Positions 1-64,000 of a stretch of 64,000 nt of DNA are shown here, piece by piece. Position 1 is the stretch's first letter. The number at the start of each line of letters is the position of its first letter. The translations under genes and the position numbers were made by a program. Source of the DNA: Chloroflexota bacterium (lineage in GTDB: Bacteria; Chloroflexota; UBA11872). The stretch is from contig JAPOYR010000002.1 of NCBI GenBank assembly GCA_026706485.1, positions 248,001 to 312,000 of the forward strand, read 5' to 3'. The notes beneath the pieces are model-generated. The model saw only the letters and a list, made by a program, of their open reading frames with translations, did no database searches and had not been told where the DNA came from.

Positions 1-436
1 CGGACCCCACGTTCACGACCACGCCCGCCCCGCCGGCGCGCAGGTGCGGCGCGGCGGCGCGGGTGACGTTGAACAGCCCCTGGACGTTGGTGGCAAAGAT
101 GACGTCCCAGGCTTCATCCTCCACGCTGTCGAGGTTCAGGATGTCGCTGAAGCGGGTGACCGCGGCGTTGTTGACCAGGATGTCGAGGCCGCCCAGGGCG
201 TCGACCGCGTCGGCGACGAGCGCTCGCGCGGCAGTCGGCGAGCTGACGTCCGCCGCAATCGGCACGGCGGCCACGCCGTGGGCGCGGGCCTTGTCCACAA
301 CTTCGTCGGCACGGTCCTTCGAACGCGCGTAGTTCACGGCGACGGAGGCGCCGCGCTCGGCCAGCATCTCGACCGTGGCGGCGCCGACGCCGCGGCTGCC
401 TCCGGTTACCAGGGCGCGTTTGCCGCTGAGCGTCAT
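1..436 (-). CDS. SDR-family NAD(P)-dependent oxidoreductase (3' part cut by window edge)
   Basis: This is the first 145 codons of a short-chain dehydrogenase; the rest lies beyond base 1. The start ATG at 436 has an AAGGAG ribosome site about 10 bases upstream. Visible Rossmann features are the cofactor motif TGGSRGVG near residue 11, a DV following the fourth strand, and the NNA motif (VNNAAV) near residue 92. The catalytic S-Y-K lies outside the window. It resembles 3-oxoacyl-ACP reductase/glucose dehydrogenase-like SDRs, but the substrate cannot be told. It is divergent from the DUF255 gene to its right. Confidence 0.85.
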
Positions 437-551
437 TGCAATGACTCCTTCGATCCGCCTGTTGGACTGGCATGGTACGCGTCCGCCGTTGGCGGCAGGC
501 CGGCCGCCGGGTGAGAATTGGCGGCCGCTCGGCAGTCCGCGCGGCTCACCG

Positions 552-2597
<2,046 letters not shown>

Positions 2598-2641
2598 CGC
2601 CGGGCCGGTAGGATAGGGCAGATGCAACCTCAGGGGCTGCG

Positions 2642-3541
2642 ATGGACGTTCTGCGAATAACGCCGCGGGGCTTCTGCCATGGCGTCGTGGACGCCATCCG
2701 CCTGGCGCAGGAGGCCGGTCAAACGCACGAGGGCCCCGTGTACATGCTGGGCTACCTGGTGCACAACGCCCACGTGGTGCAAGAGCTGGCCCAATACAAC
2801 GTGAAGCTGATCGACCTGGACGATCGGTTTGCGGGGCTGGAGAAGATCGAAAGCGGCACGGTGATCCTCACGGCGCACGGCGTTTCGCCGGCGGTGAAAT
2901 CCCGGGCGATGGACCGCGGGCTGACGGTGATCGACGCTACCTGCTCCGACGTCTACGTGACGCACGACCTGATCATCGACCTGGTCGACAAGGGCTACGA
3001 GATCATCTACGTGGGCAAGCCGGGCCATCCCGAGCCGGAAGGGGCGATCGGCGAAGCGCCCGATCACGTGCATCTGGTCTCGTCGACGGACGACGTGGCC
3101 AAGCTCGATCTCGACGCGAAGCACATCGCCGTGACCACGCAAACCACGTTGAGCGTGTGGGACACCGAGGACATCATCTCCAGCATTCTGGACAAATACC
3201 CCGACGCCGAGGTGCACAACGACATTTGCCTGGCGACCCAGGACCGCCAGGAAGCGGCCGTTGCCGCCGCCGACGAGTGCGATCTGGTGCTGGTGGTGGG
3301 AAGCTCGCGCAGCTCCAACTCACGGCGCCTGGTCGAGGTGGTGCGGGACATCAAGGGCAAGCCCGCGCACCTGGTGGACACCGTCGCCGAGATCGACCTG
3401 GAGTGGTTTGTTGATACGAAACGAGTGGGGATCACGGCGGGGGCGTCCACGCCCGCGCGCCTGACCCGCGAGGTGATCGAGTTCGTGGAGGCCTACGAGC
3501 CCGCGATCACGGCCCCCAACGGAGACGACGCCCGCGCCTAG
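2642..3541 (+). CDS. ispH: 4-hydroxy-3-methylbut-2-enyl diphosphate reductase
   Basis: IspH performs the last step of the MEP isoprenoid pathway, reducing HMBPP to IPP and DMAPP with a [4Fe-4S] cluster. All three cluster cysteines are visible: Cys12 (GFCHG), Cys101 (DATCSDV) and Cys196 (NDICLATQ). The substrate-binding HGVSP, GHPE, TQTTLS (166-171), SSRSSNS and GASTP motifs are also present. The 299 residues match the family. The stop overlaps tail-to-tail by 4 bases with the Ldh2 gene on the other strand, so the two genes share no room for a terminator. Confidence 0.97.
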   Translation: MDVLRITPRGFCHGVVDAIRLAQEAGQTHEGPVYMLGYLVHNAHVVQELAQYNVKLIDLDDRFAGLEKIESGTVILTAHGVSPAVKSRAMDRGLTVIDATCSDVYVTHDLIIDLVDKGYEIIYVGKPGHPEPEGAIGEAPDHVHLVSSTDDVAKLDLDAKHIAVTTQTTLSVWDTEDIISSILDKYPDAEVHNDICLATQDRQEAAVAAADECDLVLVVGSSRSSNSRRLVEVVRDIKGKPAHLVDTVAEIDLEWFVDTKRVGITAGASTPARLTREVIEFVEAYEPAITAPNGDDARA

Positions 3542-4593
3542 AGCCGCTCGGACGAGCCGGTTTGCCCGGCTTCCGCGTTGAGGTCGTCGACCACGAATGG
3601 AAGCAGCGGCACGCCCAGCTCGCGCGATTCATCGAAGCGCTCCCACTCGATCTCGCCGGGCACGTAGATGCGCGACGTGCCTTCCACACGGTCGCACTCA
3701 TGGAACAGCGCGATCTGCTGATCGACGAGGGCCGTGAACACGTCAGGCGGCATGAAGGCCGCGATGTCGATGGCGTGAAACCAGTGCCCGGTGTCGCCGT
3801 GGCTCCCATCGGGCTGCTGACGCCCGACCTTTGGTCCAAAGCTGGCGCCGGCCAGGACGCCGGCCAGGAGATCGACCACCTGCGCCAGGCCAATGCCCTT
3901 GGGTCCGCCGATGGAGACGCCGGATCCCTCGGCAAGATCGGCGGGATCCCTGCTCGGCTGACCATGGCGGTCCAAGATCCAGCCGTCGGGCACTGTCTGC
4001 CCCAAGCGTTCGGCAATCGCGACGCGCGAGTTGGCCGAGACGGACATCGCCATGTCCAGCACGATGGGGCGCTCACGAGCCGCGGGAATGGCGAAGGCGA
4101 TGGGGTTGTTGCCGACCATTCGCTTCCGCCCGCCAAACGGGAACATCGTGGGCCCGGCGTTTGTGGCGGCGAACCCGATCATCCCGTGCGGGAGCGCCAT
4201 CATGGCGAAGTGGGCGGCCGCGCCGAAATGGTTGCTCCCCCTGGTGAATCCGGTGGCTGCCCCGCTGGCGCCGGCTTTCCGAATGACCGCCTGCATGGTG
4301 AAGTGGCCCGCCACCGCACCAGGCGCGCGGTCGCCATCCACGTGCACCGTCGCGGGCGTTTCGCTCACGATGTGCGGCTGAGCCTCGGCGTTGGTGGACC
4401 CGCGGCGGATCTCCTTGCAGTACTTCGGCAGCATCACGTGGCCATGGGTGCGGACGCCGCGCATGTCGGCGGCGATGAGGTTGTCGGCCAGGATGCCGGC
4501 ATGGTCGGAGCTGAGCCCCAGCCCCTGCAGCAGCCCTAGGTCAAAGTCCCGAAGGTCTGCCTCCGGGATGCGAACGTATTCGTCAGGCGGCAT
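3538..4593 (-). CDS. Ldh2-family malate/L-lactate/ureidoglycolate-type dehydrogenase (copy 1 of 4)
   Basis: A 351-residue NAD(P)-dependent 2-hydroxyacid dehydrogenase of the Ldh2/YlbC/ComC superfamily (not the classical MDH fold). Diagnostic blocks are ADMRGVRTHGHVMLPKY (active-site His), SNHFGAAAHF, NNPIAFAIPA and PKGIGLAQVVDLLAG. The family covers malate, lactate, sulfolactate, ureidoglycolate and piperideine-2-carboxylate substrates, and the sequence does not decide among them. Three paralogs lie at 31.5, 32.5 and 40.5 kb. It is convergent with ispH and divergent from the small ORF at 4.8 kb. Confidence 0.9.
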   Translation of the reverse strand: MPPDEYVRIPEADLRDFDLGLLQGLGLSSDHAGILADNLIAADMRGVRTHGHVMLPKYCKEIRRGSTNAEAQPHIVSETPATVHVDGDRAPGAVAGHFTMQAVIRKAGASGAATGFTRGSNHFGAAAHFAMMALPHGMIGFAATNAGPTMFPFGGRKRMVGNNPIAFAIPAARERPIVLDMAMSVSANSRVAIAERLGQTVPDGWILDRHGQPSRDPADLAEGSGVSIGGPKGIGLAQVVDLLAGVLAGASFGPKVGRQQPDGSHGDTGHWFHAIDIAAFMPPDVFTALVDQQIALFHECDRVEGTSRIYVPGEIEWERFDESRELGVPLLPFVVDDLNAEAGQTGSSERL

Positions 4594-4764
4594 GGCGTGC
4601 TTGATTCAGGGAGTGCAGAACGCCTCAGAATCGTACGCCAAGCGTGGATCGACGACGGCACGGAGGGCGCGACGGGTGTAATCCCAGCCACGTGCACCAG
4701 TGCGCCGCAAGGCGTTGGCCGGGATTGCTACGATCATCGCCGCCGATCCGACCGGGACACCGAT

Positions 4765-5067
4765 ATGCCCGCACTTGACGATGCCGCCATGGAAGCCGTG
4801 GTCCAGGCGCTTTACGCGCATCCGAACCGTCGCCATGCGGTTCCGGTGGATTCCGAGGACGCCGTGGGAAGTCTGCGGCTTGCGCTCGAGGCGACGGTAG
4901 AACGGCTGCACGGGATCGACGCCATGTGGGGTCGGGGCGTTCGACTTGAGGTCGAGCGCGATGATGACGGCGTGCCACATCGCGCCTGGCTATGGCGGGG
5001 CTTGGTCGGCGGCCAGCGGCCGATGCGGGATGGCTTCAGCAGCGAGCCGCGGCGGGTGCGCGCTTAG
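4765..5067 (+). CDS. Small uncharacterised protein (100 aa)
   Basis: I do not recognise this protein. The reading frame is open from 4597, but the upstream 56 codons look non-coding, while from the ATG at 4765 the composition becomes protein-like. An amphipathic helix-rich N-terminal half (AMEAVVQALYAH, LRLALEATVERLHGI) is followed by a strand-like RLEVERDDDG segment. No clear ribosome site precedes it. An overlapping minus-strand frame is also open but less protein-like. It sits alone between an Ldh2 gene and the membrane sulfatase-like gene. Confidence 0.45.
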   Translation: MPALDDAAMEAVVQALYAHPNRRHAVPVDSEDAVGSLRLALEATVERLHGIDAMWGRGVRLEVERDDDGVPHRAWLWRGLVGGQRPMRDGFSSEPRRVRA

Positions 5068-5144
5068 CCCAATCTCGCCCCCCACGCAGCACAACAGCGT
5101 CGCGCGCTGCGTCCCGGGCTAACCAGGCGACAAATAGATTCTAT

Positions 5145-5303
5145 CTTCCAGCAGCTCAAGGTTTACACCGAAGTATTGACGCAGCATCGCCCGAAATATA
5201 TTAACCGAAGTAATTCCATTATACTTCCAGCAGCTCAAGGTTTACACCGAAGTATTGACGCAGCATCGCCCGAAATATATTAACCGAAGTAATTCCATTA
5301 TAC
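5145..5303. repeat. Perfect 79-bp tandem duplication at the 3' end of the membrane protein gene
   Basis: Bases 5145-5223 and 5224-5302 are identical, and the first base of the next period also matches. The period is 79, which is not a multiple of three. The copy at 5224-5302 is the end of the leftward coding sequence. The junction creates a TAA stop, so the original downstream codons (seen intact left of copy 1, reading LLEDRIYLSPG before a TAG) are cut off. Confidence 0.95.
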
Positions 5304-7432
5304 ATAGGCATATCCCCGCCTTCCGGGAACAAATAAGCTGCAAGAATATGGTGACAGATCGGCGAGAAACTGCAGTTTTCTATGCCGTGATCGCTCATTA
5401 TGACAATGATCGGTGTAATCGAAGACCGCTCAAGGATTCCATCGATGATTTCAAGCAACCTTGAATTCAGCCAGATTATCTGGCCGTAAAGCGCCGATTT
5501 CACCGTCGGGTCATGGTCGTGAGACCAAGCACCACTAGGCGCGATTTCTCCATATTGATCGAACGAATAGGGGGAGTGGGGCTTAACCAGATGAGCATAG
5601 ACAAACTGCGGCGATGCATTCGCACCAAGCTCGTTCATATAGTCCATCCAATCAAGAACGCGCCGAGGATCCTCCCACGAATCCACATAGTGATCTTCAG
5701 CCTGGAATGAATCCGGACGATGCATGCCGCTAGCGAGCGTAGTCCTCAAGAACTCGCTCATGAATCTGTTGGATAAACTGAAGGCCCGCTGCCAATGATA
5801 TCTATATTGTGATCGCTGGTCATAGTCGACGTACCCGGAAATGATACGACCTTGAGGCGTGAAATCCACGATTTCATCTGCATTTCGACTCGTCGCGGTC
5901 ATTTGCCATCCCGACGACACGTGAACGTACTTGTATCCCAGTCCAGTTAGCACTCTGCCTAAAGCATGGTCAAGCGCCGCATCGTAAATCCGGTATGTAT
6001 CCCCCAGAGATTCCTTGCAGGGGTGGGCATGCTGAATATAACTCATATTCAAAGACGATGTGATCGACCAAACCGAACACGTATAGTTGCTTTGTGCATA
6101 TGGATCGACATAGAATCCACGGTTTTTCAGTTCTTGCACGAACGCACTGTTGTCAAATGACTCCGGCGAACCACTGCGGGGATATCCGTCCAATTGGATC
6201 ACGTAGACATCCCGCAGCTCGTGCGACGAGCTCGCGACCAGACCCTCATTGATTTGCCGGTCAATATCAGTCGCATTTGCCAGGATAGAACTTTCTTCAG
6301 GCTGCTGAATTTGAGTCGAAAGGAGCACTTGCGCGAGCTGGAACATCGGGAACGCGACAAGCACAATGCTTGCAAAGTTGAGGATTTGACCGATCCTTTG
6401 CAAGGAGTCTGTGCGACCTCGCAATAGCATGCCGGAACCGACGATGATCGGCACTCCAATCCCCAGGAGGAATCTCCAATCCGGCTGCTCTACGTCGGCG
6501 GCATATATATGGCCATAGGAAAAGAATATGACCCCGAGTATCCCCGTGAGTAAGGCTGCCGGCTCCGCGCCGTTGAGAGCAATTCGAAGCGCGACGAAAA
6601 CGCCGGTAACTCCGGCCATAATCACAACGCTCGGAAGGATTGCCTCGTATGCTCGTAGGAGAATCAGGTTCGTCGCGAGGAAATGCAGAATGGCAAACGC
6701 TGGTATGAGCCATGGAAAGACATAGAAGGCGCGACGCCCAGCCGCTGGTTCCAAGGGCGGGCGTTGCACGCGCAGCCGGGCTCCCACCAGCCGCAGCTTG
6801 TCCGCGGTTGCTCCGCCGACGACAACGGCAGCCTGCAATCTCCCATGCACTCGGCTGAGGCGGCGTGCGACCGGGGGGCTGAGCAACACGGCCGCCACCG
6901 CCGCGACAATCCCGCCGACCAGGCGCAATAGATCGAGACTCGCTCCTGCCAGCGCCGCCCGCCATCCCTCGCCTCGCCAAATCACTTCGTACGCCAGCGG
7001 TCCCTGGTCGGTCGGATTGAGATTGAGCGTCGGCCCCCCACCTGCACCACCAGCCTCCGTGGTGCCGAAAATGGCGTGGTTGCTCCGCTCATCCGACACC
7101 CAGAGCTGCAGGACCAACGCCTCTCCAGGCACCGGATGGTATGGCGGGAATTCAAGCACGTAGGGCTGGAGGAGATGGCTGGGCTTGATCCCGACTCGGT
7201 CCTGCCGGACTAGCTCCCGGTCCGGTCCTTGCAGCAGCGCCGCCACCACCGGCGCCTCCTGGCCGCGGTCCGCGCCGGCGGCGCCCCAAATCCGGATCTC
7301 CGACACCACGCCAAGCCCGTCATCCAGGACCTGCTCCACCGATTGCTCGGGCCACACCGGGCCGACCGCATCGACGATGTCCCCAGCCGATCGCGCCACG
7401 AAGCTCGTGCGCGGCAGCAGGCTCAGCAGCAA
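5219..7432 (-). CDS. Membrane-anchored sulfatase/alkaline-phosphatase-superfamily protein
   Basis: A long protein with a large periplasmic-looking N-terminal part, a hydrophobic middle of several membrane spans (LIPAFAILHFLATNLILL, LRIALNGAEPAALLTGILGV and others) and a C-terminal alkaline-phosphatase-like domain. That domain shows the metal-site strand VYVIQLDGYPR and the late motif IVIMSDHG. Such proteins often hydrolyse or transfer groups on surface polymers; this one's substrate is unknown. The start is doubtful: the first usable codon is a TTG at 7432, but the open frame runs 39 codons further upstream and adds an obvious membrane helix (SAILGLVGLGLLLSLL), with only a CTG as a start there. 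GC falls to about 50% over 5.2-6.6 kb. The C-terminus is altered by the tandem duplication. Confidence 0.8.
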   Translation of the reverse strand: MLLSLLPRTSFVARSAGDIVDAVGPVWPEQSVEQVLDDGLGVVSEIRIWGAAGADRGQEAPVVAALLQGPDRELVRQDRVGIKPSHLLQPYVLEFPPYHPVPGEALVLQLWVSDERSNHAIFGTTEAGGAGGGPTLNLNPTDQGPLAYEVIWRGEGWRAALAGASLDLLRLVGGIVAAVAAVLLSPPVARRLSRVHGRLQAAVVVGGATADKLRLVGARLRVQRPPLEPAAGRRAFYVFPWLIPAFAILHFLATNLILLRAYEAILPSVVIMAGVTGVFVALRIALNGAEPAALLTGILGVIFFSYGHIYAADVEQPDWRFLLGIGVPIIVGSGMLLRGRTDSLQRIGQILNFASIVLVAFPMFQLAQVLLSTQIQQPEESSILANATDIDRQINEGLVASSSHELRDVYVIQLDGYPRSGSPESFDNSAFVQELKNRGFYVDPYAQSNYTCSVWSITSSLNMSYIQHAHPCKESLGDTYRIYDAALDHALGRVLTGLGYKYVHVSSGWQMTATSRNADEIVDFTPQGRIISGYVDYDQRSQYRYHWQRAFSLSNRFMSEFLRTTLASGMHRPDSFQAEDHYVDSWEDPRRVLDWMDYMNELGANASPQFVYAHLVKPHSPYSFDQYGEIAPSGAWSHDHDPTVKSALYGQIIWLNSRLLEIIDGILERSSITPIIVIMSDHGIENCSFSPICHHILAAYLFPEGGDMPMYNGITSVNIFRAMLRQYFGVNLELLEV

Positions 7433-7564
7433 TCCCAGTCCGACCAGACCGAGGATCGCCGAGGCTAGCCGGAGCCGCGAGTCAGGCAGCGGAACAGCCT
7501 TGAGGCCGGACGGGAGCGATGGCGCATCCGAGGTTTCGGCAGATCACGAGCAGTGCCGCACGCG

Positions 7565-8587
7565 CTAGGAGGCTTCGGCTTCCAGTGCGGCGAGCGCCTC
7601 GGCGGCCTTGCGCTTCTTATCCGGATCGGGGTCCCGGGCGACGATGCGCTGCAGGGTGGCGCGGGCCTCGATGCCGCCTTGTGCAGCCACCTCGAACGCC
7701 ATGGCATCGCGCTTTTCGTTGTACTGCGTGTCGAATTCCCCCATGTTGAGGTCCCAGTCGCGCCAGTAGTACTGGTGCTGACCCGGCGCCCAGCCGGCGT
7801 AGATCTGCTCCCAGGAGACATCGGGGTCGTGCGGATTCAAGCTGCCAGGCAAGATCGGATCGGCGATGCGCTGGAAGCGCAGGTCCACCGACAGGCGCAA
7901 ACGTTTGCCTGTGGCCGGCGCCCCGCGATGGACGGTCATGCTGTGGAAGAACAGCACGTCGCCTTGGTTGAAGGTGCCGCCCACCCACGTCCCATGCAGC
8001 GGGTCCGAAATCTCCGTACCGCTGGCGCCGAGCGCCGGGACAAAGTCGAAGACGCCCTTCAGATGCGATCCGGCAGCGATCTCAAGCCCACCCATCTCCG
8101 ATGTCAAGTCGGTGAGGGGAATCCAAGCGGTGATCGTGTCGGCGGCGCCCTGCACGGGAACGAAATCCTGGTGCGCCGGCGTGGTGTAGGCCGTGCGCTC
8201 GGGAAATATCACGCGGGCGATGACGCGCGGTTGTGGCATGACGGTGGCGTCCAGGACACGCTCCATCAAGTCCATGAGCTCCGACCGGTGCTGCAGGGCG
8301 TGAAACGCGGGCAGGCTGTAGAGCCGGTTGTAGACCTTCTGGTATTCCGGCTCGGGCTCAACGGCGAATGCGCTGGGATCGGCGACCTGGTCAGTCGCGG
8401 GAGAGTCGGCGGCGATCCAGCCTGAGTCACGCAGCACGGGAAGGAATTGCCGACGCAGGTCTTCGACCACGGGCGGCGGCAGCAGGCCCCGAACGAAAAG
8501 GTAGCCGTCGCGGTCGAAGCGACCGCGCACATCGGCGGCGTCGCCGGCGATTTCAGTAGCGTCAAAGAAGGGACGAACGTCGCTCAT
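7565..8587 (-). CDS. Phytanoyl-CoA dioxygenase (PhyH) family protein, tandem copy A
   Basis: A 340-residue Fe(II)/2-oxoglutarate-dependent dioxygenase. The HxD iron ligands are in PAHQDFVPVQG, the distal His in SMTVHRGAP, and the 2-oxoglutarate Arg in RLRLSVDLRFQR. The N-terminus FDRDGYLFVRGLL is typical of PhyH. The start ATG at 8587 aligns exactly with the start of copy B; the frame is open a further 20 codons but is not needed. It lies 71 bases downstream of copy B and is very similar to it along its whole length. The substrate is unknown; marine bacteria use such enzymes on diverse small molecules. Confidence 0.92.
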   Translation of the reverse strand: MSDVRPFFDATEIAGDAADVRGRFDRDGYLFVRGLLPPPVVEDLRRQFLPVLRDSGWIAADSPATDQVADPSAFAVEPEPEYQKVYNRLYSLPAFHALQHRSELMDLMERVLDATVMPQPRVIARVIFPERTAYTTPAHQDFVPVQGAADTITAWIPLTDLTSEMGGLEIAAGSHLKGVFDFVPALGASGTEISDPLHGTWVGGTFNQGDVLFFHSMTVHRGAPATGKRLRLSVDLRFQRIADPILPGSLNPHDPDVSWEQIYAGWAPGQHQYYWRDWDLNMGEFDTQYNEKRDAMAFEVAAQGGIEARATLQRIVARDPDPDKKRKAAEALAALEAEAS

Positions 8588-8658
8588 GGTCGGACTCTCA
8601 GGAGCCGTGACGTCGTGCGTGAGTGTAGCCAGCGCCGACTCCAACACTGCGGCACGCG

Positions 8659-9681
8659 CTACGCGGTGTCGGCGTCGAGCGCGGCGAGCGCCTCCTCGGC
8701 CCTCAGTTTCTTGGCGGGATCGGGGTCACGGGCGACGATGCGCAGCAGCGTGGCTCGGGCCTCCGCATCGCCCTTGGCGGCCAGCTCGAACGCCATGGCG
8801 TCCCGACGCTCGTTGTATTGCGTGTCGAAATCTGCAACGTCGAGGTCCCAGTCGCGCCAGAAGTACTGGTGCTGTCCCGGCGCCCAGCCCTCGTAAATCT
8901 GCTCCCAGGTGACATCGGGGTCATGCGGTCTGAGGCTGCCCGGCGCAATGGGATCCGCCATCCGCTGAAACCGCAGGTCGACCGACAGCCGCAGCCGAGT
9001 GCCCGTGGCCGGCGCCCCGCGATGGACGGTCATGCTGTGAAAGAACAGCACGTCGCCCTGCTGGAAGGTGCCGCCCACCCAGGCGCCGTGCAGCGGATCG
9101 GTGATTTCCATGCCGCCGGCGCCCAGTGCCGGCACGAAGTCGAACACGCCCTTTCGGTGGGTGCCGGCCGCGATCTGGAGCCCGCCCATCTCGGGTGACA
9201 AGTCAGTGAGCGGAATCCAGGCCGTGATGGTGTCGGCGGCGCCCTGTACAGGCACGAAGTCCTGGTGCGCCGGTGTGGTGTGGGCCGTGCGATCCGGGAA
9301 CAGCACCCGGGCGATGACGCGCGGCTGGGGAATCACGGGAGCGTCGAGCACCGCTCCGATGAGGTCCAGCAGCTCGGCGCGGTGCTGCAGGGCGTGAAAC
9401 GCGGGCAGCCGGTAGAGCTGGTTGTAGACCTTCTGGTAGGCCGGTTCGGGCTCGACGGCGAAGGCGCGCAGCTCGGCGACTTGGTCGTCCGGCGGGGAGT
9501 CGGCGGCAATCCATTCGGCCTCGCGCAGCACGGTGAGGAATTGGCGGCGCAGGTCTTCCACCACGGGCGGCGGCAGCAGGCCGCGCACGAAGAGATAGCC
9601 GTCGCGGTCGAAGCGGCTGCGGGCCGCGTCGGCGTCGCCGGCGATGTCAGTGGCGTCGAAGAAGGGGCGAACGTCGCTCAT
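8659..9681 (-). CDS. Phytanoyl-CoA dioxygenase (PhyH) family protein, tandem copy B
   Basis: A second 340-residue PhyH dioxygenase, the same length as copy A and highly similar, with the same HQD...H...R iron/2-oxoglutarate set (PAHQDFVPVQG, SMTVHRGAP, RLRLSVDLRFQR). The upstream 45 or so bases, including the ribosome-site region, are duplicated too, so the pair arose by a roughly 1.1-kb tandem duplication. Differences cluster in the linker after the first helix and near the C-terminus. Its promoter region abuts the end of mqnD at 9731. Confidence 0.92.
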   Translation of the reverse strand: MSDVRPFFDATDIAGDADAARSRFDRDGYLFVRGLLPPPVVEDLRRQFLTVLREAEWIAADSPPDDQVAELRAFAVEPEPAYQKVYNQLYRLPAFHALQHRAELLDLIGAVLDAPVIPQPRVIARVLFPDRTAHTTPAHQDFVPVQGAADTITAWIPLTDLSPEMGGLQIAAGTHRKGVFDFVPALGAGGMEITDPLHGAWVGGTFQQGDVLFFHSMTVHRGAPATGTRLRLSVDLRFQRMADPIAPGSLRPHDPDVTWEQIYEGWAPGQHQYFWRDWDLDVADFDTQYNERRDAMAFELAAKGDAEARATLLRIVARDPDPAKKLRAEEALAALDADTA

Positions 9682-9730
9682 GATCGGACTCTCGGGAGCC
9701 GTGTCGTCGTGCGTGAGTGTAGCGAGCGCC

Positions 9731-10567
9731 TTAGGCCGGAAGAATGTCCAAGGGCGGCACGCTTTCCAGCAGCCCGGCGTCCGTCGCACGGCGGTAGAGC
9801 GCTTCGAGACCGGCGGCGCCCGGCGTCCCCATGTCGCGAGTCAGATCGTTGACGTACATCCGCGTAAACGCCGCCATGAGGTCTGAGTCAACCTCGGGAG
9901 CAAAGCCGTGGGCGTAGGCCAGCGCCAGCTCGGGATTCGCATCGGCCCAGGCGATCGAGGCGCCCAGGGCGGACGCGAGCGCGCGCTGTCGGGCCTCGCC
10001 GAGTTCGCGCCGCACCACGTTGAGGCCCAGCGGCAGGGGGAGCCCGGTCGAGGCGAACCAACGCTCGCCGAGGTCGAGCTGTTTGACTACTCCGTAGTCG
10101 GCGTAGTTGAGCTGTCCCTCATGGATCACGATTCCCGCCGTCACCGAGCCGTCCCGAACCGCGGGCAGCACGTCGGCAAAGGCCATCTCGACCGGCTGAA
10201 ACGGGGGCAGAAATATCCGGCCGAGGAGATAGGCGGTGGTGTGCTCGCCGGGGATCGCCACCGGCGCGCCGCGGATATCGGCTTCCGCGCTTCGCGCGAC
10301 GACGATGGGGCCATAGTTGAGCCCCATGGACGAGCCGCAGGCGGTGATGCGGTAGTTGTCCGCGACATAGGGATAGGCGCCCGCCGACACCTGGGACATG
10401 TCGAGGTCGCCGGCAAAGGCGCGCCGATTCAATGCCTGGATGTCGGCGTGGACTTCGGAATAGCCACCGGACGGCAAGCCTTCCACCGTCACCTTGCCGT
10501 GGGCCAGCGCGTAGAACATGAACGCGTCGTCGGCGTCGGGGCTGTGGCCCACGGTCACTCGCGTCAT
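9731..10567 (-). CDS. mqnD: 1,4-dihydroxy-6-naphthoate synthase (futalosine pathway)
   Basis: MqnD converts cyclic dehypoxanthine futalosine to 1,4-dihydroxy-6-naphthoate in the alternative menaquinone pathway. The 278 residues show the family signature GHSPDADDAFMFYAL at the N-terminus, CGSSMGLNYGP, an anion-binding PGEHTTAYLL loop and the catalytic IHEGQL histidine. It is the last gene of tetR-mqnE-mqnA-mqnC-mqnD, 13 bases after mqnC. Its fold is shared with MqnA, but the SPDxDD motif separates the two. Confidence 0.95.
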   Translation of the reverse strand: MTRVTVGHSPDADDAFMFYALAHGKVTVEGLPSGGYSEVHADIQALNRRAFAGDLDMSQVSAGAYPYVADNYRITACGSSMGLNYGPIVVARSAEADIRGAPVAIPGEHTTAYLLGRIFLPPFQPVEMAFADVLPAVRDGSVTAGIVIHEGQLNYADYGVVKQLDLGERWFASTGLPLPLGLNVVRRELGEARQRALASALGASIAWADANPELALAYAHGFAPEVDSDLMAAFTRMYVNDLTRDMGTPGAAGLEALYRRATDAGLLESVPPLDILPA

Positions 10568-10580
10568 GACAGGCTGCCGG

Positions 10581-11684
10581 TCAAACGCCGTTGGGCGTCT
10601 CGTCGAACGTGCGCAGAATCTCGTAGAAGCTGTTGCGCTGGGCGGGCACGAATCCGGCCTCGCGGATCATGGTTTGGGTTTCGGCGATGCTGGTGCGGGC
10701 GTAGTGCCCGGCTTCTTGCATCACGTTTTCCTCGAACAGCGTGCCGCCAAAGTCATCCGCGCCGAAGTGCAGCGCCACCTGCCCGACCTTCTTGCCCTCG
10801 CTAAACCACGACGCGTCCACGTGGTCCACGTTGTCGAGGAACAGCCGTGACGCCGCCAGGATGCGCAGATAGCGATTGGCCGACGCCCGCTTGCCCTCGA
10901 GCTTGCGTCCGAGCGGGGTCCCGCCGGGGGCGAAGCTCCAGGGAATGAAGGCCGTGAACCCGCCCGTCTCGTCCTGCAGGTCCCGCACGCGCGCGAGGTG
11001 CTCCACGAGGTCGTCGTCGGTTTCCACGTGCCCGTACATCATCGTGGCGGTGCTGCGCACGCCGGCGTGGTGCGCGGCGCGATGGACCGCGATCCACTCG
11101 TCAGCGTCCATCTTGAGCGGGCTGATGGCGTCGCGGACGCGGTTGGTGAGCACTTCCGCGCCACCGCCGGGAAAGGTGCGCTGACCTGCCGCGAATAGCG
11201 CGGCCATGACCTCGTCGTAGCTCAATCCGGAAACCTTGGCCATCTCGTAGACCTCGGGCGCCGACCAGAAGTGCGGCGTGAGCCCGGGAAACCGCGCGCG
11301 CGTGGCGCGCACCATGTCGGTGTAGTAATCGAAGGGCAGCTCGGGGTTCAGGCCGCCCTGCATGAGCACGGTGGTGCAGCCCATCTCCACCGCCGCCGCC
11401 ATGCGCTCCAGCATTTCGTCGACGGTATGCGTGTAGGCATCAGGCGCGGTGCTCGTGTGCGGCCGATAGAAGGCGCAGAACGAGCAGTAGGCGTCGCAGA
11501 GGTTGGTGTAGTTGAGGTTGGTGTCGACCACGTAGGTGACGACGGATTCGGGATGACGCTGGAACCTGACCTCGTTGGCCAGCGCGCCCAGGTCCATGAG
11601 CGGCGCGTCGCCGAGCAGGTAGACCGCGTCGGCGGTCGAGAGCCGCCGCCCCTCGCGCACCGTGGCTTCAATCGTGCGCATCAT
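10581..11684 (-). CDS. mqnC: Cyclic dehypoxanthinyl futalosine synthase (radical SAM)
   Basis: A radical SAM enzyme that cyclises dehypoxanthine futalosine. The [4Fe-4S]/SAM motif is CX3CX2C in LCDAYCSFCAF. The block FGADDFGGTLFEENV near the C-terminus identifies MqnC rather than MqnE. I set the start at the ATG at 11684, whose ATGA overlaps the mqnA stop, giving 367 residues; the open frame further upstream is only the antisense-free shadow of mqnA. It is translationally coupled to mqnA. Confidence 0.95.
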   Translation of the reverse strand: MMRTIEATVREGRRLSTADAVYLLGDAPLMDLGALANEVRFQRHPESVVTYVVDTNLNYTNLCDAYCSFCAFYRPHTSTAPDAYTHTVDEMLERMAAAVEMGCTTVLMQGGLNPELPFDYYTDMVRATRARFPGLTPHFWSAPEVYEMAKVSGLSYDEVMAALFAAGQRTFPGGGAEVLTNRVRDAISPLKMDADEWIAVHRAAHHAGVRSTATMMYGHVETDDDLVEHLARVRDLQDETGGFTAFIPWSFAPGGTPLGRKLEGKRASANRYLRILAASRLFLDNVDHVDASWFSEGKKVGQVALHFGADDFGGTLFEENVMQEAGHYARTSIAETQTMIREAGFVPAQRNSFYEILRTFDETPNGV

Positions 11685-12442
11685 GCGGCATCGTGCTGGA
11701 CGCTGACCTGGGCATCCAGCTCTCGAAAGCGGTCGACGGCCGTCCAGGCGCGCGGTCCAAAGCGGTACTCGAACGTCTGGAGATAGCGGCGAACCGCCGC
11801 CGCGTCTAGCCCGCAGTCGGGACGCCGCGCGGCCAGCGCTCCCAAGTCTTCGAGGTTGATGGTGAGCTGGCGATCCAGGTAGTCCACCGCCGCCGCGGCG
11901 CTCGCGGGCGCCACGCCCGCCCGTCGCATCCACGCGGCGAACACGAAGGGCAGACCGGTCCACTCGTGCCATGCCGCCGCCAGGTCGGTGACGTGGGGAT
12001 AGCGGGGATCTTGCGGCGCTTGCAGCAGCGCGCGGTCGCCGATGAGCAACACGGCGTCGGCCGGGACATCCAACGGCGCCAGCCGGTAGCCGCCGATGGC
12101 GTAGTAGCGCTGCAAGAGCACGCTCAGCAGCCGGGCCGAGGTGGCCGTGTCGTCGATGACGCCAATGGTCCGGCCGCCCAGGTCGGATGGCGGCACCTCG
12201 GAGAAGAGGAGCACGGACTTGGCGTCGGCCTGGGTCGCGATGCCCATGTCGCCCACCGGTTCGAACAGGTCCGGATGGTCGAACGCGGCGACGATCGGCA
12301 GCGGCGCCACGTCGACCTGGCCGCCGCGCACCAGATCGATCATGGCCCGGGGGGTCGCCGTGCGCGCTTCGGCGCGAACCGGATCGTCGCCGAAGAACGG
12401 CTCGGTGTTCAGATAGGGAATGCGCCCGAGGCTAGGCAGCAT
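11681..12442 (-). CDS. mqnA: Chorismate dehydratase
   Basis: MqnA dehydrates chorismate to 3-enolpyruvylbenzoate, the first committed step of the futalosine route. The 253-residue protein has the periplasmic-binding-like fold. Visible family blocks are GRIPYLNTEPFF at the start, GQVDVAPLPIVAAF, SVLLFSEVPP, and IGDRALL followed by WHEWTGLPFVFAAW. It begins inside the end of mqnE (11-base overlap) and ends in the ATGA of mqnC, consistent with one transcript. Confidence 0.95.
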   Translation of the reverse strand: MLPSLGRIPYLNTEPFFGDDPVRAEARTATPRAMIDLVRGGQVDVAPLPIVAAFDHPDLFEPVGDMGIATQADAKSVLLFSEVPPSDLGGRTIGVIDDTATSARLLSVLLQRYYAIGGYRLAPLDVPADAVLLIGDRALLQAPQDPRYPHVTDLAAAWHEWTGLPFVFAAWMRRAGVAPASAAAAVDYLDRQLTINLEDLGALAARRPDCGLDAAAVRRYLQTFEYRFGPRAWTAVDRFRELDAQVSVQHDAA

Positions 12443-13538
12443 GGGTGCGCATGACGGTGTAGGTGGCGTTGCGTTCCACCGGCACCTTGCCGGCCGAGCG
12501 AATGAGCCCCACCAGCCGCGTGCGGGCGACGCCGACCGGGCTGTCGGCTAGCGCGGCGTGCGCGATGCGCTCGGTGCCGATGGTGCCGTCCAGGTCGTCG
12601 GCGCCAAAGTTCAGACCGATTGAGGCGGTCTCTTCGCCCGTCATCACCCAATAGGCCTTGATGTGCGGAAAATTGTCGAGCATCAGCCGGGCGGTGGCGA
12701 TCATGCGCAGATCGTCGATAGCGCTGGCGTGGCGGGGCACGAGGTTCGTGGTGCCGAGCTGGTATTCCAAGGGGATAAAGCAGAGGAATCCGCCGGTGAC
12801 GTCCTGGGCCTCGCGCAGCCGCACGAAGTGGTGGATGCGCTCCTCGTGCGTCTCGATGTGGCCGTAGAGCATCGTGGCGTTGGATTGCAGCCCCATGCGG
12901 TGGGCGAGGTGGTGGATTTCGATCCAGCGGTCGGCGCCGGCCTTGCCGCGGAAGAGCTCGCGTCGCACCCGCTCGGAAAAGACCTCCGCCCCGCCGCCGG
13001 GCATCGAACTGACGCCGGCGGCCATCATGCGTTGCAGGACCTCCGCGTCCGAGAGCTTGAATCGCTTGTGGAAATAGTCGACCTCGGCCGCCGTGAACGC
13101 CTTGATCTGGACGGCGGGTCGCTCGTCCTTGATGGCGCGCAGCAGATCCTCGTACCACTCGAACGGGATGTCGGGGTGGTGGCCGCCGACGATGTGCACC
13201 TCGTGCACGTCGGGCGGAATCTGGCCCAGGATTTCGGCGATCGAGTATTCGTAGGCGTGGCTGTCGCCGCGCTTGGCGGCGAAGTCGCAGAACTTGCACG
13301 ACAGCACGCAGATGTTGGTCGGATTGATGTGGACGTTGAGCGTGAAGTACACGCGGTCGTCGGAGCGACGGCGGGCGGCCCAATCGGCCATGCGCCCCAG
13401 GCCGACGATGTCCGGCGTCTGGAGGCAGCGGAGTCCGTCGGCCGCGCTGAGGCGACGTCCTTCGCGGACGCTGTCCCAGATAGGCTCCAGCGCGGCGTCG
13501 CGGAAGCGCATGTCGGGAGCGGTGATCGCCTCAGGCAT
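12432..13538 (-). CDS. mqnE: Aminodeoxyfutalosine synthase (radical SAM)
   Basis: MqnE joins 3-enolpyruvylbenzoate to SAM, forming aminodeoxyfutalosine. The 368-residue protein has the CX3CX2C cluster motif (ICVLSCKFCDF), the HIVGGHHPDIPFEWY block and the late NFGADDLDGTIGTERI block that separates it from MqnC. It starts 8 bases inside the end of the tetR gene and overlaps mqnA by 11 bases. The nucleosidase or deaminase needed for the next step (MqnB or an adenosine deaminase) is not in this window. Confidence 0.95.
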   Translation of the reverse strand: MPEAITAPDMRFRDAALEPIWDSVREGRRLSAADGLRCLQTPDIVGLGRMADWAARRRSDDRVYFTLNVHINPTNICVLSCKFCDFAAKRGDSHAYEYSIAEILGQIPPDVHEVHIVGGHHPDIPFEWYEDLLRAIKDERPAVQIKAFTAAEVDYFHKRFKLSDAEVLQRMMAAGVSSMPGGGAEVFSERVRRELFRGKAGADRWIEIHHLAHRMGLQSNATMLYGHIETHEERIHHFVRLREAQDVTGGFLCFIPLEYQLGTTNLVPRHASAIDDLRMIATARLMLDNFPHIKAYWVMTGEETASIGLNFGADDLDGTIGTERIAHAALADSPVGVARTRLVGLIRSAGKVPVERNATYTVMRTHAA

Positions 13539-14181
13539 GGGCCGGAGTCCGGTCCGCCCGGAGCTGGTTGATGTCGATGCCCACGCTCTGCAGCAGCAAA
13601 TGCCGCAGCGCCGGATAGGTCATGTGCAACGGCCCATGGTCGGGATCGTGCAGCCAGCGGACGACGATTTCGCTGATGGCGCCGAACCAGGCGGTGGCGA
13701 TGAGATCGGTGTCGCAGGGTTCGAGGGTGCCCTCGGCGACCGCGGCGTCCAGGTGGCGGCGAATCAGCGCGGCAAACTGCTGCCGGACGAAGAGTAAGTC
13801 GTCGCTGAAGGCGCGCCCGGCGCCCGCAACCTCCACCAGCGTGACGCGCGCCAGCGTGCGGTGCTTGGTGAAGATGTCGATGACCGACAGCAGCGCGGCG
13901 TCGAGCCGGTGGATGGCGGTGGGCTCGTCGACCAGCTCCCGCTCGACGCGCTCGACCAGGTAGGACGCCAACTCCCGCACCAACGCGCGAAAGATGGCCT
14001 CTTTGCTCGGAAAGTGAAAGTAGGCCGTGCCCTTGGAACGGCCGGCGCGGGTGACGATTTCGTCAACCGCCGCGCGGTGATAGCCCTTCTCGCCAAAGAC
14101 GTTGAGGGCGGATTCGAGCAGCGCGCGCCGCGTGGCGTCTCGCTTGGTTCCGCGACGGGCCCCAGGGAGGCGAAGTTGCAA
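13531..14181 (-). CDS. TetR-family transcriptional regulator heading the menaquinone operon
   Basis: A one-component regulator with an N-terminal TetR helix-turn-helix (residues about 15-60: ALLESALNVFGEKGYHRAAVDEI, then AGRSKGTAYFHFPSKEAIF) and a helical ligand/dimer domain. The frame is open for a further 116 codons upstream but those are arginine-rich shadow sequence. The likely start is the TTG at 14181, with a GGTGA-like site upstream; no ATG or GTG fits. It overlaps mqnE by 8 bases, so it is cotranscribed with the mqn genes. A palindrome at 14195-14216, right at its start, fits an autoregulatory operator. The C-terminal domain looks like the TetR_C group seen with fatty-acid-type ligands, but this is a guess. 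Confidence 0.85.
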   Translation of the reverse strand: MQLRLPGARRGTKRDATRRALLESALNVFGEKGYHRAAVDEIVTRAGRSKGTAYFHFPSKEAIFRALVRELASYLVERVERELVDEPTAIHRLDAALLSVIDIFTKHRTLARVTLVEVAGAGRAFSDDLLFVRQQFAALIRRHLDAAVAEGTLEPCDTDLIATAWFGAISEIVVRWLHDPDHGPLHMTYPALRHLLLQSVGIDINQLRADRTPAHA

Positions 14182-14194
14182 CGGCCGATCACCA

Positions 14195-14216
14195 AAACCG
14201 ACTGGTGAGTCAGTTT
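14195..14216. promoter_or_regulatory. Inverted-repeat operator, probable TetR binding site
   Basis: Nine-base arms AAACCGACT and AGTCAGTTT flank a 4-base centre GGTG; 8 of 9 positions are complementary. The GACT-N4-AGTC core is the usual arrangement for TetR-family operators. It lies 13 bases before the proposed tetR start and after the end of the preceding gene, so binding should block transcription of tetR-mqnEACD. No clear -35/-10 pair is visible around it. Confidence 0.7.
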
Positions 14217-14255
14217 GGCCCAAGTGGGATTCCGGCGTCAACTGAAGGGTTGAGC

Positions 14256-15095
14256 CTAGACCCGAATGCGGGCGAAGTTCATCCGCAACGGCGCGAGGGC
14301 GTCTCGGTTGAGAATCACGGTGGCGGGCATGGGGTCGCGCTTCTGAACCGGCATGGCCCACGCGCCAAACCGGTCGCCCAAGAGGGTGGCGCGGGAGGTG
14401 ACCCACATGCGCCCGCCGTCGAATGGCGACATCAGCATGGTGCCGATGGCCTGCTCGCCGCCGGACAGCGCCGCGGCAAAAACTAACCCCACCTGCGCGG
14501 CGGACACGGCGCCAAATGCCGAGTCCCAAACCTGGGCCATGAACTGGCGCTCGATCATGCTGGCCGCGGCGCGGCGCGGATCGCTGACGTTCACGCCCTG
14601 CGCCCGAATGCTGGCCTCGGCGCTGGCGATCAGGGTGTCGCGAGACTTGAAGAACTGGTCGCGCGCCGCCTCGACGCGGGTGCGATATGCCTCGGTGGGA
14701 TCAAACGGCAGCATAACGACGAGGATGGCCGGAACATGCCGCGGATCGACGTCGAGCGCCACCCGCACCTGATACGGCGGCGAAGGCTGGGTGCGAGCTT
14801 CGGCGTCCTTCTGAGGTTCGGTCGTCGCTGCCGGAGCTTCAGCCGCCTCAGCCTCGGCAGCCGGAAGCGACTCAGTCTCCGCGGTGGGCGCTGGCTCCGC
14901 GGCGGGTGGAGGCTCCGGCGGAGGAGTGGGCGCGGCCGGCAGCGGCTGGCCGCTGGGACCAAGCAGCACGGGCCGTTTGTTCCTCGACTGGGCCACGGCA
15001 TCACTTTCCGGCAGCAGTGCGGGGCATGCTACCGCACTCGCGGCCGCGGCCCACCCCCAGGCCATCGCGGGCGCGGCGTATTCTTGGTCGAACAT
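14256..15095 (-). CDS. Uncharacterised secreted or lipoprotein-like protein with proline/alanine linker
   Basis: I do not recognise the family. The N-terminus is weakly hydrophobic ([18 protein letters not shown]) and contains a possible lipobox (AVAC), which would favour the ATG at 15065 over 15095. A low-complexity Pro/Ala/Glu linker covers roughly residues 45-105, and a folded C-terminal domain follows ([22 protein letters not shown], then a helical [16 protein letters not shown]). That suggests a membrane-tethered extracytoplasmic domain on a flexible stalk. It is divergent from the aldolase gene and 39 bases upstream of the tetR operator. Confidence 0.6.
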
Positions 15096-15151
15096 CGCAG
15101 CCGGTAGCCGGCCGGCGGGTCGTTGCGACGGGCGAGAGAGGAGACGGTCCG

Positions 15152-16201
15152 ATGGCGCTGCTGCCGATGCGCGTGCTGCTCGATCACGCGGCCGCCAACG
15201 ACTATGGAGTCGCGGCCTTCAACGTGAACTTCATGGAGCAGATCCAGGCCATCATGGAGGCGGCCGACGAGGCGGACGCGCCGGTGATCATCCAGGCCAG
15301 CCGCGGCGCGCGTGAGTACACCAACGACCTCTACCTGCGGCACCTGATGCTGGCCGCCGCGGAGCTCTATCCGCACGTGCCGATCGCCATGCACCAGGAC
15401 CACGGCAATAGCCCCGCGACGTGCGCCAGCGCGATCGACAACGGATTCACCAGCGTGATGATGGACGGGTCGCTGGAGGCCGACGGCAAGACGCCGGCGT
15501 CGTACGAGTACAACGTGGCGGTCACGCGCGAGGTCGTGTCGCTGGCCCACGCGAAGGGCGTGACCGTCGAGGGCGAGCTTGGCGTGCTGGGAAGCCTGGA
15601 GACCGGCATGGGCGACCAGGAAGACGGTCACGGCGCGGAGGGGCCAGTCGATCGGGAGCAGTTGCTGACCGATCCCGAACAGGCCGAGGACTTCGTGGCT
15701 GCGACGGGCGTGGACGCGCTGGCCGTGGCGATCGGCACGAGTCACGGGGCCTACAAGTTCAGCCGCAAGCCGGACGCGGGGGTGCTGGTGATGGACCGGA
15801 TTCGCGAAATCCATCGCCGTCTGCCCAACACGCACCTCGTCATGCACGGCAGCTCATCGGTGCCGCAGCACTTGCAAGACGTGATCAACGCGAACGGTGG
15901 CGAGATGCGGCAGACGTATGGCGTGCCGATTGCCGAGATTCAGGAGGGCATCCGCCACGGCGTGCGCAAGATCAACGTCGACACCGACAACCGCATGGCC
16001 ATCACCGGCGCCATTCGCCAGGTGTTTCACGAGGACCCGAGCGAGTTCGATCCACGCAAATACCTGGGCCCTGCGCGCGACGCGATGAAGCAGGTGTGCC
16101 TGGCGCGCATGGAGGCGTTTGGGATGGCCGGCCAGGGCTCACGGGTGCCGCACGTGGGGCTGGACGCGATGGCCGGCGAGTACGCGGCGCTGGTCGTCTA
16201 A
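15152..16201 (+). CDS. fba: Class II fructose-bisphosphate aldolase
   Basis: A zinc-dependent aldolase (glycolysis/gluconeogenesis) of 349 residues. Metal and catalytic elements are visible: HQDHGNS (His and the catalytic Asp), DGSLE, VEGELG (Glu), SHGAYKF (His) and HGSSSVP (His), followed by KINVDTDNR. The ATG at 15152 is preceded by a GAGAGGAGA ribosome site; the frame is open upstream but not homologous. A small helical-repeat gene follows 17 bases downstream on the same strand. Confidence 0.95.
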
Positions 16202-16218
16202 CCGGTCGCCGGATCCGG

Positions 16219-16806
16219 GTGCGAATCGATCGGGACGCGCTGCAGGCGCTCCGCGGGTGCGGCAGCGCGGCGGCCCACGCTTGGGCGAAGGGCTGCGCAC
16301 GCGAAGCCCTGGACGAGATCGGTCGGACGGCGTGTGCGCCCGAGTTTCAAAGCCGCGGAACCGGAGCGATCAGCCCCCAGGCGGCGACACACCTCGGTCA
16401 CGCCATCGCCGAGGCCCTGGGCAAGGAGCCTGACTCCAGCGAAACCACCCTGGCGCTGGCAGCGGCGTTGCTCGCGTCACCGAGCCCATCCCTTCGAATG
16501 GTCGGCCCGCACGTGCTCACGCCGCTGGCACGGGAGAGTCCCGCCTGCGCCGGTCGCATCGTTCAGCTGGCCGATCTGTGCGCCGATCCGGCGGCAACGA
16601 CCGCATTGGCGATCCCGCTGGCGGCGGCCGTGACACGCGACTCCTCCGCAGCGGCGGCCAGCTTGGGGCCGGCCGTGAACTCTGCGCGGCGGCGGTTGGC
16701 GTTGCAGGCAACTCGACAGGCCCTCGCCACGAGGAGTCCGGAGCTGGCGCGGACGCTGCCGGACGCGATCGCGAAAGCCTCCCGGCACGCGCCGCCAGCC
16801 GACTAG
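16219..16806 (+). CDS. Helical-repeat (HEAT-like) protein of unknown function
   Basis: A 195-residue Ala/Leu-rich protein starting at GTG 16219, 17 bases after the aldolase stop. It appears all-helical with repeated units such as LGHAIAEALG, TLALAAALLASP, GPHVLTPLARES and ALQATRQALATRSPELA, in the style of HEAT or DNA-alkylation-repair proteins. No catalytic motif could be picked out. Codon third positions are strongly GC, like genuine genes here. It overlaps the DUF971 gene tail-to-tail by 4 bases. Confidence 0.6.
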   Translation: MRIDRDALQALRGCGSAAAHAWAKGCAREALDEIGRTACAPEFQSRGTGAISPQAATHLGHAIAEALGKEPDSSETTLALAAALLASPSPSLRMVGPHVLTPLARESPACAGRIVQLADLCADPAATTALAIPLAAAVTRDSSAAAASLGPAVNSARRRLALQATRQALATRSPELARTLPDAIAKASRHAPPAD

Positions 16807-17135
16807 GCGTCGCCCTCCCGCGTCACGCCGAAGCCGTCGGCCAGGGCGCGCAGGTTCTCCCAGGGATAGATACCCGTGGCGTGGCCGTCCGTCCAGGTGA
16901 AGGTGAGGGCGTAGTGGCCGACGGGCGCAATGCGCACCGCGCCGATGTCGGCCGGGACCGTGTCCGGATCGAGCTGCGGAGCGCCCGTGACCTCGTTGAC
17001 GCACACCGCGCAGCCACAGGCCAGGCGGATTTCACGCAAGGGCAGGGTTGACTCGGCGCCGTCGGCCCAGGTGATCACCAGTGCCTGCTCCCCCACTCGT
17101 CGCAAGCCGGTCGCCGTCGTTGCGGCGCTGGTCAT
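16803..17135 (-). CDS. DUF971 (GBBH-like N-terminal) domain protein
   Basis: A 110-residue single-domain protein. Motifs of the family are the [22 protein letters not shown] stretch (zinc-binding-like cysteines CGCAVC), [25 protein letters not shown] and the aromatic WEN. DUF971 proteins are linked to iron-sulfur or hydroxylase partners in other bacteria; the role here is not defined. Its start ATGA overlaps the stop of the upstream guanylyltransferase gene, so the two are cotranscribed. Confidence 0.85.
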
Positions 17136-19636
17136 GCCGGGCGGGCGTCCGCGCCGTTGCGCGCCGCGCGCTCGACGAACGAGCCGATTTCATCGGCCAG
17201 CGTCTCCGCCAGGGCCTGCGTGCCGGCTTCGGCCAGAATGCGAAACGCCGGTTCGTCGACATCCGGAACGACGACCGCACGCTCGCCGGGAGCGCCGATG
17301 ACCACGCCGTCCAGCGGACCCTCGTCGCGGCGCCGGCTGTGGCTGTTGAGGCGACGCATGACGGCCCCGCGGCGCTCCCAGTCCACGCGCACCTCGCGGC
17401 GGGCGACCGTGAATGCCGGCAGCGCCGCCACATAGGCGCTGACCGGCCGCTCGGCGCCGGCCAGCCCGGCCACGAGGCGGATGACCGTGGCCATGGGGTC
17501 GGGACCGGCATGCAGCGATGGGAAGCCGAAGGCATCGCGGCCGTTGATGGTGAGCACGGCGTCGCGCTGCATCGCCGCGCGCATCATGGCGGCGGCGTTC
17601 GTGGGCGTGCGGTGAGGCGCAAACCCCAGATCCGCAGCGTGGTTGAACACGCTGTCGGGGACGGTGACCGGGAGCGCGACGGTGCCCGAGAGGCCCGACG
17701 CGCGCAGCACCGCCACCACCAGACCGGCCGCCTCGAGCGCATCCAGCGCCCGGCCGCGTTCATCGGTGATCCAGACGCGGTTGCCGTCCGCATCGATGAG
17801 CGCCCCGAACGCCGCTCCGACGGCCGGCACGATGCGCCCCAGCCGGGCGCGCCGCGCCTCCAGATCGGCAGGCGTGGGCAGGGACGCGCTGCTCGATGAG
17901 GCGTCGATGGCCGTTTCGCGAACCCCGAGCCGCGCGAGCAGCGTCGGCAGAACCTCGCCACAGGCGCCGCCCATGTAGTCCACGACGAGTCCCAGCGTCC
18001 GTTCGAGCGGCTGCGGAATCTCACTCAGCAACGCATCCCCGTAGTCGCTCACGGGATCGGCCAAGGTGATCTCGGCAATCTCGGCGGCGCCGACGCGGCG
18101 AAAATCCTCGCGGCTGAAGGTGGTCTCGATCTTGCGCTCGTCGCTCGGGCGAATGTCGATCCCGCGCTCGTCCAAGAAACGCACGTCAATGGCGTCCGGG
18201 TCATAGGGCGAGCGCCGAATGTGGATGCAGCCGGCGGCGTCGAACTGCTGGGTGGCGAAGCGCGCCACGGGGAAGGGCATGGCGCCGATGTCGACGGTTC
18301 GCACGCCGACCGACGCCAGGCCGGACATGAGCGCCCGCTTGAACATTCGCGCCGGACGCGTCTCGTCGCGGTTGGCGGCCACCGTCGATCCGGGGGCCAG
18401 CGCCGAGCCCCAGGCCGACCCAAGCCGCGCGGCGAACTCCGGGGTGAGCTCGACATTGGCCAACCCGGCCACGCCGCCGTGCACGAAGATGGTGCGGCGC
18501 GCCCGGCTGCCGTGGACCAAATTGCGGTCAATGACCACGCGGTCTTCCACGAACTTTCGCGGCCAGACGCTGATGCCGGCGCGCACGTTCACTTCGGCCC
18601 CGAGCGTGGTCCCGTCGCCGACTACCGCGCCCTGCCCGACGGCGGCCGCTCGCCCGAGACGGCAGTGGCGCCCGATGACGCAGCGGTCGAGATTGGCGCC
18701 GACGCCGATGTAGGCGTTGCTGAGCACGGTGGATTCGTGCACCTCGGCCCGCTCGTCCACCAGCGTGCGGTCGCCCACCATCGCCGGGCCGCGCACGAGG
18801 GCGCCGGCGCGAACCTCGGCCTCCCGGCCCACGTAGACCGCGCCCTCGATCCGGGCCGAGGGATCCACGCGGGCGGTGGAGTCGATGGTAGGGCGCGTCG
18901 CGCCATAGCCGGGCGCGTCTGGAACCCGCACCCGGCCGCTGACCAGGTCGGCATTGGCCTGCCGGTAGGCGTCCAGCATGCCGACGTCAGTCCAATAGCC
19001 GTCGGCCACGTAGCCGTAGACGGCCTCGCCGCGCCGCAGCATGGCCGGGAACACATCGAGGCTGAAGTCCACCTCGCGCCCGGGCGGAATGTCGTCGAGC
19101 GCCGACGGATGCAGCGCGTAGATGCCGGTGTTGACGGTGTCGCTGAGCACCTCGCCCCAGGAGGGCTTTTCCTGGAACTGCCGCACCCGGCCGTCGTCGT
19201 CGGTGATGACCACGCCGTACTCGAGGGGATTCTCCACTCGATAGAGCAGCAAGGCGGCCTGCGCGGACCGCTCGGTGAAGAAGCTCGCGAAGGCTGAGAG
19301 ATCGACGTCGGTCAGCGCGTCGCCCGAGATCACCAGGAACGGCTCATCCAGCACGTCGCGGGCGAGCGCGACGCTGCCGGCGGTCCCCAGCGGTCGGTCC
19401 TCGTGTGTGTAGGTGATGTTGACGCCGAGCTCCTCTCCGGAGCCGAAGTAGTCCTCGATGACCGACCCGAGGTAATGGAGCGAAATGACGATGTCGGTGA
19501 TGCCGTGGTGCTTGAGCAGGCGCAGGATGTGCTCGATGGCCGGGGCGTGGCCCAGGGTGATCATGGGCTTGGGTCGTTCGAGCGTGAGCGGACGAAGGCG
19601 GGAGCCTTCGCCGCCGGCCATGACCACCGCTTTCAT
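17132..19636 (-). CDS. Mannose-1-phosphate guanylyltransferase / phosphomannomutase-like fusion
   Basis: An 834-residue three-part protein. Residues 1 to about 230 are a nucleotidyltransferase with the signature [19 protein letters not shown]; about 250-370 are a left-handed beta-helix of hexapeptide repeats ([20 protein letters not shown]); the rest is a phosphohexomutase fold ([33 protein letters not shown]). The mutase catalytic loop normally reading TASHNP is replaced by [10 protein letters not shown], and the late phosphate loop is not evident, so mutase activity is doubtful. It probably makes or regulates a nucleotide sugar such as GDP-mannose, which would feed the gmd/rmd genes at 38-40 kb. 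Confidence 0.85.
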
Positions 19637-19773
19637 GCGGAATCACCCGCTGCACGATGGGACTGGCGTTCCAACATGCGGGACCCGGTGGAGCGGACCT
19701 TCATCCGAGTCTAGCGGCTGCGAGCGTCATCGCTCGCGGCATTTCCCACCAAAACCGTGGAGGAGAACCGAGG

Positions 19774-20661
19774 CTAGCCGGCGTCCGCCGCGGCCTCATG
19801 GTCCTTGGGCTGAGCGGCCGCCAACTCGGCGTAGATCTGGGTCGTGGCCAGGCTGGCGTGCCCGAGCATCCGCTGGACCTGCCGCACGTTGCCGTCCGCC
19901 CGCAGTCGATGCTCGGCAAACGAATGCCGCAGCGTGTGGGGCGTGATGTGGGCCTTGATTCCAGCGCGGCGGGCATAGGTTTTGACGATGAGCCAGAAGC
20001 CCTGGCGCGTGAGCCGGGCGCCACGGTGATTGAGAAAAAGCGCCGGTTCGTCGGCGCTGGGCTTGAGTCTGGCGCGGCCGGCCGCCAGATAGTCCTCAAC
20101 GGCGGCCAGGGCGCGGCCCGGAAGCGGCACGCGGCGTTCGCCGGCGCCGTTGCGCGCCAGGGTGATCGTCTCCTCGGCTTGGTCCACATCGGCAAGGTCG
20201 AGCGCCGCAAGCTCGGAGACGCGCATGCCGGTGGCGTACAGCGCTTCGAGCATGGCCCGGTCGCGCAGATTCTCCGGCTCACGGCCGCGGGCCGCTTCTT
20301 GCAGCACCCGCTCAACCTGAGCCCGGCTGAGCGTCTGCGGCAGGCGCTTCTTGACCCGCGCCCCGTCGAGTCCCGCCGTGGGATCACTGCTGACCACGCC
20401 CGAGCTCAGCAGATAGCGGTAAAGGGATTTGAGCGCCGCCAGCTTGCGCGCCTGCGATGAGGGTTCGTATTCGCGCTGAATCAGCTCATTCATGAACTGG
20501 CGCACAAACGCCGGAGGGACGCTCCACGAGCCGCGTTCCGCGCGATCCATGTACTCGCGAAACTGATTTAGATCGCTGCGATAGGCGGAGAGGGTGTTCG
20601 CCGACAGCCCACGCTCGATGCGCAAGTGTTCGACAAAGTCCTCGATCGTGGCGTCCATCAC
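19774..20661 (-). CDS. xerD: Tyrosine recombinase XerD/XerC type
   Basis: A 295-residue site-specific recombinase, the right length for the chromosome-dimer-resolving Xer proteins. The SAM-like N-terminal domain begins VEHLRIERGLSANTLSAYRSDL. The catalytic set is visible: Arg in TGMRVSELAAL, HxxR in HTLRHSFAEHR, His in LGHASLATTQIY with the nucleophile Tyr. No phage genes or attachment sites lie nearby, which favours a housekeeping role. It is divergent from larA across a 163-base gap. A short perfect hairpin (GCGAGCG-TCAT-CGCTCGC, 19720-19737) lies past its stop, without a T-run. Confidence 0.9.
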   Translation of the reverse strand: MMDATIEDFVEHLRIERGLSANTLSAYRSDLNQFREYMDRAERGSWSVPPAFVRQFMNELIQREYEPSSQARKLAALKSLYRYLLSSGVVSSDPTAGLDGARVKKRLPQTLSRAQVERVLQEAARGREPENLRDRAMLEALYATGMRVSELAALDLADVDQAEETITLARNGAGERRVPLPGRALAAVEDYLAAGRARLKPSADEPALFLNHRGARLTRQGFWLIVKTYARRAGIKAHITPHTLRHSFAEHRLRADGNVRQVQRMLGHASLATTQIYAELAAAQPKDHEAAADAG

Positions 20662-20824
20662 ACCGCTTTCAGCAAAATGGGGGGCATCTCGAGGCGGTGG
20701 TCCGAGGGCCCGCGATCGCCCCGCCGCAGGCTATCCCCCACGGGGACATTATGTTAACACAAGCGCAGGCAGACAGCGGGCAAACGGTGCATACAATCTC
20801 CCGACATTCGGCGGAGGACCACTG

Positions 20825-22081
20825 GTGCGCGTGACGCTGGCCTATGGCACCACCGGCTTGCCGGTGGACTTCGGACGCGCGGTTGACGTGATCGAGCCCG
20901 CGGGCGGCGAGCCGCTGGACGACCCGCGCGAGTCGCTGCGTACGGAGCTCCGCCACCCGATCGAATCCCGTCCGCTGCGCGAGATCGCGGCGCCGGGCGA
21001 TCGAGTCGTGATCGTCATGTGCGACGTCACCCGCCCCGCGCCCAACCGCGCCATGGTCCGGGCGCTGCTGCACGAGCTGGCGCACGTGCCGCCGGACCGG
21101 ATCACGCTGCTGATCGCCACGGGCCTGCACCGGCCGTGCACGCCCGCGGAGATCGAAGGCATGCTCGGGGCCGACATCGCCTCGGCCTATGCGGTCCGCA
21201 ATCACGACGCAGAGGCCGAGGACGCATGTCGATCAATCGGGCGCACGTCGTCGGGACGCCCCGTGGCGATCAATCGCGCCTACCTGGACGCGGACGTGCG
21301 CATCACGGCGGGGCTCATCGAGCCGCACTTCTTCGCCGGGTTCAGCGGGGGCGCCAAGCTGGTGCTGCCGGGCGTGGCCGCCGCCGCGAGCATCATGAGC
21401 AACCATGACGCCGCGCTCATCGGCGACCCGATGGCGCGCTGGGGCCAATTGGCCGGCAACCCCATCCACCGCGAGCAGCGCGAGGCGGCGCGCCTGGCCG
21501 GGTGCGAGTTCGCGCTCAACGTGACGGTCAATCCGGCGCGTCAAATCACCGGCATCTACGCGGGGGCGCTGGAACCGGCGCACGATGCCGGGTGCCGGGC
21601 GCTGGCGCGCGAGGTGATGCGCGGCGTGGATGAGCCGTACGACGTGGTGGTGACCACGAACAGCGGCTTTCCGCTCGACCTCAACCTGTATCAGGCGGTC
21701 AAGGGCATGGACGCGGGCGCCCAGGTGGTGCGCGACGGCGGCCACGTGGTGTGCGCGGCGGAGTGCCGGGAGGGCGCCGGCCACGGGGCGTTCGTGCACA
21801 TGCTGCGCGACCACGCGACGCCGGCGGACATGCTGGCGAGCATCGTGACGCCGGGGCATCACCAAGTGGACCAGTGGCAAAACCAGATCTTCGCGCGCGT
21901 CCTGGACCGGGCCACGGTGCACCTCCACGCCGGCGGCCTGGACGATGCGGCGGTGCGCGAGGCGTTCTGCGAGCCGTGCCCCGACATCGCCGAGCGGGTG
22001 GAAGAGCTGGCCGGCCGCGAGGGCCGGGTGTGCGTGCTGCCGCGAGGACCGGAGACAATCCCCTACGTGCGGGCGGCCTGA
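20825..22081 (+). CDS. larA: LarA-family nickel-pincer (lactate racemase-like) enzyme
   Basis: A 418-residue LarA-type protein. The nickel-pincer cofactor lysine and a coordinating histidine lie in the segment GFSGGAKLVLPGVAAAASIM followed by SNHDA; other LarA blocks are MCDVTRPAP, TGLHRPCTPAEI, and TTNSGFPLDLNLYQAVKGM. The GTG at 20825 has a strong GGAGG 7 bases upstream. LarA homologs racemise or epimerise several 2-hydroxy acids; with four Ldh2 dehydrogenases nearby, lactate or malate is plausible but unproven. The maturation genes larB, larC and larE are not in this window. Confidence 0.88.
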   Translation: MRVTLAYGTTGLPVDFGRAVDVIEPAGGEPLDDPRESLRTELRHPIESRPLREIAAPGDRVVIVMCDVTRPAPNRAMVRALLHELAHVPPDRITLLIATGLHRPCTPAEIEGMLGADIASAYAVRNHDAEAEDACRSIGRTSSGRPVAINRAYLDADVRITAGLIEPHFFAGFSGGAKLVLPGVAAAASIMSNHDAALIGDPMARWGQLAGNPIHREQREAARLAGCEFALNVTVNPARQITGIYAGALEPAHDAGCRALAREVMRGVDEPYDVVVTTNSGFPLDLNLYQAVKGMDAGAQVVRDGGHVVCAAECREGAGHGAFVHMLRDHATPADMLASIVTPGHHQVDQWQNQIFARVLDRATVHLHAGGLDDAAVREAFCEPCPDIAERVEELAGREGRVCVLPRGPETIPYVRAA

Positions 22082-22091
22082 GCCGCCGGAT

Positions 22092-22508
22092 TCAGCGCCG
22101 GCGCAGCAGCCGCTGGACCTCGACGCGCAGGCAGCGGTCCTGCACGGCCCTTAAGCCACCCTCTTCGGCAATCGACATCGCTTCGTCGTTGCGGATCCCC
22201 TGCTGCAGCCAGAGCGCGCCGGCCCCAACTTCGACCGCCGCCCGGGCAATGTCCGCGCAGTATTCGGGCCGCCGGAACACGTTCACCATGTCCACCGGGC
22301 CGTCGATCAGCCCCAGGTCCGCGACCGCATCCACCCCGAGCACGACGGTTTCATTGGGATTGACGGGCACGATGTCGAAGCCTCTGGCCTTGAGAAACAG
22401 GGCCACGCCATGGCTCGGGCGGGCGGGATTGCTCGAGAGTCCGACCACGGCGATGCGGCGGCTGCGCTCGATGATTCCGCGCAGGTCGTCGTCACTGGTG
22501 ACGGGCAT
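22092..22508 (-). CDS. CoA-binding domain protein (YccU/succinyl-CoA-synthetase-like Rossmann fold)
   Basis: A 138-residue single CoA_binding domain. The motif IAVVGLSSNPARPSHGVALFL marks the nucleotide loop, followed by GFDIVPVNPNE, VDMVNVFRRPEY and ALWLQQGIRNDEA. The start ATG at 22508 has a GAGGT site 9 bases upstream. Function in bacteria is not established. It is convergent with larA across 10 bases. Confidence 0.88.
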   Translation of the reverse strand: MPVTSDDDLRGIIERSRRIAVVGLSSNPARPSHGVALFLKARGFDIVPVNPNETVVLGVDAVADLGLIDGPVDMVNVFRRPEYCADIARAAVEVGAGALWLQQGIRNDEAMSIAEEGGLRAVQDRCLRVEVQRLLRRR

Positions 22509-22559
22509 GCTCGGAACCTCGAATTCCCAGCGACGACCGGCGCCGCCGTCTGTCAACAA

Positions 22560-22831
22560 CTACGAAGCATGCACTCGTCTGGATCCCAAGTGCCACACAC
22601 GCGCCGGGCGAGGCCGCGTCGTGAGTGGCCTAGGGTCCGTCATTCCCGCCAAGGCGGGAATCTACCTTCCCCTTTTCGACCGACGAATCGACCAGCCTCC
22701 CGACGCTGAGTCGCCGCGCGGCGCTCAGATGTCTAGGCTGATCACCGCCCCAAGGCGCCCATGAGGAGTTCAAGGGCCAAGGGGTAGACTGCGAGCGGCG
22801 CGGCGCGCGCACCCGACGAAAGGTTGGCCCC
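22560..22831. other. Non-coding gap with one palindromic repeat
   Basis: No supportable gene was found in this gap between the CoA-binding gene and the 65-residue ORF. It contains a REP-like palindrome at 22638-22666 (CATTCCCGCCAAGGCGGGAA), the same family as the copies at 25.3, 36.6 and 61.5 kb. Confidence 0.6.
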
Positions 22832-23029
22832 GTGGCTGACGAGCCCCACGAGCACATCTTTCAAGAGATCTACCAGAGCGACACGGTCGCGATCTCCGAG
22901 GAGACGACCCACCAGACGATCACCGTGGAGCTGTTCGACCGCGGCATCGTCATCCACATGGAACGCGACGAAGCGCTCGAGTTGGCGCGGGCGTTCACCG
23001 CTGCCAGCCGCTATCTCGACGAGACTTAA
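22832..23029 (+). CDS. Small uncharacterised acidic protein (65 aa)
   Basis: I do not recognise a family. The 65-residue protein begins at a GTG with AAAGG 8 bases upstream and reads as a compact alpha/beta piece: a strand pair (TITVELFDRGIVIHME) followed by a helix (EALELARAFTAASRYL). It is rich in Glu and His at the N-terminus (DEPHEHIFQEIY). It lies 166 bases before groES on the same strand, but a separate promoter sits between them. A second frame here (22824) is a shadow. Confidence 0.6.
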   Translation: MADEPHEHIFQEIYQSDTVAISEETTHQTITVELFDRGIVIHMERDEALELARAFTAASRYLDET

Positions 23030-23071
23030 CCCCAGGCTGGGCGGCGGGAGCGCGGATTCCGCGCTTGCCCA

Positions 23072-23100
23072 TTGAGCCAGCCACGGGTCTTGGCTAGAAT
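23072..23100 (+). promoter_or_regulatory. Putative sigma-70-type promoter of groES
   Basis: TTGAGC (23072-23077) and TAGAAT (23095-23100) are separated by 17 bases, a good match to a housekeeping promoter. It leaves a 5' leader of roughly 85 bases before groES. No CIRCE element (TTAGCACTC-N9-GAGTGCTAA) is visible, so HrcA control is not supported here. Confidence 0.55.
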
Positions 23101-23194
23101 TGGCACTTGCCCGGTTCGGCGACCATCCAACCAAGCACGCGCGATCGCGCGACGCCGTCCCGGAATGTCAGCGTGTTGTACGGAGGAGATCTGA

Positions 23195-23497
23195 ATGTCT
23201 GAAGTGGCGACGAAGGTCCGCCCGATGGGTGACCGCATCCTCATCCGAACCGTGACCCGTGAGGAAACGACCAAGAGCGGGCTGGTGCTGCCGGATACCG
23301 CCAAGGAAAAGCCCATGGAGGGCGAGGTGCTGGCGGTCGGCCGTGGTCGGACGACCGACGACGGCACCGTGATCGAAGTGGACGTGAAGGAAGGCGACCG
23401 GGTGCTGTTCGCCAAGTACTCGGGCACCGAAGTTCGAATCGATGACTCAGACCTTCTCATCATTGCGGAGCGCGACCTGCTGGCGGTCCTCAGCTAG
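23195..23497 (+). CDS. groES: Co-chaperonin GroES
   Basis: A 100-residue GroES with the expected layout: VRPMGDRILIRTV, the mobile loop (TREETTKSGLVLPDTA), KPMEGEVLAVGRG, VKEGDRVLFAKYSGTEVRIDD. It forms the heptameric lid for GroEL folding chambers in the cytoplasm. GGAGGAG at 23182 precedes the ATG. Its stop lies just upstream of the GroEL-like gene. Confidence 0.97.
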   Translation: MSEVATKVRPMGDRILIRTVTREETTKSGLVLPDTAKEKPMEGEVLAVGRGRTTDDGTVIEVDVKEGDRVLFAKYSGTEVRIDDSDLLIIAERDLLAVLS

Positions 23498-23586
23498 CCC
23501 GCGGTTCCGCGGAGGCCGCAGCGGTCGCTTCCCCTAGCACCGCGCGGCCGAAGCTCGTTCGCTTTGGCGCGCCCGCTCGCGAGGCA

Positions 23587-25179
23587 TTGCGAGCGGGCGT
23601 AGACCTTGCCGCCAATCTCATCGGGGCCACGCTCGGGCCGGGCGGGCGCAACGTGGCCTACGCCCGCAGCATGAGCGCCCCGCGGCTGACCAACGACGGG
23701 GCCACCATCGCGAACGAGCTGGAAGAGGTGCGCGATCCGGTCCTGGATCTCGGCCTGCAACTCATGCGGCGCGCGGCGCAGACCGCCGACGACGCCGGCG
23801 GCGACGGCACCACGACCGCGGTGGTGCTGGCCCAGGCCATCGTGCACCGCGGTCTCTACAACATCGCGGCCGGCGCCAACGGCATGCGCCTGCGCGAGGG
23901 GCTGGAGCGCGGGTTCGAGGCGGCGTCGGCGGCGCTGCGGGACCTCGCCCGTCCCGCGGACTCGACCGAGCAGCTGCGGCACGTGGCGACGGTGTCGTCG
24001 GAAGACCCGCCCATGGGACATCTGATCGCGGACATGGCCACGGCGGTCGGTCCGGATGGACTGATCCTGGCCGACTATCACCGCGGCACCAAGCGCCTCG
24101 AAGCCCGATACATCGACGGCATGCAGATCGACCGCGGCTGGCTCTCGCCACTCTTCAACGAAGGGGCGAATCGCATCCAGGTGACGCTGGAACAGCCGTA
24201 CGTGCTCCTGACGGATCGCGACCTGGACCATGAGCGAGACCTGGTGCCGGTGCTCGACCAGGTGCGCGCCAGCGGACCGGCGACGATCCTGGTGGTGGCC
24301 CGAAACGTACGGGATCGCGCGCTGCACCTGCTGCTGCAAAACCGCGCCCAGGGACGGCTCAACGTCATCGCCGTCAAGGCCCCCTCGTTCGGCACCGAGA
24401 TGCTCGAGATGTTGGAAGACCTGGCGGCGCTGACCGGGGCCACGGTGGTGTCGCAAGGCCTGGGCGCGTCCTGGGATGACGTGCCGCTGGAGTGGCTGGG
24501 CCGCTGTCGTCGCGCCGTGGTAAACCGAACGACCACGGTGATCCTGGAAGGCGAGGGGCGCGAGCCCGAGATCCGAGACCGGCAACGGCAAATCCGGGCG
24601 CAGGTCGAGCAAGCGCGCACGGACGTGGACCGGCGGCGGCTCGAACGCCGCGTCGCGCGCTTGGGCGAAGCGGTGGGCATGATGCTGGTCGGCGGCATCA
24701 CCGAGCAGGAGCGCCGGGCGCGCAAGGACAAGGCCGACGATGCCGTGGCCGCCGTGCGCCGCGCCCGGGAGTCCGGGGTAGTGCCCGGCGGGGGCGCGGC
24801 CTATCTGCGGGCGCAGGACGCGGTGGCCCGCGAGGCCGAAGCGCTCACCGGGGACGCCGCCACCGGCGCGCGCACCCTCCACGACGCGCTGGAAGCGCCC
24901 ATCCGGCGGATCGCCAGAAACGCCGGGGAGCGGCCGTCCGTGGTCCTGGATCGCGTGCGGCGGATGGAGCCGTGGGGCACCTGGGACGCCCTGCGACGCG
25001 ACTACGTCGACGCCTACGCCGGCGGCCTCCTCGATCCGCTGGCGACGAAGCTCTCCTCGCTGCAGGCCGCCGTCAGCGTGGGCCAAATGGTGCTAACCAC
25101 CGACGCCATCGTCTGCGAGAAGCGATCGGTGCCGGTGCCGCGAACCCCGCGCCCCGCCGCATCGCGCGGGCCGTTCTAG
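23587..25179 (+). CDS. groEL: Divergent GroEL-family chaperonin with unclear start
   Basis: A type I chaperonin paralog of at least 530 residues. ATP-site motifs are kept: TLGPGGRNVAYA, TNDGATIANE, GDGTTTAVVLAQ, and the catalytic Asp in KADDAVAAVRRA before SGVVPGGG. The apical domain is unusually divergent, and the C-terminus lacks the usual Gly-Gly-Met tail, ending in PRPAASRGPF. The first canonical start is TTG 23587, yet the conserved GroEL beginning KLVRFGAPAREAL is encoded in the same frame just upstream (from about 23551) with no ATG, GTG or TTG. A GGAGG at 23511 lies 8 bases before a GTC at 23524. It probably works with the adjacent GroES or is one of several chaperonins. Confidence 0.88.
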   Translation: MRAGVDLAANLIGATLGPGGRNVAYARSMSAPRLTNDGATIANELEEVRDPVLDLGLQLMRRAAQTADDAGGDGTTTAVVLAQAIVHRGLYNIAAGANGMRLREGLERGFEAASAALRDLARPADSTEQLRHVATVSSEDPPMGHLIADMATAVGPDGLILADYHRGTKRLEARYIDGMQIDRGWLSPLFNEGANRIQVTLEQPYVLLTDRDLDHERDLVPVLDQVRASGPATILVVARNVRDRALHLLLQNRAQGRLNVIAVKAPSFGTEMLEMLEDLAALTGATVVSQGLGASWDDVPLEWLGRCRRAVVNRTTTVILEGEGREPEIRDRQRQIRAQVEQARTDVDRRRLERRVARLGEAVGMMLVGGITEQERRARKDKADDAVAAVRRARESGVVPGGGAAYLRAQDAVAREAEALTGDAATGARTLHDALEAPIRRIARNAGERPSVVLDRVRRMEPWGTWDALRRDYVDAYAGGLLDPLATKLSSLQAAVSVGQMVLTTDAIVCEKRSVPVPRTPRPAASRGPF

Positions 25180-25224
25180 GGCAACTCAGACTAGGTCCCG
25201 ATCCCCTCCGTCGCTTCGGTGTCC

Positions 25225-25420
25225 GCCTCCCTCTCCCGCGGGGAGAGGGCCGGGGTGAGGGGTCCCCTCCGTCATTCCCGCCCCCTCCGTCATTCCCGCG
25301 GAGGCGGGAATCCACTCCCATCGAATCTCGCGCCGGAGCAACGACTCTGGACCCCGGCCTTCGCCGGGGTGACGAGGCCGTCCCCTCCGTCATTCCGGCG
25401 GAGGCCGGAATCCAGGGTCC
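25225..25420. repeat. Cluster of REP-like palindromes between groEL and the R-M gene
   Basis: At least four palindromes of three families lie side by side: a CTCTCCCGCGGGGAGAG unit (25231-25248), two CATTCCCGC units (25272 and 25290-25313, the second complete), a CCCCGGCCTTCGCCGGGG unit (25352-25369), and a CATTCCGGCGGAGGCCGGAATC unit (25391-25412). The stop of the R-M gene lies 2 bases beyond. Such units are typical of dispersed intergenic repeats and may also act as terminators. Confidence 0.85.
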
Positions 25421-25422
25421 GC

Positions 25423-28400
25423 CTAAGGAAAAGGCAGCCCCACCTCATCGATCGCCACCATCAGGCGGATGGTCTCGCGCAGCGCGGCGGCGATGCGGAT
25501 GTAGTGAAACTGGTCGTCGATGGTTAACTTGCGGCCCTTGCGGTCCTTGAGCCACTTGTCTAGTGGCTGGTAGCCGCCGATGCGGAACTCCCAAACCTCG
25601 GGGGCAATGCCCTCGAAATACTGAGCACGCGCCCCGCCGTTGATGTAAACGCGCCCGCGCTCGAACGGCGTGGTCTCGGGCCAGCGGGTCTCACCCGGCG
25701 CGAAGTACTTGGGATGCTGCGGCTCGACGATGTCGTCGCCGGGAATTGGGAATCTAATGTCCGAAGCGTCGAGCGTCGGTGACTCCAGGAGGTGAACGGC
25801 CGTGATCTCTCGCCCCAGGACAGCCAGGCCATGAAACTGCTCCAAGCCATTCGGCAAGGGGATGCGCGGAAAGTCGGCACGCAGAAATTGAGCGTAGCGC
25901 TCGCGGTAGCTGGGGGAATGCAATACCGCGTAGATGTAATGCAATACGTCCTCTGGTCCGAAGGTGGATTCTAGGTCGCCGCGACCGCCGTGCACGAACT
26001 CCAGATCAAGCCGCCGTTCCAGATCCGCAGTGAATGCCGGATCAAGATTGGGACGACGTTCGCTACGCTGATAAAGGCCTTGCTTAATCTCTCGATCTGA
26101 CGGACGAATGTAGAGCGGGAACAGGCAGTTTCCACCTCTGCGGAATAGGTTAAACTCGGAGATGCTTCTCGAGATGAAGGCAATGTCCCACATATCTGAG
26201 CCAATGACTTGTCCGGCCCTACCTATACATAGCCCGACATTTCGTCCATCCAGCATATGCCGCATGACCCTTCGAGCCGTGCGCCAAACAAGCTTGTCCT
26301 CGTAGAATACGAACTTTCGGTCAAACGGTCGGTAGATAATTGGTTCGACGAAGCCATCCAAATCATCTCGGCCCTGTAGATTGTCCCAGCCATCGAGAAT
26401 ATTCCATCCCTTCTTTCTTTCCACATGAAACGAATCATGCAGGATCTCCGCGCTGCGTTCAGTATGCTTGAAGTCGTCGAACCGGCTAACAAGTACAGAC
26501 TTATCGATATCTATAACAAAATCGTCATGCGCGGTCGTTATTCCGACACCATTGATTGGAAAAATCTCTTTGACTCCCCATCCTGAGAGATAGTCCTCAA
26601 TGTTCTCCTCATCTCTCGGAACAAAAAGATATTGTGGTGTAGTCGGACTCAGAACCGACCACTCGATAGTCGATACGTCCTCCATCGCAAGGGTTTCGTA
26701 TTTTGATTCTCTGTCGCCCCAGATGTCCTGGTGGTGGATGCGGGCCGGAGTGGTCCTGCCAGCCTCCTTGATGAGAATTGCGATGGCAACGCCCTGCTGG
26801 ATATCGAAGACGTTCTGGTCGACCCCACCATCGGGCGCGCGCTCCCGGAGCTTTGCGTTGCCGTGGAGGTCGAGCAAATAGATGTCTGTAAAGGCGTGCA
26901 TCAATTGCTGGCGCATGCCGCGAAAAGTCGGGTTGTTAAGGTAGGCGTGGTTGGTTATGAAGGCGAGAATGCCTGCGCCCGACTGCTCGATGCGCCATTG
27001 GCCGAAGCGGATGAATTTGACGTAATCGTCTTGTAGCCATTTGGAGGTCCTCTCGCCCAAGGGTTTCCCGTCCACCTGCCGGTAATCCTCGATAAGGTTG
27101 CCGATCCAGGTCAGCTTGCCGTCCCTGCGGCTGGCGTTGGCCGAGTGCCCCGAGTACGGCGGATTGCCCAGCACCACCATGATCGGCAGGTCGCGCTTGA
27201 CGCCGATCGCCGCATTGGCCTCCTGGGTGAGAGTGCGCAGCGGACCGAACATGCTGGCGGTTTGGCTCTCGCCGGGGTCTAACGTATTGGTGAGATAGAC
27301 TCCCAGCCGCTCGCCGGCGTCGAAGGGATAGGCCCAGTCCTCCCGCGCGGTCTCGGGCAGGTCGAGGGCCGCCAGCTGCATGCCCAGCTTGAGGTGCGCC
27401 ATGGCGTAGGCCGCCATCAGTAGCTCGAAGCCGAACAGCCGCGGCAGAAGGTGGTCTTTGACGTAGCCGCGCCACATGCCCGCCCGTCCGCTGGTCTGAT
27501 GGTGCTCGCGCACGTGGTCGATCACGGCGTAGAGAAACGAGCCGGTGCCGCAGGCGGGGTCCAGCACCAATACGCGGTGCGCCTCGCGCTCCGCGCCGCC
27601 GTCGTCGCGGTAGCGCGCCTTCCCGTGGTCCGCGAGGCCCTCGGGGCAGCCGAACCGCTCCCGCAATAGGTGGTCCACCGAGCGCACGATGTAAGAGATG
27701 ACGGGCTCGGGCGTGTAATACACGCCGCGCCGCTCCCGCAGTTCCGGGTCGTAGGCGGCCAGGAAGGTTTCGTAGAAGTGCATGATCGGATCCTGGCGCG
27801 CCTCGCGCCGGCCAAAGTGCGCCAGCACCAGGTCCATCTGAGCAGCGTCGAGCAACTGCGCCAGGTCATCCACGAAGCTGGCAAAGGGTTCGCTGCTCAG
27901 GCCAGGGCCGGCCACCATGGCAAAGACCTGCTGCATGAATGGATTGGCGGCGGGAATGTGGTGAGCAGCGTTCTGCCAGTGGAAGGGACCGGACTCGTGA
28001 TTCACGCGCGCGGCGAAGAGGCCGTAGGCCAGGGTCTGCGCGAACATGTCGGCGAAGTCGTCCGGGTCCAGATCAGGAACCAGGACATCTTTTGACGCCG
28101 CGTACAAGTCTTGCAGATCCTGGGAAACCTGCTCTTGCTCGAATCCCCTTCCCACGATGTCGCGGATCATGTGGGCGATGCGCGCCATGCGCCGCGCTAG
28201 ATCTTCGGCAGTGGAAAGCTCTACCGGGCCCTGGATGAGGAAGTACTGGAGCAGTCCACGCAGGGCCTCAATCCCGCCTCGATCCACTGCCAAGCCACTG
28301 CGGTCGTCCAGGTCCGCCAGCGTGGCGACCTGGCGCGGCTTCCCATCCAGGTACCACCGGAATTCGAGGTAGTTGGTCAGCAGCAGGTTTGGTAGCGCCG

Positions 28401-28695
28401 CACGGTAGCGCTTGAGCTGCTTGCCGTTATCGGTACGCGGGCTGCGCCGGTCGCTGTCCCGCTCGATCACGCTCAAGTCGACGTCGCAGTCCTTGGCTTC
28501 CACGTAGCCGACCGGCTGCGGCATACCGGCGCTCTCGCGGGCTGTCCGCGAAACCACGAAATCCGGCGCGCCGCACTCAATGCGCCGTGGCTCGTTTGTC
28601 GCCGTCACCCCCACGGCGGCGCCTTCCAGCAACGCCTTCAGCGCCGGCCGGTGCGTGTGCTCCGTCGCGTTGCCGGCGGCCAGGTTGGCGCGCAA
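25423..28695 (-). CDS. Type ISP (single-polypeptide) restriction-modification enzyme
   Basis: A protein of about 1,090 residues. The N-terminal part carries a probable nuclease core (APDFVVSR ... GYVEAKDCD, a PD-(D/E)xK-like pattern). The middle is an N6-adenine methyltransferase, with YYTPEPVISYIV, motif I DPACGTGSFL (about residue 380) and motif IV NPPY (about 509). The C-terminal third, FDRKFVFY onward, is the DNA-recognition region. The order nuclease, methylase, specificity matches type ISP/LlaGI-like enzymes; whether a helicase-translocase segment is present between them was not resolved. The start is doubtful: the first usable codon is TTG 28695, but conserved sequence (AFRTYLREL) begins before it. 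It sits directly after an FRG-domain gene in the same frame and is flanked by repeats. Confidence 0.88.
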   Translation of the reverse strand: MRANLAAGNATEHTHRPALKALLEGAAVGVTATNEPRRIECGAPDFVVSRTARESAGMPQPVGYVEAKDCDVDLSVIERDSDRRSPRTDNGKQLKRYRAALPNLLLTNYLEFRWYLDGKPRQVATLADLDDRSGLAVDRGGIEALRGLLQYFLIQGPVELSTAEDLARRMARIAHMIRDIVGRGFEQEQVSQDLQDLYAASKDVLVPDLDPDDFADMFAQTLAYGLFAARVNHESGPFHWQNAAHHIPAANPFMQQVFAMVAGPGLSSEPFASFVDDLAQLLDAAQMDLVLAHFGRREARQDPIMHFYETFLAAYDPELRERRGVYYTPEPVISYIVRSVDHLLRERFGCPEGLADHGKARYRDDGGAEREAHRVLVLDPACGTGSFLYAVIDHVREHHQTSGRAGMWRGYVKDHLLPRLFGFELLMAAYAMAHLKLGMQLAALDLPETAREDWAYPFDAGERLGVYLTNTLDPGESQTASMFGPLRTLTQEANAAIGVKRDLPIMVVLGNPPYSGHSANASRRDGKLTWIGNLIEDYRQVDGKPLGERTSKWLQDDYVKFIRFGQWRIEQSGAGILAFITNHAYLNNPTFRGMRQQLMHAFTDIYLLDLHGNAKLRERAPDGGVDQNVFDIQQGVAIAILIKEAGRTTPARIHHQDIWGDRESKYETLAMEDVSTIEWSVLSPTTPQYLFVPRDEENIEDYLSGWGVKEIFPINGVGITTAHDDFVIDIDKSVLVSRFDDFKHTERSAEILHDSFHVERKKGWNILDGWDNLQGRDDLDGFVEPIIYRPFDRKFVFYEDKLVWRTARRVMRHMLDGRNVGLCIGRAGQVIGSDMWDIAFISRSISEFNLFRRGGNCLFPLYIRPSDREIKQGLYQRSERRPNLDPAFTADLERRLDLEFVHGGRGDLESTFGPEDVLHYIYAVLHSPSYRERYAQFLRADFPRIPLPNGLEQFHGLAVLGREITAVHLLESPTLDASDIRFPIPGDDIVEPQHPKYFAPGETRWPETTPFERGRVYINGGARAQYFEGIAPEVWEFRIGGYQPLDKWLKDRKGRKLTIDDQFHYIRIAAALRETIRLMVAIDEVGLPFP

Positions 28696-28740
28696 CTCTC
28701 GCAGGTAGGTGCGGAAAGCGCTCTCAGCGGCTATTTCGGA

Positions 28741-29730
28741 CTACCCATCTTCTGGTGTGTTGGGACTGCCGGCGATGAAGCTCTCTGGCCGAAGGCTTAC
28801 GGTGAACGGCTGCGCTTCTTGCTGAACCGGTCTGCCATCCCAGGATGGCATTTCATTGCTTGCCCCTAGACTGAATCCGTGCCAACTAGAGGCCAGATTA
28901 GCCTGCCTTGCAGCGCCACCCGGGTCGGGATAAACCGTGCCGAAATGAATGTTCATACGATCAAGATCGGAGATTGCAGCATTCACGCTACGAGCATATT
29001 GGATCTCGTAGCGTTCGAGAAGATGCCCGAGATCCCTCGATGCCAAATAGCTTTCAATCTCGATATAGGCGTCATGTTCAAGCCGCGTAAAAACGCCCTG
29101 CTGCGCACGTTGCCTGTGGAGCTCATATCTCACGTTATCGATGAAACTGAATTCTCCGTCGACAAAGACATCGCGTGTGCACGAAAGCTCCCAGACGACC
29201 ACAGGCGGCCCTGAACTCGTGATTGCCTCAGGATTGGGACTTCCCAGATGAGGATTCTCGGAAATAACCCGCTCCGAGAAAGCCCAGAAAGCGGCAACAA
29301 ATGGGCTCCGCGACCAATCGAGCAACGGCGTATTCAGTCCGTGGTGCCGTCCGAATGTCCACCAATCGTCATCGGTCTCAAGAGTTCGCTCTGGTAGCTC
29401 AGGCATTGTCCCGGCTAGCCACTTAAATGCTAGCAAGTTAGCGTCGCGCGCTTGTTCGTAGTTGCCGATGGAGCTATGCCGGCTGCTGAATCGTTCGAAT
29501 CCGTCATGGGGTCCGAAAAACTCCTCACGGGTGCGCGGCATCCCTCGACTCAGGTAGGCGATAAACCGCTCCCAGGTGGACGACAGCTTCCACTCAGGTT
29601 TGGCGTGTCCGCGATATATGCGGCCACCGATTTGCTTACCTCCTGTTACTCGAAGAGCCTGGATGAATGCGTCCCAGGACTCACACTGAGTGACCCTAAT
29701 CCCGGAGTCTTCGGTATAGCGGTTGGGCAA
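28741..29730 (-). CDS. FRG-domain protein, defence-module neighbour
   Basis: A 329-residue protein with an FRG domain, named for its Phe-Arg-Gly-type motif, here seen as GGRIYRGHAKPEWKL plus the FGRHHGLNTPLLDWSRSP block. FRG domains recur beside restriction-modification and abortive-infection systems, but their activity is not established. The only start is a TTG at 29730, and the conserved part begins near IRVTQCESWDAF. GC is about 50%, well below the surroundings. Its TAG stop at 28741-28743 is in frame with the R-M coding sequence 3' of it. Confidence 0.82.
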   Translation of the reverse strand: MPNRYTEDSGIRVTQCESWDAFIQALRVTGGKQIGGRIYRGHAKPEWKLSSTWERFIAYLSRGMPRTREEFFGPHDGFERFSSRHSSIGNYEQARDANLLAFKWLAGTMPELPERTLETDDDWWTFGRHHGLNTPLLDWSRSPFVAAFWAFSERVISENPHLGSPNPEAITSSGPPVVVWELSCTRDVFVDGEFSFIDNVRYELHRQRAQQGVFTRLEHDAYIEIESYLASRDLGHLLERYEIQYARSVNAAISDLDRMNIHFGTVYPDPGGAARQANLASSWHGFSLGASNEMPSWDGRPVQQEAQPFTVSLRPESFIAGSPNTPEDG

Positions 29731-30340
29731 TGCGGTACGCCTCGGCCAACGTAGGAAGTCGAGGCCAATTCTACCCCGCGCGGTTTTGTGGGCCGGTCAG
29801 CATGGCGTGGCGATAGGGACGACGCATGCGCCGCCCCGCCACTGGACTACGGGATTTATTTCGTGGTCGAAGTTAAACCCCGAACATGCCAAAAAACTCC
29901 TGCCCCAATCTGTTCGCTCCGCGCCGGTCGCACGGGCAATCGACCGGATTGGGGTGCCAGGAGGAGGTTTGGGAGCCGTTTGCGGCCAAAGTCTTCGCAC
30001 TTTGCCTGGACCCCGGCATTCGCCGGGGTGACGAATAGGCGATCCCTCTCACCCCAGCTCTCTCCCTCGGCGGGGAGAGGGAGCCGGAGGAGCGCGGAAA
30101 TGGCGGGGAACCCCTCACCCCGACCCTCTCCCCAGGGGAGAGGGAGCTGGACTCAAGTCGGAAGTGGGAGCCGGACTCGAATGGGGAGAGGACACGGGAC
30201 AGCCGCCGGGGCGGCCCGCCCGTGTGCCACGATGACGCCGCGCGCCGTATTGCCACCTGGGGCGAACCCAACTGCCGGAACCATTTGACTTCGAACCCGC
30301 GCTGAGCGCTGCCGGGCGGCGGCGTGGACGCGGCAGCGCG
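29731..30340. other. Non-coding gap of about 600 bases with a repeat cluster
   Basis: No gene could be supported. The left part (29731-30000) has moderate GC and looks like decayed sequence. The right part holds palindromes described separately (30008-30150). Between 30233 and 30341 the aminotransferase frame is open without a standard start. Confidence 0.6.
30008..30150. repeat. REP-like palindrome cluster upstream of the aminotransferase gene
   Basis: A CCCCGGCATTCGCCGGGGTGACGAA unit is followed by two CTCTCCC...GGGGAGAGGG units, centred near 30073 and 30132. They are the same families as the cluster at 25225-25420, so the R-M/FRG pair is bracketed by matching repeats. Confidence 0.8.
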
Positions 30341-31456
30341 ATGGTGACGCCGGGGCGCTCGACCGGACCGATGGTGGCGGACCTGACCGTGGGTCAGCCG
30401 GCGGTTGACGTGCTGCCGCTGGACGAGCTGGCGGAGGCGGCGCGGGCCGCGCTGCCCGGCAATCCCAAGGCCCTGCTGTATACGCACACCGAAGGCGCGG
30501 CGGAGCTGATCGACGTGGTGCGGGCCAAGCTGCGGCACTACGAAGGGCTGGACCTCGACCGCGACCAGATCGCCATCACCAGCGGCTCGAGCCAGGCGAT
30601 CGACCTGGTACTCCGGACGTTCACCGAACTGGATGGGCCGTTGGCCATGGATGAAGTGTCGTACGGCGCCATTCCGGCGCGCCGGCTGACCGGTCGCGTC
30701 GACCACATTCCGTTCGACGACGACGGACCGCAGCCGGAGGCCGTCGCCCGGCATGCGCGTGCGCTCGACCGGCCGTTCGTGTTCTACACCATGCCGACGT
30801 TTCAGAACCCGACGGGCCTGACCGTCGGCATGACCCGCCGCCGCGAACTGCTCGACGTCTGCCGCGCGGAAGGCGTGCCAATCCTCGAGGACGACGCCTA
30901 CTACGAGCTGCGCTATGAGGGCGAGCGCGTGCCGTCACTCTTGGAGCTGGACGGCGGCAGCGGGCTGGTGGTGCGCACCGGCACGTTCTCGAAGATCTTG
31001 GGGGCCGGCATTCGCCTGGGGTGGATGGCCAGCTCGGCGCCGCTGATCGACCGGGTGCTGCGGCTGAAGCCGGACAGCGGCACCAGCCCCTTCGCCTCGG
31101 CCATCGCGGCGCGGTTCATGCAGGACCACATGGAGTCGCAAATCGCGCGGGTGCGGGCCTTCTATCGCGACAAGCGCGACTTGATCATGGAGGCGCTCGA
31201 CCGGCATCTCGAGGATCGGGCGACGTGGCGGACTCCCGAGGGTGGCTTCTTCGTGTGGATCACGTTCGACCCGTCGCGCGACGTGGCGGCGATCGTGCAT
31301 GAATGCGCCTCGCGCGGCGTGCGAGTGCGCAGCGGCGCGGAGTTTCGAGTGGACGGAGACACGCGCCACGCCATTCGGCTGGCGTTCAGTCACACTGAGC
31401 CGCAGGCTATTGAGAGAGGCGTGAAGATCCTGGGCGAGGTGGTGGCGGAGCAGTGA
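30341..31456 (+). CDS. PLP-dependent class I/II aminotransferase (2-aminoadipate/MocR-core type)
   Basis: A 371-residue aminotransferase. Visible motifs are ITSGSSQAIDL, FYTMPTFQNPTGLT (the Asn and Pro contacting PLP), LEDDAYYEL (Asp binding the pyridine nitrogen) and TGTFSKILGAGIRLGWM with the Schiff-base Lys, plus a late Arg (HAIRLAFS) for the carboxylate. No GntR helix-turn-helix is attached. The ATG at 30341 is used; homologous sequence may start a few codons earlier (DFEPALS), without a standard start. Its stop overlaps the next Ldh2 gene by GTGA, so they form an operon. Confidence 0.9.
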   Translation: MVTPGRSTGPMVADLTVGQPAVDVLPLDELAEAARAALPGNPKALLYTHTEGAAELIDVVRAKLRHYEGLDLDRDQIAITSGSSQAIDLVLRTFTELDGPLAMDEVSYGAIPARRLTGRVDHIPFDDDGPQPEAVARHARALDRPFVFYTMPTFQNPTGLTVGMTRRRELLDVCRAEGVPILEDDAYYELRYEGERVPSLLELDGGSGLVVRTGTFSKILGAGIRLGWMASSAPLIDRVLRLKPDSGTSPFASAIAARFMQDHMESQIARVRAFYRDKRDLIMEALDRHLEDRATWRTPEGGFFVWITFDPSRDVAAIVHECASRGVRVRSGAEFRVDGDTRHAIRLAFSHTEPQAIERGVKILGEVVAEQ

Positions 31457-32493
31457 CCGATTCCCGGCGCATGGACCACCAAGCCATGCGGACGTTCGCC
31501 GCCGATGTGATGGCCGCCGCCGGATGCTCGGCCGACGAGGCGGAAAGCGTCGCCGACATGCTGGTGGAAGCCGACCTGCGCGGCTTGTTTTCCCACGGCG
31601 TGATGCGGCTGACGGTCTACACCGACTGGATTCGCGAAGGCCGGATGCGCCCCGGCGCCGAGATCCGGGAAGTCGTTTCGGGACCCGCGGTGGCCGTCCT
31701 GGACGCCGACGGGGCCCTCGGCCCGGTGTCCGCCGCCCGCGGCGTCGACCGCGCCGTCGAGCTTGCCCTCGCCGGCGCCGCGGCGTTCGTGTTCGTGAAG
31801 AACGGCACGCACTTCGGGCCGGCGGCGCACTGGGCGCTGCGAGCGGCCGAGCGCGACTGCATCGGGTTCTGCTCCAGCAACGGCGGCGGCGTGGCCGGCG
31901 TGCTGGCCTACGGCAGCCGCGAGGTGGCCCTGACCAACGGCCCCATCGCCTGGGCCCTGCCGACAGCCAGACACCCGGCACTGGTGGCGGACATGGCCGT
32001 GGGCGCGGCCGCGATGGGCAAAGTGCGGGTGGCGCGGGCGGCCGGTACGCCGATCCCGGACGACTGGGGCGTGGATGCCGACGGCAATCCGACCACCGAC
32101 CCGGCCGCGCTCGTCAACCTGATTCCGTTCGCGGGACCCAAGGGCTACGGAATGGGCATCGTGACCGAGACGCTGGCGGGAATCCTGGCGGGCGCGGTGG
32201 CCCGAGTGAACCGGAAGCCCGACGATCCGCAGCCGGTGGGGCAGGTGTTCGGCGCGATCAACATCGCCGCGTTTCGGCCCGTGGCGGAGTTCAAAGCCGA
32301 TGTCGACGATGCGATCGATCGGCTCCACGCCATCCCGCCAGCGGTGGGATCCGACGGAGTGATGGCTCCGGGCGAGCCCGAGTGGCGGAAGCGTAACCAG
32401 TCGCTGGCGGACGGCATCGAGTACCCCGACGGCCTGCTGGAAGACTTGGCCGTCACCGCACGAAGCCTGGGCGTCGCCCCGGCCTGGAGCTGA
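31453..32493 (+). CDS. Ldh2-family 2-hydroxyacid dehydrogenase (copy 2 of 4)
   Basis: A 346-residue Ldh2/ComC-type oxidoreductase with EADLRGLFSHGVMRLTVY (catalytic His), KNGTHFGPAAHWAL, NGPIAWALPTA and GPKGYGMGIVTETLAGIL. It starts at GTG 31453 overlapping the aminotransferase stop and is followed 4 bases later by another Ldh2 gene. The pairing with an aminotransferase suggests the 2-oxo acid made by transamination is reduced here, or the reverse; the substrate is unknown. Confidence 0.9.
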   Translation: MTDSRRMDHQAMRTFAADVMAAAGCSADEAESVADMLVEADLRGLFSHGVMRLTVYTDWIREGRMRPGAEIREVVSGPAVAVLDADGALGPVSAARGVDRAVELALAGAAAFVFVKNGTHFGPAAHWALRAAERDCIGFCSSNGGGVAGVLAYGSREVALTNGPIAWALPTARHPALVADMAVGAAAMGKVRVARAAGTPIPDDWGVDADGNPTTDPAALVNLIPFAGPKGYGMGIVTETLAGILAGAVARVNRKPDDPQPVGQVFGAINIAAFRPVAEFKADVDDAIDRLHAIPPAVGSDGVMAPGEPEWRKRNQSLADGIEYPDGLLEDLAVTARSLGVAPAWS

Positions 32494-32497
32494 TCCC

Positions 32498-33574
32498 ATG
32501 GGCGCCGCGACATACACCACCTACGACACCAGCGGCCCGCAGGTCGCGCGCCAGGAGCTCGAGACGTTCGGGGGCAAGCTGCTGGAATCCGTGGGGATGA
32601 ACGCAGCGGGCGCCGCCCTGACGGCCCGGACGCTGGTGCACGCGGACCTGCGCGGCGTGCATTCGCACGGCGTGCGGATGTTGCCGCTCTATCTGAAGAC
32701 GCTGGCCAACAAATCCTTGAATCCCAGGCCGACGGTGCGGGAAGTCAGCAGCGGCCCCGGCCACGCGACGTTCGACGGCGACAACGGGATGGGCCAAATT
32801 GCGTCCGAAGTCGCGATGGCGCGGGCGATCGAGTTGGCGCACGACTTCGGCGTGGGGATGACCGTCGTCGACAACACCGGCCACTTCGGCGCGGCCGGCT
32901 ATTGGGTCATCATGGCGGCGGAGGCGGGCTGCATGGGCTATTGCGCCAGCAACCTGCGCGGCCCTGTGCTCCTGGCGACCGGGGGCCGCGGCGGAGCCGC
33001 CGGCAACAATCCGCTGGCCTGGGCCTTCCCCGGCCGGCGCCACCGTCCCACGGTGCTGGATATGGCGACCGGGGCCGTGGCCCTGGGCAAGATCGCGGCG
33101 CTGGGGGAGGGCGGATTTCAAGCCCCGGAAGGCGTCGCGGCCGATGCCGAGGGCCGGCCGACCCGCGATCCGTCCAAGGTGGCCTTCGTGGCTCCGGCGG
33201 CGGGTCCCAAGGGATATGCATTGGCCGTGGTGCACGACGTGCTGGTGGGCGCCCTGACCGGCGGCGGATCGGCGCTGCAGAAGGAGCCGCTGGTGCTCGG
33301 CGGCCCGCTGGACGGCGGCCTGTTCTTCATGGCCATGGACATTTCGGCGGTCATGCCGCTGGCGGATTTCACCGTCGCCATGGACGCGCAGACCGACGCG
33401 GTGAACGGCCTCGAACCGGCGGCAGGCGTGGACCGGGTAAGCATGCCGGGCCAGATCGAGTGGGACCTCTACGACGAGCGCGTCGCGACGGGCATTCCAT
33501 TTCCCGCAGGCGTGCTCGATCCATTGGCCGAGGTCGCCAAACAGTATGGCGTGGCCCCGCCGTGGGTCGGCTAG
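32498..33574 (+). CDS. Ldh2-family 2-hydroxyacid dehydrogenase (copy 3 of 4)
   Basis: A 358-residue member of the same superfamily, with HADLRGVHSHGVRMLPLYL, VVDNTGHFGAAGYWV, GNNPLAWAFPG and GPKGYALAVVHDVLVGAL. It is only moderately similar to the neighbouring copy, so the two are old paralogs that probably differ in substrate or stereospecificity rather than a recent duplication. It lies 4 bases after copy 2 and 31 bases before the cysteine-synthase-like gene. Confidence 0.9.
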   Translation: MGAATYTTYDTSGPQVARQELETFGGKLLESVGMNAAGAALTARTLVHADLRGVHSHGVRMLPLYLKTLANKSLNPRPTVREVSSGPGHATFDGDNGMGQIASEVAMARAIELAHDFGVGMTVVDNTGHFGAAGYWVIMAAEAGCMGYCASNLRGPVLLATGGRGGAAGNNPLAWAFPGRRHRPTVLDMATGAVALGKIAALGEGGFQAPEGVAADAEGRPTRDPSKVAFVAPAAGPKGYALAVVHDVLVGALTGGGSALQKEPLVLGGPLDGGLFFMAMDISAVMPLADFTVAMDAQTDAVNGLEPAAGVDRVSMPGQIEWDLYDERVATGIPFPAGVLDPLAEVAKQYGVAPPWVG

Positions 33575-33605
33575 GCTGCATGGCTTCGAGCGCCAGAGGC
33601 CAGCG

Positions 33606-34577
33606 ATGAGCAGCATACGCGCCGACGGGACCCTTGGCTCCGTGCTGGGCGCGATCGGCAATACGCCGGTCGTCGAGCTGTCGCGGCTGACCAACGGGCT
33701 GCCGGGGCGGCTGGTGGTCAAGCTGGACTACTTGCAGCCCGGATTCTCGAAGAAGGATCGCGTGGCGCTGCGGATGATCGAGGACGCCGAGGCCAGCGGC
33801 GAGCTGCGGCCCGGACAGCCTGTGGTGGAGCTGACCAGCGGCAACGCCGGCACGGGCTTCTCCATCGTGTGCGCGATCAAGGGCTATCACTTCGTGGCGG
33901 TGATGTCGCGGGGAAACTCCGAGGAGCGGGCGCGCATGATGCGCGCGCTGGGCGCCGAGGTGGTGCTGGTGGACCAGTTGCCCGAGTCGACCCCGGGCAA
34001 GGTCTCGGGGGCGGACCTGGACCTGGTGGAGGCCGAGGCCCAGCGCATCGTGCGCGAGCGCGGCGCATTCCGGCCGGACCAATTCCGCTTGCAGAGCAAC
34101 TACCGGGCGCACCGGGACACGACCGGTCCCGAGCTGGTGGCGCAGACCGGCGGCGTCATCGACGCGTTCTGCGACATGGCGGGATCGGGCGGAACCGTGG
34201 GCGGCACGTCGGCGGCGCTCAAGCAGGCGATTCCCGGCGTCAAGTGCTTCGTCGTCGAGCCGGTCGGCGCCGCCGTTCTGGCCGGGAAGCCCATCGTGAA
34301 CGCGGACCACCGCATCCAGGGCGCGGGCTACTCGCGCGCGGAGCTGGCGAACATTCCGTCGGAGGCGGTGGACGGTTTTCTCACCATCGACGATGAGGCG
34401 GCGACGGAGATGACGCGTCGGCTGGCGCGCGAGGAAGGGATCTTCGCCGGCTTTTCGTCGGGCGCGAACGTCTCGGCGGCCATGGAGCTGCTGCAAGGCA
34501 AATTCCAGGGCGGCACCGTGGCCACGATCATCAACGATTCGGGACTCAAGTACCTGAGCACAGACCTCTGGGACTAG
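33606..34577 (+). CDS. PLP-dependent cysteine synthase-family enzyme
   Basis: A 323-residue fold-type II PLP enzyme. The ATG at 33606 follows an AGAGG ribosome site; the extra frame upstream is not conserved. IGNTPVVELSRL opens it, the PLP lysine lies in GFSKKDRVALRM, the glycine loop is GSGGTVGGTSAALK, and the late Ser is in FAGFSSGANVS. The usual substrate loop TSGNTG reads TSGNAGTGFS, a Thr-to-Ala change that may alter the substrate. It may be O-acetylserine sulfhydrylase or a related beta-replacing/eliminating enzyme. It stands last of the core operon with the two Ldh2 genes. Confidence 0.85.
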   Translation: MSSIRADGTLGSVLGAIGNTPVVELSRLTNGLPGRLVVKLDYLQPGFSKKDRVALRMIEDAEASGELRPGQPVVELTSGNAGTGFSIVCAIKGYHFVAVMSRGNSEERARMMRALGAEVVLVDQLPESTPGKVSGADLDLVEAEAQRIVRERGAFRPDQFRLQSNYRAHRDTTGPELVAQTGGVIDAFCDMAGSGGTVGGTSAALKQAIPGVKCFVVEPVGAAVLAGKPIVNADHRIQGAGYSRAELANIPSEAVDGFLTIDDEAATEMTRRLAREEGIFAGFSSGANVSAAMELLQGKFQGGTVATIINDSGLKYLSTDLWD

Positions 34578-34705
34578 CCGGAGGGCGAGTCGCCGATTGA
34601 CCGTGGGTCGTGATCGGCGCGCAACTGCGACACAATGGCAGCCATCGACATTGAGCGGGCGCTGACTCCGCCCGCAACCCGTCCGAGGCCCAAGGAGCAG
34701 CCACG

Positions 34706-35032
34706 ATGAGCATCAACCAGCGAGACGACCGTCCGATCATCGACATGGGCGACGGCATACAGCGCCGCACGATGGTGTGGGGCGACCGCATGTTGCTGGC
34801 CGAGATTCACATGGAGGCCGGCGGCACCGTGCCGCGGCACGACCATGTCTATGAGCAGATCGGGTACTGCATCAGCGGGAGCCTCGAGCTGCACATGGGC
34901 GACGACACGACCGTGGTCGGGCCCAACACGTCCTGGGTGATTCCGGGCAACGTGCCGCACGGGGCGCACGCGCTGGAGCCGAGCTTCGTGATCGAAGTCT
35001 GGAACCCCGCGCGCGACGACTACAAGGACTAG
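34706..35032 (+). CDS. Small cupin-domain protein
   Basis: A 108-residue single-cupin protein. The metal-binding motif 1 is PRHDHVYEQIGYCISGSLEL (His, His, Glu) and motif 2 is the PGNVPHGA His. An AAGGAG ribosome site precedes the ATG. Small cupins of this sort act as isomerases, decarboxylases or ligand sensors. It follows the cysteine-synthase-like gene after 128 bases, and may belong to the same catabolic cluster. Confidence 0.85.
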   Translation: MSINQRDDRPIIDMGDGIQRRTMVWGDRMLLAEIHMEAGGTVPRHDHVYEQIGYCISGSLELHMGDDTTVVGPNTSWVIPGNVPHGAHALEPSFVIEVWNPARDDYKD

Positions 35033-35129
35033 CGCCCGCTCGCATCGCATTGCCCCTCATGCCGACTAAACCGGCGTCGCGGCGGATGGACGCGTCCGCT
35101 TGAGCGCGCGTGGCGGTGTCGCCGGGCGC

Positions 35130-36386
35130 ATGTCGCGCGCGACCATCGAAATTTTGCGCGACAACCTGACGCTCATACCCTTCGTCACCGCAGGTGGACT
35201 GGCCGCCGCCGGGTTCCAGGTTTTCCTGTCACGCACCCTCGAAAAGACGGTCTACGGCGAGACGTTCGTCGTGCTCGGCGTCCTTTCGGTGCTGGGGGCG
35301 TCCACCCTGGTCATCCAGACCGTCCTCGCGCGAAGCAGCGCGCGGCTCTTCGCCTTGGAGCGGCTGGCGGATATGCGCCTGGCGGCCTGGACCGCCGGCC
35401 GGCGGCTGACCATTGCGGCGATCCTGCTCACCGCGATTCTCGCCGCGCTCACACCACTGCTGGTGCGCGCCCTTCAACTGACCAGCCCCTGGCCGATGCT
35501 GGTGGCCGCGGTTGGGGCCGGCTTGGGGCTGGTGGAGCCGCTGTTCCGCGGCATCACGCAAGGGGCGCGGGACTTCGTGGCACACGGCGCCGTCGTGGCA
35601 ATGCATGGGTTTGGCCGGCTGGGCGTAGGGGCCGTCGGCGTGCTGGCCGGGGGTGGATCGACCGGGGCGCTGCTGGCAGGCCCGGGGGGCGCACTCGCTG
35701 CCATCGGCACGGGTGTGGTCGCGCTGCGGCGCCTTCTGCGCGGCGACTCCGAGCCGGCCCACGCGGCGAGTTCAAGCGAGCCGGCATGGGTGCACATTCG
35801 CGTCGGCCTGATCGTGACCATCATGGTCGCCATGCTGCACCTGGACGGGCTGACGATGCGCGTGTTCCATCCTCCGGACGTCGCCGCCGACTACGCCGTC
35901 CTCGCGGTCATCGGGCGGATGGTCTACTGGAGCGGGATCACGATTGGGTTGGTCCTGCTCCCCTTTGTGGTCCAGGCCGCCACGCGCGGTGAGGACTACG
36001 TGCGGGCCTACCTGATCAGCGTGAGTCTGATGGTGTTTGCCGGGTCGATCGTGGCGGTGGTCGTGCTGCTGCGGCCCGAGTTCGTCTACGGCGTGGCATT
36101 CCGTGACGAATACACGCTCAACACGACGCTGCTGCCGATGTACGTCGCCGCGGCGGCGATGTTGGCGATTGCGACGATGACGGCAAGTCTTCACATTGGC
36201 GCGTCCAACCTGCGGGTGTGGATTCCCCTGGCGGTACTGGTGGTGGCGACCCTCGTTGCATTGGCCGTGGCGCACGAAAGCGCGCGCCAGGTGGTGACGG
36301 TCATCCTCGTAGCGGACGCCGTGGCCTTCGTCTACCTCGTCGGGGAGGCCGCGCTGCTCACGCGGCGGCGGCCGGCGCCTGCATAG
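35130..36386 (+). CDS. Polysaccharide flippase-like multi-pass membrane protein
   Basis: A very hydrophobic protein with about 11-12 predicted membrane helices, e.g. LIPFVTAGGLAAAGFQVFL at the start and VRVWIPLAVLVVATLVALAV near the end. The overall plan (an FLSRTLEKTVYG motif after helix 1, LARSSARLFALERL) matches Wzx/MATE-type lipid-linked sugar exporters (oligosaccharide flippases). I chose ATG 35130; a TTG at 35100 is the alternative. Its position beside the GDP-rhamnose genes suggests it moves surface-glycan precursors across the membrane. Confidence 0.75.
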   Translation: MSRATIEILRDNLTLIPFVTAGGLAAAGFQVFLSRTLEKTVYGETFVVLGVLSVLGASTLVIQTVLARSSARLFALERLADMRLAAWTAGRRLTIAAILLTAILAALTPLLVRALQLTSPWPMLVAAVGAGLGLVEPLFRGITQGARDFVAHGAVVAMHGFGRLGVGAVGVLAGGGSTGALLAGPGGALAAIGTGVVALRRLLRGDSEPAHAASSSEPAWVHIRVGLIVTIMVAMLHLDGLTMRVFHPPDVAADYAVLAVIGRMVYWSGITIGLVLLPFVVQAATRGEDYVRAYLISVSLMVFAGSIVAVVVLLRPEFVYGVAFRDEYTLNTTLLPMYVAAAAMLAIATMTASLHIGASNLRVWIPLAVLVVATLVALAVAHESARQVVTVILVADAVAFVYLVGEAALLTRRRPAPA

Positions 36387-36444
36387 GGGGCAGGCTCTTC
36401 GCCGGAGTGACGGAGAAGGCGGGATTGGCGGGTTTGGCAGGCAT

Positions 36445-36525
36445 GTCATTCCGAACGCAGTGAGGAATCTAAGGGCGCTGCGCCATTTCCCTGCCCCTTA
36501 GATTTCTCGCTCCGCTCGAAATGAC
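36445..36525. repeat. Composite mirrored repeat (GTCATTCC...TCTAAGG / CCTTAGATT...ATGAC)
   Basis: Two halves face each other in inverted orientation: a 30-base unit (36445-36474) and its near-reverse-complement (36496-36525), separated by 21 bases. The same composite occurs at 63555-63634, and a single half at 58014-58046. It sits in the gap between the flippase-like gene and the cupin. Confidence 0.8.
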
Positions 36526-36575
36526 AGGCAAGGAACGCGCGGAGGTAATGGTGGCGCGGGCGGCGACGTAGGGGT

Positions 36576-36638
36576 GGATTCCCGCCTTCGCGGGAATGAC
36601 GGAACGGGAGCGTGGTTCGACGGGCTCACCACGAACGG
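36576..36638. repeat. CATTCCCGC-type palindrome and a half GAGCTTGTCGAA-type element
   Basis: GGATTCCCGCCTTCGCGGGAAT lies at 36576-36597, followed at 36613 by TGGTTCGACGGGCTCACCA, a partial copy of the element found whole at 45.8 and 58.8 kb. Confidence 0.7.
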
Positions 36639-36652
36639 AGGGGGACGAGCTT

Positions 36653-37024
36653 CTAGTCGGGCGAGCGGCCGTAGTCGTCGGAAAAGCGCACCACGTCGTC
36701 GGGGTGCGGGGTGGACACTTCCAGCACTCGCACGGCGCCGTAGGGGGCGGCGAAGCGATGCACGGTGCCGGCTCGAACGCGGAAGGCCTCGCCGGGCTCC
36801 ATGTCGTGCGTCTGCACCGATTCCGGCGCAGATCCGACGGACAGGGCCAGGCGTCCGTCGAGCACGTAAATGGTTTCGTCCTTTTCGACGTGCGCTTGCA
36901 GGCTCAGCCGGTGGCCCTCGCTGATCTCGATCACCTTGCCCAGGTAGTGCTCGCAGCTGGCATAGATGATCTCCCGCCCCCATGGCTTGTCCACGATGGT
37001 GACGTCGTCGGACGGCGCGTTCAT
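36653..37024 (-). CDS. Cupin-domain mannose-6-phosphate isomerase-like protein
   Basis: A 123-residue cupin. The pattern VDKPWGREIIYASCEHYLGK, EGHRLSLQAHVEKDETIYVL and RVRAGTVHRFAAP matches the type II mannose-6-phosphate isomerase/GDP-mannose-pyrophosphorylase C-terminal cupins, with His and Glu metal ligands. The ATG at 37024 overlaps the mutase stop by ATGA; the longer open frame upstream is only the shadow of the mutase gene. Probably a sugar-phosphate isomerase of the adjacent GDP-sugar pathway. Confidence 0.82.
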   Translation of the reverse strand: MNAPSDDVTIVDKPWGREIIYASCEHYLGKVIEISEGHRLSLQAHVEKDETIYVLDGRLALSVGSAPESVQTHDMEPGEAFRVRAGTVHRFAAPYGAVRVLEVSTPHPDDVVRFSDDYGRSPD

Positions 37025-38445
37025 GGAACTCCGGCGGCAGACCGCCCAATGTCGAGCAGACGATGGACGCGGTCGGGGGACGTCGTCTCGCAATAGATGC
37101 GCAGCAGCGGCTCGGTGCCCGAGAAGCGCACCAGCAGCCAGCTTTCGTCGGCCAGGTAGTACTTGAATCCGTCGAAATCGCCGCGCCGGGCCACGGGCGT
37201 GCCGTCGATGCTCTCGGGCGTCCACGCCTCCATGCGGGACATGATCGCCGCTCGCTCCTCGGCCGGAAAGCGCAGGTCCAGGCGGCGGTAGTGGTACTCG
37301 CGGCCGAGCTTCTCGAAGAGCATCTCGACGAGCTGTGACGGGGTCTTGTCCTCGCAGATCATGAGGTCGAGGAAGAACAGGCCGGCGACGATGCCGTCGC
37401 GCTCGGGCATATGCAGGCCGAAGACATAGCCGCCGCTCTCCTCGCCACCCATCACCGCATTGGTGTCGCGCATGGTTGGCGCCACGTACTTCATGCCGAC
37501 GCCGGTCTCGTGCACGGGAACGTCGTAGAGCCGCCCGAGCCGCTCCAGCATCGCGGACGTGGTGAGCGTCTTGACCAGCGGCCGGCGGTCGTCGCGGTGC
37601 TCCAGCATGTAGTAGGCCAGCAGGGCGATGGTGCGGAGCTGATCGACGAAGTGTCCGTGCTCGTCGACCACGCCCAGGCGATCGGCGTCACCGTCGACCG
37701 CCAGGCCTACGGCGGCCTGCGCCTCGCGGACCGCGTCCCCGAGGGCGCCCGTTTGGGGCGGGATGGGCTCTGGTCGCGCCAGACCCGGAAACGCCGGGTT
37801 CCACTCGGAGTGAATCTCAGTGACCCGGAGCTTGCCGCCCTGGAGCAATCGCGGCAGCCAGCCGGCGCCCGAGCCGTACATGGCGTCCACGACCACGCGG
37901 CGGTCTCGCTGCCGCAAGCCGGGCAGGTCGAGCAGGTTTGGCACGTGCCGGAGATAGGCGGAGCCCGGGTCGAAGGTCTTGACCTGGCCGGACTGGGCCG
38001 GGCCAAGCTGTCGGACCTGCTCCGGCGTCACGCGGGCGACGGCCGCCTCGACCTTCTCCAGGCTCGCGGGCGGCAGGGCGGCGCCGCTGGCGGTGCGGAT
38101 CTTGAAGCCGTTGTCGCTGGGCGGGTTGTGGCTGGCGGTGATCATCACGGCGCCCGCCGCGCCCACGCCGGCGATGCTGAACGCCGCGACCGGGGTGGGG
38201 CAGGGCCGGTCGACCAGGAACGCGGGGATGCCGTTGGCGCCCAGCACGTCGGCCGTGGTGCGGGCGAACTCGGGCGATCCGAAGCGGCGGTCGTAGCCGA
38301 CGACGATGCCGTTTTGCCAAGACCACTCGCGGCGCACGAAGTGGGCAAGGCCCTGGGCCACGCGGCGCACGTTGGCAAAGGTGTACTCGTCGGCGATAGC
38401 TGCGCGCCAGCCGTCGGTGCCGAAGCGGATGGTTTCGCCAGTCAT
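37021..38445 (-). CDS. Phosphoglucomutase/phosphomannomutase family enzyme
   Basis: A 474-residue alpha-D-phosphohexomutase. The catalytic serine loop is VMITASHNPPSDNGFK, the metal loop DGDADRLGVVD, the sugar loop GGEESGG and the phosphate loop RFSGTEPLLRIY. The N-terminal FGTDGWRAAIADEYTFANVRR is typical. The ATG at 38445 was chosen over the longer frame. It follows rmd after 22 bases and overlaps the cupin gene by ATGA, so all four genes form one unit for GDP-mannose-derived sugars. Confidence 0.92.
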   Translation of the reverse strand: MTGETIRFGTDGWRAAIADEYTFANVRRVAQGLAHFVRREWSWQNGIVVGYDRRFGSPEFARTTADVLGANGIPAFLVDRPCPTPVAAFSIAGVGAAGAVMITASHNPPSDNGFKIRTASGAALPPASLEKVEAAVARVTPEQVRQLGPAQSGQVKTFDPGSAYLRHVPNLLDLPGLRQRDRRVVVDAMYGSGAGWLPRLLQGGKLRVTEIHSEWNPAFPGLARPEPIPPQTGALGDAVREAQAAVGLAVDGDADRLGVVDEHGHFVDQLRTIALLAYYMLEHRDDRRPLVKTLTTSAMLERLGRLYDVPVHETGVGMKYVAPTMRDTNAVMGGEESGGYVFGLHMPERDGIVAGLFFLDLMICEDKTPSQLVEMLFEKLGREYHYRRLDLRFPAEERAAIMSRMEAWTPESIDGTPVARRGDFDGFKYYLADESWLLVRFSGTEPLLRIYCETTSPDRVHRLLDIGRSAAGVP

Positions 38446-38467
38446 GTTTGGCTTGGGACGGCGCGGC

Positions 38468-39430
38468 TCACGCGACGATTGGCACGGACGAGGCGAGGCG
38501 CTCGCGCACTTCGCGCAGGCCATCTCGCAGCGAGTTGTCCAAGGTCCGGCGGACGCGCCAGCCGGTGTCGCGGGCAATCAGGGACGGGTCGCCCACGACG
38601 ACGCGGCCCTGCGCCGCAGCATTCGACCCACCTTGGTGAACCTCGGCTTGAATGCCGGCGATCTCGATGAGCCGGTCGACCACCGCGCGCAGGGGCGTGG
38701 CCTGCCCGGAGGCGACGTTGTAGGCGGCGCCAGTCCGCCCGCGCGCCGCCGCGGCTTGAATGGCGTCAGCGGCGTCTCGCACGTCGACGAAATCCAGGGT
38801 GTCGCGCAGGCTCAGGGTGCGAATGGCCGGCGGGGCGCCGCGATCCAGGATCTCGGCAGCCTGTCGGATTTGCGGGGCCGGGAAGTACTCCTCAGGCCGG
38901 CCGGGACCGATGACATTGAAGAGGCGCACCCGGACGATGTTGAGTCCGTCCGAGCGGTGATGCTGGGCGGCCTGCACGTCCGCCGCCGCCTTGGTGGTGG
39001 CATACACGCCTTCCGGTCGCTGCGGATCGTCTTCGAGGACCGGACGGTCGTGGCCATCTCGTCCGTATTGCAGCGCCGAGCCGACGACGATCAGGCGAGC
39101 CTTCGGCGCAAGCTCGCGCAGGCTCAGAATGATCCGCAGCTGCCCGAGAACGTTCACGTCGTAGGCCGCCAGCGGGTCGGCCTCGGCCTGCCGCGGATCG
39201 GCAATGGCGGCGAGGTTGATCACGACCGAGGGCTGTGTGGTTTGCAACGCCGCGTGGATGGTGTCGCCGTCGCGCAGGTCCAGCTTGACGTCGGCGTCCC
39301 CGCCGCGGTCGGCGGCGATGACACTAGCGCCGGCCGCCTCCAAGCTGGTGATCAGATGCTTGCCGATGAATCCCCGAGCCCCGGTGACCAGCACCCGGGC
39401 GCCGTCCCACGAGACTTCGGCCGGGCTCAC
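38468..39430 (-). CDS. rmd: NAD(P)-dependent epimerase/reductase, probable GDP-4-dehydro-6-deoxy-D-mannose reductase
   Basis: A 320-residue extended SDR. The cofactor loop is [13 protein letters not shown], and the catalytic set is Ser in VGSALQYG with YATTK (Tyr-x3-Lys). It overlaps gmd by ATGA. Rmd reduces the gmd product to GDP-D-rhamnose; a GDP-fucose synthase (fcl) would be the alternative. Gene order rather than a diagnostic residue supports rmd. Confidence 0.75.
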
Positions 39431-40428
39431 GCGCCGTGCCGCGACGCCATGATCTCCGCGTGCGCCAGCTCGCTCTCGACCAGCTCCATGTCGGCATCGA
39501 CCATGATGGTCACGAGCTCCTTGAAGGTGACGCTCGGCTCCCAGCCCAGCTTCTCGCGGGCCTTGGTCGGGTCACCGATCAGGCGGTCAACCTCGGCGGG
39601 CCGAAAGAGGTCTTCGCTGGTGTAGATGTGATCGCGGGCGTCGAGACCGAGATGGGCGAAGGCCAGCTCGGCAAACTCCTCGCCGGAGTGCGTCTCGCCC
39701 GTCGCCAGCACGTAGTCGTCCGGCTCGGGCTGCTGCAGCATCAGCCACATGGCCCGCACGTAGTCGGGGGCATAGCCCCAGTCGCGCGTGGTGGTCAGAT
39801 TGCCGAACGGAACCTTGTCGATGATGCCGTGGCGGACGCGGGCGGCGTTGTAGCTGATCTTGCGGGTGACGAACTCCATCCCGCGGCGCGGCGACTCGTG
39901 GTTGAAGCAGATGCCCGAGCAGGCATACATGTTGAAGCTCTCGCGGTAGTTGATGGTGATCCAGTGGGCGTAGAGCTTGGCGACGCCATAGGGACTGCGC
40001 GGGTAGAAGGGCGTGGCCTCGCTCTGGGGCCACTCCTGCACGGCGCCGAACATCTCGCTGCTGGACGCCTGGTAGAAGCGGATGCCGGGATCGACGGCCC
40101 GCACGGCCTCCAGCATGCGGGTGGCGCCAAGGGCCGTGACCTCGCCGGTGAGCACCGGCTGATACCAGGACGTCTGCACGAACGACTGCGCCGCCAGGTT
40201 GTAGACCTCGTCGGGTCGGTGCTTCTTGAGAATCTCGATCAGCGAGTACTGGTCGTGCAGGTCCCCCGGTTCGAGCGTGACGTCGTCCTGGATGTGCGCG
40301 ATGCGGCCGTTGTTCTCCGTGCTCGTGCGGCGCACGATTCCGACGACGTGGTAGCCGCGCTCGAGGAGGAACTCGGCCATGTAGGAGCCGTCTTGCCCGG
40401 TGATCCCGGTGACGATGGCGGTCGGCAT
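39427..40428 (-). CDS. gmd: GDP-mannose 4,6-dehydratase
   Basis: A 333-residue Gmd with [52 protein letters not shown] and [15 protein letters not shown] (catalytic Tyr-Lys), [15 protein letters not shown] and [18 protein letters not shown]. These are specific to Gmd rather than to other SDR dehydratases. It makes GDP-4-keto-6-deoxymannose from GDP-mannose and starts the gmd-rmd-mutase-cupin operon. Confidence 0.96.
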
Positions 40429-40486
40429 CAGTGGCGTGTCTCGATGCTCGGTTGCGCCTTCAGTGTACGCGGCCCCACGGTCCGGC

Positions 40487-41575
40487 CTAGGCCGAGCCGT
40501 CCACGGGCGATGGAAACTCCACCCCGACGGCGGCGCCGGTTTCGGTGAGCGTGGCGATGATGTCGTCCGTGAGCGGGCAGCCGTTGGCCTCGCGGTCGGC
40601 GGCGTTGGCGGCTTCGATGTCGCCCGGCGCGAAGACCTGGTCGAAGCCCGGTCGTCGGGCCACGCCGCGCATGGCGGCCAGGGTGCTTGCCACGCGCGCT
40701 TTGAACTCCTCGAGCGGCATCATGCGCGACACGTCGATGGCCATGAAGCAGTGTCCGACACGCTGGGGACGGTCCTTGTGCTGCCAGTACATGCTGCCAA
40801 CGTCGACGGTGGACGCGGCGCCGGAGAGGATCCCGGCCATGACGTCGATGAGCAGCGACAGCCCGGCGCCCTTGTATCCGCCCAAGGGCAGCAGCGAGCC
40901 GCCGTCCAGGAAGGCCGCCGGGTCCGTGGTGTCGTTGCCGTCGGCGTCCAGCGCCCAGCCCTCCGGGATCGGCTCGCCGCGGCTCTGGGCCAGGAAGATG
41001 TGTCCGGCGGCGACCTGCGTGGTGGCCATGTCGAGCACCAGCTCGTCGGGCGGATCGGTGGGCATGGCAATGCAGATGGGATTGGTGGAAACGAACTTTT
41101 CGCTGCCGCCCCAGGGGGCGACGATGGCCTCGCCGTTGGTGAAGGCCCAGGTCATGAGGCCGGCGCGCGCGCCGCGCAGCGCCCAGTAGCCCTGGGAGCC
41201 GTTGTGATTGGACTCGCGGATGCCGGTCCAGCAGGCGCCGTTGGCCTTGGCGCGCTCGATGGTGGCGTCGATGGCGAAGTCGCACACCACGTGGCCGAGC
41301 CCGTTGTCACCGTCGACAGCGACGGTGGTGGGCGTTTCGGTGACAATCCGGGGCCGGGCCTGGGCGTTCACCAGTCCCGCGTTGAGCCGCTCCAGATAGA
41401 TGGGAATGCGGGTGATGCCGTGGGTGTCGACGCCGCGCAAGTTCGAGTCCACCAGCCCGTGCGCCACGACCTGCGCGTCCTTGTCCGCGACGCCCGCGGT
41501 GCGGAAGATGGCGGCGGTGAATGCGCGGAGATCGTCCGCGCTGAATCGCTGCGCTGGGGGTGAAGCGGTGCCCAT
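40487..41575 (-). CDS. Ldh2-family 2-hydroxyacid dehydrogenase (copy 4 of 4)
   Basis: A 362-residue Ldh2-type enzyme with [44 protein letters not shown] and [19 protein letters not shown]. The SNHNG in place of SNHFG sets it apart from the other three copies. A GGAGTGATCG ribosome site lies just before the ATG. It is divergent from yqeC across a 69-base gap; the substrate is unknown. Confidence 0.9.
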
Positions 41576-41644
41576 CGATCACTCCTTCGCCGAGACCGGT
41601 CGGCGAACCATAGCGCCAATGGCCACCCCGGCTCGACGCGGTTG

Positions 41645-42541
41645 ATGTCTCGCCAGGAACTCAGGCCGGTTGACCTGGTGAGCATAGCGGCGCCCGGGGA
41701 CATCGTCGCCATCGTGGGCGCCGGTGGCAAGACCTCGACCATGTTCGCGCTGAGCCGCGCGCTGGCCGCGGCAGGTCGGCGCGTGCTGACGACCAAGTCG
41801 ACGATCATCTATCGACCGACGATGGCGCAGAGCCCCGGCGTGGTGGAGGTTCCGGCGGAGCGGTGGGCGACGGAGCTGCCCGGCCTGCTGGACGAACGGC
41901 GCGAGGTGACGGTGGTGACCGGATCGGCGGGACCCGATCGCTGGCAGGGCGTGCCGGCGGACCGCATCGAGCACCTGCGAGACGCGGCGGGGGCCGACGG
42001 CGTGATCGTGGAGGCCGACGGGGCACGGGGTCGGCTGCTGAAGGCGCCGGCGGACCACGAGCCGGCGATGCCGGAGACCGCCAGCGTGGTGATGCCGGTG
42101 GTGAACCTGCGGGCGGTGGGACGGACCGTCGCTTCCGAGCACGTGCATCGGCCCGAGCTAGTGGCAGCCCTTTTGGGCATCCGTGTGGACGGCGTGATTG
42201 GCATTGAGCACGTCCCGAAGGTGTTGCTGGACGAATCAGGCGGTCTCAAGCGTGCCCCGGCGACGGCCCGCGTGTGGCCCGTGCTCGCGGGCGTCGACGC
42301 CGTGGATCAGCAGCACGTTGAGGCGTTGCTTCAGCGGCTGTTCGAGGACCCTCGGGTCAGTGGGGTGGTCACGGCCGATCAGGGGTGGCGCTACTCCGCG
42401 TTAGCCGCGAACCGCGCGGACGATATCGCCCAAGCGCAGACGCCTGCCGTAGATCAAGAGCCCGAGGCGGAAGACTCGCGTGCTGATCCAGAGGGCGAGC
42501 GGGGCGAAAACGGCCAGAATCCCCACGCTCACGGCGAGTGA
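41645..42541 (+). CDS. yqeC: Selenium cofactor biosynthesis protein YqeC
   Basis: A 298-residue YqeC-family P-loop protein with IVAIVGAGGKTSTMFALSRAL (nucleotide loop), TTKSTIIYRP and EADGARGRLLKAPADHEP. YqeC is required for selenium-dependent molybdenum hydroxylases. The last 40 or so codons (from ADDIAQAQTP onward) run antisense over the 3' end of the ABC permease gene and look unlike protein, so the ancestral stop near 42420 has probably been lost. The ATG at 41645 is preferred over the adjacent TTG. Confidence 0.85.
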   Translation: MSRQELRPVDLVSIAAPGDIVAIVGAGGKTSTMFALSRALAAAGRRVLTTKSTIIYRPTMAQSPGVVEVPAERWATELPGLLDERREVTVVTGSAGPDRWQGVPADRIEHLRDAAGADGVIVEADGARGRLLKAPADHEPAMPETASVVMPVVNLRAVGRTVASEHVHRPELVAALLGIRVDGVIGIEHVPKVLLDESGGLKRAPATARVWPVLAGVDAVDQQHVEALLQRLFEDPRVSGVVTADQGWRYSALAANRADDIAQAQTPAVDQEPEAEDSRADPEGERGENGQNPHAHGE

Positions 42542-43630
42542 CAGCGTGTCCTGCGATCCGGCCGCCACCCGCATCAACCCCCCGACGGGGGCGGTGATCG
42601 GAATCCAGCTGAGCACCACGGCCAGCATGCCGTCCGGGTCGCCCTGAATGAACCCGCTCAGCATGAAGGGGACGATGGACGGCAGGATGAGGTACGCCGC
42701 AAGCTGCTGGCTCTCCTTGAACGTCGAGGTCATCGATCCCACGGTGGCGTAGAACGCCGCGAAAAGCAGGTAGCCGAGCAGCAGATAGGCCAGGGCGAGC
42801 GGGAGCACCGCGAGGTTGAAGGTCAGGTCGTCGAGGTCATCGAACTGGCTGAGCAGCACGGGAACCAACGCGAGCGCGGGCAGCACCCACACCAGCAGCT
42901 GCGTGAGGCCGGCAATGGCCTGACCGGCCACCTTGCCGAGCAGCAACTGGTCGGGCGTCACGGATGACAGCACGACCTCGATGACGCGTGTTTCCTTCTC
43001 CTCGCTCACGCCCTCCAGCAGGTATCCGGCGCTCGTAAAGACGACGATCATGAACAGAATGGCCGCGACGTAGGGCACGACGGAGTCAAGAATCACGCCG
43101 GCGCCGAATCCTCGCGGCGGGGAGCCATCCACGCTTTCGGCGCGCAGTGCGACGGGTTGCTGGATGCGGGGCGCAATCTCGGGCGCCACGTGCGCCTCGA
43201 CCAGAGCCTCGAGCAGCACGGAACGGATGGCGCGACGGGCATCACCCTCGCGTTCGCCGAACGTGCCGAAGTCCTCGGCTACGTAGCGCACGTCCCCGGA
43301 CGCCATGTAGCCGGCGTCGATGACGAAGTAGCCGTCAACGTCTCCCCGCGAAAGCGCCTCTCGGGCCGCCGGCTCGTCGGCGACGCGCGTGAATCCCGGC
43401 GGCAATTCGCGCCCTTCCAGCACTCCGGAGTGGTCGATCAAGCCGTAGCCGTCGACGGGATCGGACGTGGTCGCCTCGGCCGCCGCCGCGCCGATGCGGT
43501 CGCCAAAGATGACGAACACCAGCACCGCGATCAGCAGCAGCACGGGCACGGTGGCCGTGCTGATGAGAAAGCCCTTGCGGCCAATCGTGCGCCGCAGCTC
43601 CCAGGCCGCCACGACGGCTGCGTTACGCAT
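42401..43630 (-). CDS. ABC-2 type exporter permease (NatB-like)
   Basis: A 409-residue membrane protein with an N-terminal helix (RKGFLISTATVPVLLLIAVLVFVI), a large extracytoplasmic domain (about residues 45-185) and five more helices. The motif EGVSEEKETRVIEVVLSSVTP is typical of ABC-2/NatB permeases. The ATG at 43630 is 1 base from the stop of the ATPase gene at 43632. Its conserved C-terminal tail (RVFRLGLLIYGRR) overlaps the extended end of yqeC on the other strand. Confidence 0.9.
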   Translation of the reverse strand: MRNAAVVAAWELRRTIGRKGFLISTATVPVLLLIAVLVFVIFGDRIGAAAAEATTSDPVDGYGLIDHSGVLEGRELPPGFTRVADEPAAREALSRGDVDGYFVIDAGYMASGDVRYVAEDFGTFGEREGDARRAIRSVLLEALVEAHVAPEIAPRIQQPVALRAESVDGSPPRGFGAGVILDSVVPYVAAILFMIVVFTSAGYLLEGVSEEKETRVIEVVLSSVTPDQLLLGKVAGQAIAGLTQLLVWVLPALALVPVLLSQFDDLDDLTFNLAVLPLALAYLLLGYLLFAAFYATVGSMTSTFKESQQLAAYLILPSIVPFMLSGFIQGDPDGMLAVVLSWIPITAPVGGLMRVAAGSQDTLSLAVSVGILAVFAPLALWISTRVFRLGLLIYGRRLRLGDIVRAVRG

Positions 43631-43631
43631 C

Positions 43632-44525
<894 letters not shown>

Positions 44526-44631
44526 GGCGCATGTTTAGCACGCCCCGCGGTAGGTCACGTGTGCCGAAAGCTGCCACCATCGACCAAATCAGCCAAAATG
44601 CGCTGTTTGGCCACGCGGAGAACCACGGCTC

Positions 44632-45735
44632 ATGCCCGAGCTCGTCCCCATCGATCACGACCGCCTGCTGGAGACCTTCCTGCGCCTGGTGCGCATCGAC
44701 AGCTATCACGGCGATGAGGACCGAATCGTGGAGGTCCTGGAACCGATGCTCCATGCGGCGGGCCTCACGACGGAGGTCGACGCCCACGGCAACCTCATCG
44801 CCCGCTGGGAGGCCCAGGACAGCGACGCCGAGCCGCTGATGCTCAACGCGCACATGGACACCGTGTGGCCCACGCCGGGCATGGAACCGGTGGTGACGGA
44901 CGAGGGGGTCGCGTCGGATGGCTCCAGCGTGCTCGGCGCCGACGACAAGGCCGGCGTGGCGGCCATCGTGGAGGGCGTGCAGGCGGTGGCGGACGCGGGC
45001 CTGCCGCACGGGCCGATCGAGCTGGTCTTCACGGTCGGCGAGGACGTGGGGCACATTGGGTCCAAGGCGTTCGACCCGGAAGCCATCGAATCGCGCCGAG
45101 GCCTGGTGTTCGACGGCGACGGGCCGGTCGGCACGGTGGTGACGGAAGGGCCGTCGGCGCAGGCGTTCACCGCGGTGTTCCGCGGCCGGGCCGCGCACGC
45201 CGGCGTCGAGCCCGAAAACGGCGTCAGCGCCATCGCCATGGCGGCTCGGGCCATCGATCGCATGAAGCTGGGACGCATCTCGCGCTACACCGTGGCCAAC
45301 ATCGGCACTATCAACGGCGGGCAAGCGGTGAACATCGTGCCGCCGGAGGTGACGCTGGTCGGCCAGGCGCGCAGTCTGCGCCCGAGGGTTCTCGAGCAGC
45401 AGATCGCGCACATGCGCGAGGTCATGGAGGAGGCGGCCAACGAGTTTGGCGGCACGGTGGAGTATGAGGAGACCATGCGCATCGACGCGTTTGGCTTCAA
45501 CCAGCAGAACCCGGTCGTGATCTGGGCCAACCGCGCGATCCGGGCAGCCGGACTCGAACCGTCGTCCGTCTTCACGGTCGGCGGCAGCGACGCGCACGAG
45601 TTCAACGCCAAGGGCATCTGGTCGGTGATGCTGGGGATGGGCTGCACCAGGGCGCACACCGTGGAGGAGTTCGCGCCGCACGAGGCGCTGCGGCAAATGG
45701 CGCAGGTCGCCGCGCAGGCCATCGTCCATGGGTAG
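44632..45735 (+). CDS. M20-family metallopeptidase (peptidase T-like), tandem copy 1
   Basis: A 367-residue zinc aminopeptidase/amidohydrolase. Metal ligands are visible: NAHMDTVWPTP (His, Asp), GADDKAG (bridging Asp), FTVGEDVGHIG (catalytic Glu) and GGSDAHEFNAKG (His). The lid domain AHAGVEPENGVSAI contains the dimerisation His. A similar gene follows at 45.9 kb. It is divergent from the ABC exporter genes. Probably releases amino acids from small peptides or modified amino acids. Confidence 0.9.
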   Translation: MPELVPIDHDRLLETFLRLVRIDSYHGDEDRIVEVLEPMLHAAGLTTEVDAHGNLIARWEAQDSDAEPLMLNAHMDTVWPTPGMEPVVTDEGVASDGSSVLGADDKAGVAAIVEGVQAVADAGLPHGPIELVFTVGEDVGHIGSKAFDPEAIESRRGLVFDGDGPVGTVVTEGPSAQAFTAVFRGRAAHAGVEPENGVSAIAMAARAIDRMKLGRISRYTVANIGTINGGQAVNIVPPEVTLVGQARSLRPRVLEQQIAHMREVMEEAANEFGGTVEYEETMRIDAFGFNQQNPVVIWANRAIRAAGLEPSSVFTVGGSDAHEFNAKGIWSVMLGMGCTRAHTVEEFAPHEALRQMAQVAAQAIVHG

Positions 45736-45790
45736 TAGTTGCGGCACCCACGAGCCTCGCCCATTAATTGCCCGTGCGGCAGAAACACGC

Positions 45791-45850
45791 CGTTCGTGGT
45801 GAGCTTGTCGAACCACGCCCTTCGACAAGCTCAGGGCGAACGGATTGGGG
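45791..45850. repeat. GAGCTTGTCGAA-type inverted-repeat element, forward copy
   Basis: An imperfect palindrome: CGTTCGTGGTGAGCTTGTCG faces CGACAAGCTCAGGGCGAACG. It is followed by GGATTGGGG, which also borders the copy at 58824-58888 in the opposite orientation. It lies between the two M20 genes. Confidence 0.8.
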
Positions 45851-45928
45851 TGCGGACCATGGCCAGATTTGCATCTGACCCAAGGTTCCGGGGCCGACTG
45901 TCCGGTTGCCGCGCGTGGGAGCAGGTCT

Positions 45929-47041
45929 ATGCCTGAAAGCCCGGGCCTCGTGCCGATCAACTGGGACCGCCTGCTAGAGAACTTCGTCGACATGCTGTCG
46001 GTCGACAGCTACTACGGCGACGAGGAGCGCGTGGCGGCGATCATTCGACCCACGCTGGAGCCGCTGGGCATCCGATTTCGCAATGATGCGGCGGGGAACC
46101 TGATCGGGTCCTGGCCGGGCCGTGGGCGCGGCGACGGCCTGATCATGCTCAACGCGCACATGGACACCGTGCAGCCGACGCCGGGCATGCGGCCCGTGGT
46201 GGACGCCGACGGGGTGCGCTCCGACGGGTCGAGCGTGCTGGGCGCTGACGACAAGGCCGGGCTGGCGGCAATCATCGAGGCGGTTCGCGCGGTTGACGAA
46301 GCCGGATTGGATCACGCGCCGATCGAGCTCGTGATAACCGTGGGCGAGGAGTTGGGCCACATCGGGTCGAAGGCGTTCGACCCGGCGTCCATCGACGCTC
46401 GCACCGCATTCGTATTCGACGCCGGCGGGCCGGTTGGCACGGTGGTCATGCGCGCGCCGGGGCAGATTCGCTGCACGGCCACGCTGCACGGGCGGGCGGC
46501 GCACGCGGGGATCGAGCCCGAATTGGGCATCAGCGCCATCAGCCTGCTGGCGCGGGCGGTGGACCGAATGCCGCTGGGGCGGATCGACGACGAGACCACG
46601 GCCAACATCGGGCGCATCGAGGGCGGTCAGCAGTCGAACATCGTCGCGCCCACGGCGCGCATCGAGGCCGAGGCGCGCAGTCTCAGCGAGGACCGGCTGG
46701 CCGGGCAGATTGACGCGATGCGGAAGGCCGTAGCCGACGCGGCGGCCGACCTTGGTGGCTCCTTTGACTTCGAGGAGCACCGCTTCTACGTCGCCTATCA
46801 ATTGGCCGAGAGCGAGCCGGCCGTTGGGCTGGCGGACCGCGCCATCGAGGCGTCCGGCCTCACGCCGCGGCACGTCAGCACCGGCGGCGGCAGCGACGCC
46901 CACGAGTTCAACCTCAACGGCATCACCTCGGTATGCTTGGGGGTCGGCTACATCGACGTGCACACCACCGACGAATTCATGCCGCACGAGGCCCTGCGAT
47001 ACATCACCCAAGTCGCGGCGCAACTCATCACGCAGGCCTGA
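45929..47041 (+). CDS. M20-family metallopeptidase (peptidase T-like), tandem copy 2
   Basis: A 370-residue paralog of the preceding gene with the same zinc site: NAHMDTVQPTP, GADDKAG, TVGEELGHIG and GGGSDAHEFNLNG. The ATG at 45929 has an AGCAGG site upstream; the earlier open frame from 45845 lies partly in the repeat. Similarity to copy 1 is end-to-end but clearly diverged, so the substrates may differ. Confidence 0.9.
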   Translation: MPESPGLVPINWDRLLENFVDMLSVDSYYGDEERVAAIIRPTLEPLGIRFRNDAAGNLIGSWPGRGRGDGLIMLNAHMDTVQPTPGMRPVVDADGVRSDGSSVLGADDKAGLAAIIEAVRAVDEAGLDHAPIELVITVGEELGHIGSKAFDPASIDARTAFVFDAGGPVGTVVMRAPGQIRCTATLHGRAAHAGIEPELGISAISLLARAVDRMPLGRIDDETTANIGRIEGGQQSNIVAPTARIEAEARSLSEDRLAGQIDAMRKAVADAAADLGGSFDFEEHRFYVAYQLAESEPAVGLADRAIEASGLTPRHVSTGGGSDAHEFNLNGITSVCLGVGYIDVHTTDEFMPHEALRYITQVAAQLITQA

Positions 47042-47062
47042 GCCGCACCGCACGCTCGACTG

Positions 47063-47809
47063 TTACTGCGGCATCGTCCCGTGGAGCATGGCGGGACCGG
47101 TTGGGCCGCTCGGAGTTTCGTGCATCGGCTCCTCGGTGACCTCGAACGCGTGGAACACCTGCACCGGGTGGTCGCTCACCACCAGCACCACCGCGCTGCC
47201 CGCGTGGTCGGTCTTGAAGTTGGCGCCGCTGACGCGATCGCCGCTCTCATGCACCATCCAGAAGTGATAGATGTGCTGGTCGCGCGGGGCGTGCAGGCCG
47301 TCCACCACGAGCATGACCTCAGAGCCCGCGTCGTCGAAGATCAGTTGCGCCCAGGCGTCGTCGGCCCCCGGCATGCCGTTCAGCGTGACGATGTGGGGTT
47401 GCTCCGCATGGATGCCGACGAGCGCGGCGCTCTGGGCCGACAGCTCGCCCTGCATGTCATCAACCGTCTGCTGCAGGTCGCCGACTCTGAGCGTGAGGAC
47501 GATGACGGCTGCGACCGCCGCCGCGCCGACCGTGGACATGCCCGCAAATCCCAGCACCGGCCATGACGGCATTCGCCATCGCCGCCTGGGAGGCTCGGCG
47601 ACCACCAGCACTCGGCCACGCAGTCTTGGTGGAGGAGCCTGGGCGCCCGCGTCGAGGGCCAACGTCTCAAGCGCCTGGCGCACGGCCTCCGCTTCGCGGC
47701 GCAGCGCGGGATCGCGCGCCAGGACGGCCTCGAGCTCATGGGCCTCGGACGCGCTGAGGTCATCCAGCGCGTAGCCGGTGATGAGGTCGTGAATGTCCGG
47801 TGAGGCCAT
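47063..47809 (-). CDS. RskA-like membrane anti-sigma factor
   Basis: A 248-residue protein with an N-terminal zinc-free anti-sigma helix bundle (IHDLITGYALDDLSASEAHELE), one membrane helix (VLGFAGMSTVGAAAVAAVIVLTL, about residues 85-107) and an extracytoplasmic RskA domain (IVTLNGMPGADDAW, VVDGLHAPRDQHIYHFWMV). It should hold the sigma factor next door until a membrane signal. The ATG at 47809 is 5 bases from the end of the sigma gene. Confidence 0.88.
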   Translation of the reverse strand: MASPDIHDLITGYALDDLSASEAHELEAVLARDPALRREAEAVRQALETLALDAGAQAPPPRLRGRVLVVAEPPRRRWRMPSWPVLGFAGMSTVGAAAVAAVIVLTLRVGDLQQTVDDMQGELSAQSAALVGIHAEQPHIVTLNGMPGADDAWAQLIFDDAGSEVMLVVDGLHAPRDQHIYHFWMVHESGDRVSGANFKTDHAGSAVVLVVSDHPVQVFHAFEVTEEPMHETPSGPTGPAMLHGTMPQ

Positions 47810-47814
47810 GAGCG

Positions 47815-48399
47815 CTAGCCCAGCAGGTCCTGGTCGCCCAGGCGTTCGCGCAATTTGCGCAAGCCGGCCCTCGTGCGCGTCTTGACCGTGCCCAAGGGCA
47901 CGTCCAGACGCTTCGAGATTTCCGATTGGGTGTAGCCGAAATAGGCCAGCCAGAGCACGTCCTGCTCGGTCTGACTGAGGCCCCGGATCGCCTCGCGCAG
48001 CTTCTGCCGCCGCTCGGCGAGCCACGCGTGCTCCCACGGGGCGGGCTCGCCGTCGGCCGGCTGGCGAGCATCGAGATCGACCTCGTAGGGATAGAGCTGG
48101 GGACGGGCGCTGGCGGCGCGAATCGTGTCGGTGATGCGGTTGCGCGCGATGCGGAGCACCCAGGCAGCGAGCGAGCCGCGCGCCTCGTCGAACTGGTGGC
48201 GGCGCGTCCAGACCTGCATGAACACGTCCTGGACGACATCCTCGGCGACGGCCTGCGGAAAGGCACGCCGCGCCATCGACCAGACCGTCGGGCTCAGCAA
48301 GTCGTAGACCCCGCCCAGTGCGTCCGGCTCGTTGCGCACGAGCCGACGCCCGAGGATCGCGTCGGGGCGTTCGGCCGGTTCCGTGCGTTCGCTAGTCAT
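47815..48399 (-). CDS. ECF RNA polymerase sigma factor (SigK/RskA-partner type)
   Basis: A 194-residue group IV sigma factor. Region 2 is DLLSPTVWSMARRAF ... AEDVVQDVFMQVW and SLAAWVLRIARNRITD; region 4 is LSQTEQDVLWLAYFGYTQSEI with a helix-turn-helix (SKRLDVPLGTVKTRTRAGLRKL). It is encoded just before its RskA-type anti-sigma partner. The ATG at 48399 is preferred over the longer frame. Target promoters could not be identified in the window. Confidence 0.92.
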   Translation of the reverse strand: MTSERTEPAERPDAILGRRLVRNEPDALGGVYDLLSPTVWSMARRAFPQAVAEDVVQDVFMQVWTRRHQFDEARGSLAAWVLRIARNRITDTIRAASARPQLYPYEVDLDARQPADGEPAPWEHAWLAERRQKLREAIRGLSQTEQDVLWLAYFGYTQSEISKRLDVPLGTVKTRTRAGLRKLRERLGDQDLLG

Positions 48400-48607
48400 G
48401 CGCGCTGGGGCTAGAGTGCCACGCCGGTCGACCGGACCCTTAGCGAGGCGTCGCGGGCCGGCAAGGCCCGGGAGCTCGGCGGCGAGCGCAGCGCCGGTCA
48501 CGTGGCTGAAGCTCGCGGCGTCCGTGGCGCCCGAATTCGATCACGACTCGACGGCATATGCGGCAGCGCGGCGGCGAGGCGCCGTATGTCGGGGGGTTCG
48601 TGGACTG

Positions 48608-50182
48608 CTACGTAGGTTTCGCCACCGTGGATTGGCTGCCGCGCGCCCGGAGCAGGGCGTACTCGTAGCTGTCTTTCAGCGCCAGCCACGAAGCCTCGAT
48701 GATGTTGGCCGAGCTGCCCACGGTGCCCCACTCCCCATCGCCGTCGGACGACTGGATGAGGACGCGCACCGCCGCGTCCGTGGCAGCGCTGGAGTTGAGG
48801 ATGCGGACCTTGTAGTCGGCCAGGTGCATGGCGCCCAGCTCGGGGAAGAACCGCTCCAGCGCCTTGCGGGCGGCGCGGTCGAGCGCGCTGACGGGGCCGT
48901 TGCCCTCGGCGGCGGTGTGGAAGATCTCGTCGCCCACGCGAATCTTCACCATGGCCTCGGAGAGCATGTCGCGCCCGCCGCGGGTCTCCGCCAGGACGAG
49001 GAAGTCCACGAAGGCAAACGGCGGCTCGTAGTCCCCGGACAGTCGTCGCAGCAGGAGCTCGAACGACGCTTCGGCGCCCTCGAACTGGAAGCCGCGCTCT
49101 TCGAGCGTCTTCAACTCGTCGACGACCTGCGCGGCGTCGGTGTCGGAGCCGAGGCCCAACGCGTCGGCGCGGGCCACGACCGAGCTGCGCCCGGCCAGCT
49201 CCGAAATGAGGATGCGGGAGTCGTTGCCGACCAGCAGCGGGTCGATGTGCTGATAGGCATCGCTGTGCTTGCGCATGCCGCTGCCGTGATAGCCGGCCTT
49301 GTGCGCGAAGGCGCTGTGGCCGGCGAACGGCGTCTGCGGATCAAGCGTCACGTTGGCGATCTCGGCGATATAGCGCGCCAACGCGGCGGTCTGTTGCAGC
49401 TGCGCGGCGGCGACGCAGTCGTGGCCCAGCTTGAGCTGGAGCGTCGGGATCAGCGTGAGCAGGTTGGCGTTGCCGCAGCGCTCGCCGAGACCGTTGGCCG
49501 TGCCCTGGACTTGGCGGGCGCCGGACTCGACGCCGGCCAGGGCGTTGGCCTCGGCCAAGTCCAAATCGTCGTGGGTGTGAATGCCCAGCGGCAGCTCGGT
49601 CCAGGCCGCGGCCGCCAAGACGCCGTCCCTGATTCCGGACGGCAGCGATCCGCCGTTGGTGTCGCAGAGCACCAGCCAGTCGGCGTCGGCCGCGGCGCGT
49701 ACGCACTGTTCCACGTAGGCGCGATCGTGGTTGAGGCCGTCGAAGTAGTGCTCGGCGTCCACGATGACCTCGCGGCCGGCGTCCTTGAGGAAGGCCACCG
49801 AGTCGCGAATCATCGCCAGGTTCTCGTCGGGCGTGGTCTCGAGCACATTCTCAGCCTGGAAGCGCGAGAACTTGGCCACGATGGTGACGGTCGGCGTCTC
49901 GCAGGCCACAAGCGACTGCAAGTTGTCATCCGCCTCGGCCCGGATGCCCTTGTAGCGCGTGGCGCCAAACGCGGTGATGCGTGCGTGCTTCCAGGATCGC
50001 TCGGCGGCGCGGGTGAAGAACTCGCGGTCCTTGGGGTTCGATCCCGGGAAGCCGCCTTCGATGTAATGCACGCCGTAGGCATCGAGGCGCTCGGCGATGC
50101 GGAGCTTGTCCTCGGCGGAAAACGAGATGCCCTCGGTCTGCGCGCCGTCGCGCAGCGTGGTGTCGTAGAGCGAGAGTTGCAT
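48608..50182 (-). CDS. cimA: (R)-citramalate synthase
   Basis: A 524-residue LeuA-superfamily enzyme that condenses acetyl-CoA with pyruvate, giving threonine-independent isoleucine synthesis. The motifs LYDTTLRDGAQTEGISFS, YIEGGFPGSNPKD and HTHDDLDLAEANAL, with ANGLGERCGNANL, identify citramalate rather than isopropylmalate synthase. A C-terminal regulatory (LeuA dimer) domain follows from about residue 390. The ATG at 50182 has GAGGAA upstream. Its leader contains a short ORF and a strong hairpin. It follows leuD on the same strand. Confidence 0.93.
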   Translation of the reverse strand: MQLSLYDTTLRDGAQTEGISFSAEDKLRIAERLDAYGVHYIEGGFPGSNPKDREFFTRAAERSWKHARITAFGATRYKGIRAEADDNLQSLVACETPTVTIVAKFSRFQAENVLETTPDENLAMIRDSVAFLKDAGREVIVDAEHYFDGLNHDRAYVEQCVRAAADADWLVLCDTNGGSLPSGIRDGVLAAAAWTELPLGIHTHDDLDLAEANALAGVESGARQVQGTANGLGERCGNANLLTLIPTLQLKLGHDCVAAAQLQQTAALARYIAEIANVTLDPQTPFAGHSAFAHKAGYHGSGMRKHSDAYQHIDPLLVGNDSRILISELAGRSSVVARADALGLGSDTDAAQVVDELKTLEERGFQFEGAEASFELLLRRLSGDYEPPFAFVDFLVLAETRGGRDMLSEAMVKIRVGDEIFHTAAEGNGPVSALDRAARKALERFFPELGAMHLADYKVRILNSSAATDAAVRVLIQSSDGDGEWGTVGSSANIIEASWLALKDSYEYALLRARGSQSTVAKPT

Positions 50183-50218
50183 ACGGAAGTTCCTCGGCAA
50201 GTCTGGAGGGTTGAGAAC

Positions 50219-50259
50219 CCGAACGGGCGTGGGCCGGGGCCCACCGGCCGGCGGTTCGG
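50219..50259 (-). promoter_or_regulatory. Strong hairpin in the cimA leader
   Basis: The outer arm CCGAAC / GTTCGG and inner arm GTGGGCC / GGCCCAC form one long stem directly after the stop of the short ORF, with no T-run. It could act as an attenuator or as an operon-separating structure; the role is not proven. Confidence 0.45.
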
Positions 50260-50355
50260 CTAGCGAGCCGCCACGCGGACTGCCGCGGCAATGTCGACCG
50301 CGCCCGTGAACATGGACTTCACGGGTCGCGGAGATTCCTTGCGTCGGGCAGTCAT
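50260..50355 (-). CDS. Possible leader peptide upstream of cimA (31 aa)
   Basis: A 31-codon ORF starting at ATG 50355. It encodes MTARRKESPRPVKSM followed by a Val/Ile/Ala-rich end (AVDIAAAVRVAAR). Its stop abuts the hairpin at 50219-50259, and cimA begins 77 bases beyond the stop. Codons for branched amino acids are present but not strongly concentrated, and there is no Leu, so amino-acid attenuation is only possible. Confidence 0.3.
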   Translation of the reverse strand: MTARRKESPRPVKSMFTGAVDIAAAVRVAAR

Positions 50356-50423
50356 GGACTCGGGCCTGTCTCGATCAGTGGGGCGGGCGCTGCCGCCGAG
50401 GGCATTGTAAGGCCTGCTGGCGC

Positions 50424-51035
50424 TCATTCGGAGGCCGGGAATCCGGTGAGGTACGGCAGGCGGGCGCTGGTCGCTCGGACTTCGTCGGTGTTTTCGAGAA
50501 GCTGTCCCAGGGCGTCCCAGCGGCCCGTCAGGAAGCTGGCGCGGGCGCTGGCGGGGACGGTGGCCGGGTAGGCGCCCTGGTCCGTCACCACACGCTCTGC
50601 CTCGATATCGATGGCGAGCTCGGCGTCCGGTGCTTCGTCCAGCAACGCTTGCAGCGATTCGACGTGCTCGGGATCCATCGTCACGCAAGGCAGGCCGATC
50701 GTCACGCAGTTGCCAAAGAAGATCTCCGCAAAGCTCTCGCCGACGATTGCCCGAATGCCGCGACGAAGCAGCGCCTGCGGCGCATGCTCGCGGCTTGACC
50801 CGCAGCCGAAATTCTCGTTCACGACCAGCACGCCGGCGCCGGCGAAGCGCGGGTCGTCCAGCGGGTGCGCGCCGTCAAGGGCACGGCGGTCGTCCTCGAA
50901 CGCGTGCGGGCCGAGCCCCTCGAACGTGATCTCCCGCAGATAGCGCGCCGGGATGATCCGGTCGGTGTCGATGTCGTTGCCCCGCACCGGCACGCCGCGG
51001 CCCACGATGCGGGCGATGACGGCCCCCTCGCTCAT
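50424..51035 (-). CDS. leuD: 3-isopropylmalate dehydratase small subunit
   Basis: A 203-residue Leu[21 protein letters not shown] opens the fold, and [17 protein letters not shown] is the small-subunit signature. It pairs with LeuC to isomerise 2-isopropylmalate. The ATG at 51035 overlaps the leuC stop by ATGA. leuB is missing from the operon and from the window. Confidence 0.95.
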
Positions 51036-52438
51036 GACGCCACCATTTGCCGCACGTCGGCAACCTCGCCGGCCAGCGCCGCGGCAGCGACCATGGCCGG
51101 ACTCATGAGCAGCGTGCGGCCCGTGGGGCTGCCCTGGCGGCCCTTGAAGTTTCGGTTGCTGGACGAGGCGCAAACCTGGTCGCCCTGCAGCTTGTCCGGG
51201 TTCATGGCCAGGCACATGGAGCAGCCGGCTTCGCGCCATTCGAAGCCGGCCTCCTGGAAAATCTCGTGCAGACCGGCGGCCTCGGCCTCGGCGCGAATGC
51301 GCTGCGAGCCGGGAACGACCAACGCCTTGACGCCGTCGGCGACACGCCCGCCCTGGGCCACGCGCGCGGCCTCGTGCAGGTCGCTGAGCCGGGCGTTGGT
51401 GCACGAACCGACGAATGCCACGTCGATGGGAATGCCGGCAATGGAGCGTCCGGGCTCGAGGGACATGTGCTCCAGGGCCTCCTGCGCAGCTGCGCGGCCG
51501 GGTCCGTCGAGCGCTTCGAGGGACGGCACCACGTCGTCGACGCCCGTGACCTGGCCCGGGTTGATGCCCCAGGTGACCATCGGGGCAATGTCGGCGCCGT
51601 CCATGGTCACGACGTCGTCATAGTTTGCGTCGGGACTTGAGGCGAGCGAGCGCCACCACGCGGCCGCCCGCTGAAACTCGTCGCCGGCCGGCGCGAACTC
51701 GCGGCCCTCGATGTACGCCTCGGTGGTGGCGTCAGGGTTGACGTAGCCCACGCGCGCGCCGCCCTCGATGGACATGTTGCAGATCGTCATGCGCTCGTCC
51801 ATGGACATGGAGTCGAGCACCGCGCCGCCGTACTCATAGGCGTAGCCCACGCCGCCCTGCACGCCGAGGCTGCCGATGATGTGCAGGATCACGTCCTTGG
51901 CGAAGACACCCTCGCTGAGCCGACCATTGATCTCAATTCGGCGCAGCTTGGGCTTCGCCACCGACATGCACTGGGTGGCCAGCACGTCGCGCACCTGCGA
52001 CGTGCCGACGCCGAACGCCACCGCGCCGAACGCGCCGTGGGTGCTGGTGTGGCTGTCGCCGCAGGCGATGGTCATGCCCGGCTGGGTGAGGCCAAGCTCC
52101 GGCCCGATGACGTGCACGATGCCCTGACGACCGGTCGACCGATCGAAGAACGGCAAGTCGTTGACCCGCACGTTCTCTTCGATGGCGGCGAACATCTGCT
52201 CGGCCATACCGTCGGCGTAGGGCCGCTGCTGCGCGTCGGTGGGGATGATGTGATCCACCGTGGCGAACGTCCGCTCGGGATAGCGCACCCGCAGGCCGCG
52301 CTCGGCCAGCATCTGGAAGGCCTGTGGACTGGTGACCTCGTGCACCAGGTGAAGACCGATGAAGAGCTGCGTTTCGCCGTTGGGGAGACGCCGCACCGTG
52401 TGCAGGTCCCAAACGGTGTCCAGCAAGGTGTTGGCCAT
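51032..52438 (-). CDS. leuC: 3-isopropylmalate dehydratase large subunit
   Basis: A 468-residue aconitase-family protein. The [4Fe-4S] cysteines are in [12 protein letters not shown] and [31 protein letters not shown] is the family signature. GGAGACGACG precedes the ATG. It follows leuA by 9 bases and is coupled to leuD. Confidence 0.96.
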
Positions 52439-52447
52439 CGTCGTCTC

Positions 52448-54022
52448 CTAATCCTCGCTCGTCGGCGCGTGCACGATGGCCTGCGCCTCGGGCGTGGCCG
52501 ACCAGTCCTTGCCCAAGCCGGCCAGCATCCGGTTGAGCGCATTGATATAGGCCTGCGCGCTCGCGACCAGGATGTCCGTGTCGGCGCCGTGGCCGTTGAA
52601 GACCTTGGCGTCGGCTTCGATACGAATCGTCACCTCGCCGATGGCGTCGATGCCGCTGGTGACGGCATTGACGGAGAACTCAATGAGACGGTTGGGCACG
52701 CCGACGATGCGGTTGATGGCCTGGTAGATGGCATGGACCGGGCCGTCGCCGATGGCCGCGTCCGAGAACTCGGTGCCGTCGTCCGACAGCAGGCGCACGG
52801 TGGCCGTGGGCATGGAGCCGGTTCCGGCGCTGACCTGGACGTGCTGCAGCACGAACGCCTGGTGGAACGCCTCGCGCTGCCGCTGCTGCGCGATGGCCTC
52901 GAGATCGCGGTCGGTGACCTGCTTCTTGCGGTCGGCAATGTCCTTGAAGGCGCGAAACACCTCCATGAACTCGTCCTCTTCCAGGGCATAGCCCATGGAT
53001 TCCAGGCGGTCGCGCACCGCGTGCCGGCCGGAGGTCTTGCCCAGGACGATGCTGCTGTCGCTCACGCCCACGTCGGCGGGATGCATGATCTCGAACGTCG
53101 TGCGCTCCTTGAGCATGCCGTCCTGGTGCAGGCCGGAGGCATGCGCGAAGGCATTGCCGCCGATGATGGCCTTGTTGGGCGGCACCAGCATGCCCATGAA
53201 GTTGGACACGAGGCGACTGGTGCGGGCGAGCTCCTTCGTGTCCAGGCGCGTATCGGCTTGAAAGTACTCCCGCCGCGTGCGCAGCGCCATGGCGATCTCT
53301 TCCAGGGCTGAATTGCCGGCGCGCTCGCCAACGCCGTTGATGGTGCACTCGACCTGCCGGGCGCCGGCCCGCACCGCCGCCAGCGAGTTGGCGACCGATT
53401 GGCCCAGATCATCATGGCAGTGCACCGAAAGCACCACGTCGTCGATCCCCGGCGTGTTCTCGGTGACGTAGGCCACCATGCGGCCGAACTCTTCGGGCTG
53501 CGCGTAGCCGACCGTGTCGGGGAAGTTGACGACCGTGGCGCCGGCTTCGATGGCCGCCGCGAAGATGCGGCAGACGAAGTCCAGATCCGAGCGCGTGGCG
53601 TCCATGGCCGAAAACTCGATGTGCGAGGTGAATTGGCGCGCGTAGGACACGGCGTCCTGCGTCAGATCGAGCACGTGCTCGCGCCGCGCGCGCAGCTGAT
53701 GCTGGATGTGAATGTCGGAGGTCGAGATCACGATGTGCAGCAGCGGGTTGGCGGCCGGCTCCAGCGCCTGCCAGGTGCTGTCGATCTGCTCGCGCTTGAA
53801 TCCGCTCAGGGCGGCGATTTCGACCTCGCGCAGCTCTTGCGCCAAGAGCTGGACGGCCCTGAAGTCGCCGGGCGAGGTGTGCGGAAAGCCGGCCTCGATG
53901 ACGTCGACGTTCAGTCGCGCGAGCTGCCGGCCAATCTCCAGCTTCTCGTCGATGGTCAGCGCGCCGCCGGCGGCTTGCTCGCCGTCGCGCAGCGTCGTGT
54001 CAAATATTCGGATGTGTCGCAT
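52448..54022 (-). CDS. leuA: 2-isopropylmalate synthase
   Basis: A 524-residue enzyme of leucine synthesis condensing acetyl-CoA with 2-ketoisovalerate. The HMGL-like barrel has IRIFDTTLRDGEQAAGG, SVHCHDDLGQSVANSL, NGVGERAGNSALEEI and GLHQDGMLKER. A LeuA allosteric dimer domain follows from about residue 380, consistent with feedback inhibition by leucine. GAGGG precedes the ATG. It is 149 bases downstream of ilvC. Confidence 0.95.
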   Translation of the reverse strand: MRHIRIFDTTLRDGEQAAGGALTIDEKLEIGRQLARLNVDVIEAGFPHTSPGDFRAVQLLAQELREVEIAALSGFKREQIDSTWQALEPAANPLLHIVISTSDIHIQHQLRARREHVLDLTQDAVSYARQFTSHIEFSAMDATRSDLDFVCRIFAAAIEAGATVVNFPDTVGYAQPEEFGRMVAYVTENTPGIDDVVLSVHCHDDLGQSVANSLAAVRAGARQVECTINGVGERAGNSALEEIAMALRTRREYFQADTRLDTKELARTSRLVSNFMGMLVPPNKAIIGGNAFAHASGLHQDGMLKERTTFEIMHPADVGVSDSSIVLGKTSGRHAVRDRLESMGYALEEDEFMEVFRAFKDIADRKKQVTDRDLEAIAQQRQREAFHQAFVLQHVQVSAGTGSMPTATVRLLSDDGTEFSDAAIGDGPVHAIYQAINRIVGVPNRLIEFSVNAVTSGIDAIGEVTIRIEADAKVFNGHGADTDILVASAQAYINALNRMLAGLGKDWSATPEAQAIVHAPTSED

Positions 54023-54171
54023 CGGTCAAACCCTCGGTCAGTGTTGTGGGCGGTCGCGGGACGACCGCGTCTACGCTCCCTAGCTCCCCTCTCGCAGCGG
54101 AGAGGGGCCCGGAAGCGCAAGTTCTAGGGCCCTGCGGGCGGTGACGAGGGTCACCATGTCGATGCGACGTT

Positions 54172-55188
54172 TCACTCGCGAGTCTTTGGCAGCCAGTCCA
54201 TCATACTGCGCAATTCGCCGCCGACACGCTCCAACTCGTGATTCAAGTCGGCATTGCGCAAGGCGTTGTATGCCGGACGGCCCGCCTGGTTCTCCAGGAT
54301 CCAGTTCCGAGCGAAGGTGCCGTCCTGAATCTCGGTGAGCAGCTGGCGCATCACCTGCCGTGAATTCTCGTTGACCACACGCGGGCCCGAGACCAGGTCG
54401 CCGTACTCGGCGGTGTCGCTGACCGAGTGCCGCATGTAGGTGAGACCGCCCTGGTAGATCAGGTCCACGATCAGCTTCAACTCGTGCAAGCACTCGAAGT
54501 AGGCCAGCCGCGGGTCATAGCCGGCCTCGACCAAGGTGTCGAAGGCCGCCTTGATGAGCGCCGTGGTGCCGCCGCACAAGACGCTCTGCTCGCCGAAGAG
54601 GTCGGTCTCCGTCTCGTCCTTGAAGGTCGTCTCGATGAGGCCGGCCTTCGCCGCGCCCAGCGCCTTGGCGTAGGACAACGCCACCTCTCGCGCGCGGCCT
54701 GAGGCGTCCTGCGCCACGGCGATCAGCGCGGGCACGCCGACTTCCTGCTCGAACATGTCGCGCACGATGTGACCGGGGCCCTTGGGCGCCACCATGACCA
54801 CGTCGATCTCCCGCGGCGGGATGATCTGGCCGTAGTGAATGTTGAAGCCGTGGGCGAACATGAGCGCCTGCCCGGCCTTGAGGTTGGGCCGGATCTGGGT
54901 ATCGAACGCCTCGGCCTGGGTTTGGTCGGGCAGCGCGATCATGGTGGCGTCGGAGACGGCGACGGCCTCGTCGGTGTCCAGCACGACCAGGTCGGCGTCC
55001 TCGGCGCGCTCACGCGAGGAGCTGGCGGGCCGCAGGCCCACCACGACGTCGACGCCGGAATCTCGCAGGTTCAGCGCGTGCGCGTGACCCTGGCTGCCGT
55101 AGCCGAGCACGGCGACCTTCTTACCCTCCAGCTCGTCGGAGGTGATGTCGGACTCGTAAAGGACTTTGCTATCCACGTGCGCTCCCAT
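54172..55188 (-). CDS. ilvC: Ketol-acid reductoisomerase (class I)
   Basis: A 338-residue short-form KARI with [13 protein letters not shown] (Rossmann loop), [15 protein letters not shown] (cofactor loop with a serine-rich stretch typical of NADPH use) and [19 protein letters not shown] (metal-binding acids). Its start lies 20 bases inside ilvN. Confidence 0.95.
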
Positions 55189-55690
55189 TCCGCGAGGTCT
55201 TGGTCCCGCGCGCCATAGCGACGATGCCGGTGCGCGTCAACTCGTCGATGCCGTATTCGGCGATTACGTCCAGGAATCGGTCGATTGTCTCGGAAACTCC
55301 CGTGATCTGGACAATCATGCTGTCTCGGCCAACGTCCACGATCTCGCCGTGGAAGATGCTGGCAATGTCGGCCAGGCCGGGTCGGTCCTCCGGCGACACG
55401 CGCACGCGCACCAGCGCCGTCTCCGTCTGCACGGCGGACACGTCGGTGAGATCGCGGACCGTGATGACCTCCACCAGCTTGTAGAGCTGCTTCTCAAACT
55501 GCTTGACCTCGTCGTCCGTGCCTCGGACCTCGATGGTCATGCGGGAATAGCCCGGCTCTTCGCAATTCCCGACGGCCAGGCTGGCGATGTTGAATCCGCG
55601 CCGGCGGAACATGCTGGCCACGCGGGTGAGGACACCTGGATGGTCGGCCACCATGGCCACGAGCGTGTGGCTGCGGCTGGTTCCGTTCAT
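55169..55690 (-). CDS. ilvN: Acetolactate synthase regulatory subunit
   Basis: A 173-residue protein with an N-terminal ACT domain ([34 protein letters not shown]) and a C-terminal ALS_ss domain. It mediates valine feedback on IlvB. The ATG at 55690 overlaps the ilvB stop; the longer frame upstream is a shadow of ilvB. Confidence 0.94.
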
Positions 55691-57408
55691 CGCGGGTCCT
55701 CGATCACGCTGCGGACGCCGGTGCCCGGCACGATCATGGGATAGACGTTCTCGACGCGGTCGACGTGCACGTCCAGCACGACCGGTCCGTCGTAGGCGTG
55801 GGCGTCGGCGATGGCTTCGTGCAGCTCGTCGCGCGAGCTCACCGAGACGCCGCGCAGGCCGAACGCTTCGGCCACCTTGGCGAAGTCGGGATTGTCGAGG
55901 AACGCGCCCATGTAGCGGCCTTCGTAGAAGAACTGCTGCCACTGGCGAATCATGCCCAGGTGCGCGTTGTTGAGGATGGCGACCTTGACCGGGATCTTCT
56001 CCGCGGCCAGCGTGTTGAACTCCTGGATGTTGATCAGCAGGCCGCCGTCGCCGGTGACGCACCAGACGGGCTCGCCGGGCGCGCCCATCTGCACGCCCAT
56101 GGCCGCGGGCAGGGCGTAGCCCATCGGGCCAAGGCCCCCGGCGCTGAAGAAGCGGCGCGGCTTCTCATACCAGAAGTGCTGCGAGGCCCACATTTGGTTC
56201 TGGCCCACGTCGGCGATGACGCGCGCATCGCCGCCCGAAGCGTCGTAGATCGACCGCACGACCTCCTGCGGCAGCACCGTGTCGGGGCTGTCGGGAATGT
56301 CGAGCGAGGGGTGGTTCTCGCGCCACTCGTTGAGCTGCGCGATCCACGGGCGCCGCTCGCGATGCTCGATGAGCGGATTCAAGGCCTGGAGGGTGAGCTT
56401 GAGATCGCCCACGATCGGCACCTCGGTGTCGAGCACCTTGCCGATCTCAGCCGGATCGACGTCGATGTGCACGACCTTGGCGTTGGGGCCGAACTCGTCG
56501 ACCTTGCCCACGGCGCGGTCGTCGAAACGCACGCCCAACCCGATGATGCAGTCGGTCTCGCCCATGGCGAAGTTGGCATAGGCCAACCCGTGCATGCCGA
56601 GCATGCCGAAGGACAGCGGGTGGGTCTCGGGGAAGCCGCCGACGCCGTGCAGCGTGGTCACCACCGGGACGTTGCCGCCCGTGGCCAGCTCGAAGAGCTC
56701 GGGCGCGGCGCCGGAGATGTCGACGCCGTGGCCGGCCATGATCATGGGCCGCTCGGACGCGTTGATGACCTCCGCCGCGCGGCGCACCATCTTGAGGTTG
56801 CCGGCGCGGACGGGACGGTAGCCCCGGAGATTCACCCGGTCCGGCGCCGGAACTGTGGTTTCCTCCAGGAACACGTCCTTGGGCACGTCCACCACGACGG
56901 GGCCGGGGCGGCCGGACTTGGCCAGGTAGAAGGCCTCAGCCATGACGCGCGGAAGCTCGTCGGCATGCATCACCAGGTAGTTGTGCTTGGTGATGGGAAT
57001 GCTGATGCCCGTGATGTCGGTTTCCTGGAAGGCGTCGGAGCCGATGGCCGGACGCGCGACCTGGCCCGTGATGTAGACCACGGGCACCGAGTCCATGTGG
57101 TCGTTGGCCATGCTGGTGACGAGGTTGGTCGCCCCAGGGCCCGAGGTGCTCGTGGCCACGCCGACCTTGCCGGTGGCCCGCGCATAGCCGTTGGCCGCGA
57201 ATCCGGCGCCCTGCTCATGGCGCGCCAGCACGTGGCGGATGCGGTCCTGGTAGTGGTAGAGCGAGTCGTAGAACGGCAGCGAGGCGCCGCCGGGCATGCC
57301 GAAGATCACGTCGATGTCCTCGGCCAGGATGGCTTCGCAGATCACCTGGCCGCCCGAGCGGGCGGGCACGGCGCCGTTGGTCGAGCCGTTGGATTCAGAG
57401 GCGGTCAT
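55687..57408 (-). CDS. ilvB: Acetolactate synthase catalytic subunit
   Basis: A 573-residue TPP-dependent enzyme. GMPGGASLPFYDSL and RHEQGAGFAANGYARATG (catalytic Glu) open it; GDGGLLINIQEFNTLAAEKI is the TPP/Mg motif. It makes acetolactate for Val/Leu and acetohydroxybutyrate for Ile. It is the first gene of ilvBNC-leuACD and is preceded by a 400-base untranslated region with a T-box and terminator, so its expression should follow tRNA charging. Confidence 0.96.
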   Translation of the reverse strand: MTASESNGSTNGAVPARSGGQVICEAILAEDIDVIFGMPGGASLPFYDSLYHYQDRIRHVLARHEQGAGFAANGYARATGKVGVATSTSGPGATNLVTSMANDHMDSVPVVYITGQVARPAIGSDAFQETDITGISIPITKHNYLVMHADELPRVMAEAFYLAKSGRPGPVVVDVPKDVFLEETTVPAPDRVNLRGYRPVRAGNLKMVRRAAEVINASERPMIMAGHGVDISGAAPELFELATGGNVPVVTTLHGVGGFPETHPLSFGMLGMHGLAYANFAMGETDCIIGLGVRFDDRAVGKVDEFGPNAKVVHIDVDPAEIGKVLDTEVPIVGDLKLTLQALNPLIEHRERRPWIAQLNEWRENHPSLDIPDSPDTVLPQEVVRSIYDASGGDARVIADVGQNQMWASQHFWYEKPRRFFSAGGLGPMGYALPAAMGVQMGAPGEPVWCVTGDGGLLINIQEFNTLAAEKIPVKVAILNNAHLGMIRQWQQFFYEGRYMGAFLDNPDFAKVAEAFGLRGVSVSSRDELHEAIADAHAYDGPVVLDVHVDRVENVYPMIVPGTGVRSVIEDPR

Positions 57409-57458
57409 ATGGGAGTGCTCCTGTCAGTGTCGAAGAGTTGCGGGATCGAGGGGGAGCC

Positions 57459-57486
57459 GCGAACCGGCGCGCTATCGCCGGTTCGC
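57459..57486 (-). other. GC-rich hairpin in the ilvB 5' untranslated region
   Basis: An 11-base perfect stem (GCGAACCGGCG / CGCCGGTTCGC) with a 6-base loop, lying between the T-box terminator and the ilvB start. There is no T-run. It may protect the mRNA or influence ilvB translation. Confidence 0.5.
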
Positions 57487-57600
57487 GCCGCCTACCGCGA
57501 CAGGCAGCGCCCAACCAAGCGGCTCGCCGGCGCGAGCGGCTCGGCCATCGTGGCTCGGACCTGCCGTCACGTGATCGTTCATCCTGTCCTCGGCACGTAC

Positions 57601-57626
57601 AAAAGCCCGTCCCCTGGGGACGGGCT
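57601..57626 (-). terminator. Rho-independent terminator of the T-box leader
   Basis: On the minus strand a stem of AGCCCGTCCCC paired with GGGGACGGGCT is followed by TTTT (57604-57601). It starts a few bases after the T-box motif, so it is mutually exclusive with the antiterminator. Confidence 0.88.
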
Positions 57627-57822
57627 CAACCCGCGGTACCACCCCGATTGCCCGGCATACGCCGGGCCACTCGGCGCCCCGCTAACGGTGGGCGACCGGG
57701 CCGGCCTCCCCGTGGATCGACCGACCGGCTCGGGGGCGACCTTCGGTCCCCACAACCCGCTGGCTCGCACCGTCTCCAGCTCGCTCAGGGTTGGAGGGGG
57801 ACCTACTCTTCCCCGTCAACGC
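57601..57822 (-). promoter_or_regulatory. T-box riboswitch (probably tRNA-Val sensing) upstream of ilvB
   Basis: The minus strand carries the T-box consensus GGGTGGTACCGCG at 57632-57644, where TGGT would pair with an uncharged acceptor end whose discriminator base is A (tRNA-Val, -Ile or -Leu). Upstream is a Stem I: GAAGAGTAGG (GA motif and AGTA), a stem GGTCCCC / GGGGACC, a distal GGTGCGAGCC loop, then GAA-G-GTC with the predicted specifier GTC (57740-57738). In the model glyQS leader the specifier lies at the same place. GTC would read valine. A terminator follows. It should let transcription proceed into ilvBNC-leuACD when that tRNA is uncharged. Confidence 0.9.
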
Positions 57823-58013
57823 CGTTGGCTTTTCGGCTCCCGCCACGCGCCGACAAGCGGCCGCTTGACAGGTTCGGCTCCAACGTATCAGGCGGTTGGG
57901 AGCTGGGCAAGACTTTTGCTCGAAGGATTCGGGGCGGTCCTATTGGGTTGGGCACTGCCTTTCTCTCCCGAGGGCTGGTCAGGAATCGCCGGCACCACCG
58001 CCCATTGCCGGCT

Positions 58014-58046
58014 CCTTAAGATTCCTCGCCTTCGGCTCGGAATGAC
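58014..58046. repeat. Half copy of the CCTTAGATT...GGAATGAC repeat
   Basis: One arm of the composite element seen at 36445-36525 and 63555-63634, here upstream of the exonuclease gene and about 190 bases beyond the T-box leader. Confidence 0.7.
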
Positions 58047-58115
58047 AGGACGTGGGGCGGAGTGACTGGGTTGTCGCGCGCGTGGGGCCGCCGCGCGATC
58101 CCGCATAATGCGCGG

Positions 58116-58760
58116 ATGCCTGCGACTCCCGACCCACCCCCCGGCGACCGGCGCTACGTGGTGTGGGATGTCGAGACGCTGCGGCTGAGCTACGAAGTCC
58201 CGGGCGGTTGGCGCCGCATCAGAGACTTCGGCCTGGCGGTGGCGGTAACCATCGACGACCAGGGCATGCAGAAGTCCTGGGAAGAACCCGAGGCCGGCGC
58301 GCTCATCGAGTATCTTGAAGGATTCCCCCACGTGGTCGGCTTCAACTCGCTGCGATTCGATTGCGAAGTGATGACGGCGTACGGACCCGTCGACACGCTG
58401 CGCGAACGCAGCCTGGACCTACTGGCCGCCATTCAGAGCGTCACCGGCCGCCGCCGCGGGCTGAGCCTGCAAAACCTCGCGCGGACGATGTTCGGTCAGG
58501 AGAAGACGCTGGAGGACGGCACGGAGGCGGTTCGGCTGTGGCGGACCGGGCGCCCGGACGATCGGCAGCGCGTGATCGACTACTGCGCGCAGGACGTGGT
58601 GCTCACGCGGCGGATCCTGGATTTCGGGATTGCCAACGGCTACGTGCTGGCGCCGGTGCCCGATGTCAATAACCGCGGCGAGCCCGTGGGGGTGCAGGTG
58701 CCCGTGACGTGGGGGGAACTGTCCGGACTGGCCGGCGGAGCGACGGAGTCCGAGTCCTAG
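58116..58760 (+). CDS. RNase H-like / DEDD 3'-5' exonuclease domain protein
   Basis: A 214-residue protein with a DnaQ/YprB-like ribonuclease H fold. Acidic motifs are VVWDVETLRL (Asp, Glu), GFNSLRFDCEVM (Asp) and YCAQDVVLTRRIL (Asp), the DEDD series. The ATG at 58116 is used. It stands alone with no helicase partner, so its substrate (DNA or RNA) is unknown. Confidence 0.82.
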   Translation: MPATPDPPPGDRRYVVWDVETLRLSYEVPGGWRRIRDFGLAVAVTIDDQGMQKSWEEPEAGALIEYLEGFPHVVGFNSLRFDCEVMTAYGPVDTLRERSLDLLAAIQSVTGRRRGLSLQNLARTMFGQEKTLEDGTEAVRLWRTGRPDDRQRVIDYCAQDVVLTRRILDFGIANGYVLAPVPDVNNRGEPVGVQVPVTWGELSGLAGGATESES

Positions 58761-58823
58761 TCGGGCGTGCTGCCTCGCCCTTGAACATCCCTGCCCGGCG
58801 AGTAGGCGGCGCGACATGCATGC

Positions 58824-58888
58824 CCCCAATTCGTTCGCCCTGAGCTTGTCGAAGGGCCGTTCATGGTTCGACAAGCTCACCACGAACG
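58824..58888. repeat. GAGCTTGTCGAA-type inverted-repeat element, reverse copy
   Basis: CGTTCGCCCTGAGCTTGTCG faces CGACAAGCTCACCACGAACG across a 14-base centre, preceded by CCCCCAAT. This is the reverse complement of the 45791-45850 copy with a slightly different centre. A broken trailing copy (GAACGGATTGGGG) follows at 58930. Confidence 0.8.
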
Positions 58889-58970
58889 GCTTGGGGCGGG
58901 CTTCACGAGTTGATTCAGAGATTCCTTAGAACGGATTGGGGCGCGGCCTAGGGGCTGATTCGCAGCTTTC

Positions 58971-59204
58971 CTAGCCGAAGATCACGAGCGCCGCCACCGT
59001 GCCGGTTACGGCGCCGATCGCCGCGCCCATGACCAGGGCCACCAGCATCCACATGGCGCCCGAAGGACCGGGGGCAGGGGCGGATGGGAGCGGCGACGCC
59101 TCCGCGGACCTGCGGCGGCTGCCGGGCTGATTCACGTCGTCGGCGCCGATGAGCCGCGGTTGGTCGAGTTCCGTTTCCGCCCGGACAGCGCGACGCTCGC
59201 TCAT
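58971..59204 (-). CDS. Small single-span membrane protein (77 aa)
   Basis: I do not recognise it. A charged N-terminus (MSERRAVRAETELDQPRL) and a Ser/Pro-rich linker precede one C-terminal membrane helix, AMWMLVALVMGAAIGAVTG and the following residues. The ATG at 59204 was preferred; the longer frame runs into a repeat. It is a tail-anchored-looking protein next to coaBC. Confidence 0.55.
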   Translation of the reverse strand: MSERRAVRAETELDQPRLIGADDVNQPGSRRRSAEASPLPSAPAPGPSGAMWMLVALVMGAAIGAVTGTVAALVIFG

Positions 59205-59344
59205 GTCGCAGGCTATCACGGGGGTATTTCGGACCCGTGCCGACAGACTCACGCGAGTCTGCCAGTCGCGCATGGCCTTTGCGCCGCAGCATGAGGCCCC
59301 ACCATTGGCGGGTGCTCTCGATTCGTCAGGCGACGTGCGGACCT

Positions 59345-59371
59345 GGATTCCGGCCTCCGCCGGAATGACGG
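59345..59371. repeat. CATTCCGGCG-type palindrome upstream of the small membrane gene
   Basis: A palindrome GGATTCCGGCCTCCGCCGGAAT, the same family as the unit at 25391-25412. Confidence 0.7.
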
Positions 59372-59392
59372 AACCAAAATCACCCACTACGG

Positions 59393-60589
59393 CTATTTCG
59401 CGTCGATCAGCTCTTGCACCAGATCGAGCACGGCGTCGGCCACCGCCGCCTTGCTCCGCAGCGAAACTTCGCGGCGCCCGCCGCCGCGGGTGAGCATGGT
59501 GACCGCGTTGGTGGCGGCGGCGAAGCCGCGATCGTCACCCGCCACGTCGTTGACCACCACCGCGTCGAGCTCCAGCTCGTGAAGCTTGGCCCGGGCATTG
59601 GCTTCGTGGTCGTCGGTCTCCGCGGCGAAGGCCACCCGCACGAAATCGCCGCTGAGCGCCGCCAGCAGACTCGGATTCTCCACCAATCCAACCGTGGGCA
59701 CGCCGGCGCGGCGCTTGATTTTGCCCGCCGACTGCTCGGCCGGACGGAAATCGCCCACCGCGGCGTTCATGATGAGGGCGTCGCAATCTTGGGTCGCGGC
59801 TTGCAGGGCTTCCAACATGGCGCCGGCCGACTCCACCTGTTGAGTCGTGACGCCATAGGGCGGATCCACGGTTGCCGCGCCAATCACGAGCCGCACGTCG
59901 GCCCCGCGCTCGACCGCGGCGCGGGCAAGGGCCACGCCCTGGCGACCCGTGGCGCGGTTTCCGATATAGCGCACGGGGTCCATGAACTCACGGGTCCCCC
60001 CGGCAGAGACCACGATCGAGCGGCCCGCCAGCGGCCCGGACCGCCCCAGCACGAGCCGCACGGCATCGACGAGGGTTTCCGTAGGCGGCAACCGGCCCTG
60101 TCCGGTCGCTCCCGACGCGAGCCGCCCCTCGTCCGGCGGGACGACGTGCACCCCGCGGCCTTGCAGGGCGTCGAGGTTGGCTTGCGTGGCGGGATGCGCC
60201 AGCATGCCGGGCTCCATCGCGGGCGCGACCACCAGCGGAGCGGCGCTGACCAGCGCGATCTCCGTGACCGCGTCCTCGGCCAGACCGAGCGCCAGACGCG
60301 CGATGGTGGTCGCGGTGGCCGGGGCGATGACGACGACGTCGGCCGCGCGGCCCAGCTCGACGTGGGCGATGCGATGCTCGGGCGTCATTGGCGTGTCCGC
60401 CGTGACGACCTGGCGCTGGGTGAGCGCCTCGAAGGTCATCGGCGCGACGAATTGCTCGGCGCTTCGCGAGAGCGCCACATCCACCTGCGCGCCGGACTGC
60501 GTGAGCGCGCTGGCCAGCTCGGCCGCCTTGTAGGCGGCGATGCTGCCGGTGACGCCGAGGACGACCCGCGCGCCCGCCAGCACGCTCAT
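59393..60589 (-). CDS. coaBC: Bifunctional phosphopantothenoylcysteine decarboxylase / phosphopantothenate-cysteine ligase
   Basis: A 398-residue fusion for coenzyme A synthesis. The flavoprotein decarboxylase (about 1-185) starts VVLGVTGSIAAYKAAELA and has the active-site His (TPEHRIAHVELG). The ligase (about 190-398) shows VVSAGGTREFMDPVRYIGNR and MNAAVGDFRPAEQS. Two familiar decarboxylase positions differ from the E. coli enzyme: Asn in PAMN is Glu (PAMEPGML), and the ACG cysteine is Ser (RLASGATGQGRL). It is coupled to coaX by ATGA. Confidence 0.92.
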   Translation of the reverse strand: MSVLAGARVVLGVTGSIAAYKAAELASALTQSGAQVDVALSRSAEQFVAPMTFEALTQRQVVTADTPMTPEHRIAHVELGRAADVVVIAPATATTIARLALGLAEDAVTEIALVSAAPLVVAPAMEPGMLAHPATQANLDALQGRGVHVVPPDEGRLASGATGQGRLPPTETLVDAVRLVLGRSGPLAGRSIVVSAGGTREFMDPVRYIGNRATGRQGVALARAAVERGADVRLVIGAATVDPPYGVTTQQVESAGAMLEALQAATQDCDALIMNAAVGDFRPAEQSAGKIKRRAGVPTVGLVENPSLLAALSGDFVRVAFAAETDDHEANARAKLHELELDAVVVNDVAGDDRGFAAATNAVTMLTRGGGRREVSLRSKAAVADAVLDLVQELIDAK

Positions 60590-61350
60590 TCGCCCGTCAT
60601 TGCCTGGTGAATGCGGGCCAGGCCCTTCAGCGTGAGGTCGGCGTCCACGCGCTCGAATCCCCCCACGTCCGCGGCGAGCCGGGCCGCCAGACCGCCGGTA
60701 GCGACGACCTTCCAGGGTCCGCCGGGCTCGGCGGTGAGCCGACCGATCACGCCGCGCGCGAGCTCCACGTAGCCCCAGTAGACGCCGGCGCGCATCGCAT
60801 CGACCGTGTTGCGACCCACGAGCCCTTCCGGCCGTTCGATGTCAATCTTCGGCAATTGTGCCCCCGAGGCCGTGAGCGCCTCGCCGAGCGCTCGGATGCC
60901 TGGCGCGATGACGACGCCGCGCAGGTCGCCCTGGGCATCGACCACGTCGAAGGTGGTGACGCTGCCGAGGTCGGCGACGATGACCGGCCCTCCGACCTCC
61001 TCGCGCGCGGCGACGGCGTTGGCCACGCGGTCGACGCCCACCTGCGCCGGCTCATCGACGCGCAGCCGGATTCCCGGCACCGCTTCGGCGCGCACGACGA
61101 CGGGCGGCGTCGTTGTGACCGCGGCCAGGGCATCGCTGATGCGCGGCGTCAGGGCCGGAACCACGGAGCCAACGACGGCGTGGACGATTGGGCCGGCATC
61201 GACGTAGGCCAGCATCGCTCGCAGCAGGTCGGCGAACTCGTTCTCGGTGCGATTGAGGTCGCTGTGCAACGCCCAGCGCGCTCGGACCGTGGCGTCGTCG
61301 ATGACGCCGCACGTGACGTCGGTATTACCAATGTCGACAGCCAGAATCAC
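60586..61350 (-). CDS. coaX: Type III pantothenate kinase
   Basis: A 254-residue ASKHA-fold kinase for the first step of CoA synthesis. DIGNTDVTCGV is the phosphate-binding loop, and the DLGSVTTFDVVDAQG block the catalytic/metal loop, with VIAPGIRALGEAL and VATGGLAARL following. Type III enzymes are not inhibited by CoA. It is the first gene of coaX-coaBC. Confidence 0.95.
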   Translation of the reverse strand: MILAVDIGNTDVTCGVIDDATVRARWALHSDLNRTENEFADLLRAMLAYVDAGPIVHAVVGSVVPALTPRISDALAAVTTTPPVVVRAEAVPGIRLRVDEPAQVGVDRVANAVAAREEVGGPVIVADLGSVTTFDVVDAQGDLRGVVIAPGIRALGEALTASGAQLPKIDIERPEGLVGRNTVDAMRAGVYWGYVELARGVIGRLTAEPGGPWKVVATGGLAARLAADVGGFERVDADLTLKGLARIHQAMTGE

Positions 61351-61824
61351 CGTTGCGGCCTACCTGTCGGTCGCGGGTCATGTTGCTTGCTCGGGCGTCC
61401 GACCCGCTCCGGCTTTGCTCGCATTCACCCTCACCCTAACCCTCTCCCATCAAGGGAGAGGGAACCTGATCGTACTCCCGCTACGGAGACCCTTGCGTAA
61501 CCATTCGTCATTCCCGCGCAGGCGGGAATCCACCCCTCATTGAACCTGGGGGCGGAAAGGGTGCGCCCGGTCATCCCCAAGCCCGTCAGGATTTCGCAAG
61601 GATCTCCGCTACGGAAGAGGGGACCGGGCGGCTCTCGCGTTGGGGGAAAAGGGACCGGACCGTCGCCCCGGCGTGGAAGAGGTGGATGGAACGCAGTTTC
61701 AGCTACGCCACAGGACGGGAACGATCTGAGGGACTAAGAAGCGCCTGAAGCTGAGCGGCGTGACCCACGGCTCACCTGTCGGGCCAAGGTTATGATAGCC
61801 GTCGCTCGCCGCCACCCTCCCTGC
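61351..61824. other. Gap of about 470 bases holding repeats and no supported gene
   Basis: No conserved protein was seen. Repeats occupy 61425-61533, and a purine-rich GC stretch (61550-61740) precedes the creatininase-family gene. No clear promoter pair could be picked. Confidence 0.6.
61425..61533. repeat. Two REP-like palindromes upstream of the creatininase-family genes
   Basis: A CTCTCCC...GGGAGAGGG unit (61425-61465) and a CATTCCCGCGCAGGCGGGAATC unit (61509-61530). They match units in the 25.2-kb and 30.1-kb clusters. Confidence 0.75.
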
Positions 61825-62658
61825 ATGGCTGACCTTCCACGATCCCTGCGACTGACCCACATGACCTGGCCCGAGGTCAAGGCGGCGCGCGACGGAGTGC
61901 GGCTGGTCGCAATCCCGCTGGGGTCCATCGAGCAGCACGGACCGAATACCTCGCTCGACACCGATCTCGTCATCGCGGAGGACCTGACGCTGCGCCTGGC
62001 GGAGCGCTTTCACCCGCAGATTCTGGTCGCACCGACCATTCCCTACGGCATGTCGGCCTATCACATGGGCTTTCCCGGCACCGTCACGCTGCGTGCGCAG
62101 ACCTATCTGCACGTGATCGAGGACAACGTGACGTCGCTGCTGCATCACGGGTTCGATTCGTTCCTCTTTACCAACTGGCACACCGGCAACGAGTCCGCCC
62201 TGATCCTGGCGCTGCAAACCTTGCCCGCGCGGCTGCCGGTGCGGTTCATGGCCGGCATCTCGCTCTATGACCTGGAAGACGAGACGCTCGCCAAGCGCAT
62301 CATGCAGTCGGGCACCGGAGGCCACGCCGACGAGTTGGAAACGGCGGAGCTGCTGGCGGTGCGTCCGGACCGGGTGAAGACTGGCGCGCTGGAGGCCGCA
62401 GCCCTGCGCGGCGGCCTGCGCTCGCCGCGCAATCGCTTCTGGCGTCGCGGCATCCGCATGAATACCGATTTCTCCGACTTCACCGCCAACGGCGCGGTCG
62501 GCGACGCCCGGCTGGCGACGGTGGAGGACGGTCGCGAGATGATCGAGGCGATCGAGCGGCGCGCCGACGAATTGATCGAGCAGTTGCTGGAGGCGCCGGA
62601 AGAGCTGATTGCGCAGGGGCGGCTGCTGCGGTGGCGCGATGGGACGGGCGGCGCATGA
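61825..62658 (+). CDS. Creatininase-family amidohydrolase, tandem copy 1
   Basis: A 277-residue member of the creatininase/MftE family. The metal motif IEQHGPNTSLDTD (Glu, His, Asp) is present, but the usual NGHGGN reads TNWHTGNESA. The family hydrolyses cyclic or linear amides such as creatinine and formamidopyrimidine derivatives. The ATG at 61825 is favoured. Its stop overlaps the next gene by ATGA, and the two are diverged paralogs. Confidence 0.88.
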   Translation: MADLPRSLRLTHMTWPEVKAARDGVRLVAIPLGSIEQHGPNTSLDTDLVIAEDLTLRLAERFHPQILVAPTIPYGMSAYHMGFPGTVTLRAQTYLHVIEDNVTSLLHHGFDSFLFTNWHTGNESALILALQTLPARLPVRFMAGISLYDLEDETLAKRIMQSGTGGHADELETAELLAVRPDRVKTGALEAAALRGGLRSPRNRFWRRGIRMNTDFSDFTANGAVGDARLATVEDGREMIEAIERRADELIEQLLEAPEELIAQGRLLRWRDGTGGA

Positions 62659-63491
62659 CCGCCGCGCCGCAGCCGCCAATGGTCCTGGCCCAGCAGTCGT
62701 GGTCGGAGCTTGCGTCGGTGTTGAATGACATCGAGTTGGTGCTCATCCCGATCGGATCCACCGAGCAGCACGGGCCGAACCTGGGTCTGGGGCAGGATCA
62801 CTTGATCGCGCAGGCGTTCTGCGAGCTGGCCGCCGAGCGGCTGCGCCCGCGCCTGCTGTCGACGCCGGCGATTCCGTGGGGCATCTCCGATCACCACATG
62901 AACTTTCCCGGCAGCATGACGCTGCGGCCGGAGACGTTCCTGGACCTGCTGGAGGACGTGATCAACAGCCTGGTCCACCACGGCTTGCGTCGGTTTCTGC
63001 TGGTGAACGGCCACGGCGGCAACAAAGCGCTGGCCGGCGCCGCCATCCAGGACTTTGGCATGCGGCTGGACGTGGACTTCGTGGGCGCGGTTTCTCACGG
63101 CATGCTCGACCCCGAGGAGGCGCAGGCTTCGATCCGCGGGGACTTGCCGACCGGACACGCGGACGAGTTCGAGACGTCGTACGCCTACTACCTGGACCCG
63201 ACGCTCGTACGCGAGGGCGCCCTGGTCCGCGCCGAGATGGACGAGCGCTTCTACGCCTTCCGCATGAAGCTGGCCGAGTTCGACCTGGAATGGCCGAATC
63301 CCGAAGGCGCGCTAACCCGCAACGGGGCGCTGGGCGACGCGACCCGCGGCACGCGCGAGGCCGGCGAGGCCCTGATCGAAGGGGCGATTGCCGAGCTTGG
63401 GGAAATGGTGGGATTCCTGCGCGAGCACGCACCGCGATGGAATGGCCCGCCAAACGGCCAGCTGCGGTGGGGGCGCCGCGAGAGAGGCTAG
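62655..63491 (+). CDS. Creatininase-family amidohydrolase, tandem copy 2
   Basis: A 278-residue creatininase-family protein with the canonical TEQHGPNLGLGQDH and VNGHGGNKALAGA metal motifs and GHADEFETSYAYYL. The ATG at 62655 overlaps the stop of copy 1. Tandem diverged copies could form a heteromeric enzyme or work on different amides; the substrate is unknown. Confidence 0.9.
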   Translation: MTAAPQPPMVLAQQSWSELASVLNDIELVLIPIGSTEQHGPNLGLGQDHLIAQAFCELAAERLRPRLLSTPAIPWGISDHHMNFPGSMTLRPETFLDLLEDVINSLVHHGLRRFLLVNGHGGNKALAGAAIQDFGMRLDVDFVGAVSHGMLDPEEAQASIRGDLPTGHADEFETSYAYYLDPTLVREGALVRAEMDERFYAFRMKLAEFDLEWPNPEGALTRNGALGDATRGTREAGEALIEGAIAELGEMVGFLREHAPRWNGPPNGQLRWGRRERG

Positions 63492-63554
63492 CGGCTCGGT
63501 CGGGCGCGGTGCATGTGGCTTCCCAGGCTGCACGCAGCCCGGGCCACCGGCCAT

Positions 63555-63634
63555 GTCATCCCGAACGGAGTGAGGGATCTAAGGCGTTGTGCTTATTCGC
63601 AGCCGCTTAGATTCCTCGCTGCGCTCGGAATGAC
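63555..63634. repeat. Composite mirrored repeat, second full copy
   Basis: GTCATCCCGAACGGAGTGAG ... AAGG faces GCTTAGATTCCTCGCTGCGC ... ATGAC. It has the layout of the element at 36445-36525, and lies in the 206-base gap between the second creatininase-family gene and ftsH. Confidence 0.8.
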
Positions 63635-63697
63635 AAGGCGGCGGCTTGGAACGACAGGAAGGACGCCCCGCCCCCTCCGCCAGGGTCGAGACGCGAC

Positions 63698-64000
63698 CTA
63701 GTCGGACCCGCGTTCCTCGCTTGGCGCGCCGTTGTCCGAGGAGGAGCCGTTCGGACCACTTGCGCCATTCGAAGCGTCGTCGCTGCCGAAGACGTAGGGC
63801 TCGGGCGCGGAGACGCCGGCCGTCACCAGCACGGGCGGCTCGGGCAGCGCCTTGGGCTCGTTGCCGGCGGCGATCATCTCGTCGTAGCGCGTGACCATGT
63901 CCTCGACGTCCTGGCCGTCGACCTCATCCTGGTCGATGAGCAGTTGCGCCAGGTCGTGCATGGCGCCGGAGTACTGCGTGAGCAAGGACTTCACCTTGCG
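63698..64000 (-). CDS. ftsH: ATP-dependent zinc metalloprotease FtsH, C-terminal end only
   Basis: The last 100 codons of a gene that starts beyond base 64000. The helical end (RKVKSLLTQYSGAMHDLAQL, LIDQDEVDGQDVEDMV) resembles the FtsH C-terminal protease-domain helix. It is followed by a low-complexity Ser/Gly/Asn tail ending EERGSD. The AAA and HEXXH parts are outside the window, so the call rests on a short match. Confidence 0.7.
   Translation of the reverse strand, partial: RKVKSLLTQYSGAMHDLAQLLIDQDEVDGQDVEDMVTRYDEMIAAGNEPKALPEPPVLVTAGVSAPEPYVFGSDDASNGASGPNGSSSDNGAPSEERGSD

Follow-up and report, generated by a model that had tools for sequence, protein, structure and literature searches.

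A conserved TetR-family regulator and its predicted operator beside menaquinone synthesis genes of both routes in Chloroflexota

The window analysed here is a 64,000-nucleotide stretch of the genome of a Chloroflexota bacterium (contig JAPOYR010000002.1, positions 248,001 to 312,000). On its minus strand, between positions 9731 and 14241, we identified an operon of menaquinone synthesis headed by a tetR gene. Menaquinone (vitamin K2) is a respiratory electron carrier, and two unrelated pathways lead to it, the futalosine route (mqn genes) and the classical route (men genes). The features, in the direction of transcription, are:

14236..14241, minus strand: TTGACG, a possible -35 element found by reading, without a good -10 element in the window's genome
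14195..14216, minus strand: putative operator palindrome AAACTGACTCACCAGTCGGTTT, with the conserved unit ACYGAC-N6-GTCRGT
13531..14181, minus strand: tetR, 216 aa, TTG start, with TetR_N and TetR_C_24 domains
12432..13538, minus strand: mqnE, aminofutalosine synthase, above the TIGR03700 cut-off
11681..12442, minus strand: mqnA, chorismate dehydratase, PF02621, told from mqnD by operon order only
10581..11684, minus strand: mqnC, cyclic dehypoxanthinyl futalosine synthase, above the TIGR03699 cut-off
9731..10567, minus strand: mqnD, 1,4-dihydroxy-6-naphthoate synthase, PF02621, told from mqnA by operon order only

The preliminary description of this DNA had the five genes overlapping or nearly touching, and this was borne out, with overlaps of 8 nt (tetR/mqnE), 11 nt (mqnE/mqnA) and 4 nt (mqnA/mqnC) and a gap of 13 nt between mqnC and mqnD. 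MqnE scores 445.1 against the NCBIfam cut-off of 434.55 (TIGR03700) and MqnC 454.1 against 428.1 (TIGR03699). MqnA and MqnD both match PF02621 (130.7 and 225.1 bits, respectively, against 26) and are the only proteins in the window's genome to do so. In a comparison of 17 family loci, each has a start codon (ATG, GTG or TTG) at the position of the tetR TTG.

The regulator carries an N-terminal helix-turn-helix domain (PF00440, TetR_N, 58.4 bits against 24) and a C-terminal ligand-binding and dimerization domain (PF17932, TetR_C_24, 32.6 against 26.4). Its predicted structure contains nine helices at a mean pLDDT of 89.7 and, among the matches listed, has its nearest folds in structures of Bacillus FadR, one of them with bound stearoyl-CoA (TM 0.87-0.88 on the target). 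The Z scores among these matches are 20.6-20.9 for FadR (20.6 for 3whc) and 21.0 for Rv0078. FadR is also the best NCBIfam family at 75.4 bits, without meeting the equivalog cut-off of 200 (NF053878). A thiol-based quinone switch was considered and rejected, as the regulator has no conserved cysteine and the best cysteine column is occupied in only 7 of 50 rows.

The centre of the palindrome lies 24 nt 5' of the tetR start in the window. The inverted repeat reported earlier at this place stands (14195-14216), but not the GACT-N4-AGTC core then assigned to it, which is not the conserved unit. We counted that core 22 times in the genome, compared with 31 times for a reversed-pattern control, and it is not shared across the genus (GACCCACCAGTC, GACCGACCAGTC); it was rejected as the operator. 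Conserved instead is ACYGAC-N6-GTCRGT with A/T flanks. When the palindrome was sought elsewhere in the window's genome, the extended form AAACNGACN6GTCNGTTT had a single exact site in the 3.37 Mb, the one beside tetR; with up to two mismatches there are four sites in all, against nine for the control. A scan for a wider regulon with one mismatch allowed, in 101 genomes, stayed at background level (17 against 14 for the control in the window's own genome).

Orthologues of the regulator are readily delimited. In the window's genome and 100 relatives, 40 of 101 genomes hold a clear orthologue (at least 137 bits, the next row being at 63 bits), and a draw of 400 genomes from the phylum gave 114 matches at 1e-30, of which 111 score 167 bits or more and count as orthologues, the row after them standing at 121.7. 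The preliminary description proposed a local TetR dedicated to the futalosine operon, a claim that would have failed had tetR and palindrome been absent beside mqn genes in relatives. They were not: mqn genes lie directly downstream of the orthologue in 18 of 18 genomes of the window's family that have one, the sister family has tetR beside mqn in four of the five genomes sampled, and the palindrome is present in both families. The fifth sister-family genome (G019) has mqn genes and no orthologue, as is also the case for G034 and G037.

The conserved pairing extends beyond the futalosine route, so that the proposal is upheld in a wider form. Among 80 named loci, the best 80 of 551 relatives, menaquinone genes come next downstream on the same strand in 76: 41 with classical menF/D/B, 27 with early futalosine genes, 7 with late futalosine genes and 1 with menA. 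The remaining four comprise two at contig ends and two unresolved. One of the 27 early-futalosine loci (L080) is counted there only through a radical-SAM-dead MqnE-like neighbour. A regulator specific to futalosine was therefore rejected, men operons being downstream in 41 of these best 80 of 551. In a classical example (L034) the three genes after tetR encode isochorismate synthase (331.9 against 224.75), MenD (454.9 against 244.2) and MenB (487.3 against 380). The late set, checked on L114, includes menaquinone decarboxylase MqnL (638.1 against 495.9), a UbiX-type protein, MenG and an MqnP-like prenyltransferase that passes the UbiA-like subfamily cut-off without reaching those of the MqnP models themselves.

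Taking the best 80 of 551 biases the named loci towards similar proteins. As a check on more distant orthologues we examined another 36 loci from the draw of 400 genomes, lower-scoring members included. Menaquinone genes lie downstream in 33 of the 36; eight repeat contigs of named loci, which leaves 26 of 28 new ones. Of the two misses, one is a short stretch of contig and the other (G116) a true exception, where a close orthologue lacks menaquinone genes as well as the operator. Menaquinone genes and operator are likewise missing at four paralogous TetR loci (89-93 bits). In the f3 families, none of six labelled orthologues is beside menaquinone genes, five adjoining an NMT1-type ABC transporter and one lying at a contig end, and the motif is missing at tetR; eight f3 genomes hold four single exact operator sites, none of them seen at tetR or a menaquinone gene. 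Nearly all of the evidence comes from one phylum, Chloroflexota. The outside case is a related pair of genomes (G412 and G415, one labelled Deltaproteobacteria), two of 58 genomes around them, with tetR, operator and menF; three weak matches in the same 58 have neither operator nor menF. The arrangement in the pair looks like a transfer.

The operator is conserved along with the gene order. ACCGAC-N6-GTCGGT is matched at 12 of 12 positions in the region 5' of tetR in 47 of the best 80 of 551, and at no fewer than 11 in 60 of them; among 2308 control windows of equal length taken from the same loci, none reached 12 and one reached 11. When each 65% identity cluster was represented once, an operator score of at least 0.9 was obtained in 20 of 25 cases against 0 of 686 control windows. 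Two spacings occur among the best 80 of 551: type A at 58 loci, and type B, AGACYGAC-N2-GTCGGT, at 20. (Geometry and promoters were counted on 78 of the 80 named loci, L079 and L081 being left out for want of upstream DNA.) The site type goes with the residue that follows SKG in the recognition helix, glycine occurring with type A in 38 of 40 cases and serine with type B in 9 of 9, phylogeny not removed; taken one per cluster, the figures are 10 of 10 and 3 of 3. Alanine and threonine at this position have mixed operator types. The site near the regulator's own gene is retained across loci and changes in step with the recognition helix, in the absence of binding data.

A sigma-70-like promoter (at least 8 of 12) ends just 5' of the operator centre at 42 of 78 loci, again from the best 80 of 551, compared with 46 of 2340 places picked at random. 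The -10 element mostly starts 14-31 nt before the centre, and the operator thus overlaps the expected start region. Our scan of the window returned no sigma-70-like promoter; TTGACG is present without a recognisable -10 box. At the same place the sister genus has, by reading, TTGACA-N17-TAAAAA or TACAAA.

The regulator appears to have stayed while the route changed. In a carefully built tree of 82 regulators, three changes of the mqn/men label are required, at least two of them forced by supported branches, and 0 of 200 bootstrap trees had a single change. These are 82 of 103 rows, with long or unclear rows, rows without an mqn or men label and rows with a dead MqnE-like neighbour left out; a quick tree of all 103 takes six changes. 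The clearest example comes from a single family of Ktedonobacterales. Two of its genomes (G193 and G214) show the order tetR-menF-menD without any PF02621 match, and four (G123, G179, G207 and G221) have tetR-mqn with two PF02621 matches each. The regulators of two Ktedonobacterales men loci (L117 and L137) are 72-83% identical to those of six mqn loci, and the men and mqn operators are near-identical (for example, AACAGACCGGCGCGTCGGT in L117 and L138).

At three further loci (L080, L162 and L037) tetR is followed by an MqnE-like protein (92.7 bits in L080) without the CX3CX2C motif on reading; the L080 protein also has no radical-SAM Pfam match. PF02621 is absent from genomes with such a dead protein (that of L080 and G049; also G109), and in the L080 genome a predicted operator precedes a menF-like gene. 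The dead MqnE-like protein after tetR is likely a relic of route replacement.

Sites also occur away from tetR. Where tetR heads the late module (L197, L198 and L199), the distant mqnE-mqnA-mqnC operon has a type-B site in all three genomes, about 70 nt before mqnE, exact in the first and with one mismatch in the other two. L193 has an exact site before an unlinked mqnD-mqnE operon, and a fifth genome (L171, L184) has one before menF while tetR stands elsewhere, before menA. None of six mqnD genes standing alone in other genomes has a site (L186-L189, L191 and L192). In the window's own genome mqnL-mqnP is on another contig, and no operator was found at mqnL/mqnP there or in nine other genomes of its two families, so in these ten genomes control would reach only the early operon.

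Given the analyses presented above, we propose that this protein is a repressor dedicated to menaquinone synthesis, that it also controls its own gene and that it responds to a signal common to both routes, and put the probability of this at about 0.75. The conserved pairing, the operator, its promoter position, the sites in trans and the switch of route are evident in the genomes compared; binding, repression and ligand are inferred. A TetR dimer would bind ACCGAC-N6-GTCGGT over the start region of its own operon's promoter, and once bound would repress tetR and the downstream menaquinone genes together. In some genomes it may act in addition on unlinked menaquinone operons having the same site, and a single regulator lineage would serve the futalosine and the classical route. 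This suggests a control aimed at the end product and not at one pathway.

That the regulator occurs with either route disfavours an intermediate of the futalosine route as the signal and favours a common compound. The two routes have chorismate and the prenylated products in common, and not their dedicated middle intermediates, which makes the product pool our first choice. The signal is most likely that pool (menaquinone, demethylmenaquinone or their quinols), which would act as co-repressor, both the ligand and its sign being inferred. We rank an acyl-CoA or another lipid second and chorismate third. Like FadR, the regulator may respond to a long-chain acyl-CoA or to some other membrane lipid and so link quinone supply to the state of membrane and fatty acids, as the nearest solved folds among the matches listed and the top NCBIfam family (75.4 bits) would allow; that family's cut-off of 200 is not met, however, and no recurring fatty-acid genes were seen at the loci, whereas menaquinone genes recur, so we consider a lipid signal unlikely. 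Alternatively, with the same regulator and operator, chorismate or another entry metabolite could be an inducer that opens the pathway when substrate is plentiful. TetR proteins usually release DNA upon ligand binding, and chorismate is the other compound that both routes share; but the nearest fold among the matches listed is FadR with its long acyl chain, and the seven late-module operons (mqnL/P/M, menG) among the best 80 of 551 do not use chorismate, which leaves this quite unlikely.

The repressor role itself could be mistaken, the protein being an activator or repressing tetR alone with the enzymes as passengers of the operon. Many men loci among the best 80 of 551 have 100-600 nt between tetR and the first recognised menF match, room enough for a second promoter. 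Against this stand the 8 nt that tetR and mqnE share in the window, the position of the operator on the predicted start region or immediately behind it, and the sites directly before mqnE, mqnD and menF where tetR is elsewhere; we regard it as very unlikely. An ordinary efflux-type TetR neighbour with a chance palindrome can be virtually dismissed: the GACT-N4-AGTC core alone is not rare, but the conservation of gene context and operator contradicts chance.

Returning to the dedicated repressor, a transcriptional regulator of this kind, its operator defined and common to two non-homologous routes, is directly testable, and the replacement of a pathway under persisting regulation is a natural experiment. 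The system may lend itself to sensing the quinone pool by genetic means, and it marks out where menaquinone genes still missing in uncultured Chloroflexota, transporters among them, could be sought. We speculate, and hold this as possible rather than probable, that the repressor is a phylum-wide gauge, that it senses menaquinone or demethylmenaquinone directly and that it was retained, together with its operator, at each swap of route. If so, regulation outlived the pathway it regulated, and the NMT1-type ABC transporter in some operons would serve to import a quinone precursor for salvage.

We did not find a description of this regulator in the literature, including the parts of PMC4746308 and PMC9835592 available to us; subscription journals were thinly covered, and absence is unproven. 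The closest known system in whole-length fold is FadR of Bacillus subtilis, a TetR-family sensor of long-chain acyl-CoA (3whc, 3whb), to which our regulator is only 23-24% identical, scoring far under the FadR family cut-off and accompanying a different gene set. The FadR operator also differs from the one predicted here. MbdR, FasR, EthR2 and Rv0078, TetR regulators with aromatic-CoA, acyl or drug-like ligands, match in fold (MbdR also in sequence) at about 20% identity and regulate other genes. NemR, QsrR and YodB are thiol-based quinone-responsive repressors that need reactive cysteines and govern detoxification, not synthesis; our regulator, in contrast, has no conserved cysteine column. 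Product-side feedback on menaquinone synthesis is known from the inhibition of MenD by DHNA, which, as far as the accessible part of that report goes, acts on the enzyme and in the classical route only (PMC9835592), whereas the control proposed here would be transcriptional and independent of the route.

Upstream of tetR we identified a conserved gene that adjoins the regulator at all examined loci of the window's family:

14256-15095, minus strand, gene without family match, immediately upstream of tetR

Its sequence had no Pfam or NCBIfam matches, and the N-terminus of the predicted product is rich in proline and alanine.

At the other end of the window's operon, mqnD is followed by a tandem pair of genes:

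7565-8647, minus strand, PhyH-like dioxygenase gene
8659-9789, minus strand, PhyH-like dioxygenase gene

The GTG start of the latter, at 9789, runs into mqnD and is probably wrong. Genome G002 likewise has a PhyH match after mqnD, and G004 has two; none was seen at this position in the other genus.

At loci L080, L162 and L037, tetR is adjoined by an MqnE-like protein lacking the radical-SAM cysteine motif (genes at L080 3729-4784 and L037 3919-4854). MqnA and MqnD are absent from these genomes.

Regulator, operator and menF occur together at L120 and L264, in a lineage labelled Deltaproteobacteria. Most relatives lack this set, and horizontal transfer is possible.

At L040, L076, L087, L089, L222 and L224, and at the motif-less f3 loci L026, L031, L043, L047 and L048, the tetR operon includes an ABC transporter whose binding protein is of the NMT1/THI5 type. 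This arrangement occurs in both futalosine and classical genomes. We suggest the transporter as a candidate quinone-precursor importer.

Follow-up and report, generated by a model that had tools for sequence, protein, structure and literature searches.

Restriction-modification (R-M) enzymes of the Thermus family, such as TaqII, TaqIII and TspGWI, have a type IIC/IIL architecture (PMC5587805), in which a single chain of about 1,100 amino acids holds an N-terminal nuclease, an N6-adenine methyltransferase and a type ISP-like recognition domain. FRG domains have been proposed to be ADP-ribosyltransferase-like or NADase effectors of defence systems (PMC9503650). Translation can also begin outside the standard start codons. 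In S. aureus, infC, ccpN and citZ start at AUA, with an output for ccpN and citZ of about 10-30% of that from AUG, and the non-canonical starts of this species have extended Shine-Dalgarno sequences (PMC13009471); Streptomyces sigR starts at GTC (PMC5472188). Here, we describe a 64,000-nucleotide stretch of a Chloroflexota draft genome (the window), on whose minus strand a gene of the TaqII/TaqIII/TspGWI type, unlike its described counterparts, follows an FRG-domain gene and lacks a standard start codon. Like S. aureus infC, ccpN and citZ, Streptomyces sigR and E. coli infC, it shows a codon other than ATG, GTG or TTG at a conserved start position; those cases come with a strong or extended Shine-Dalgarno sequence or with experimental proof, whereas the ATA found here comes with a weak signal.

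The R-M gene spans 25423..28734 on the minus strand (1,103 codons from the ATA), and its product matches Pfam Type_ISP_C (E 6.9e-73) and N6_Mtase (E 4.4e-9) as well as the PADLOC model REase_MTase_IIG (E 2.3e-259). It contains a PD-(D/E)xK nuclease, an N6-adenine methyltransferase and a type ISP-like target recognition domain, and the motifs GAPD...YVEAKD, DPACGTGSF and NPPY, the last two shared with TaqII, TaqIII and TspGWI, are present and aligned with those of relatives (alignment A1). By sequence profile, the nearest solved relatives are DrdV, LlaBIII and LlaGI. The type IIL enzyme DrdV (PDB 7lo5/7lvv) is the best of these (E 4.4e-56) and also the best N-terminal fold match (E 3.5e-5), an AlphaFold2 model of the N-terminal 200 residues (mean pLDDT 89.9) matching its nuclease end, although identity across the nuclease domain is only about 20%. 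The type ISP enzymes LlaGI and LlaBIII have the methyltransferase and the C-terminal recognition domain in common with the window protein, but they also carry a helicase-like ATPase, and their solved chains are 1,406-1,578 residues long. A domain search gave no SF2 helicase-like ATPase match between the nuclease and the methyltransferase of the window protein, and a type ISP identity was rejected on this ground and on that of a chain of only 1,103 residues. With its length of about 1,100 residues, its type ISP-like recognition domain and its lack of a helicase-like domain, the predicted enzyme is assigned to the Thermus family (TaqII/TaqIII) of type IIC/IIL R-M proteins. A locus from bacterium UASB270 (L102), an organism listed among the TaqIII relatives (PMC5587805), encodes a protein 43% identical to it.

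The closest relatives come from Chloroflexota/Dehalococcoidia draft genomes; a search of genome contigs with the single window protein gave no match, and the relatives were retrieved with alignment A1. A plasmid search returned relatives below 60% identity only, and no exact match to a segment of the R-M gene was found in a scan of viral contigs. Other, distant R-M paralogues of this type, at least two of them, are also present in the same genome (G000:C2:187152-189239 and G000:C3:79902-82784, 34% and 32% identity). Within the window gene, GC at third codon positions is 0.47-0.54 at codons about 700-900, a stretch that includes the beginning of the recognition domain, whereas the rest of the gene has 0.69-0.91, and this fall suggests that the recognition domain may have been exchanged by recombination.

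The FRG-domain gene lies at 28741..29730 on the minus strand and encodes 329 amino acids from a TTG start to a TAG stop. Its identity is indicated by Pfam FRG PF08867 (E 8.8e-15, 55.8 bits against a cut-off of 25), by PADLOC PDC-S15 (E 8.4e-45) and by its relatives, of which those in G011, G014 and G015 align from a TTG or ATG at the position of the window start. The TAG stop (28741..28743) is common to G003, G011, G014 and G015. FRG genes without this R-M gene beside them occur at G018:C28:432068-433047 (L037, L044), G015:C67 (L053) and G011:C50 (L055); the G018 copy is in two pieces, each with a stop, and appears broken.

Within a sample of 19 genomes of the family, five carry the R-M gene, and in four of these (the window, G003, G011 and G014) an FRG gene lies directly upstream. 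The distance from the FRG TAG to the R-M start is 6, 6, 5 and 4 nt in these four genomes, respectively, and the R-M frame is offset from that of FRG by 0, 0, 2 and 1. Across the family, the predicted genes are thus a conserved adjacent pair, while the frame that they share in the window, and its continuity across the stop, are not conserved. Outside the family, no fetched locus had an FRG gene adjoining this R-M gene, the sole FRG match in 80 genome contig loci being the G003 contig itself.

At the junction, the minus strand reads ...CCA GAA GAT GGG TAG TCC GAA ATA GCC GCT GAG AGC GCT TTC CGC ACC TAC CTG CGA GAG TTG..., in which the TAG is followed by a six-nucleotide spacer, TCCGAA (28735..28740), and by the ATA (28732..28734). 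The earlier note had described two genes in one frame parted by a single TAG at 28743-28741, with no standard start ahead of the conserved AFRTYLREL segment and a fusion of about 1,430 residues were the stop read through, and our analysis bears out this description. Downstream of the TAG, the frame runs on for 1,105 codons, as far as 25423, which would make a hypothetical fusion about 1,435 residues long. No ATG, GTG or TTG precedes AFRTYLREL in the R-M frame, and the first standard in-frame start codon is the TTG at 28693..28695. A shared frame alone is a 1-in-3 event and also recurs in G003, where the R-M gene has its own ATG downstream; what goes beyond chance at this junction is the missing standard start. 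In another frame, a five-codon ORF (ATG GGT AGT CCG AAA TAG, 28731..28748, minus strand) overlaps the FRG stop and is probably incidental; the G003 junction lacks an ATG at the corresponding place.

Relatives place the start of the R-M gene at the ATA. In the four closest orthologues, the column aligned with it holds ATG (L045, L046 and L048) or GTG (L047), exactly 20 codons before the motif GNATEHT, and L059 also has ATG there. The counterpart in G003, which belongs to the same genus, has an identical junction, with the same frame, TAG, two codons and then an ATG aligned with the window ATA at 28734-28732. Among the 53 relatives in which the GxATEHT (GNATEHT) motif was found automatically, to which the test was limited, all 53 have an ATG, GTG or TTG 15-36 codons ahead of it (15-27 codons in 50, 35-36 in three); the window is the sole exception, with only a TTG seven codons before GNATEHT. 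Chance is an unlikely reason for an ATA in exactly this column, since ATA makes up only 0.2% of codons (7 of 3,482 in eight window genes). The ATA is therefore very likely to occupy the true start site of the R-M gene, whether as a codon in use, as a lost start or as a sequencing error. It is an AUA at the start-codon position of the orthologues, and was seen in one genome only.

We favour, at a probability of roughly 57%, translation of the R-M protein from the ATA at 28734-28732, with FRG and R-M as separate genes in a single small defence operon. Ribosomes would terminate at the TAG and R-M translation would initiate six bases on, at the site where ATG or GTG serves as the start in relatives. 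Most likely, this start was ancestrally an ATG that mutated to ATA in the lineage of the window, and the protein would be made at a low level, aided by coupling to FRG termination; the shared frame would be a by-product of the six-base spacer. Predicted Shine-Dalgarno pairing at the ATA is -4.3 kcal/mol, against a median of -2.8 and a 5th percentile of -7.0 at random positions, and is near that of the FRG-carrying relatives (-4.8 to -6.0 kcal/mol). No strong Shine-Dalgarno sequence, a trait of the known cases though not strictly a defining one, was found at the ATA, and the weak pairing fits translation that may be coupled to the upstream FRG gene. Of the two alternatives in the earlier note, stop read-through or a noncanonical start, the second is the better one, and relatives place the start at this codon; the sequence by itself is compatible both with use of the ATA and with a start that was lost or mis-sequenced.

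The latter is possible but clearly less probable, and holds either that the start was recently lost by an ATG to ATA change, with the R-M gene effectively off or turning into a pseudogene, or that the draft-genome consensus is in error and the start codon in the actual cell is a normal one. In favour of this reading, a standard start is present in every one of the 53 testable relatives, the change amounts to one transition, and the ribosome-binding signals are weak. The rest of the gene speaks on both sides: it has no internal stop across 1,103 codons and no other defect, which tells against loss but is also what a very recent event or an error would leave. Of 498 columns that do not vary among the other four orthologues, the window protein has a substitution in 41, within the range of the others (28-55), and pN/pS is 0.37-0.44 between the window and relatives and 0.34-0.42 among relatives. 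A long-dead pseudogene was rejected on this normal substitution pattern; the intact gene rules out old decay, and is compatible with very recent loss or assembly error. The measured output of AUA initiation elsewhere means that the change by itself need not have inactivated the gene. An unlikely reading keeps a standard codon and begins the protein at TTG 28695, the first in frame and the choice of an automatic gene finder, to give 1,090 residues without AFRTYLRE. Numbered from the ATA, the predicted first helix of the AlphaFold2 model covers residues 2-19, and a start at this TTG would remove 13 of the first 19 residues, including Tyr10, which is invariant in 34 sequences. Its pairing of -1.8 kcal/mol is the weakest among the candidates in the R-M frame, and none of the 53 relatives relies on such an internal start.

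Fusion of the two proteins by read-through of the TAG, which the earlier note had raised, is very improbable. In the window, as in G003, the frame continues beyond the TAG, but in G011 and G014 the frames differ, and read-through would meet a stop or the wrong frame. An ATG precedes AFRTYL in G003, G006 and G014, an observation that the earlier note had named as one that would refute its reading, and a GTG in G011, so the R-M gene has its own start in these relatives as in all 53 testable ones. Neither the 80 genome loci nor the other relatives' loci fetched contain a fused ORF, and most relatives carry the R-M gene without FRG. None of the 48 tRNAs recognised by ARAGORN, out of 49 Rfam tRNA hits (one weak hit went unrecognised), has a CTA anticodon, and the PylS model gave a below-cut-off match only, like those in control genomes. 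The tRNA survey also showed an unusual, low-scoring tRNA-Phe with an AAA anticodon (G000:C11:401367-401439, L185), 1.4 kb upstream of a normal tRNA-Phe(GAA) and possibly a decayed copy. Least probable of all is a start at ATG 28748-28746 in the other frame, reaching the R-M frame by slippage or through an indel error in the AAA run. An ATG does exist at that place, and the two frames come together in no more than five codons; the sequence has no classic slippery heptamer. In G003, the spacer is equally long and the ATA column holds an ATG, so that one substitution explains the difference between the two genomes and no indel is needed.

If the ATA is used, standard gene finders would wrongly begin the R-M protein at TTG 28695, a truncation that leaves out the first helix of the nuclease domain. 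Its use would also be a further example of non-canonical initiation, from a bacterial phylum for which, to our knowledge, almost no such data exist, and from a defence operon, in which the level of expression is important. Non-canonical starts are already known, and the finding is a modest one. The locus further illustrates that a same-frame stop between neighbours can pass for a fusion, and that a few relatives suffice to settle the matter. A more speculative extension, which we regard as doubtful, is that the ATA acts as a throttle, the ATG having been replaced so that a self-endangering R-M enzyme would be made at a low level, under IF3 control and only while FRG is translated; this idea is modelled on the GTC start of sigR in Streptomyces.

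In this genome and its genus, the gene for IF3 itself, infC, has its likely start at a conserved CTG, within the sequence AAG GAG NNN TCT CTG CGA GCC (TTT for TCT in L190). The CTG lies just downstream of AAGGAG, with a spacing of three to six bases by codon, at the infC loci L168 (G000:C10 around 176,200-176,750, minus strand), L190 and L192-L195. In G003 (L192), the stretch that leads from the upstream stop to the conserved IF3 sequence holds no in-frame ATG, GTG or TTG. IF3 thus probably starts at CTG in this clade, where at least one non-canonical start therefore appears to be in use. Elsewhere in the window, two adjacent plus-strand ORFs (31453-32493 and 32498-33574) have products that resemble tandem paralogues, which, judged by eye, we take to be putative Ldh2-like dehydrogenases.
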